A stretch of 34,317 bases of DNA from Halorubrum sp. (GTDB lineage Archaea; Halobacteriota; Halobacteria; Halobacteriales; Haloferacaceae). Both the position numbers and the translations under genes were made by a program. The stretch is from positions 1-34,317 of the forward strand of contig PWGU01000206.1 of the NCBI GenBank assembly GCA_003554605.1. The letters run 5' to 3'. The notes beneath the pieces were generated by a model. It was given only the letters and a program-made list of their open reading frames with translations. It was not told the DNA's origin and did not search any database. Positions 1-34,317 of this stretch are shown in pieces (positions within the stretch are counted from its first letter, which is position 1; every line of letters starts with the position of its first letter).

Positions 1-476
1 TCGCGGTCGAGTTCGGCCCCCTCGAAGAGTCGGTCGAGGAAGACGGCGAGCCCCGCGACCTCCGAATGGGGTTGGTTGGTCACGCCGACGTTGAAATCCG
101 CCCGCTCGTACAGCGCCCACGGCACTTTCTCGCCGCCGACGACGACGAGGAGGTCGTCGGCCGGCCGCCGAAACGCCTCACGGATCGACGACTCGACGGT
201 CTGGATCGGCTCGCCGTACATCGTTAGGTGCACGACGGTTCCCTCGAACTTTCGGACGATCGCCTTCTGATCCGCGCGTAACTCGACCTCGAACGGCCCG
301 CCGAAGCGGTCGGTGATGTCACGGATCGTCTCGGCGGGACCGCTTGCGTTCTCGGGGAGGATCACGCGGTCGGCTCCGAGCGCCCGGGCGGTCAACCCGA
401 CGTGTGTCGTCATGCGGTCGTCGCGTCCCGGTCGGTGGCCGTACCGGAGGACGACGACCTCGCTTCCCTCGTGCAT
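1..476 (-). CDS. trm56: tRNA (cytidine(56)-2'-O)-methyltransferase (SPOUT family), 3' end truncated by window edge
   Basis: Reverse-strand translation from the ATG at 476 reads MHEGSEVVVLRYGHRPGRDDRMTTHVGLTARALGADRVILPENASGPAETI..., a Trm56-type N-terminus; the frame stays open to position 1. Confidence 0.85.
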   Translation of the reverse strand, partial: MHEGSEVVVLRYGHRPGRDDRMTTHVGLTARALGADRVILPENASGPAETIRDITDRFGGPFEVELRADQKAIVRKFEGTVVHLTMYGEPIQTVESSIREAFRRPADDLLVVVGGEKVPWALYERADFNVGVTNQPHSEVAGLAVFLDRLFEGAELDR

Positions 477-564
477 ACCCGCCGTGCGTGAGCGAAGCGG
501 GTGGACCTTTCGGTCCGGCGGGCAGGTGTGGTTCGAGACGTGGAAGCGATCGGGCCGGCCCGAT

Positions 565-1437
565 TCAGGCGGTCGCCATCTCCTTTTCGAGCTCGCGGAG
601 TCGCTCGATGCGCTTCTCGGTGGAGGGGTGCGTCGAGGCGAGCTTGCCGATGAACCCCGAGCGGATCGGGATGATGAAGAAGGCGTTCATCTCGGCCTCC
701 TCACGGAGGTCCTCCTTCGGGACCTTGTCCATCCGGCCGCTGATGCTGACCAGCGCGGAGGCGAGCGCGCCGGGCTTGCCCGTGATGAGCGCCGCGCCGC
801 GGTCCGCGGAGTATTCGCGGTACCGCGAGAGCGCGCGGATCAACAGGAACGAGACGATCCAGACGACGAGCGAGACCGCGATGGCGACCCACACCGGGGG
901 CGCGTTGCGGTCGTTGCCCGCGAAGAGCCAGCCCCAGCGGACGATGAAGAAGGCGATCGTCGAGAGGAACGAGGCGATGGTCATCACCATCACGTCGCGG
1001 TTTTTGATGTGTGCGAGCTCGTGTGCGAGCACGCCCTCGAGCTCCTCGGTGTTGAGCGTGCGGAGGATCCCGGTCGTCACGGCGACGGTCGCGTTCTTCT
1101 GGTTGCGGCCGGTCGCGAAGGCGTTCGGGACCTGCGAGTCGGCGACGGCGACCTTCGGCTTCGGGAGGTCGGCCTGCTGGCTCAGCCGTTCGATCTGTCG
1201 GTGTAGCTCGGGGTACTCGTCGGCGGTGACCTCACGGGCACCCATGCTGCGGAGCGCGAGCTTGTCGCTGAAGAAGTACTGGACGAGCGAGAACCCACCG
1301 AGCATGATCAACACGGTGAGCATTCCCGCATCGAACATCTGGATCAGGATCCCGACGAACACGAGGTAGAGGGCGAACAACAGGAACATCGTGAACGCCA
1401 TGCGCCCACGCAGTCCCCAATCCGTGTTCCATTGCAT
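565..1437 (-). CDS. htpX: HtpX-like M48 family zinc metalloprotease, membrane-bound
   Basis: 290 aa; HELAH zinc motif (GVLAHELAHIKNRDVMVM), N-terminal TM segments, SRYREYSADRGAALITG; TATA-like element near 1463-1468. Confidence 0.93.
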   Translation of the reverse strand: MQWNTDWGLRGRMAFTMFLLFALYLVFVGILIQMFDAGMLTVLIMLGGFSLVQYFFSDKLALRSMGAREVTADEYPELHRQIERLSQQADLPKPKVAVADSQVPNAFATGRNQKNATVAVTTGILRTLNTEELEGVLAHELAHIKNRDVMVMTIASFLSTIAFFIVRWGWLFAGNDRNAPPVWVAIAVSLVVWIVSFLLIRALSRYREYSADRGAALITGKPGALASALVSISGRMDKVPKEDLREEAEMNAFFIIPIRSGFIGKLASTHPSTEKRIERLRELEKEMATA

Positions 1438-1495
1438 ACACCGAAGTAGCCGGTGAGCGGGTTAAAGGCTGCCGGAGACGGTCGAGTCGGCGACG

Positions 1496-1541
1496 TATAT
1501 ATTCGTTCGGCGGGTCGACGATTTATATATTCGTTCGGCGG
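1496..1541. repeat. 18-bp exact direct repeat TATATATTCGTTCGGCGG, two copies, 28-bp period
   Basis: Copies at 1496-1513 and 1524-1541, both containing a TATATA core; intergenic upstream of htpX. Confidence 0.85.
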
Positions 1542-1566
1542 AGGCCTCGACGCCGGCCTCGTGGGA

Positions 1567-1740
1567 TCAGTACCGGTACTCGTTGAACCAGACGGCGTGT
1601 CCCTCGAGGATCGGCACCCGGCCGTCATCGTCGCCGTCGCCGTTATCGGCGTCGTCGCCGGCACCATCGGGCTCGCCAGGCACGTCGCCGCCGGTGACCA
1701 GTCCGCGCGACGCCGCATCATGATTGTCAACGCCTCTCAT
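1567..1740 (-). CDS. Small acidic protein, 57 aa, unknown function
   Basis: MRGVDNHDAASRGLVTGGDVPGEPDGAGDDADNGDGDDDGRVPILEGHAVWFNEYRY*; TTTATAAG TATA box on the minus strand at 1764-1770, 27 nt upstream of the ATG, as expected for a leaderless haloarchaeal transcript. Confidence 0.65.
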   Translation of the reverse strand: MRGVDNHDAASRGLVTGGDVPGEPDGAGDDADNGDGDDDGRVPILEGHAVWFNEYRY

Positions 1741-1800
1741 GGCAGGGTAGAGGAAACGATTGCTTATAAATCTTGATGCTCCCCGCTCGTCGGGTGGCTT

Positions 1801-1905
1801 CGTCGGTCTCGGCCCTCCCCAGCCTCGGGCGGCGACGGCCGCTGTCCTCCCTGATCGAGTCGTCGTCGGCCTCGGTCCTCCCCAGCCTCGGGCGGCGACG
1901 GCCGC
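1801..1905. repeat. Tandem GC-rich repeat, 42-bp conserved core, 63-bp period, two copies
   Basis: CGTCGGYCTCGGYCCTCCCCAGCCTCGGGCGGCGACGGCCGC at 1801-1842 and 1864-1905, two mismatches. Confidence 0.85.
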
Positions 1906-2096
1906 GGGCCCGGGCCGCGGCCGTCCCCACCCTCCCTCGCGCGTGCTCCTCACGCCCTTCGGGCGCTCGGAGGCGCGCGCCGACCGCGTTCGTTTGGCTA
2001 TCATCCCCTTCCGCGATTTATATATCGTTCCCCGCAGGCTGCGAGGCTCCCCCTCGAATCATCTCCCCTCCGGCCCATCCGGGGGTCGCTCCCGGC

Positions 2097-2876
2097 TCAC
2101 CCGATCACCCGATCGATCTCGCCGAGGTGCTTAAGGACGTGATCGGGCTGAATCTCGCTTGTTTCCAGGGTCGCATCGTCGGTGATCCCCGACCGAACGA
2201 GCACCGTGGTCATGCCCGCACGCTCGCCGAACGCGATGTCGGTGTCGAGCCGGTCGCCGACGACGAGACAGGCCTCGGGCGGGCACGCGAGTCGTTCGCG
2301 GACGAACTCGATCGCCGGTTCGGAGGGCTTTCCGAGGACGATATCGGGGTCGCGTTCGGCGACGGCCGCCACAGCCCGGATCATCGCTCCGGAGCCGGGG
2401 ACGTCGCCCTCGGGTGCGGGAATGATGAGGTCCCGGTCGGTGCCGATGAAGGGGATCCCCCGGTCGAGCGCCCACCGCGCCGTTCGAAGGTCCTCGTAGC
2501 CGAACCCGCGGTCGATGGAGACGACGAGCGCGTCGGCGTCGTCGTGGGCGTCGGTGATCGAGAGGTCGGCCGCCACGAGCTGATCCACCAGTCCCTCCTC
2601 GCCGATCACGAACAGGTCGGCGGCGGCGTGGTGCTCGGTGAGGTACTTCGTCGTGAGCGTCCCCGCGGTGAACACGCGGTCGGCGTCGACGTCGTACCCG
2701 GCGCGACCGAGCCGCTGTACGTACGCCGACGCCGGCTTCGTCGGGTTGTTCGAGACGAAAAGCGGGTCGATTCCCGCCCGTCGTAGCCGATCGAATCCCT
2801 CGGGTGCACCCGGGATCGGTTCGTCCCCGCGGACGACCGTGCCGTCCACGTCGAGGACCGCGCCACGGAATTCCAT
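2097..2876 (-). CDS. HAD-superfamily hydrolase, IIA (NagD-like) phosphatase
   Basis: MEFRGAVLDVDGTVVRGDEPIPGAPEG...FVSNNPT...LGKPSEPAIEFV...CLVVGDRLDTDIAFG; DxDGT and GDRLDTDI motifs. Confidence 0.9.
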   Translation of the reverse strand: MEFRGAVLDVDGTVVRGDEPIPGAPEGFDRLRRAGIDPLFVSNNPTKPASAYVQRLGRAGYDVDADRVFTAGTLTTKYLTEHHAAADLFVIGEEGLVDQLVAADLSITDAHDDADALVVSIDRGFGYEDLRTARWALDRGIPFIGTDRDLIIPAPEGDVPGSGAMIRAVAAVAERDPDIVLGKPSEPAIEFVRERLACPPEACLVVGDRLDTDIAFGERAGMTTVLVRSGITDDATLETSEIQPDHVLKHLGEIDRVIG

Positions 2877-2954
2877 GTCCCTTTTGAGTGCGGATCCGAC
2901 CTGAGGGTTCCGGCTTCGGCGGTCGGTGGGTCCCACCGCCCGAGACGGCTCGAT

Positions 2955-3713
2955 TTAAAAGTCGCCGAGCCCGGCTTGTTCGCTCGCCGCGAGCACGTCC
3001 GCACAGGTCGACCACGACCGCCGGGCACAGTCGGGCACGTCGCCGTGGTCTTCCACGTACGCCTCCAGAAACCGGCGCGTCGTGGGATCGCTCGGATAGC
3101 CGCTTCCGACCCCGTCGTAGGACGGGTACGTCGCGTCGATGGCGGCCATCCGGGCGTCCCGGGCGACCTTCGCGACGATGCTGGCGGCGGCGACCACGGG
3201 ATCGTCGGCGTCCGCGCCGTGTCGGGCCGTCACGTTGACCGCCGCCTTCGGCCCCCCGACCACGTCGCGGTCGCCATCGGCTTCCAACATCGACACGAAC
3301 CGCCGGAGCGTCTCCGTGGCGTCAGCTGTCCCCACGACATCCCCCTCGTCGGCATCGACCACGTGGTCGTGTAGCCGCCGGGCGAACCGAGCCTCGCTCG
3401 TGTCGCCCGCGTCGGCGACGACGCGGTCACCGGGGTCCGCGACCGCCCGCACGGCGGCCGCCTGCGCGAGGACGGTGAGCGTGTTCATGTCGGTCTCCGG
3501 CGAGTCGATGGCGCTCGGTTCGACGGATGCGACGGCGACCCGGACGCTCGACCGATCGCGAAGCGCGGCGTCGATCGCCTCGCGTCTCGCGGGCGCGACG
3601 CGTTTCGAATCGTCCACGTCGTTCGGAAGCCCCTCCGGGTCCGCGCGAACGGCGGCAGCGATCATCGGCCCGAGCACCGGCCCCTTTCCGGCCTCGTCGA
3701 CTCCGATATACAC
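2955..3713 (-). CDS. rnhB: Ribonuclease HII
   Basis: MYIGVDEAGKGPVLGPMIAAAV...DDSKRV...VAAASIVAKVARDARM..GSGYPSDPTTRRFL; probable GTG start at 3713 with a TATATAC box at about 3736-3743. Confidence 0.93.
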   Translation of the reverse strand: MYIGVDEAGKGPVLGPMIAAAVRADPEGLPNDVDDSKRVAPARREAIDAALRDRSSVRVAVASVEPSAIDSPETDMNTLTVLAQAAAVRAVADPGDRVVADAGDTSEARFARRLHDHVVDADEGDVVGTADATETLRRFVSMLEADGDRDVVGGPKAAVNVTARHGADADDPVVAAASIVAKVARDARMAAIDATYPSYDGVGSGYPSDPTTRRFLEAYVEDHGDVPDCARRSWSTCADVLAASEQAGLGDF

Positions 3714-3874
3714 GTCTCCCGGGTGGGTGCCGTCGGATATATACGTTCAGGTGGTCGGTCGGCATCCGTCGGTATCGGATCCCCCCGTGCCCGTCCGAGG
3801 CTCCGTCGATCACCGCTGCCCGCCCGCGGACGCCGGACGCAACGCCCTTCAGTTCGGCCGGCGAACGCCGGGGT

Positions 3875-5383
3875 ATGACCACACGCGAGTTCGGCGGGAT
3901 CCGACTGGAGCGGGTACGCGAGCACGTCTGGGAGATCCCCCGCGAGGGGGGGATGAACGTGCCCGCACGCGTGCTTGCCAGCGAGGCGCTTTTGGAGGCG
4001 ATCGCGGACGACAAGACGCTCCAACAGCTCAAAAACGCGACCCACCTCCCCGGTATCGTCGAGCCGGCCATCTGTATGCCGGACGGCCACCAGGGCTACG
4101 GCTTCCCGGTCGGCGGGGTCGGGGCGATAGACGCCGAGGTCGGCTGTCTCTCGCCCGGCGCGATCGGTTACGACATCAACTGCGGCGTCCGCATGGTCCG
4201 GACGAACCTGACCTACGACGACGTCCGGGGACGCGAGGACGAGCTGGTCGAGGCGCTCTTCGAGGCGGTTCCCTCCGGGCTCGGCGGCGGTGGCGTGATA
4301 ACGGGCACGGCGGACGCGATGGAGGGCGCGCTCGAACGCGGCGTCGAGTGGGCCGTGGAGGCCGGCTACGGGATCGAATCCGACTGCACCAACTGCGAGG
4401 ACGGCGGCCGCCGCCCGGACGCCCGCCCCGAGTTCGTCTCCCAAAAGGCGAAAGACCGCGGGCGCAACCAGATGGGGTCGCTCGGATCGGGCAATCACTT
4501 CCTGGAGGTCCAGCGCGTCACCGACGTCTTCCGCCCCGACGTCGCCGAGACGTACGGGCTCGCCGCGGACGGGATCGTCGTCCTGATCCACTGTGGCAGC
4601 CGGGGGCTCGGACATCAGACCTGTAACGACTACCTGCGGCGGATCGAGCAGGCCCACGGCGACCTGCTCGCGGAGCTTCCGGACAAGGAACTCGCGGCTG
4701 CGCCCGCGGGCTCGGCACTCGCCGAGGAGTACTACGGCGCGATGGGCGCGTGTATCAACTTCGCGTGGGTGAACCGACAGCTGATAACCCATCGCACCCG
4801 CGAGGTCTTCGGCGAGGTCTTCGACGCCGACCCGATCGACGACCTCGAGATGACGCTGCTCTATGACGTCGCCCACAACATCGGCAAAAAGGAGACCCAC
4901 GAGGTCGGCGTCGGTCCCGACGGGCTCCCCGCCGTCGGCAACGCGGCCGTCGACCGGGCCGACCGTGAACTCTACGTCCACCGGAAGGGAGCGACGCGGG
5001 CGTTCCCGGCGGGCCACGAGGACGTCCCCGCCGCCTATCGCGAGGTCGGCCAGCCCGTCATCATTCCGGGCAGCATGGGGGCGGGCTCGTACGTGCTGCG
5101 CGGCGGCGCGGCGTCGATGGACGTCTCGTTCGGGTCGACCGCCCACGGTGCCGGCCGGCTGATGAGCCGGACGCAGGCGAAACGGGAGTTCCAGGGCGGG
5201 GAGGTCCGCAGGAACCTCAGGGACGGACAGGCGATATACGTCAAAGCGCAGTCCGGTGCGACTATCGCCGAGGAGGCACCCGGCGTCTACAAGGACGTCG
5301 ACGAGGTCGTCCGCGTCAGCGACGACCTCGGTATCGGCGACAAGGTCGTCCGGACGTTCCCGGTCTGTAACATCAAGGGCTGA
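3875..5383 (+). CDS. rtcB: RNA-splicing ligase RtcB (tRNA ligase, 3'-phosphate/5'-OH)
   Basis: 502 aa from the ATG at 3875; CMPDGHQGYGFPVGG, GYDINCGVRM, GSLGSGNHFLEVQ, HCGSRGLGHQ, DVAHNIGKKE, VYKDVDEVV; no intein. Confidence 0.96.
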   Translation: MTTREFGGIRLERVREHVWEIPREGGMNVPARVLASEALLEAIADDKTLQQLKNATHLPGIVEPAICMPDGHQGYGFPVGGVGAIDAEVGCLSPGAIGYDINCGVRMVRTNLTYDDVRGREDELVEALFEAVPSGLGGGGVITGTADAMEGALERGVEWAVEAGYGIESDCTNCEDGGRRPDARPEFVSQKAKDRGRNQMGSLGSGNHFLEVQRVTDVFRPDVAETYGLAADGIVVLIHCGSRGLGHQTCNDYLRRIEQAHGDLLAELPDKELAAAPAGSALAEEYYGAMGACINFAWVNRQLITHRTREVFGEVFDADPIDDLEMTLLYDVAHNIGKKETHEVGVGPDGLPAVGNAAVDRADRELYVHRKGATRAFPAGHEDVPAAYREVGQPVIIPGSMGAGSYVLRGGAASMDVSFGSTAHGAGRLMSRTQAKREFQGGEVRRNLRDGQAIYVKAQSGATIAEEAPGVYKDVDEVVRVSDDLGIGDKVVRTFPVCNIKG

Positions 5384-5440
5384 GCGGCCGGTCGGCCGGG
5401 TGATATTTTATATCCGATTCCGCAGCCACTCCTGCCCGTC

Positions 5441-6172
5441 ATGTCCCGCACGACCGCCAGTTCGCCGGATACGACGGTCCCGACAGCCATCGAAACGCCC
5501 TCACGTCGCAGCGTTCTCGTCACGGGTGCGACCCTTCTCGGTCTCGGGGCCGCAGGGGTGGCGACGCTTGCCACCGCACCGAACCCCGCGGTCGCCGTCG
5601 AGGGCGACCCGGCGGCGTTCGAGGTCGGGGAGGAACCGACGGTCACGAGCAACGAGGGACGGATCTCCTCGGTGTACCTCTCCCCCGAGATCGCCGTCAC
5701 GTGGACGGACTTCGGCGACGGCGTGGAGGCGATCGAGGTGACACTCGCCGCCGGCAGCGACGAGGGTGTCGACGTCATTTATGAGGAGACCATCCATGCG
5801 GAACGGCTGGACGCGACGCCCGACGACCTCGATTCGGTCTCCCCGCTGGAGGACGCCTTCGGGGCTCCCGACGATCCGGCCACCCCTGAGCTCTCCGCGG
5901 CGTTCGACGCGGTCGACGGCGGCCTCGTCGTCGCCCTCGAACGCGCGGATATCACCGAACGGGGGGAGGCGGTCACGAGCGAGGCGCTGAGCGACACCGA
6001 CCTCGCGAGCGGGGAGTCGTCGTCAACCGAGATCGACATCGTGCTTCGCGTGACCGTCCGGGGCGGCGAGGACGAAGCGAGCATCGTGGAAAACTCGACG
6101 GTCGAGGTCAGTGTGACCAATCCCGCGGGCGACGTCGCCGCCGGCGGGACGGTGGCGGTGGATGCGTCCTGA
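5441..6172 (+). CDS. Predicted exported haloarchaeal protein with Tat-like signal, unknown function
   Basis: 243 aa; SRRSVLVTGATLLGLGAAGVATLATA signal-like segment, then a Ser/Thr/Asp-rich beta-type sequence; TATA-like TTTTATAT about 30 nt upstream. Confidence 0.75.
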   Translation: MSRTTASSPDTTVPTAIETPSRRSVLVTGATLLGLGAAGVATLATAPNPAVAVEGDPAAFEVGEEPTVTSNEGRISSVYLSPEIAVTWTDFGDGVEAIEVTLAAGSDEGVDVIYEETIHAERLDATPDDLDSVSPLEDAFGAPDDPATPELSAAFDAVDGGLVVALERADITERGEAVTSEALSDTDLASGESSSTEIDIVLRVTVRGGEDEASIVENSTVEVSVTNPAGDVAAGGTVAVDAS

Positions 6173-6246
6173 TGGTGGACGCCTCCTAACCCGAGGCGCG
6201 CCCCGGCCACTCACTCGCGCTCAGGGGATCTCTCGCCCTTTACCAC

Positions 6247-6567
6247 TCACTCGCTACCCAACCCGCTTCGAGCCTCCCGACCGAGGTGTTCCTCGACGGC
6301 AGCGACCTTGTCCGCGGCGGTCGTCTCGGCGGTCCGTTTGTCGTCGACTTTGAGATATGTCGAGACGCGATCGCCGTCGACCGCCTTGTGTGCGGCACCC
6401 ACCGCCGCGAGAAGGGTATCGATGTCGTCGGCCTCGATCACGGTTCCCATCGGGTTCGTCTCGTAGTCGACCTCGAAGTCGTCGAGGGCCGCCACCGCCT
6501 TGGCGACCTCGCCGGACATACTCCCCTCGATAACCGGTGCAACGCTCAACAGGGCCACGACGGTCAT
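6247..6567 (-). CDS. MTH1187/YkoF-type thiamine-binding family protein
   Basis: 106 aa: MTVVALLSVAPVIEGSMSGEVAKAVAALDDFEVDYETNPMGTVIEADDIDTLLAAVGAAHKAV... Confidence 0.88.
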   Translation of the reverse strand: MTVVALLSVAPVIEGSMSGEVAKAVAALDDFEVDYETNPMGTVIEADDIDTLLAAVGAAHKAVDGDRVSTYLKVDDKRTAETTAADKVAAVEEHLGREARSGLGSE

Positions 6568-6658
6568 GTCGAGACCGAGAACCCGCGGGCGTAAAACCGT
6601 TGTCGGCGCGGCTACGTGACGGCTATGTCGCCGACGGCCACGGTCGACGTGACGCGGT

Positions 6659-7597
6659 TCACTCGCGATCGAAGACGTCCCGCAGGAACGAGAGCTGGTG
6701 GCCGATCGCCGGCTCGAAATCCGACCCGAACGCCGAAAAGTGGTCCATCGGCATCGAGACGAACGTCCCGCGGTCGAGTTGTTCGGCCGCCTCGGCGACC
6801 CGCTCGGCCGGTACGACCGGGTCGTCGGTCCCGGCGAGAAGCAGCGTCGGGACCGTCACCTCCTCGATCCGCTCGATCGGCCGGTGTCCGAGGAGGCCGA
6901 CAACCGACCTCGCGGGGGTCTCGTTCCGCCAGCGAGACTTCCGATCGACGAGGTCGAGATACCCGCGCTGTGTCCCGGGCTCCGTGAGGAGCGCGAACTC
7001 CTCGCTTCCGCCGACCACGGGGACCGATCGGCCGCGGCCGATCCGTCGCCCGAGTCGGTCACGGATCCCGATGAGAGCTCCACCGACCACGTACCGGCCT
7101 CCCCGCGAGCGGCACAATCGTCGGCCGTCGAGCAACGGTGCGACCCCGATGGCGGCGTCGACATCGTGTCGCTCGGCGGCGAGCGAAAGGGCGGTTCCGC
7201 CCGACAGCGACGTCCCCCAGAGTATCCGCCGGGACCCCAGCGCGTCGACGCGGGAGAGGCGATCCAGTGCGGCCGCCGCATCGGCACGCTGGCGCGTCGG
7301 GGAGACGGCTTGGTCGTCGCCGTCGGACGCCCCGAAGCCACGGTGGTCGAAACAGAACGCGGCGTAGCCGGCGTCGGCAAACCGTTCGGCGGCGGCCGGG
7401 TAGCCGAAGCTCCGCTCGGCGGCGAGCCCCGGTGCCATCACGATCGCGGGCGGATCGTCGGTTCCGGGCGGGAGATACAGCGTCCCGCGCGCCGTCTCGC
7501 CGTCGACGTCGTACGCGAGCGATCGGGTGGCGAACCGTTCACGCGGCGGCCGCTCCACCCGCCGTTGCGCGCGGTTCACCGGGTTCCGTCGGGTCAC
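6659..7597 (-). CDS. Alpha/beta hydrolase (dienelactone hydrolase/acyl-peptidase-like)
   Basis: Probable GTG start at 7597 overlapping the upstream stop; AIVMAPGLAAERSFGYPAAAERFADAGYAAFCFDHRGFGASDG, WGTSLSGGTAL nucleophile elbow, C-terminal LLAGTDDPVVP. Confidence 0.88.
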   Translation of the reverse strand: MTRRNPVNRAQRRVERPPRERFATRSLAYDVDGETARGTLYLPPGTDDPPAIVMAPGLAAERSFGYPAAAERFADAGYAAFCFDHRGFGASDGDDQAVSPTRQRADAAAALDRLSRVDALGSRRILWGTSLSGGTALSLAAERHDVDAAIGVAPLLDGRRLCRSRGGRYVVGGALIGIRDRLGRRIGRGRSVPVVGGSEEFALLTEPGTQRGYLDLVDRKSRWRNETPARSVVGLLGHRPIERIEEVTVPTLLLAGTDDPVVPAERVAEAAEQLDRGTFVSMPMDHFSAFGSDFEPAIGHQLSFLRDVFDRE

Positions 7598-7962
7598 GCC
7601 TCGGATCCCTCCCCATCGACGTGGGTCAGCGTCTCCAACACCCGCGCCGAGAACTCCACCTCGCTCAACTCGCCGTCGATCAGTCCCTCGAACCACTCGG
7701 GCTCCGCAGCCCACTCGCCGAGTACGTCACCGGGCGCGCGGACGACCGTCGCTTCCACACGAACCGGGTCCCAGGCGTCCGCCTCCGCGCGATCGATGAG
7801 TGCGTTGAGCGCGCGACCCACCTCACGTCTGTGGACCTCCCCGCCCGGAAACGCGGTCATGTAGGTCAGCTGCAGCGGTTCGCCGCCATCGATAGACTCG
7901 ACGCTGATCCCGTAGCTTCGGAGGGTCGGTTCGACGTCGGTCGCGGTCTCGTCGGCGGTCAT
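7594..7962 (-). CDS. Conserved haloarchaeal protein, unknown function
   Basis: 122 aa: MTADETATDVEPTLRSYGISVESIDGGEPLQLTYMTAFPGGEVHRREVGRALNALIDRAEADAWDPVRVEATVV...; 4-nt overlap with the downstream hydrolase; TTTATCC TATA near 7983-7990. Confidence 0.8.
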   Translation of the reverse strand: MTADETATDVEPTLRSYGISVESIDGGEPLQLTYMTAFPGGEVHRREVGRALNALIDRAEADAWDPVRVEATVVRAPGDVLGEWAAEPEWFEGLIDGELSEVEFSARVLETLTHVDGEGSEA

Positions 7963-8360
7963 ACCGATCGGTCGTCGGGGTGGGATAAATCGATACCGGC
8001 GTGGCTACCCAAACTACAGCACGTGCCAAAAGCCGCGGGCGGGAGACCGCCTAACGGCAGCGAGGATCGGTTCTGTCAGAGGCACACGATCCCCCCGCGC
8101 GGCCAATTATCTCAATACGACGCATATAAATAAAGAATCGGTGAAGCGGATTTCACTCGGATATCCAACATGACCTGTGACTGAGGATGGTCGTCGCGTG
8201 GTATGGTCCGTCCGGTCGGTGCCCTCACGGCCGTCCCTTGGCGACCGTCCCGCCCGGCCACGTGTGCCCCTCGCCCGTTCGTCGAACGCGTGCACCACGT
8301 GTGTCCAGGCGGGTCATCAACCTCCGGGATCATTTTACCCTCGGGGTCGCAGGTCACCGT

Positions 8361-9158
8361 ATGGACCTCGTTCAGGCCCTTCACGCGACCGATGGGGCGG
8401 TCGCGGTCGTCGGCGCCGGCGGCAAGAAGACGACGTTGTACGCGCTCGCCGACCGACTCGATCGGGCGGTCGTCACCGCCACGGTCCGGATCCCGATCTT
8501 CGACCACGCCGTCGACGCCGTTCGGGTCACCTCCGACCCCGTCGCTGCCGTTCGGGAGGAACGCGCCGACGGATCCCTCGGCCTCATCCCGGAACGTGAG
8601 CGATCGGATCGCTATCGCGGCTACGACCCGGCGACCGTCGACGACCTGATAGCCGCTCACGACGGGCCGGTATGTATCAAGGCCGATGGGGCCCGTCTTC
8701 GGGAGTTCAAGGCCCCGAACGACCGCGAGCCGCAGATCCCCACGCGGACGGACGTGGTCGTGCCCATCGTCTCCGCGAGCGTCGTCGGCGAGCCGCTCGA
8801 TGAGGGGCTCGTCCACCGGCCGGAGCGGGTGGTCGCGGTCGCGCGCGCCGCCGGGCTCGACGTCTCGATCGGGGATCCGATCACGGCCGAACTCGTCGGG
8901 ACGGTGCTCGCCAGCCCCGACGGGGGGCTCCGCGGCGTCCCCGAAGGCGCGGTCGCCATCCCGCTCTGTAACAAGGTCGATGACGCCGAACGGGAGGGAT
9001 CGGCGCGGGCGATCGCGGCGGCGTTCCGGCGTCGCCACGAGGAACGCGACGACGGCCGCACCGACGACCGACCGCACGTTTCGGTACCGCACGTCGTGCT
9101 CGGTCGGCTGATCGATGGGGTCGTCGTCGACGTGGTGCCGGTTGACGCCCCCGAGTAA
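8361..9158 (+). CDS. yqeC: Putative selenium-dependent hydroxylase accessory protein YqeC
   Basis: MDLVQALHATDGAVAVVGAGGKKTTLYALADRL...VCIKADGARLREFKAPNDREPQIPTRTDVVVPIVSASVVGEPLDEGLVHRPERV; P-loop-like GAGGKKTT; TATA-like CATTTTACC at 8331-8339. Confidence 0.82.
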   Translation: MDLVQALHATDGAVAVVGAGGKKTTLYALADRLDRAVVTATVRIPIFDHAVDAVRVTSDPVAAVREERADGSLGLIPERERSDRYRGYDPATVDDLIAAHDGPVCIKADGARLREFKAPNDREPQIPTRTDVVVPIVSASVVGEPLDEGLVHRPERVVAVARAAGLDVSIGDPITAELVGTVLASPDGGLRGVPEGAVAIPLCNKVDDAEREGSARAIAAAFRRRHEERDDGRTDDRPHVSVPHVVLGRLIDGVVVDVVPVDAPE

Positions 9159-9244
9159 CCCGGACGGATCGGTCGAATCCGTGCGCTTCGCGGGCTCCGT
9201 CCCGAGTCGAACGGTTCAAGTATTCGCTGGCTGTCCGTTAGGAT

Positions 9245-9616
9245 ATGAAAGATCAGGGACGCTCCACGCGCAAGCGAACCGGCGGTCGATTGAAACACGC
9301 CTCGAACAAGAAGCGACACCAGCTCGGTCGCGAGCCAGCGGAGACGACCGTTGGCGAGCCGCGCATTCAGTACATCGACTCCCGCGGCAACGATAAGAAG
9401 GTCCGTGCGCTCTCGACGAACGTCGCACAGGTCGCCGACGGCGGCGAGGTCGTCGAGGCGACGATCGAGGACGTCGTCGAGAACCCCTCGAACGTCAACT
9501 ACGTCCGGCGGAACATCATCACGAAGGGTGCCATCATCGAGACCTCCGAGGGTCGTGCCCGCGTCACCTCCCGTCCGGGACAGACCGGCGGCGTCAACGC
9601 CGTCCTCCTCGATTAG
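9245..9616 (+). CDS. rps8e: 30S ribosomal protein S8e
   Basis: 123 aa: MKDQGRSTRKRTGGRLKHASNKKRHQLGREPAETTVGEPRIQYIDSRGNDKKVRALSTNVAQV...ITKGAIIETSEGRARVTSRPGQTGGVNAVLLD. Confidence 0.97.
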   Translation: MKDQGRSTRKRTGGRLKHASNKKRHQLGREPAETTVGEPRIQYIDSRGNDKKVRALSTNVAQVADGGEVVEATIEDVVENPSNVNYVRRNIITKGAIIETSEGRARVTSRPGQTGGVNAVLLD

Positions 9617-9652
9617 ACGACGTCGTCCGCCCACGATCGCGTATCACCATTC

Positions 9653-10063
9653 TCACACGTCGAAGACGACGTAGGCGTACCACCCACCGTCGCGGCGTTC
9701 GAGGGTCATCTCCGAGTAGGTCACGGCCTTGATCTCCCTCGCATCCACGTCCGCGAGAGGGACGCCCCGGGCCGTCGCGGTCACCGCCCACCCGTGTTCG
9801 GTGTCCTCAACGGCCACCTCGTGGTCGACCGGTAGCACGAGCCGTACGTCCCGCTCGTAGATCAGTTCGTCGAGATACTCGAAGAGGGCGGCCTCCCGGC
9901 TTTCGGCGTCGACGGACAGCTTGAACCGCTCGCCGGTCCCCGGAACGGCCTCACAGCTCGCGGCCGTGAACCCCTCGGCGACGGCCGCAAAGACGGCGGG
10001 GAGCGTCGGCGCGGTCGCTTCGACGGCGACGTCCGCCGTGTGATCCCGCAACTGGTAGCTCAC
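9653..10063 (-). CDS. Archease (RtcB ligase-activating protein)
   Basis: Probable GTG start at 10063: (V)SYQLRDHTADVAVEATAPTLPAVFAAVAEGF...YLDELIYERDVRLVLP...EIKAVTYSEMTLERRDGGWYAYVVFDV. Confidence 0.93.
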   Translation of the reverse strand: MSYQLRDHTADVAVEATAPTLPAVFAAVAEGFTAASCEAVPGTGERFKLSVDAESREAALFEYLDELIYERDVRLVLPVDHEVAVEDTEHGWAVTATARGVPLADVDAREIKAVTYSEMTLERRDGGWYAYVVFDV

Positions 10064-10186
10064 GGCGGTAGTTACGTCGGTACGGTCTTCGCGTTTTCCA
10101 TCCGCATCCGACGGATGCAACGAGGGGTTTCCAGCGCCTCGGCATGGCGGTGGAGTTATATTCAGCGCGCGTGTTATCTCATCTCA

Positions 10187-10660
10187 GTGAGTATCAACGT
10201 GCGGAAACGGACGGATCCGCCCGGTCACGCGGACCACGTCACGGCCGCGTGGGAGCTAAAGGAGCGGATCCGACGGGAAGAGGGGGTCCTCCGACAGCGG
10301 CGTGGGTTCTTCACCGATGCGTATCGACGGTCGACCACCCACCTCCTCTTCGAGAACGGTGATCTCGTCGCCTTCGCGTCCGTCCGTCGGGACGGCTACG
10401 TCCTCTTTCTCGCGGTCGCACCCGAGTGCCGCGGCCGTGGGTACGCGGCAAGTCTCATCGCCGACGTCGCCGACGAACACCGGGCGGTGACGTGTCACGC
10501 ACGGGTGTCGAACGAGCCCGCACTCGGCTTTTACGACCATCTTGGCTTCGAGGTAAAACGACGGATCGACTCATACTACGAGGACGGCGGCGACGCCTTC
10601 TATCTCGTGCTCGGCTCCGACGGCCTCCGTGAGCGCCTTTCGGCGTTCGTTCGGCGGTGA
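10187..10660 (+). CDS. GNAT family N-acetyltransferase
   Basis: Probable GTG start at 10187 (VSINVRKRTDPPGHADHV...); VLFLAVAPECRGRGYAASLIADVADEH acetyl-CoA loop and ARVSNEPALGFYDHLGFEV; TTATAT at about 10157-10162. Confidence 0.88.
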   Translation: MSINVRKRTDPPGHADHVTAAWELKERIRREEGVLRQRRGFFTDAYRRSTTHLLFENGDLVAFASVRRDGYVLFLAVAPECRGRGYAASLIADVADEHRAVTCHARVSNEPALGFYDHLGFEVKRRIDSYYEDGGDAFYLVLGSDGLRERLSAFVRR

Positions 10661-10771
10661 GCGGGCGTCCGCGCCTCCACAGCCGCGGTCGAGGAACACG
10701 AAGGGATCCGCCCACATTCCGTTACCGTCCAAACCGACAGCCATTAGCGCCCGCCGCGAGGAGTCGGGCGC

Positions 10772-11992
10772 ATGACCGAGCCCAGCGCTGAGACGCTCGC
10801 AGACCGGGTTCGTGCCGGCGACCTCCGCCTCCACGAACTCGAAGAACACGCCGATGCCGACGTGGCCGCGACGGCCCGTCGGCTGCTCGTCGCCGAGGTG
10901 GCCGACGCCGACGTCGACGTCCTCGGCGAGTACGCCTTCGACGCCGCGGACGCCGACGCAAACATCGAGAACATGATCGGGGCGGTGCAGGTTCCGCTCG
11001 GCGTCGCCGGGCCCGTCGCGATCGACGGCGACGCGCTCTCCGGGGAGCGGTACCTCCCGCTCGCGACGACGGAGGGGGCGCTCGTCGCCTCGCTCAACCG
11101 TGGCTGTTCGGTGCTCAACGACGCCGGCGGGGCGACCGCCCGGGTGACGAAACGGGGGATGACCCGCGCTCCGGTGTTCCGCGTCGCCGACGTCGCGGGG
11201 GCGGCCACCCTTGTCGAGTGGGTCGAGGACAACATTTCGGAGCTCCGGGCGGCCGCCGAGGCGACGACGAGTCACGGTGAGCTGCTCGACGTGACACCCT
11301 ACGTCGTCGGCAACAACGTCTACCTTCGGTTCCGCTACGACACGAAAGACGCGATGGGGATGAATATGGCTACCATCGCCACCGGCGAGGCCTGTGAACT
11401 GATCGAAGCCGAGACCGACGCCTCGCTCGTCGCGCTCTCGGGGAACCTCTGTTCGGACAAAAAGCCCGCCGCGGTCAACGCGGTCGAGGGCCGTGGCCGG
11501 TCGGTTTCGGCTGACGTCACGATCCCCCGCGAGATCGTCGAGGAACGTCTCCATACGACGCCGGAGGCGATCGCCGAGATCAACACGCGAAAGAACCTCG
11601 TCGGCTCCGCGAAGGCCGGCTCGCTCGGGTTCAACGCCCACGTCGCCAACGCGGTCGCCGCGATGTTCCTCGCGACCGGGCAGGACGAGGCGCAGGTTGT
11701 CGAGGGGGCGAACGCGATCACGACCGCGGAGACGACCCCCGAGGGCGACCTCTACTGTTCGGTTTCGCTCGCGAGCCTGGAGGTTGGGACCGTCGGCGGC
11801 GGCACGCGGCTGCCGACGCAGGCGGCCGGCCTGGAGATCCTCGGCGTTCGCGGCGGCGGCGACCCGGCCGGCGGCAACGCCGATGCGCTCGCGGAGGCGA
11901 TCGCCGTCGGCGCGCTGGCGGGCGAGCTCTCGCTGTTGGCGGCACTCGGCTCCCGGCACCTCTCCTCGGCACACGCCGACCTCGGGCGCTAA
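10772..11992 (+). CDS. hmgA: 3-hydroxy-3-methylglutaryl-CoA reductase (class I, archaeal)
   Basis: 406 aa: ENMIGAVQVPLGVAGPV, TTEGALVASLNRGC, DAMGMNMATIATGEA, GNLCSDKKPAAVNAVEGRG, NAHVANAVAAMFLATGQD, GTVGGGTRLPTQ. Confidence 0.97.
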   Translation: MTEPSAETLADRVRAGDLRLHELEEHADADVAATARRLLVAEVADADVDVLGEYAFDAADADANIENMIGAVQVPLGVAGPVAIDGDALSGERYLPLATTEGALVASLNRGCSVLNDAGGATARVTKRGMTRAPVFRVADVAGAATLVEWVEDNISELRAAAEATTSHGELLDVTPYVVGNNVYLRFRYDTKDAMGMNMATIATGEACELIEAETDASLVALSGNLCSDKKPAAVNAVEGRGRSVSADVTIPREIVEERLHTTPEAIAEINTRKNLVGSAKAGSLGFNAHVANAVAAMFLATGQDEAQVVEGANAITTAETTPEGDLYCSVSLASLEVGTVGGGTRLPTQAAGLEILGVRGGGDPAGGNADALAEAIAVGALAGELSLLAALGSRHLSSAHADLGR

Positions 11993-12016
11993 CGGGTCGA
12001 AACCGTCGTCAACCGT

Positions 12017-12394
12017 TTATACCGACGATCGACCGCAGTCGACCCGCCGGTTCGTGTGGTATATCACCCAGAGCGCGCCGGTGCCGGCGAGGGCGACGCC
12101 GACCCAGACGGCGGCCCCGTCGCCGGCGACCGCGGCGGTGGAGAGCCCGATGCCGGCGATCCCGTGCCCCAACGAGATCCCACCCCGCCCTCGGATCCCG
12201 TATGCGACGGTGAGGGGAAGCAGGGCGAGCCCACAGCATAAAACCAGAAGTCGAATCCCCTCGACCCCGGTGGGTTGCCGGACCACCGCGGCGCCGACGC
12301 TCGCGATGAACACCCCCGCAAGGATCATCGCGACGAGCCCCACGGCGAACGGTCCACCCGTGGTCGGCGACCGATACCTGCTGGCGTTGCTCAT
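12017..12394 (-). CDS. Small integral membrane protein, unknown function
   Basis: 125 aa from MSNASRYRSPTTGG; several hydrophobic segments (VGLVAMILAGVFIASVGAAVV, LLVLCCGLALLPLTVAYGI, WVGVALAGTGALWVIYH). Confidence 0.72.
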   Translation of the reverse strand: MSNASRYRSPTTGGPFAVGLVAMILAGVFIASVGAAVVRQPTGVEGIRLLVLCCGLALLPLTVAYGIRGRGGISLGHGIAGIGLSTAAVAGDGAAVWVGVALAGTGALWVIYHTNRRVDCGRSSV

Positions 12395-12543
12395 TGGTAC
12401 CAATACACATCTGCGCATGGGCACAAAAATATCAGTCAGACGACCGTCCGATTCACGTCGGACATCGCCGCGGAGGGTTGGCGGCCCCCTCACCGGGCGT
12501 CGCGTCGATCGGCGATGGGGATACGGTCGGCAGCACGACGCGG

Positions 12544-12879
12544 TTAGCCGTTGCCGAGGGCTTCGCGTCCGAGTCGGGTGATCCGGTAGATGACCTCACC
12601 GCTCACCGGCTCGACGAGCCCCGAGGTGGACAGCGTCTCGATCCGCCGTTCGACGTAGCCGACGTGCAACCCGGTGTTGCCCGCGATGAGGGCCGGATAG
12701 TCGGCCGTCGAGCCGTCAAGATAGCGCAGGATCCGTCGATCGGAGACGTTGAGCGCCACCGACTCGCTGTCGTCACTCGTCGGCCGGCTGCGGTCATCCC
12801 CGTCCCCCGACGGGTTCGAGGCATCCGTTCCGGGTGGGTCGGGCCCATCACCTCCGACGGCTTCGTCCGATGTCGACAT
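12544..12879 (-). CDS. Winged-helix transcriptional regulator, PhiH1-repressor-like
   Basis: SDRRILRYLDGSTADYPALIAGNTGLHVGYVERRIETLSTSGLVEPVSGEVIYRITRLGREAL; TATA-like CTTAACC about 26 nt upstream of the ATG at 12879. Confidence 0.85.
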   Translation of the reverse strand: MSTSDEAVGGDGPDPPGTDASNPSGDGDDRSRPTSDDSESVALNVSDRRILRYLDGSTADYPALIAGNTGLHVGYVERRIETLSTSGLVEPVSGEVIYRITRLGREALGNG

Positions 12880-12884
12880 ACATC

Positions 12885-12899
12885 GTGTTAACGTAACAC
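12885..12899. promoter_or_regulatory. Perfect inverted repeat GTGTTA-ACG-TAACAC, candidate autoregulatory operator
   Basis: 6-bp arms with a 3-bp spacer, between the inferred TATA (about 12905) and the start codon (12879) of the PhiH1-like regulator. Confidence 0.5.
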
Positions 12900-12989
12900 A
12901 TGGTTAAGAACACATCGGCAATTCCGAGTGTTTGAGAACGGAGTCGTTTCCCGTCCGTTGGTGATCCCGATCCATGGGTGATCGCGCGT

Positions 12990-14381
12990 CTAATCGTCCG
13001 CGCGAGCGGACCGCTGCCCCTCCACGTCGGGCGTGGCCGCGAGCATCGGTGTTCCGTCGGCACGGGGTCCCAAACGCGGTCCGTGGGGTCCCTCATCGGG
13101 GTCGATCCGTCGCTGGATGCGGTAGTCCGTCGAGCGCTCCATCGGGACCCGGCCGATGGCGGTGATCATCTCGACGTAGTCGTCGAATGACCGATACTCC
13201 CCGTACTCGCCGCCGGCCCGGCTGGTTATCTCCTCCGAAAGGATCGTCCCCATGAAGTCGTCCGCGCCGCAGTTGAGCAGTTTCAGTCCGTGTGCATCGC
13301 CGGATTTGACCCACGACGCCTGGATGTGATCGACGTTGTCGAGGAAGAGGCGGGCGACGGCGACGACCAGTTCGTCCTCGTCGTGTGAGGGCCCCCCATC
13401 GACGATCCCGCGTCGATAAAGCGGCGTGTTCCGGTGGATAAACGAGAGCGGGACGAACTCGGTAATTCCGCCGGTACGGTCCTGGAGGTCGCGGATCACG
13501 CCCAGATGTTCGGCTCGATGGGCGACCGTCTCGACGTGCCCGTACATCATCGTCGAGGTGACATCGAGGCCGGCGGCGACCGCCCCCTCGATCGCGGCGA
13601 CCCAGTCGTCCGTCCGGATCTTCCCCGGACAGATCACGTCCCGAACCTCGTCGACGAGGATCTCGGCGGCCGTCCCGGGTGCGGAATCGAGCCCGGCGGC
13701 GGCGAGTTCGCGATAGACCCGTTCGTAGCTCCAGTCGGTTCCACGCCGGGCGTGATAGGCCTCTTCCGGCGTCATCGAGTGGAGATGGACGCCGCCGACG
13801 GACATCGCGCGCATCTGTTCGAGATAGGTCCCCGGATCGGTCACGTAGCGCTCGGGCGGCTTGTAGTTCACCTCGCGTGCGGGATCCTCGTGGGCGGCGA
13901 GGATCTCGTGGTGTTCGGCGTTCAACGCGAAGGCGGGATGGAGTCCGGAGACCGAACAGACCTCGTAGATGCCGAACTCGAGCGCTTCCTCGACGATCGC
14001 CCGCGACTCGGCGGGCGTTTTCGTGAACCCCGGATGGTCGACGTCGGCGTCGACCTCGAAGGCGTGTGCGCTGTCTTTGAAGTTACAGAAGAGACAGCCC
14101 GTGTTGCAGGCGGTCGTCACGTTGTTGTTGAGGTTGGCGACGAAGGTGACTCCCTCCCCCACGGTTTCGGCGCGGCGGCGGTCGGCGGCCTCCAAGACGG
14201 CCTCCTTTCGTTCGGGGTCGATCCCGTCGACGTCGGTGCCGGTCGCGAGCAGCTCCGTGGCGTCCGCGACGCTGAGCCGGTGGCCGTCACGCGCCTTCGC
14301 GAGCGCGTTCTCGAAGGACTGATCGGTGCCGGGCTCCTCGAAGCCGAACCCGTCCCGATCGGGATCACGCGCCGCGGTCAT
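12990..14381 (-). CDS. cofH: 7,8-didemethyl-8-hydroxy-5-deazariboflavin synthase subunit CofH (coenzyme F420 synthesis)
   Basis: 463 aa; radical SAM CNTGCLFCNF, GFTKTPAESRAIVEEALEFGIYEVCSVSGLHPAF, MMYGHVET, SWVKSGDAHGLKLLNCGADDFMGTILSEEITSRAGG. Confidence 0.95.
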   Translation of the reverse strand: MTAARDPDRDGFGFEEPGTDQSFENALAKARDGHRLSVADATELLATGTDVDGIDPERKEAVLEAADRRRAETVGEGVTFVANLNNNVTTACNTGCLFCNFKDSAHAFEVDADVDHPGFTKTPAESRAIVEEALEFGIYEVCSVSGLHPAFALNAEHHEILAAHEDPAREVNYKPPERYVTDPGTYLEQMRAMSVGGVHLHSMTPEEAYHARRGTDWSYERVYRELAAAGLDSAPGTAAEILVDEVRDVICPGKIRTDDWVAAIEGAVAAGLDVTSTMMYGHVETVAHRAEHLGVIRDLQDRTGGITEFVPLSFIHRNTPLYRRGIVDGGPSHDEDELVVAVARLFLDNVDHIQASWVKSGDAHGLKLLNCGADDFMGTILSEEITSRAGGEYGEYRSFDDYVEMITAIGRVPMERSTDYRIQRRIDPDEGPHGPRLGPRADGTPMLAATPDVEGQRSARADD

Positions 14382-14417
14382 GATCCGTGATTCCCCGCCC
14401 TACGCTTAAAAGCAAGG

Positions 14418-14438
14418 CGGTCACGTCAGACGTGACCG
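14418..14438. promoter_or_regulatory. Perfect palindrome CGGTCACGTC-A-GACGTGACCG in the cofH divergent promoter
   Basis: 10-bp arms and 1-nt spacer, just upstream of the inferred cofH TATA (14405-14412, TTTTAAGC on minus); a further CGGTC half-site lies at 14444-14448. Confidence 0.7.
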
Positions 14439-14488
14439 GTGATCGGTCGATCCCCACCGTTTAGCCCCTCGCGTGCGGAGCTATCGAC

Positions 14489-14923
14489 ATGTATCTCTCA
14501 CATCCGATTCGTCGGATCCGTGAGGATCCGGACCCGGACGCGACCGTCGCACTCGTGATCGAACTCGAAGGAGGCGACGATACACCGACCGCGGATGATG
14601 TCGACGCCGACGAGGACACACCGACTGCGGATGACGTCGCCGCCGACGGGGACACACCGAACGCGGGCGATCCGCTAACTGCCGTGTCCGCGACCGCAAC
14701 CGCCGCCGGCGGCCGGGTCGTCCGCGATCTCGGGTTCGATTGCCACCTCGTCGTCGTTCCCGAGGCTGCAGTCGAGCGATTTTGCGAGCTCGATGGGATC
14801 GTCCGGATCGAGACCGACGCCACGGTCTCGCTGTCGCTCGATCCGCCCGAGGAGGGCGACAGGATGGACGCGCGAACGACGGAGGCAACCCTCAGGGAGC
14901 ATCTGGACGGGGAGGTCGAGTGA
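14489..14923 (+). CDS. Conserved haloarchaeal protein, unknown function, with internal tandem repeat
   Basis: 144 aa: MYLSHPIRRIREDPDPDATVALVIELEGG-[3x12 aa repeat]-VSATATAAGGRVVRDLGFDCHLVVVPEAAVERFCELDGIVRIETDATVSL; TTTAGC about 27 nt upstream of the ATG. Confidence 0.72.
   Translation: MYLSHPIRRIREDPDPDATVALVIELEGGDDTPTADDVDADEDTPTADDVAADGDTPNAGDPLTAVSATATAAGGRVVRDLGFDCHLVVVPEAAVERFCELDGIVRIETDATVSLSLDPPEEGDRMDARTTEATLREHLDGEVE
14573..14680 (+). repeat. Intragenic 36-bp tandem repeat (3 degenerate copies) encoding GDDTPTADDVDA/DEDTPTADDVAA/DGDTPNAGDPLT
   Basis: Seen directly in translation and DNA: gacgatacaccgaccgcggatgatgtcgac..., copies at 14573, 14609 and 14645. Confidence 0.8.
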
Positions 14924-14962
14924 GCCGGACACGAGGCACCGACACCGGGGGCCAGACGGATC

Positions 14963-15358
14963 TTACCCGTCCACGTGGGCACCCACGGGGGCCGACTCGG
15001 TGATCCAGGCGGTCGCCGGGTCGGTCCCGTTGAACGTCTCCACGTCGATACCCGCGACGTCGACGCTGCGTTCGAGATAGCGACGTTTCGGGGGCTCACC
15101 GACGAGCGCCCACCGGGTGACCTCGTGGGCCATGCCGAGTTGGACCGCCCGTCGGAGCGTCTCACGCCCCGCGTCCGAACACGCCCGGCTCGTGTGGACG
15201 ACCATGACCACGCCGTCGATCTCCCGCTCGGTAAACGTCCCACGGAGCCGATCGACGAGGGCGGCTCCCGACGCCGGGCTGATCGCCGTCCCACGCGCGA
15301 ACTCGACGACGAGAACGGCACGCTCCGCCCGAACCGACCATCCGTACTCGTCGTTCAT
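14963..15358 (-). CDS. Conserved haloarchaeal protein, possible STAS/SpoIIAA-like fold
   Basis: 131 aa: MNDEYGWSVRAERAVLVVEFARGTAISPASGAALVDRLRGTFTEREIDGVVMVVHTSRACSDAGRETLRRAVQLG...; TATA-like GCTTATCA (minus) at 15381-15388. Confidence 0.65.
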   Translation of the reverse strand: MNDEYGWSVRAERAVLVVEFARGTAISPASGAALVDRLRGTFTEREIDGVVMVVHTSRACSDAGRETLRRAVQLGMAHEVTRWALVGEPPKRRYLERSVDVAGIDVETFNGTDPATAWITESAPVGAHVDG

Positions 15359-15389
15359 ACATCGACCTCGCCCAAGCAAGTGATAAGCC

Positions 15390-15416
15390 TTCTCACTATT
15401 TTATCAACTGTGAGAA
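15390..15416. promoter_or_regulatory. Inverted repeat TTCTCAC-N13-GTGAGAA upstream of the STAS-like gene
   Basis: 7-bp perfect arms, 13-nt AT-rich spacer, directly upstream of the inferred TATA at 15381-15388. Confidence 0.5.
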
Positions 15417-15483
15417 TATCTCCCGGAACGCTTGCGTGTCGGTGAATCTTGATCTCTCGCCGGTTGCAACTCCGTCCCGCCGA

Positions 15484-17334
15484 TCACTCCAGGACGACGA
15501 GGACGTCGCCCATGTCAACGCTGTCGCCCTCGGCGACGTGGACGCCGGTTACGGTGCCACCGCGTTCGGTCACGATGTCGTTCTCCATCTTCATCGCCTC
15601 CAGCACGCAGACCCCCCCGCCGGCGTCGACCTCGTCGCCCTCGGCGACCGACACCGAGAGGATGGTTCCCTGCATCTCCGCTTCGACGGCCTCGCCGCCC
15701 TCGGCGACGTCGACCCCGTCGTCACCGCCATCGTCGCCGTCGCCCGCGGAACCGGCGGACGGTCGCCGACGCGTGGGCCCCGACTGGCCGCCAGCCCCGG
15801 CCGCGGCGATCGGTGGGGCACCTCGCTCCTCGAGGTCGACCTCGAACCGCTTTCCGTTCACCTCGACGGTGAAGGTGCGTTCCGTGACCGGCTCGTCGTC
15901 CTCGTCGGCGTCGGTCTCGCTCCCCCACTTTGCCTGTGCGTCGGCGACCCGGTCGGCGTCGAGCTCCTCGTCGAGGTACTTCGTCGTGTGTAACCCGTCG
16001 ACGAAGCGGTCGTCCGTACACATCAGCCGGTGGAAGGGGATGATCGTGACGACGCCCTCGAGGTCATACTCCGCGAGCGCGCGCTGTGACCGGGCGAGAC
16101 ACGCCTCGCGGTCCGGCCCCCACACGATCAGCTTCGCGATCATCGAGTCGTAGTCGGTGACGAGGTCGTCGCCCTGCCGGAGCGCGTCGTCGACGCGGAC
16201 GCCGATGCCGCCCGGCGGGTCGTACGTGTTCAGCCGTCCGCCGGTCGCGGGACGGAAGCCCTCCGCGGCGTTCTCGGCGTTGATTCGGAACTCGATGGCG
16301 TGGCCGTCGAGGTCGACGTCCTCCTGGCTCACGGTGAGCCCCTCGCCGGCGGCGATTCGGAGCTGTTCTTTGACGATGTCGATCCCGGTCAGCCCCTCGG
16401 TGACGGTGTGTTCGACCTGGATCCGGGTGTTGACTTCGAGGAAGTAGAAGGGCGTCTCGGGGCCGAGCGGCTCCGCCGGGTCGCGCTCAGGGTCCTCCTC
16501 GACGAGGAACTCGACGGTGCCCGCGTTCCGATAGTCGGCGGCCGCAACGCCGCGGCGGGCCGCCTCGCCGATCCGCTCGCGCAGTTCGTCCGCGAGCGCC
16601 GGGGAGGGTCCCTCCTCTATCACCTTCTGGTGGCGTCGCTGCAGCGAACAGTCACGTTCGCCGAGGTGGACCACCTCCTCGTCGTCGGCGAGGATCTGCA
16701 CCTCGACGTGGCGTGGGGTTTCGAGGTAGCGTTCGAGATAGACGGAGTCGTTCGAGAAGTACGCCTCGCCCTCCCGTTTCGCCGTGGCCAGTTTCTCTTC
16801 GGCCTCCTCGGCGGACTCGACGACTTTCATCCCGCGGCCACCGCCGCCGCCCTCGGCTTTGATCGCGACCGGATAGCCGTACTCCTCGCCGAAGGCGACG
16901 ACCTCCTCGGGTTCGGTCACGGGCTCCGTTGTCCCCGGGACGATGGGAACGTCGGCGTCGGCCATCACGCGGCGGGCGTGGGTCTTCTCGCCGAGCCGCT
17001 CCATCGATTCGCTCGACGGGCCGACCCAGGTGATCCCCTCGGCGGCTTCGACCTGTGCGGCGAACTCCGCGTTCTCCGCGAGGAAGCCGTACCCCGGGTG
17101 GATCGCGTCCGCACCCGCCTTCCGTGCCGTCTCGATGATCGTCTCGCCGTCGAGGTAGGAGTCGGCCGCGCGGGCCGGGCCGACGTTGTACGCCTCGTCG
17201 GCGTATCGAACGTGGCCGCCGTGTTTGTCGGCCTCGCTGTAGACGGCGACGGTGTCGATTCCGAGCTCCTCGCAGGCGCGCATCACCCGCACCGCGATCT
17301 CGCCGCGGTTGGCGACAAGGACCTTCTCGAACAT
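15484..17334 (-). CDS. Acetyl/propionyl-CoA carboxylase alpha subunit: biotin carboxylase plus biotin carboxyl carrier domain
   Basis: [36 protein letters not shown]...[14 protein letters not shown]...[16 protein letters not shown]...C-terminal biotinylation motif [10 protein letters not shown]. Confidence 0.96.
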
Positions 17335-17377
17335 TCTTGATCGTCGTTCACACAAGAGCTACCTCATTCTGTCGGTC

Positions 17378-17481
17378 CGACCCGATAGGCGGGTTCCTGT
17401 TCGACCCGATAGGCGGGTTCCTGTTCGACCCGATAGGCGGGTTCCTATTCGACCCGATAGGCGGGCTCCGGTCCGACCCGA
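17378..17481. repeat. 24-bp tandem repeat CGACCCGATAGGCGGGTTCCTGTT, four full copies plus partial fifth
   Basis: Copies at 17378, 17402, 17426 and 17450, partial from 17474; each contains ACCCG-ATAGG-CGGGT (5-bp stem). Confidence 0.93.
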
Positions 17482-17559
17482 CCGTCGGATACCGGATCGT
17501 TCCGCTCCGGTGGGGACGCTTCGTGAGTATTTAAGAGGAGACGGCGACCAGTTCCGTCC

Positions 17560-17823
17560 ATGCTCTCGGCAGGCAACCCGTACGTCCTGCCCGCCGTGCT
17601 CGTCGCGGCGGCGGCGTATCTCGGATTGACGGTGCTGACCGACCTCTCGATCCTCGTCCGCCTCGGCGTGTTGGTCGGCGTGGGGATCGTGTTCCCGATC
17701 GTCCTCAATCGGCTGTTCGGTGGGGAAGAGGACCCTACCGACGACGAAGCGGACGGTGACGGGACGGACAAGGAAACGGCGGATGATGACGACTCGGAGG
17801 CGTCAGCGTCGACGAACCCCTGA
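17560..17823 (+). CDS. Small membrane protein with acidic C-terminal tail, unknown function
   Basis: 87 aa; two hydrophobic segments then an Asp/Glu-rich tail; TATTTAAG at 17529-17536. Confidence 0.72.
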
Positions 17824-17837
17824 CGCCAGTTCCGCTC

Positions 17838-17861
17838 CCCAAGTCGCCTGCGTCACTTGGG
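17838..17861. promoter_or_regulatory. Inverted repeat CCCAAGT-N10-ACTTGGG between the small membrane protein gene and trm1
   Basis: 7-bp perfect arms, 10-nt spacer; about 17 bp upstream of the inferred trm1 TATA (TTTTAAG, 17880-17886). Confidence 0.5.
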
Positions 17862-17908
17862 CCACACCGAACGCGGCCCTTTTAAGCGACATCGACGAAC
17901 CCGCACCC

Positions 17909-19030
17909 ATGGAGATCGAGGAGGGCGGCGTCGAGATTACGGTCCCCGAAGCGCGCGACGGCGCGAGCGAGGGGACCGGCGGCGGGGTCTTTTTCAACCC
18001 GACACAGGAGCTGAACCGGGACGTCACCGTCGCCACGTTGCGCGCGTATCGCGAGCGGGAGCCGCGCGTCGACACCTACCTCGACGCCATGGCGGCCTCG
18101 GGGATCCGTGGCGTCCGTGCCGCCGCGGAGGGGTACACCGTCACCTGTGCCGACGTCGATCCCGACGCGGTCGCGCTCGCGGAGGCGAACCTCGAGGCCA
18201 ACGACCTCCCCGGCAAGGCGGTCAATCGCGACGTCAACGCCCTCCTGTATGACGCCGGCCCGTTCGACGTCGTCGACCTCGACCCGTACGGCACGCCGAT
18301 GCCCTTCGCGGACCCCGCGTTCGCGAACGCGCGCAACCTCGTCTGTGTCACCGCCACCGACACCGCCCCGCTCTGTGGCGCGCACCTCAAAAGCGGGATC
18401 CGGAAGTACGGCGCGGTGCCGCGCAACACGGACTTTCACCCCGAGATGGGGCTTCGGACGCTGATCTCCGCGCTCGTCCGATCGGCCGCCCGGTACGACA
18501 AGGCCGCCCGCCCGATCCTCTCACACGTCACGCGCCACTACGCGCGCACGTACCTCGAACTCGACTCCGGCGCGCGCACCGCGGATCGCTGTATCGACGA
18601 ACTCGGCTACGTCGACGCCTGCGAGGACTGTCTCTGGCGGAAGGCGACCCACGGGTTGATCGCGGATCCGGTCGGGACCTGTCCCGAGTGCGGTGGCGAG
18701 CGCGTCCTCACCGCCGGACCGATCTGGCTCGGCCGTATCGCCGACCCCGACTTCACTCGCGCGGTCCACGACCGCGTCACCGACGATATGGGGCGCGCGG
18801 ACCGCGCCCGGCGGCTGCTCTCGACGGTCGCCGAGGAACTCGACGAACCGACCCACTACGACCAACATCGGGTTTATAAAGGCTGGAGCGAGCCGGCGAT
18901 CGGGATGGACGAGTTCATCGGGCTGCTTCGTGACGCCGGCCACGAGGCGAGCCGAGCGCACTACCGCGGGACGGCCGTGAAGACGACGGCGTCGATCCCG
19001 GAGATGCGGGCGGCCGTCCTCGACGACTGA
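17909..19030 (+). CDS. trm1: tRNA (guanine(26)-N(2))-dimethyltransferase
   Basis: [18 protein letters not shown]...[20 protein letters not shown]...[15 protein letters not shown]...[25 protein letters not shown]-terminal CxxC zinc motifs. Confidence 0.96.
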
Positions 19031-19134
19031 ACGCGGCAGCGATCGGTGTGTTTGTTGCTGCAGGCGGGCCGCCGGCGCGGCCCACCGCGGCCGCAAGGGT
19101 TTCGGTCCGAAGCCACGAGAGGGACTAACGAGCT

Positions 19135-19911
19135 ATGGACTCTCAAAACGCGGTTCTTCAGGCGATCGACGCCGACCGGCCTGCCTTCGGCGCGGCCGCC
19201 GAGACCCGATCCCCTATCGCCATCGAGATGTTGGGGGCCGTCGGCTTCGATTTCGTATGGATCGACCTCGAACACGGGGGACCAAGCCCGCTCGATGCGC
19301 CCGCGCTCGATGCGTTCGTACGGGCGGCCGCGCTCGCTGATACGGAACCCTTCGTTCGGCTCCCCTCCGGGGAACCACACGTCATCCGGAAGGCGCTCGA
19401 CGCCGGCGTTCGAACGTTGCTCATTCCCCGGATCGAGACTGCCGCAGAGGTCGAACGCGCCGCCCGAGCGACACGGTACGTCTACGACGGCGAACCGGGC
19501 GATCGTGGGGTCGGTGACGGGCGCGACACCCGGTGGGGGGCCGATCTCTCGGGAGCCACCGCCGACGATCAGGTCTGTCTCGGCGTGATGGTCGAGACTG
19601 CCGGAGCCGTCGAGAACCTCGAATCGATCTGTGCGGTTCCCGAACTCGACTTCGTCTTTCTCGGGCCCGCGGACCTCTCGGTGTCGCTCGGGCATCCGCT
19701 GGAAACCGATCATCCCGAAGTCCGTGCGGCCGTCTCCGAGGTCGAGACGACCGTGGCCGCCTCCGACGTTGCACTCGGCGGCATCAGAAACGATCCCGCG
19801 GCCGCCACTGCGGCGATCGACGACGGCTATCGCGTGCTCCGCGTCGGGGGGCAACTCGCGGCCGCACGCGAGGCGCTGGCCGGTCGCCTCGACGCCCTTC
19901 GTGGGGAGTGA
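19135..19911 (+). CDS. HpcH/HpaI aldolase/citrate lyase family protein
   Basis: VGFDFVWIDLEHGGPSPLD, FVRLPSGEPHVIRKALDAGVRTLLIPRIETAAEVE, VMVETAGAVENLESICAVPELDFVFLGPADLSVSLG. Confidence 0.92.
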   Translation: MDSQNAVLQAIDADRPAFGAAAETRSPIAIEMLGAVGFDFVWIDLEHGGPSPLDAPALDAFVRAAALADTEPFVRLPSGEPHVIRKALDAGVRTLLIPRIETAAEVERAARATRYVYDGEPGDRGVGDGRDTRWGADLSGATADDQVCLGVMVETAGAVENLESICAVPELDFVFLGPADLSVSLGHPLETDHPEVRAAVSEVETTVAASDVALGGIRNDPAAATAAIDDGYRVLRVGGQLAAAREALAGRLDALRGE

Positions 19912-20002
19912 GCGTCGTTATCGACACCTTTCGTCGGGAGCCATCGACCGCCTCGACGCGCGCTCCCGGATCCTTTTTTCCCCCTCGAACGAAGCGTTCC
20001 GC

Positions 20003-21325
20003 GTGACCGCCAAAGCCACCTCGCCGGTTGCCGTCGCCCGCAGCGTCGTCACCGCCGCACAGGACCAACAGGTGACGTTCCTCTCCGCGAGCGTCGCCTA
20101 TTACGCGTTCGTCTCGCTCATTCCCGCCCTACTCCTGCTCGTCGTCGCCGCCAGCACCGTCCTCGGCGATGCGGTCGCCGAGCGGCTGCTCGCGGCCACC
20201 GGGGAGTTCCTCACGCCCGCCGGTGAGGAGGCGATCACGGCTGCGGTCGAGTCCGCACAGGGCCGGGCCGGCGCGACGCTGCTCGGGGTCGGCTTCCTCC
20301 TCTGGTCGACGCTGAAGGTCTTCCGTGGGCTCGACACGGCGTTTCTCCAGGTGTACGGCGTCGAGGAGTCCGTTTCGTTTCTCGATCAGATCGTCGACGC
20401 GTTCTCGGTCGTCGTCGCCATCGGCGTGGGTATTGTCGCCATGGTCGCGGTCGGCGCGGTCGTCGGCACGCTCGATGTCATTCCGCTCGTGAGTACGCTG
20501 AGCGTACTGTTGCTCCCGGCGCTTCTCACGCTGGTCTTTTTCCCGATGTACTACCTGCTCCCGTATCCGCAGGTGACGGTCCGTGAGGCGCTTCCGGGTG
20601 CGGCCTTCGCCGCCACCGGCTGGACCGTGTTGCAGGCGGGGTTTCAGGTGTACGCCGCAAGCGCCGGCCAGTATCAGGTCTACGGCGTCATCGGCGGGGT
20701 GTTGCTGCTCGTCACGTGGCTCTACATCGCCGCCATCATCGTTGTCCTCGGCGCGGTGATCAACGTCGTTCTCGCGGAGGGTCGTGAGCCGGAGTTTTTG
20801 GAGGGCAGCGTGGGCTTCGGAACGGTCGCCGCCGGAACCGGATCGATCGACGGGTCGGACCGGCAGTTACAACACGACCGCGGCCGACTGACCGATATGA
20901 ACGGAGAGTCGGACCGCCCGGACGCGGCGGGCGATGCGGACCCCCGCGGTGCGCCGGACGTCGCGGCCCTGCAGGCGGAGGTCGAACGGCTCCGCGCGGA
21001 GTTCGACGAGTTCGAGGACGACGTCCAGCGGCGAACCGTCGAGCGACCGGCGCTCGAATCGGAGCTGAAATCCTACGTTCGCTCCCGGATGCGCCGCGGC
21101 CACGCCCGCGGCTGGGGGCCGTATCTCGTGTTGCTCTACGGGACGATCCTCACGCTCGGGGCGTTCACCTTCCTCGACGGGATCTACGCGATCGCGGCGA
21201 TGATCATCCTCGGATTGTCGACGCTCGGGCTCTACACCCTCTTTATCCTCGTCGGGATCGGGCTCAACCTGCTTGAGACGCCGGGGAAGGCGCTCGATTA
21301 CGCGCGGAGCCGTGGCGACGACTGA
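20003..21325 (+). CDS. YihY/BrkB-family membrane protein with C-terminal coiled-coil plus two-TM extension
   Basis: Probable GTG start; ASVAYYAFVSLIPALLLLV, LWSTLKVFRGLDTAF, YGVIGGVLLLVTWLYIAAIIVVLGAVINVVLAE; then VAALQAEVERLRAEFDEFEDDVQRRTVERPALESELKSYVRSRMRRGHARGWGPYLVLLYGTILTLGAF in the same frame. Confidence 0.88.
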   Translation: MTAKATSPVAVARSVVTAAQDQQVTFLSASVAYYAFVSLIPALLLLVVAASTVLGDAVAERLLAATGEFLTPAGEEAITAAVESAQGRAGATLLGVGFLLWSTLKVFRGLDTAFLQVYGVEESVSFLDQIVDAFSVVVAIGVGIVAMVAVGAVVGTLDVIPLVSTLSVLLLPALLTLVFFPMYYLLPYPQVTVREALPGAAFAATGWTVLQAGFQVYAASAGQYQVYGVIGGVLLLVTWLYIAAIIVVLGAVINVVLAEGREPEFLEGSVGFGTVAAGTGSIDGSDRQLQHDRGRLTDMNGESDRPDAAGDADPRGAPDVAALQAEVERLRAEFDEFEDDVQRRTVERPALESELKSYVRSRMRRGHARGWGPYLVLLYGTILTLGAFTFLDGIYAIAAMIILGLSTLGLYTLFILVGIGLNLLETPGKALDYARSRGDD

Positions 21326-21390
21326 GCATCCGATCGCACACGAACCGATGACCCGAACGGCCCGCTTTCATCACCTGATTCTCGCCTCCG

Positions 21391-22386
21391 ATGAGACCTG
21401 ACGTTGGCGAGTTCGCGGTCGTGGACGCCCTTCCGGACGTCCTCATCGTCCTCCTCGCGGCGGTCACCCACCTCGCGGATCCGTGGTTCCTCTTCGGCCT
21501 GCTTGCGGCCGTCTACTGGTTCGGCGACGACCGACTGAGCGAGACGCCACGACGGTCCGGCGCGACGGCTATCGCCCTCGTCACCTGTGCGTATGCCGGT
21601 GTTGCGCTCGGCAAGGCCGCCTTCGCGCTGCCGCGTCCGCCCGGTGCCGACCCCGCCATGGTGACGGCCGCCGACGTGCCGAGTTGGCTCCCCTCGCTTT
21701 TCGTCGCTTGGTTCGAGGGACAGCTCGTGAGCGACGGGTTCGCCTTCCCGAGCGGACACGCCACCGGCGCTGTCGTCGCCTATGGCGGCTTGGCGCTGCT
21801 CGCCGAGCGGCTCTGGACGCGACACAGGCGGATCGCCCTCGCGGCGCTCATCGCGGTCCCCGTCGCGCTCTCGCGGGTCGCCATTGAGGTACACTACCTC
21901 GCGGACGTCGTCGCGGGCGTGCTGCTCGGGGTGGCCGTGATCGGCGGCGGGTTGTGGCTCGCGGGCGCGACGGGTCGGCTGCGGTCGTCGTGGACCGGCC
22001 GTCCGATTTCACCATGGCGAGGCCGCCAGTCGCCCGAGCCACTGCCGATCTTTCTGCTCGGAGGCGGTGTCTCGCTGCTTGCGGCGGGTGTCGCGGTCGC
22101 CGGTGGCCATTCCGGGGAGGTGGTCGAGGCGTCGATCGGGATCGGGACGGGCCTGGGCGGGGCGTTGGGCTGGACGCTGGTCTCCGGTGACGAACCGCCC
22201 GTTCCGATCCGGGTCGCGCTCGGCGCGTTGACCATCGCCGGCGGCGTCTGGATCGCGGCGTTCGGGTTCGATATCGGGCCGATAGTCGCCGTCGTGGCGG
22301 CTGGCGTCGCCGTCGCCATCGTTCTCGCGTTGCCGTCGCTCGCGACGCGGATCGGAGATAAAAATGGACGATTCGGCCCTGGTTGA
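21391..22386 (+). CDS. Phosphatase PAP2 family membrane protein
   Basis: KAAFALPRPPGADP, PSGHATGAVVAYGGLALL, SRVAIEVHYLADVVAGVLLG, the three PAP2 motifs; additional TM helices at the C-terminus. Confidence 0.92.
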   Translation: MRPDVGEFAVVDALPDVLIVLLAAVTHLADPWFLFGLLAAVYWFGDDRLSETPRRSGATAIALVTCAYAGVALGKAAFALPRPPGADPAMVTAADVPSWLPSLFVAWFEGQLVSDGFAFPSGHATGAVVAYGGLALLAERLWTRHRRIALAALIAVPVALSRVAIEVHYLADVVAGVLLGVAVIGGGLWLAGATGRLRSSWTGRPISPWRGRQSPEPLPIFLLGGGVSLLAAGVAVAGGHSGEVVEASIGIGTGLGGALGWTLVSGDEPPVPIRVALGALTIAGGVWIAAFGFDIGPIVAVVAAGVAVAIVLALPSLATRIGDKNGRFGPG

Positions 22387-22393
22387 GGCCGGC

Positions 22394-23761
22394 TTAGAAC
22401 GTCTCGAGGTAGCGGTCCTCCTCCCACGCCGAGACCTGGGTGAGGTACTCGCTGAACTCCTGGCTTTTCGCCTCCGCGAACTTCTCGGAGACGTGCGGAC
22501 CGAGCGCTTCCTGGATGACCTCGTCGGCCTCCAGCTCCTCGACGGCCGCGCCGAGGTTCGGCGGCAGCGTCTCGATGCCGTACTCCTCGCGTTTCGCGTC
22601 GTCGAACTCGTAGATGTCCTCACGGACCGGATCGCCGGGGTCGGCTCCCGTCTCGATGCCGTGGAGCCCGGCGGCGATGAGCGAGGCCATGCCGAGGTAG
22701 GGGTTACACGATGGGTCGGGGCTGCGGACCTCGAAGCGCGCGGAGACGCCCGCGGCGTCGGGGACGCGGACGAGCGCCGAGCGGTTCGTGTCGGACCACG
22801 CGACGTAGATCGGGGCCTCGTAGCCCGGCACCAGCCGCTTGTAGGAGTTCACCGTCGGGTTCGTGACGGCCGTGAACGCGGGCGCGTGGTTCAGGATGCC
22901 GCCCATGAACTGGTAGGCCGTCTCGCTCAGGTTGAACTCGTCGGAGTCGTCGGCGAACGCGTTACCGTCCTCGTCGAAAAGCGAGATGTGGCTGTGCATC
23001 CCCGAGCCGTTGATCTCCGCGATCGGCTTGGGCATGAACGTCGCGTGCAGGTCGTGTTGGGCGGCAACGGCGCGGACGACGGCGCGGAACGTCGCGATGT
23101 TGTCCGCGGTCGTGAGCGCGTCGTCGTATTTGAAGTTGATCTCGTGTTGGCCCTCGGCGACCTCGTGGTGGGAGGCTTCGATCTCGAAGCCCATCTTCTC
23201 CAAGGTGAAGATGATCTCCTTGCGCACGTCGCTCGCGAGGTCCTTCGGCGCGAGGTCGAAGTAGCCGCCACTGTCGTGGGGGATCGTCGTCGCGTTGCCG
23301 TCCTCGTCGGTCTTAAATAGGAAGAACTCGGGCTCCGGACCGATGGAGACCGTGTAGCCCATCTCCTCGGCCTTCGCGAGGACGCTTTTAAGGACCTGGC
23401 GTGGCCCGCCGACGAACGGCTCGCCGTCCGTGTCGACGATATCACAGATCAGCCGGCCGGCGGCGGAGCCGTCCTCGCCGCTGCGCCACGGGAGCACCGC
23501 GAACGTCTCGGGGTCGGGTACGAGCCGCATGTCGGACTCCTGAATGCGGACGAACCCCTCGATCGAGGAGCCGTCGAAATAGATCCCCTCGGTGAACGCC
23601 TTCTCGGCCTGGTGGGCCGGTACGGAGACGTTCTTTACGACGCCGAGGATGTCGGTAAATTGGAGCCGGAGGAAATCGACGTTGCGCTCGTCGATCTCAT
23701 CGAGTACCGCCTGCTCTGCCTTGCTGAGTCCGCCGTCAGTCATTGCGTGTTCGTCCGTCAT
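22394..23761 (-). CDS. glnA: Glutamine synthetase, type I
   Basis: [23 protein letters not shown]...[19 protein letters not shown]...GPEPEFFLF...[13 protein letters not shown]...[19 protein letters not shown]...[17 protein letters not shown]...[16 protein letters not shown]. Confidence 0.97.
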
Positions 23762-23887
23762 GTTCTGGACAATTAGTTCCTTATCACCCAGTATAAAGGC
23801 CTTGTCGCTTGGTGCATGATCCGCCACGTACGGCAAGACGGTGGACGTTCGTAAAATTCTAATCCCCCCACGACGTGGTTGGGTGTA

Positions 23888-24346
23888 ATGACGTACGAAA
23901 ACCTCGACGCCAAACTCGTAAATTCACTCCTCGGCAACGGCCGCGCCAGCCTCCGCAGCCTCGGCGAGGAGCTCGACGTCTCCGTCACGACGGTCTCCAA
24001 CCACCTCCGCGACCTCGAAGACGAGGACGTCGTCCGCGGATATACCCCGATCGTCGATTACGACAAACTCGGCTACGACGTGACGGCCGTCCTCCAGTTA
24101 AAAGTCGAGGGAAGCGCGCTTCAGGAGGTCACGGAGAAACTCCGCGCGGAAAAACAGATGGTGAGCGTCTACGAGGTCACCGGCGACTACGACGTCATCG
24201 CCATCGGGAAGTTCACCGACACCGACGGGATGAACGACCAGATCAAGGCGCTGCTCTCCGACGAGAACATCCGCGAGTCGAACACGAGCGTCGTCTTAAA
24301 CGCCGTCACCGAGAACGAACAGTTCGAACTCGACATCCACGAATAG
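23888..24346 (+). CDS. lrp: Lrp/AsnC family transcriptional regulator
   Basis: [73 protein letters not shown]...; divergent from glnA. Confidence 0.94.
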
Positions 24347-24433
24347 GCGCGTTTCCGGCCTCCGGGTGGTCCCACCCCCGTTTCCCCCACCTTCCCGGGC
24401 TGATTTAAGCCTCCGGCGGCCGTCGATGTTGCC

Positions 24434-24982
24434 ATGGCAACGGACGTCCGTACGGCCGGTCCGATCGAACGGCGGGATCTGTTCGCGATGGCCGTCGCGG
24501 CGGTCGCGGTCAACCTCGTCGGCGCGCTCGGGGTTCCCTTCACCGAGCCGAGCGGCGCGTGGTTCGCCGGGCTGGCGCTCCCCGCGTTTTATCCCCCGAA
24601 CTGGGCGTTCGGCGTCGTCTGGCCGGTGCTCTACGCGCTCATGGGCGTCGCCGCGGTCCTCGTGTATCGTGAGGGTCGCGCCCGCGACGCGGTTCGCCCG
24701 TCGAGCACGGATCGCCTCCTCCCGGCGAACCGCGCGGCCCGCATCGCGCTCGGGCTGTTCGCCGTCCAACTCGCCGTCAACGTCGCGTGGTCGCCAATCT
24801 TTTGGGGGCTCGAACGACCGGATCTCGGCCTCCTCGTCCTTCTCGCATTGCTGCCGCTCGTCGTGGCGACGATCCTCGCGTTCGACCGGCTCGACCGGCG
24901 TGCGGCCGCCTGTCTCGTCCCGTACCTCGCCTGGGTCCTCTTTGCGACCGCGCTTAATTACGGGATCTGGTCGTTGAACTAA
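24434..24982 (+). CDS. tspO: TspO/MBR family protein (tryptophan-rich sensory protein)
   Basis: PAFYPPNWAFGVVWPVLYALMGVAAVLVYR, LFAVQLAVNVAWSPIFWGLERPDLG, PYLAWVLFATALNYGIWSLN. Confidence 0.94.
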   Translation: MATDVRTAGPIERRDLFAMAVAAVAVNLVGALGVPFTEPSGAWFAGLALPAFYPPNWAFGVVWPVLYALMGVAAVLVYREGRARDAVRPSSTDRLLPANRAARIALGLFAVQLAVNVAWSPIFWGLERPDLGLLVLLALLPLVVATILAFDRLDRRAAACLVPYLAWVLFATALNYGIWSLN

Positions 24983-25614
24983 CGCGGGCGGTCGTCGGCG
25001 GTGCCGTCCCCCACCGTCGGCGGCTTCCCTCCCTCCCGCCCGTCGAGAAACGTCCGGACCGTCCCCGTGGGGTCGCGCTCGCGGAATCGGTCGAGCCCGG
25101 CTCGGTAGCGCTCGACGTCGCCGTGGAGCGACGACGGCGCGTCGATCGGACGCGACAGCTCCAACTCGGCGATCCCCGTCCGTTCGCCGTCGTACGCGAA
25201 GCCCGATTTATAAAGGGCCTCGTAGGCGAACGGGTTGTTGACGGCGATCCGCACCGTCTCATACTCCCGGTCCGCGAGCCGCGGGACGAGTCGGTCGACC
25301 ACCGTCGGCCCCAATCCCTCGCCGCGGCGGGCCCGGTGGACGGTGACGTATCGAAGCCGACAGCAGGTGGGATCGGTCCGGTCCGGCGAGAACAAGACGG
25401 CCGCGAACACGTCCCGATCGAAGGCGCCCGGGTCGACGGTCCTCGGCAGCGGCTCGGCGGGCACCCAATCCGACACCGCCGGCGAGCCGTCTTTCGTCCG
25501 CAACACGGCCTTTCCGGGCGCGCCGACGACGAACTTTCCGGCGTACGCGAACGCGCGGTAATCCAGCCGGAGGGCGACTCCCTCGTCCGGCCAGCCGACC
25601 ACGGCGAACTCCAT
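24979..25614 (-). CDS. GNAT-like N-acetyltransferase domain protein
   Basis: MEFAVVGWPDEGVALRLDYRAFAYAGKFVVGAPGKAVL...LRYVTVHRARRGEGLGPTVVDRLVPRLADREYETVRIAVNNPFAYEALYKSGFAYDGERTGIAELEL. Confidence 0.83.
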   Translation of the reverse strand: MEFAVVGWPDEGVALRLDYRAFAYAGKFVVGAPGKAVLRTKDGSPAVSDWVPAEPLPRTVDPGAFDRDVFAAVLFSPDRTDPTCCRLRYVTVHRARRGEGLGPTVVDRLVPRLADREYETVRIAVNNPFAYEALYKSGFAYDGERTGIAELELSRPIDAPSSLHGDVERYRAGLDRFRERDPTGTVRTFLDGREGGKPPTVGDGTADDRPR

Positions 25615-25634
25615 GGCCGCCGTAGGACCCCGAC

Positions 25635-25668
25635 ACATATCAGCACCCCCGTCGAAGTGCCGATATGT
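25635..25668. promoter_or_regulatory. Symmetric imperfect palindrome ACATATC-A-GCAC-N10-GTGC-C-GATATGT in a divergent promoter
   Basis: 11 of 12 positions pair across one symmetry axis; spans the region between ATG 25614 (-) and ATG 25665 (+). Confidence 0.65.
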
Positions 25669-26237
25669 TCGGACCCGGTGACCTCGGTTTCTTCGAGCGG
25701 GTCGCCCCGCTGTACGATCTCGTGATGCCCCCGGCGAGCGGGGAGGCGCTCGCCGATGGCCTCGCGCTCGCCGAGCGGCCGATCGACCGGCTCCTCGACG
25801 TCGGTGGGGGATCCGGCCGGGCCGCCGCGGCGCTCACCGGGCCGGAGATCACCGTCGTCGACGCCTCACTGGGGATGCTCGGCCGCGCCCGTCGCGTCCG
25901 TGGGTTGGACGCACTGGCGGGCGATGCGACCCGGCTTCCGGTCCGCGATGGATCCGTCGACGCCGTCATCATCGTCGACGCGCTCCATCACCTGCCAGAC
26001 GCCGACGCCGCGTTCGCGGAGGTCGCCCGCGTTCTCGCGCCCGGCGGGGCCCTCGTCGTCAGCGAGTTCGATCCGGACCATCCGCTCGGGCGGGCGATCG
26101 AACTGGGCGAACGGGCCATCGGGATGCAGTCGACGTTTTTCACGCCCGACGAACTTGCCGAGCGGGTGGCGGCACATGGGCTTCGCCCGTCCGTCCTCAA
26201 CCGGGGCTTCGGCTACACGGTCGTCGGCGTTCGATAA
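25665..26237 (+). CDS. Class I SAM-dependent methyltransferase
   Basis: MFGPGDLGFFERVAPLYDLVMPPASGEAL...RLLDVGGGSGRAAAALTG...VDALHHLPDADAAFAEVARVLAPGGALVVSEFD. Confidence 0.92.
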   Translation: MFGPGDLGFFERVAPLYDLVMPPASGEALADGLALAERPIDRLLDVGGGSGRAAAALTGPEITVVDASLGMLGRARRVRGLDALAGDATRLPVRDGSVDAVIIVDALHHLPDADAAFAEVARVLAPGGALVVSEFDPDHPLGRAIELGERAIGMQSTFFTPDELAERVAAHGLRPSVLNRGFGYTVVGVR

Positions 26238-26263
26238 ACCGGCCCGTAAGCGACTCCGAGCGA

Positions 26264-27694
26264 TCAGTCGTCCGCGCTATCCCGTGGGGCCCGTCCCTCG
26301 GGTTCGTCCTGGTCGTGGTCCCCGTGGTCGTGGCTATCGTGGTCGTGGCCGCTCCCGCCGCGACCGGTGCCGTTCGTTTCCCCCATGATCTCCGCGCCCT
26401 CGCCGTCGATCATATCCATGTTCTTCAGGTTGTCCCGCTCCTCGAAGTCGGCGACGGCCTCCATGACGTCCTCCTGGGTGATCGTCATTCGATCCTCGGT
26501 GAGCGCGCCGAGGACGGCCTCACGAAGCACCATCCGAAGGTCCGAGCCGGTCAACCCGCTCGTCCGGTCAGCGACCTCCCCGGGGTCGAAGTCGGCGATC
26601 TCCATCTCCTTGGTGACGACCCGGAGGATGTCGGCGCGCATGTCACGGTCGGGCTTGGGGAAGTTGACGATCTCATCGAAGCGCCGCCATGCGGCGGCAT
26701 CGAGCTGATCGGGATGGTTCGTCGCGCCGATCAACAGCACCTCGTCGCGGACGAGGGACACCTCGTCGATCGATTTAAGCAGTGTGTTCACCGCTCGCTT
26801 GAGCGCGGCGTGCTCGTCCGAGCGGCGGGTCTTCGCGACGGAGTCGAACTCGTCGATAAAGAGGATACACGGCGAGAGCCGCTTTGCGACCTCGAAGCTC
26901 TTGTCGACGTTTTTGGCCGTCTCACCGAGGTACTGGCTCGTGATCATCGAGAGTTTGACCTCGACGAACGGGAGACCGAGCTCGTGTGCGAGCGCCCGCG
27001 AGATGGTCGTTTTTCCGGTACCGGGCGGGCCGACGAAGAGCAGCTTGCCGATCTCGCGGAGCCCGATGTTTGCGAGATGTTCACGGTACTCTATCGCCTT
27101 GACGATCTTCTGTATCTCGCGCTCCTGGCCGCCGGTGAGCACGAGGTCGGCGAGCGTCGTCTCGATCTCCTCGGGCGCTTTGACGTTGACGAGGTCGAGC
27201 ATCTCGGCGTCCTCCTCCTCGTCGAAGTACTGCTCAAGCAGCGCGTCGATCCAGACCCGGTCCGCCTGGACGGGCCGGACGTCCGCGCGCGCCTCCTCGT
27301 GGGTGACGGGCGCGTCGAGCCCCTCGGCCGCCTCGAAGGTGGCCACGAGCGTCGGGTTGGAGGCGATCCGGTCGTCCTCGGCGCGTTTCTCGACCCATTC
27401 GAGCGCCATCTCGGGCTGGGTGAGGGTGATCTCCCCGGAGAAGTCCGTCCGCTGGGTGAAAAGCAGGTCGGAGACGGCCTCCCACGGGCGCTCCACCCCG
27501 GTCGCAGTGGTTGTCACGCCGTCGGTCGCCTTCAGCGGCCGGTCGATGCGGCCGGGGACGTCCTCCCCGGGCGTTTCAGTCCAGAATACCTGTCTGAAAC
27601 GCGGCGGCAGGTCGTTCTCGTCGAGGTCGCGGTTCTCGGTGTAGAGGTGGGCGGTTAAGACGAACTCGACCACGTCGAGCGCCGGGTCACTCAT
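26264..27694 (-). CDS. AAA family ATPase (Cdc48/FtsH-like core) with haloarchaeal N-domain and His/Asp-rich tail
   Basis: Walker A VGPPGTGKTT, Walker B CILFIDEFDSVA, IGATNHPDQLDAAAWRRFDEIVNFPKPDR; tail GHDHDSHDHGDHDQDE. ATG at 27694 (MSDPALDVVEFVLTAHLYTENRDL). Confidence 0.92.
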   Translation of the reverse strand: MSDPALDVVEFVLTAHLYTENRDLDENDLPPRFRQVFWTETPGEDVPGRIDRPLKATDGVTTTATGVERPWEAVSDLLFTQRTDFSGEITLTQPEMALEWVEKRAEDDRIASNPTLVATFEAAEGLDAPVTHEEARADVRPVQADRVWIDALLEQYFDEEEDAEMLDLVNVKAPEEIETTLADLVLTGGQEREIQKIVKAIEYREHLANIGLREIGKLLFVGPPGTGKTTISRALAHELGLPFVEVKLSMITSQYLGETAKNVDKSFEVAKRLSPCILFIDEFDSVAKTRRSDEHAALKRAVNTLLKSIDEVSLVRDEVLLIGATNHPDQLDAAAWRRFDEIVNFPKPDRDMRADILRVVTKEMEIADFDPGEVADRTSGLTGSDLRMVLREAVLGALTEDRMTITQEDVMEAVADFEERDNLKNMDMIDGEGAEIMGETNGTGRGGSGHDHDSHDHGDHDQDEPEGRAPRDSADD

Positions 27695-27810
27695 CCCCGC
27701 GGGATAGCGGTGCCGCGCGCTTAAGACCGTCGAAGCCGCGGTCGCAGAGCTGGTCGCCAACCCCCGGCCGCCGAACTTTTGTCCGACGGCCGCCTCGGTC
27801 AACGTAGCGA

Positions 27811-30021
27811 ATGCCGAACCACCCCTCGCCCCGGCAGGCCGCACGCGATGGCGTCCCGACGACGTGTATGCGCTGTGCGGTCGGCTGTGGACTTCGCCAG
27901 CGGCCACCCGCCGACGGCGACGGGGTTGGTACCGTCAGCGGCGACCCCTCCCACGTCGTCAGCGCCGGGCTGGCCTGTGCGCGGGGGATAAAAGAAACCG
28001 CACGCCCCCGCGGCGAGCGACTCACGACCCCGCTCGTGCGACGGGACGGCGAGCTCGTCGAGACGACGTGGGAGGTCGCGCTCGACCACGCTGTTGCGGG
28101 GATCGGGTCGGCGATCGGTCTCGCCGACGGGACCTCTTCCCCAACCGACCCCGACGCGCTCGCGGTCCTCGGGAGCGGACAACAGACGAACGAGGCGGCC
28201 TACGCGCTCGGGAAGGTCGCCCGCGGCGGCGTCGGCACCCCGCGATACGACGCCAACACTACTCTCTGTATGGCAAGCGCGGTGCGCGCTTACTTCGACG
28301 CGTTCGGTAGCGACGCGCCCCCGCCGACCTACGACGACATCCCCGAGGCGGCGGTCCACCTGATCTGGGGGGCGAACCCCGCGGTCGCCCATCCGGTCCT
28401 CTTCCGGTGGATCGCCGACGCGGCGGCCGAGGCGGGCCGTGAGCTGATCGTCGTCGATCCGGTCGAGACGGCGACGGCGAGGCGGGCGGACCACCACATT
28501 CGGCCGGCCTTTGGCGGCGATCATGCGCTTGCACGCGCGATCCTCGCGCGACTCGTCGAGGACGACCGCGTCGATCGGGAATTCATCGACGCGTACACGA
28601 GCGGTTTCGAGGCGGTTCGTGAGTCGCTTTCGGACGCCGAGTCCGCCGCCGCGGCCGCCGGCGTCGACCTCGACACGGTCGACCGACTCGCGGCCGCCTT
28701 CGAGCGACGGACGCTCGTCTACTGGGGGATGGGCGTCAACCAAAGCGTGCGGGGGACGGCGACCGCCGGCGCGCTGATCGACTGCTGTCTCGCCACCGGG
28801 AACCTCGGCACGGGCTGTGGACCGTTCTCGATCACCGGGCAGGCGAACTCGATGGGCGCGCGCCTCTGTGCATCGACGGGGACGTGGCCCGGTCATCGAG
28901 AATTCACCGACCCGGACCACCGCCGTGCGGTCGCGTCGGCGTGGGACGTGCCCGTCTCACGGCTCCCGACCGACTCCGGTCCGGGACCGGTCGGGATCCT
29001 CGAGGAGCGACCGGCGGCGCTCTGGACGGTGGCGACGAACCCGGCGGCGGGCCTCCCGGCGGCCAGCGACGCCCGCGAGGTGCTCTCGGAGACGTTTCTC
29101 GTCGTGCAGGACGCCTTCCGAACGGAGACGGTCGAATTCGCGGACGTCGTCCTGCCGGCGGCGACGTGGGGGGAGACAGCGGGAACGACGACGAACATGG
29201 AGCGCCGCATCTCGCGCGTCCGTGCCGCGACGGACCCTCCGGGGGCGACACGAACCGACCTCGAGATCATCGTCGCCGTCGGCGAACGACTCGCGCCCGG
29301 GCTGTTCGCCGGGACCGGTGCCGATCCGGAGGCCGTCTTCGAGGAACTCACCGCCCTGACCGCGGGGACACCGGCGGATTGCTCGGGCATCACGTATTCG
29401 CGGCTGGAGGGGGGCGCGGTCCGCTGGCCAGCACCCGGCCCGAACGTGGAGGGTGGGTACCGTTATCTCGTCAGTAGCGGTGCTGTCGAGGGCGAGGATG
29501 GCGATGTCGAGGGCGATGCCGACGATGCCGACGCCGAGGGCGATGCCGACGCCGAGGGCGACGCCGCTCACACGTCCGATCGGTTCGTGTTCCCGACCCC
29601 GTCGGGTCGGGCCCACTTTTCGACCCACGCGGCGGCGACGCTCCCGGAGCCGACCGGCGACGGATACGACCTCCTGTTGACGACCGCCCGGGAGCCGGAC
29701 GGGTATAACACGGGCATCCGCTCGCGACCCGGCGACCCGGGTCCGGTAACCGCGCGGGTCGCGCCCGCGACCGTCGCCGACCGCCTGGGAACGACCACGG
29801 AGGACGTGGAGGGGATCGACGGTAACCCGGTCGAGATCGTCTCACGACGCGGCCGCGTGCGGGCCGTCATCGAGCCCGACCCCGCCGTCCCCGAGGGCGC
29901 GGTGTGGCTCCCCATCCACCACCCCGCGGCGAACGACCTGACGGTCGATGCGACCGACCCGTTCTCGGACGAACCGAACTACAAACAGTGTGCGGTTCGC
30001 CTCGAATGGCCGGATCGCTGA
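27811..30021 (+). CDS. nasA: Molybdopterin oxidoreductase, NasA-like assimilatory nitrate reductase
   Basis: 736 aa; N-terminal 4Fe-4S motif TCMRCAVGC...LACARG; putative Mo-ligand Cys in YDANTTLCMASAVRAYFDAFGSDAPPPTYDDIPEAAVHLIWGANPAVAHPV; C-terminal molydopterin dinucleotide-binding region NYKQCAVRLE. Confidence 0.85.
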   Translation: MPNHPSPRQAARDGVPTTCMRCAVGCGLRQRPPADGDGVGTVSGDPSHVVSAGLACARGIKETARPRGERLTTPLVRRDGELVETTWEVALDHAVAGIGSAIGLADGTSSPTDPDALAVLGSGQQTNEAAYALGKVARGGVGTPRYDANTTLCMASAVRAYFDAFGSDAPPPTYDDIPEAAVHLIWGANPAVAHPVLFRWIADAAAEAGRELIVVDPVETATARRADHHIRPAFGGDHALARAILARLVEDDRVDREFIDAYTSGFEAVRESLSDAESAAAAAGVDLDTVDRLAAAFERRTLVYWGMGVNQSVRGTATAGALIDCCLATGNLGTGCGPFSITGQANSMGARLCASTGTWPGHREFTDPDHRRAVASAWDVPVSRLPTDSGPGPVGILEERPAALWTVATNPAAGLPAASDAREVLSETFLVVQDAFRTETVEFADVVLPAATWGETAGTTTNMERRISRVRAATDPPGATRTDLEIIVAVGERLAPGLFAGTGADPEAVFEELTALTAGTPADCSGITYSRLEGGAVRWPAPGPNVEGGYRYLVSSGAVEGEDGDVEGDADDADAEGDADAEGDAAHTSDRFVFPTPSGRAHFSTHAAATLPEPTGDGYDLLLTTAREPDGYNTGIRSRPGDPGPVTARVAPATVADRLGTTTEDVEGIDGNPVEIVSRRGRVRAVIEPDPAVPEGAVWLPIHHPAANDLTVDATDPFSDEPNYKQCAVRLEWPDR
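29488..29565 (+). repeat. Intragenic acidic low-complexity repeat (EGEDGDVEGDADDADAEGDADAEGDA)
   Basis: Reiterated gccgacgccgagggcgat units within the NasA-like ORF. Confidence 0.8.
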
Positions 30022-30108
30022 GGTTCCTCCCGACAGTCGAAACTCCGCCGGGTCTGGACGGCTCTGGCCGTCGCTCGGTACGTATTGGTGTAAAAAACCG
30101 GGCTCGCT

Positions 30109-30375
30109 CTACAGGCGGCCGACGTTCTCGACGGCGACGGACTCGACGCCGTCGACCTCCGCGAACGCCTCCTCGACGGCCTCCGTGCCGCCCGCCCCGT
30201 CGGGGACGATGACGGTCGGCAACAGGGCGACGAGGCCGAAGGCGACGTCCTCCGTTTCGAACCCGCGGATCTTCGCGCCCTCGGGCAACGAGGCTTCGAG
30301 GCGGTCTTCAAGCTCGTCGAGGTCGAGTTCTGGGCTGTTCGGCATGACCTTGATCTTGGCGGCGACGTCCCCCAT
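30109..30375 (-). CDS. Translation elongation factor 1-beta (aEF1B)
   Basis: [88 protein letters not shown]. Confidence 0.96.
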
Positions 30376-30376
30376 G

Positions 30377-30556
30377 TTAGGGCCCCCGGAAGCTGCAGTC
30401 GGGACACTCATAGAGGTTGCTCTGCTTGCGGCACTTCGAACATCGGTGGATGGTCGTGCCGCAGTCCGGGCAGGCGAACCTCGCGGCGGTCATGCCGGAT
30501 ACCTGAATCCCACAGGAGACACACTTGTTGGCGGCTCCGGAATCGCTTTTGCTCAT
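30377..30556 (-). CDS. HVO_2753-type zinc-finger microprotein (59 aa, four CxxC-type knuckles)
   Basis: [59 protein letters not shown]; immediately upstream of aEF1B on the same strand. Confidence 0.95.
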
Positions 30557-30638
30557 ACCGGATCTCACCCGCGCGTGACTTTTAACGGTTGTTCTTTGCG
30601 CGCGGTGCGGGTCTCACGACGGATTCCGTGTGCCCGAC

Positions 30639-31874
30639 TCACCAGAGCATCAGCGGCCCGATGAGCACGCCCATCAGATGGACGCGCCGCGCGCTGAATC
30701 GAGGTGGAACGAGACCGAGAAGCGCGGAGACGACGAAGACGCCGACGCCGAAGGCCCCCGCGAAGGCGAACGAGAGCCCGACGAGGAGCAGCAGCACCGT
30801 CACGGAGAGTCGCGTGTAGTCCGCGTTGCCGACGATCCGGAGGTACGCGTCGCCGAGCAGCAACACGAGCATGAACCCGCACAGGGCCGCGATGGCGACC
30901 GCGACCAGCAGGACCGGCATCGCGAGCGGCACCTCCGCGCGCTCCACCGCGACGGTCACCCCCGTTCTGGGCGTCCCGAGCGCCGCGAGCGCGAACAACG
31001 CGAAGACGGTGTTCGCTGTGTTGGCCCCGCTCGTCGCGACGACGAACCCCCGGTCGGCCTCCCGACGCGGCACGGCCGGAAGCGCCGCGATGGCGGCGAT
31101 CGCCGCCGAGACGCCGGGGATGTAGCCGACTATCGCGCCCGCGATCGACCCGGCTCCCGCGGTCACCCCGAGGTCGCGTTTCCCCATCGTGAGCCGGGCG
31201 TCGGACTGCGGCGGGACGCCGTCGCCGCCGATCGCGTCGATCAGCACGGGTGCGCCGAACAGGCCGGTGAAAAGCGGAGCGAGGATCCCCCCGGCATCGA
31301 GCGGCGCGTCCGGATCGGTATCGAGCGTCGCCATCCCGAGGGCGGCGCTCGCGAGGAAGGCGAGAACGCCCACGATCGCTCCCTTTCGGGATGACTCCGT
31401 GACGACGAGGAAGAGGACGACGCCCGCGAGCAGCCAGGGGAGGTGTGCCCTGACGGTCGGATACCAGCGGACCATCGCCCACGTGATCGGGATCGCGAGC
31501 GGGACGGCGAGCGCGACCGCGATCCCCGACCCGACCGCCGAAAGCCGGAGCGCCTCGCGGCCGCGACCGGCGACGACCAGCCGATGGCCGGGAAGCGCCG
31601 CCACCGCGGTCGCCGCGTCGGGCACGCCGAGCGCGAGCGCCGGCACGATGTCGAGAAACGAGTGGACCACCCCGGCCGCGAGGATCGCGATCCCGACGAG
31701 CAGCGGGTCGGCCGGGATCGACGGGGCAACCCCCGCGAGCAACAGCGCGAAGTTGTTCGCGTGGAGGCCGGGGACCAGCCCGCTTACGGTTCCGAGCGCG
31801 GCTCCGGCGGCGAGGAAGGCGAACGCCCGTACGGTGAAGCCCGGATCGATAACGGGGTGGACCAGCGCGTCCAT
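30639..31874 (-). CDS. TctA-like (DUF112) tripartite tricarboxylate transporter permease homologue
   Basis: AALGTVSGLVPGLHANNFALLLAG, HSFLDIVPALALGVPDAATAVAALPGHRLV, GYIPGVSAAIAAIAALPAVPRREADRGFVVATSGANTANTVFALFALAA; polytopic. Confidence 0.88.
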   Translation of the reverse strand: MDALVHPVIDPGFTVRAFAFLAAGAALGTVSGLVPGLHANNFALLLAGVAPSIPADPLLVGIAILAAGVVHSFLDIVPALALGVPDAATAVAALPGHRLVVAGRGREALRLSAVGSGIAVALAVPLAIPITWAMVRWYPTVRAHLPWLLAGVVLFLVVTESSRKGAIVGVLAFLASAALGMATLDTDPDAPLDAGGILAPLFTGLFGAPVLIDAIGGDGVPPQSDARLTMGKRDLGVTAGAGSIAGAIVGYIPGVSAAIAAIAALPAVPRREADRGFVVATSGANTANTVFALFALAALGTPRTGVTVAVERAEVPLAMPVLLVAVAIAALCGFMLVLLLGDAYLRIVGNADYTRLSVTVLLLLVGLSFAFAGAFGVGVFVVSALLGLVPPRFSARRVHLMGVLIGPLMLW

Positions 31875-31941
31875 CCCGCCGAGGTGGCCGCGGCTTCACT
31901 CATAAGGGTACGGTCCGGAACGTCGACTGTGAGAAACGAAC

Positions 31942-32139
31942 TTACGCCGCCTGGGCCGCCTGCGACGACTTCTTCCGGGTGATGTAGCCGGCGATGCGGT
32001 TCCGCACGCCCTTCGATTCGACGGTGGTGAGCGCCGTGACGCTCTCCTTGTTCGTCTCGAAGTCCGTGTTGAACGAGTCGGGATAGCGCTCCAAGAGCAC
32101 GTTCGCGAGCTGTTTGATGTACTTGGGCTTGATGGCCAT
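31942..32139 (-). CDS. rps17e: 30S ribosomal protein S17e
   Basis: [65 protein letters not shown]. Confidence 0.96.
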
Positions 32140-32225
32140 ACCGAGCGGTACCGTCGGGCCGAACTAAAAGGAATCGTTCCCGTGGCGGGGCTCTCGCGGC
32201 CGTCGCTCCGCCGGTGGCGGTGTCT

Positions 32226-32900
32226 CTACCGTCGCGCCCGCCAGTCGGTCACCTCGTCGATCCGGGCGAAGGCCTCTCGTTCGCGGGGGCCCCCGCAGCG
32301 GTCGACGACGTCCGCGAAGTACGCGAGGCGTTCGAGGAGGACGTCGGTCGAATACGTCGGGACGTCGAGCCGCGAGGCCGCCACGGTCGCGTCTATCACC
32401 GCGCCGAACCCGCGGTTGATCGTCCGCACGCCGGTTCGCTCGATGGCGGTGTCGACCGGCTCCAGTGCCCACGTTCGGATCGTCGTGTCGCCTTCCGTTC
32501 GCGTTTCCAGTTCCTCGACGCGCACCTCGACCCACGCGTCGGCCGACGGGAGCACTGGCTCGTCGACCTCGTGGATCGTCAACGCCGCCTCGACGAACGT
32601 CCGCGGGTCGGCGACGAACTGGACGACGCCGCCGCCGCGCTCCGTGAAGTTTCGCCAGGTCCGGGTTCGCCCGTAGGTTCGGGCGGTGACTGGCGGCTCC
32701 GTTTCCCCGTCGGCTCCGTTCGGCGGGCCGGCTCCGTTTGCCGCGTCGGTTCCCTTCGGCGCGTGGATCCCGAGTGCGGCGGCGTTCCACCGGCCGTTCG
32801 GTCCCAGCGTCGTCACGACTGACTCCGTCACACCCGACAGGTCGACGGGCCAGCGGGCGGGTGATCCGGATGTTCGGTCCGTTCCGTCACCCCCGCTCAT
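32226..32900 (-). CDS. DUF447 domain-containing protein
   Basis: VDLSGVTESVVTTLGPNGRWNAAALGIHAP...ARTYGRTRTWRNFTERGGGVVQFVADPRTFVEAALTIHE...GFGAVIDATVAASRLDVP; ATGA overlap with the upstream CDS. Confidence 0.87.
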   Translation of the reverse strand: MSGGDGTDRTSGSPARWPVDLSGVTESVVTTLGPNGRWNAAALGIHAPKGTDAANGAGPPNGADGETEPPVTARTYGRTRTWRNFTERGGGVVQFVADPRTFVEAALTIHEVDEPVLPSADAWVEVRVEELETRTEGDTTIRTWALEPVDTAIERTGVRTINRGFGAVIDATVAASRLDVPTYSTDVLLERLAYFADVVDRCGGPREREAFARIDEVTDWRARR

Positions 32901-33859
32901 GCCCGCACCTCCAACCCGCGGCGAAGCGCGACGAAGAGTCCCGCACAGACGAGATCCGCGGTCGTCCCGGGGTTGACCCCCTCGTCGACGAACGCCTCGG
33001 CGAGCGTCGTCGCCGCCGCGAGGTCGACGTGATCGGCCAGTGGGTCGGGAAGCTCGGCCACCTCCTCGCCCGCGGGCGCATCGACCCCCTCGATCACGGC
33101 CGTCACGCGCCGGCTGGTCTCCCGTGCCACCTCGGCGTCGTGGTTCGTGGCTACGAGCGTGTCCGGTTCGGCGGCAAGCTGGTGGATAAACGCCCGTGCC
33201 GCCCGATCCGTTACCGGCCCCTCGTCCGCGAGGATCCGCTCCGCGATCCGGAAGGTCCGCGGGAAGCCCTCCACCCACTCTTGGGCGTTGCGGTCGGGGA
33301 TGCCGTCGACCTCCGCCCCGAGTTCCATCACCCCCCGAAGGGTCATGCCGCGCGCTCGGAGCGTGGGGGCGGCGTCGCCCCCGCGTCGAACGTCGAGCGC
33401 GTCGGCCTCCGCCGGTGGGTCGTCGACGGCGACGTCGACGTGCTCGAGGGCGGTGTAAAAGGCGACCGCGTCGTCGACGGTCGTCCGTCGCGCCACCCGA
33501 TCGGCCGCTTCCGGGGTGACGGTCCCGGCCGATACGACGGCGTCGTCGACGGTCGCGGCAAGCAGTGGGATGAGCAACAACAGGCAGCCGAACTGGGTGT
33601 TCGTTCCCGCACGGTCGGCCATCCCGCGGACCGCCCGTTCGAAGGCGGGACCGAATGGATCCCCGCGAGCGGCCGATTCGAGCCCGGCCCGTGCGCCGAC
33701 CGCCCCGCCGAGGAAGGATTCGAATCGGAGGTCGGCGAGGTCGCGCTCGCGATCGACGTTCCCCGGCTTCGGGGTCCCCGAGACCTCCAGCAGGAGCGCG
33801 AGCGTCGCGTCGTCCACGGGGTCGCGGCCGTCGTGGTCGCTGTTCAACCGCCCCGTCAT
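32897..33859 (-). CDS. CitG-like triphosphoribosyl-dephospho-CoA synthase family protein
   Basis: LLLEVSGTPKPGNVDRERDLADLRFESFLGGAVGARAGLESAA...GTNTQFGCLLLLIPLL...DRNAQEWVEGFPRTFRIAERI...DEGVNPGTTADLVCAGLFVALRRG. Confidence 0.88.
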   Translation of the reverse strand: MTGRLNSDHDGRDPVDDATLALLLEVSGTPKPGNVDRERDLADLRFESFLGGAVGARAGLESAARGDPFGPAFERAVRGMADRAGTNTQFGCLLLLIPLLAATVDDAVVSAGTVTPEAADRVARRTTVDDAVAFYTALEHVDVAVDDPPAEADALDVRRGGDAAPTLRARGMTLRGVMELGAEVDGIPDRNAQEWVEGFPRTFRIAERILADEGPVTDRAARAFIHQLAAEPDTLVATNHDAEVARETSRRVTAVIEGVDAPAGEEVAELPDPLADHVDLAAATTLAEAFVDEGVNPGTTADLVCAGLFVALRRGLEVRA

Positions 33860-34317
33860 CGCGTTCCCCTCGGCGCGTCGGCCTCGCCCGGGAGCCGGTC
33901 AGTCCGCCAGTCGGCGACGGCGTCGGCGACCGCACGGATCGCCTCCGGGTCGGCCGGGCGGAACGACCGCCCGATCCCCGCCGGACGGGTCGGGCGGGCG
34001 ATACTCACCGCGTCGGCCCCGTAGGCCGCGTACTCGGCGACGGTTCGGCGGTCACGGACCCCGTTGTTGGCGACGAGGGCGAGCCCGAGGTCCTCGCCGC
34101 CGATCGCCTTCCGCAACTCGGCGATGGCGGGCTCGGAGTCCATCGCGTCGACGTGGATCCAGTCGCCCCCGGCCCGCGCTATCGTCCGCGCGACGGCGAC
34201 GAGGTCGACGCCGGGCACCTCCGCGCGAACCTTGACGCTCGTCGTCGCGCCCGTTTCGGCGGCCGCCTTGACGTGTTCGTGAAGCCGTTCGTCGTCCCGG
34301 AGGAGGGACTCGCCGCA
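33856..34317 (-). CDS. Dus/NifR3-like TIM-barrel protein, 5' end truncated by window edge
   Basis: CGESLLRDDERLHEHVKAAAETGATTSVKVRAEVPGVDLVAVARTIARAGGDWIHVDAMDSEPAIAELRKAIGGEDLGLALVANNGVRDRRTVAEYAAYGADAVSIARPTR. Confidence 0.75.
   Translation of the reverse strand, partial: CGESLLRDDERLHEHVKAAAETGATTSVKVRAEVPGVDLVAVARTIARAGGDWIHVDAMDSEPAIAELRKAIGGEDLGLALVANNGVRDRRTVAEYAAYGADAVSIARPTRPAGIGRSFRPADPEAIRAVADAVADWRTDRLPGEADAPRGTR

Follow-up and report, generated by a model that had tools for sequence, protein, structure and literature searches.

In haloarchaea, the genes encoding a CitG-like protein and a DUF447 protein were a conserved pair of one operon and belonged to a co-inherited set together with RFAP synthase, Mer and the split methionine synthase MetE. 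It was somewhat probable, a little beyond an even chance, that haloarchaea produce a methyl carrier that derives from RFAP, resembles H4MPT and serves methionine synthesis, and that the CitG-like and DUF447 proteins would perform two steps of its formation. What was observed were the genes present, their synteny and their joint loss, whereas the product, each reaction and the role in methionine synthesis were inferred.

The analysed window (34,317 nucleotides) was an entire contig of a 79.6%-complete MAG of Halorubrum sp. and contained the following features:

33856-34317, minus strand: C-terminal 153 codons of a Dus-like TIM barrel of the MJ0144 family, predicted to bind FMN (TIGR00736, 57 bits, profile positions 112-221)
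33856-33859, minus strand: ATGA stop/start overlap between the Dus-like and the CitG-like genes, seen in the sequence
32897-33859, minus strand: CitG-like enzyme of 320 aa (PF01874, 188 bits), putative ribosyl-phosphate transferase of an H4MPT-like pathway
32897-32900, minus strand: ATGA stop/start overlap between the CitG-like and the DUF447 genes, seen in the sequence
32226-32900, minus strand: DUF447 protein of 224 aa (PF04289 and PF20766), predicted FMN-binding split barrel and putative flavin-dependent reductase of the same pathway as CitG
31942-32139, minus strand: 30S ribosomal protein S17e, identified from the sequence, outside the cofactor set
12990-14381, minus strand: CofH, a subunit of FO synthase in F420 biosynthesis (CofH equivalog NF005609, 529 bits, cut-off 426)

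The original prediction described three minus-strand genes with ATGA junctions, and the frames and both overlaps were found exactly at the positions it gave. Its family assignments were also upheld by profile searches: the CitG-like protein (PF01874 cut-off 27 bits) and both DUF447 domains (DUF447_N, 73.7 bits with a cut-off of 24; DUF447_C, 64.4 bits with a cut-off of 24.8) scored over the Pfam cut-offs, and the partial frame matched TIGR00736. The latter frame (34317-33856, 153 aa) was open at the contig end, and the first gene was thus truncated. Since the window was the whole contig, the operon could not be extended in its own genome, and its upstream part was read from relatives. The S17e gene was the next one 3' of DUF447, after a gap of 86 bp. 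CofH belonged to a related cofactor but occupied a separate locus about 18 kb from the operon on the same contig; its frame apparently had an insertion relative to the profile, as TIGR03551 matched it in two stretches. The window also encoded a molybdopterin oxidoreductase (27811-30021, 736 aa), a TctA-family transporter (30639-31874) and, between them, elongation factor 1-beta, all of which were ordinary by Pfam.

We fetched 80 loci from nearly all of the 58 haloarchaeal genera and called their genes by cross-conservation; together with the window, this gave 81 loci. The full operon order in the relatives was cofD, the MJ0144-family Dus-like barrel, CitG and DUF447. Thus, according to the relatives, the gene missing 5' of the truncated Dus-like frame was cofD (2-phospho-L-lactate transferase, F420 biosynthesis), for which no match was found in the 79.6%-complete MAG itself. 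CitG and DUF447 were on the same strand in 81 of 81 loci, less than 100 bp apart in 79, and joined by an in-frame NTGA stop/start overlap in 73. The Dus-like gene was located less than 100 bp 5' of CitG in 61 of 81 loci, with an in-frame NTGA overlap in 52 of the 69 same-strand loci. In the annotated genome of Natrinema thermotolerans, the order was 2-phospho-L-lactate transferase, a "dihydropyrimidine dehydrogenase", three inserted genes, CitG, DUF447 and ribosomal S17e. The operon was real and conserved, and the association of CitG and DUF447 was beyond chance.

The loss pattern was analysed in a sample of 146 haloarchaeal genomes. DUF447 was absent from three of them, namely G001 and G007, which share a genus, and G018, from a different genus within the same family; all three also lacked CitG. 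RFAP synthase (TIGR00144; beta-RFAP synthase, the first committed step of H4MPT synthesis) was over the cut-off in 140 of the 146 haloarchaea and in the window's own genome (contig C92), and it was absent from the same three genomes and from G122. The overlap of the DUF447 and RFAP synthase losses had a hypergeometric P of 8e-6 with genomes treated as independent, while there were only about two loss events. Moreover, the close Mer ortholog was absent from exactly these three genomes and scored 284-332 bits in all other haloarchaea tested; G018 had only a 133-bit paralog. Split MetE was encoded by two adjacent genes in the other haloarchaea examined. In G001 and G007 we found only a divergent catalytic MetE without the partner subunit (46-47% identity to the Halobellus subunit, compared to 71-73% for most others), and G018 had no PF01717 match. 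Apparently, the methionine synthase of G001 (locus L329) and G007 (L330) was a core enzyme that lacked the partner subunit, and G018 may be a methionine auxotroph. CitG and DUF447 were thus co-inherited with RFAP synthase with the single exception of G122, a 70-contig assembly where CitG, DUF447, cofD and Mer were present and the RFAP synthase match was absent, through either a real loss or an assembly gap.

All three genomes without CitG and DUF447 kept cofD, so the pair was not retained wherever cofD was. Since CitG and DUF447 were lost with RFAP synthase, Mer and the second MetE subunit while cofD stayed, the pair belonged with that set rather than with F420. Judging by the loss pattern, the product would be an RFAP-derived methyl carrier for Mer and split MetE. 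The predicted link of the pair to H4MPT-type cofactor chemistry gained support from this joint loss. However, the accompanying premise that haloarchaea lack H4MPT-type cofactors, which was also the published assumption (PMC8305020), was at odds with it, and the co-loss pattern likewise contradicted the published folate-only view for Mer and split MetE (PMC8305020).

The position of cofD suggested another reading, in which the operon would serve F420 and the Dus-like and/or DUF447 flavoproteins would be the missing archaeal dehydro-F420-0 reductase ("CofX"), whose identity was an open question (PMC6450877). Namely, cofD was located less than 100 bp 5' of the Dus-like gene in 67 of 80 haloarchaeal loci (also counted per 81), often overlapping it, and the two genes stayed together in G001, G007 and G018. 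On the other hand, cofD outlived the loss of CitG and DUF447, genome G002 had cofD but no Dus-like match, the Dus-like gene was missing from many genomes of the phylum, and Sulfolobus acidocaldarius had CitG and DUF447 but no CofD match. Thus, an F420-only role of the entire operon was ruled out for CitG and DUF447, and we consider the F420 reading as a whole improbable. With a pterin carrier, cofD may head the operon because Mer needs two cofactors, F420 and the pterin, whose genes would be interleaved.

The pair was also widespread outside haloarchaea. In a sample of 90 genomes from the phylum, CitG was found in 87 and DUF447 in 85, mostly with DUF447 on the same strand 3' of CitG, and the two genes were side by side in most methanogens. 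Among bacteria, annotated H4MPT/methanofuran clusters of Phyllobacterium, Azoarcus and Azospirillum contained both CitG and DUF447, and that of Thiodictyon contained CitG. The CitG gene adjoined mch in Azospirillum and was inside a cluster of mch, RFAP synthase and methylene-H4MPT dehydrogenase in Phyllobacterium, Azoarcus and Thiodictyon. Bacterial DUF447 adjoined DUF6513, which in Azoarcus was a TIGR00284 relative; in Azoarcus and Azospirillum, DUF447 was also next to the methanofuran enzyme MfnB. The predicted recurrence of both families in H4MPT/methanofuran clusters was thus seen in the bacterial clusters and in the adjacency of the genes in most genomes of the phylum. Haloarchaea shared CitG (PF01874), DUF447, RFAP synthase and mch families with the H4MPT/methanofuran clusters of methylotrophs and methanogens. 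In contrast to those clusters, they had no TIGR00284/DUF6513 gene, and their genes were dispersed, with links to F420 genes and to split MetE. Additionally, the RFAP synthase and DUF447 profiles matched the same four of 14 named control genomes, including S. acidocaldarius. A genome scan with an alignment of 13 DUF447 sequences yielded no conserved stretch, and all hits of a rescan were to methanogens or related organisms. Our literature search found no papers naming COG2457, or the product name of CitG together with methanopterin.

The proteins of this set appeared intact. The window CitG-like protein retained 19 of 22 residues conserved in methanogens and bacteria with H4MPT clusters (including KPGN, N87, D130, D189, D233, NPG and AD), and the DUF447 protein retained 11 of 15 conserved residues. 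The RFAP synthase from the same genome kept 55 of 76 bacterial invariants, including the conserved motif blocks RLHxGF, HxGxGSGTQ, RGxRSGxG and GQSSWGP. Judging by these residues, the CitG-DUF447 pair did not look like a decaying remnant. Still, the genes could come from a methanogen-like ancestor and now perform unrelated jobs, with the co-loss reflecting genome reduction, as the three genomes concerned were small (2.1-2.4 Mb) and belonged to a single family. We regard this as very improbable because DUF447 was kept in 143 of 146 genomes with conserved residues, the lost set was functionally coherent, and G094, a 2.2 Mb genome of the same family, kept DUF447, CitG, RFAP synthase and Mer. It should be noted that the co-loss argument depended on about two independent loss events within a single family, and that a loss of methionine synthesis could take unrelated genes with it. 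The original interpretation was thus partly supported: the idea of an undescribed cofactor was strengthened by the co-loss, the relic reading was not favoured, since the pair was nearly universal and its family residues were conserved, and the membership of the Dus-like gene did not hold.

The AlphaFold model of DUF447 (pLDDT 86.8) had its best PDB matches in the FMN-bound DUF447 structures 2IML and 2NR4. The predicted fold of DUF447 was an FMN split barrel. The structures 2IML, 2NR4, 2PTF (FMN-bound) and 3B5M were of the same family and predicted fold as the window protein, and these proteins were themselves uncharacterised. To our knowledge, DUF447 has no assigned reaction despite its solved FMN-bound structures. 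The CitG-like protein shared its Pfam family with CitG/MdcB triphosphoribosyl-dephospho-CoA synthase, and its closest solved structure by sequence was 3H9P. However, it scored far below the CitG equivalogs (TIGR03125, 17.1 bits with a cut-off of 272.3; NF002315, 16.4 bits with a cut-off of 280), which ruled out a role as the citrate/malonate lyase prosthetic-group enzyme.

In the CitG reaction, a hydroxyl receives the ribosyl-triphosphate moiety of ATP, adenine is released and an alpha-glycosidic bond is formed. The ribitol of H4MPT bears a ribose-5-phosphate in alpha linkage, and a reduction of the RFAP ribose is a further requirement of H4MPT biosynthesis. On this basis, we assigned the ribosyl transfer to the CitG-like protein by analogy, which is a tentative assignment, and the flavin reduction to DUF447, where the assignment is still more tentative. 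In the proposed pathway, RFAP synthase would produce ribofuranosyl-aminobenzene phosphate, and a pterin synthase would join it to a pterin; as the H4MPT-specific enzyme was missing, this synthase is probably FolP. DUF447 with FMN may then carry out a reduction, either opening the ribose ring or reducing the pterin, and the CitG-like protein may attach a ribose-5-phosphate taken from ATP or another nucleotide, in the way that CitG acts on dephospho-CoA. The F420-dependent reductase Mer would make the methyl group on this pterin, split MetE would use it for methionine, and canonical folate would probably stay for other C1 reactions. The broader claim, that a second methanopterin-type C1 carrier exists alongside folate for the Mer-split MetE branch and that the CitG-like and DUF447 proteins fill two unassigned steps of H4MPT biosynthesis in general, has in our view just under an even chance. 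Haloferax volcanii (mer, HVO_1937) could be a genetically tractable, non-methanogenic host for finding the functions of these two proteins, which are common to methanogens and methylotrophs.

Several observations did not fit a methanogen-type pathway. The H4MPT-specific dihydropteroate-synthase-like enzyme (TIGR00284) was missing from 16 of 16 haloarchaea tested, where the profile gave no more than weak FolP-like matches. Therefore, the pathway was not the complete methanogen version: RFAP would have to be a substrate of FolP, or else a modified folate would be made. The one haloarchaeal RFAP synthase tested was above the subfamily cut-off but below the equivalog NF040726 (175 of 328 bits). 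The retention of Mch in G001, G007 and G018, and the lack of RFAP synthase in G122 with the rest kept, were further points against an H4MPT-like carrier. Folates were reportedly found in haloarchaea by White in 1988, a work cited in PMC8305020. According to the published view, haloarchaea had no methanopterin-specific enzymes, and their homologs of Mer and Mch came to use folate instead (PMC8305020). In the same work, Pfeiffer and Dyall-Smith considered HVO_2628, the RFAP synthase homolog of H. volcanii, unlikely to be an RFAP synthase, and neither triphosphoribosyl (CitG) proteins nor DUF447 were named in the main text (PMC8305020). The RFAP synthase homolog, CitG and DUF447 might, instead of making a methanopterin, modify tetrahydrofolate or yield a related ribosylated carrier of C1 units that Mer and split MetE need. 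This possibility was consistent with the FolP-like matches left in the absence of the H4MPT-specific enzyme and with folate being the pterin reported from haloarchaea (PMC8305020); the co-loss pattern fitted it equally well. We nevertheless consider it unlikely, since the RFAP synthase family was retained, conserved motif blocks included, and the methanopterin arylamine is the product of its characterised members.

The Dus-like barrel was a separate matter, linked to cofD. The truncated frame was the C-terminal half of the MJ0144 "RNA dihydrouridine synthase-like" family, and a full-length haloarchaeal relative (L141) matched TIGR00736 with 130 bits. This relative had no match to the Dus equivalog TIGR00737 and only a weak and partial one to PF01207 (25 bits). 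Haloarchaeal members had a median length of 256 aa, consisted of the barrel only, and carried the motif E[IVL]NAHCR in 67 of 67 cases. Thus, a canonical tRNA dihydrouridine synthase was ruled out by the profile scores and by the absence of the C-terminal tRNA-binding domain from the full-length relatives. The Dus-like gene was also rejected as a core member of the CitG-DUF447 set, contrary to the predicted triplet: it was still in tandem with cofD in G001, G007 and G018, and it had no match in G002, where cofD, CitG, DUF447, RFAP synthase and Mer were present. It was likewise absent or distant in other genomes of the phylum sample. Its tight coupling to cofD (L032-L111) made it a weak candidate for the missing archaeal dehydro-F420-0 reductase. 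In methanogens, an MJ0144/methanogenesis marker 9 gene (TIGR00736 and TIGR03277) with the same barrel and motif was often directly 5' of CitG-DUF447, which linked marker 9 to the same gene set. Unlike the haloarchaeal protein, the methanogen barrel was fused to the Cys-rich marker 9 domain (TIGR03277, 157.8 bits in L128). This fusion was noted in methanogens and relatives (L128, L129, L131-L136, L138 and L139) and was profile-checked in L128 only.

The RFAP synthase neighbourhoods in haloarchaea showed no pathway partner among the conserved neighbours. On main chromosomes, cofE adjoined mer in 10 of 13 loci. Split MetE was the sole methionine synthase in Halobacteria except Haloquadratum walsbyi, and its predicted methyl donor was methyl-folate or another methyl-pterin (Price et al., PMC7857596). 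On a Halobellus limi plasmid (NZ_CP031312.1; L203, 5167-10803), the genes for mer, DUF447, RFAP synthase and both MetE subunits followed one another beside npdG (F420:NADP), an independent cluster in agreement with the co-loss set. This plasmid run was possibly a mobile cassette of the methyl branch.
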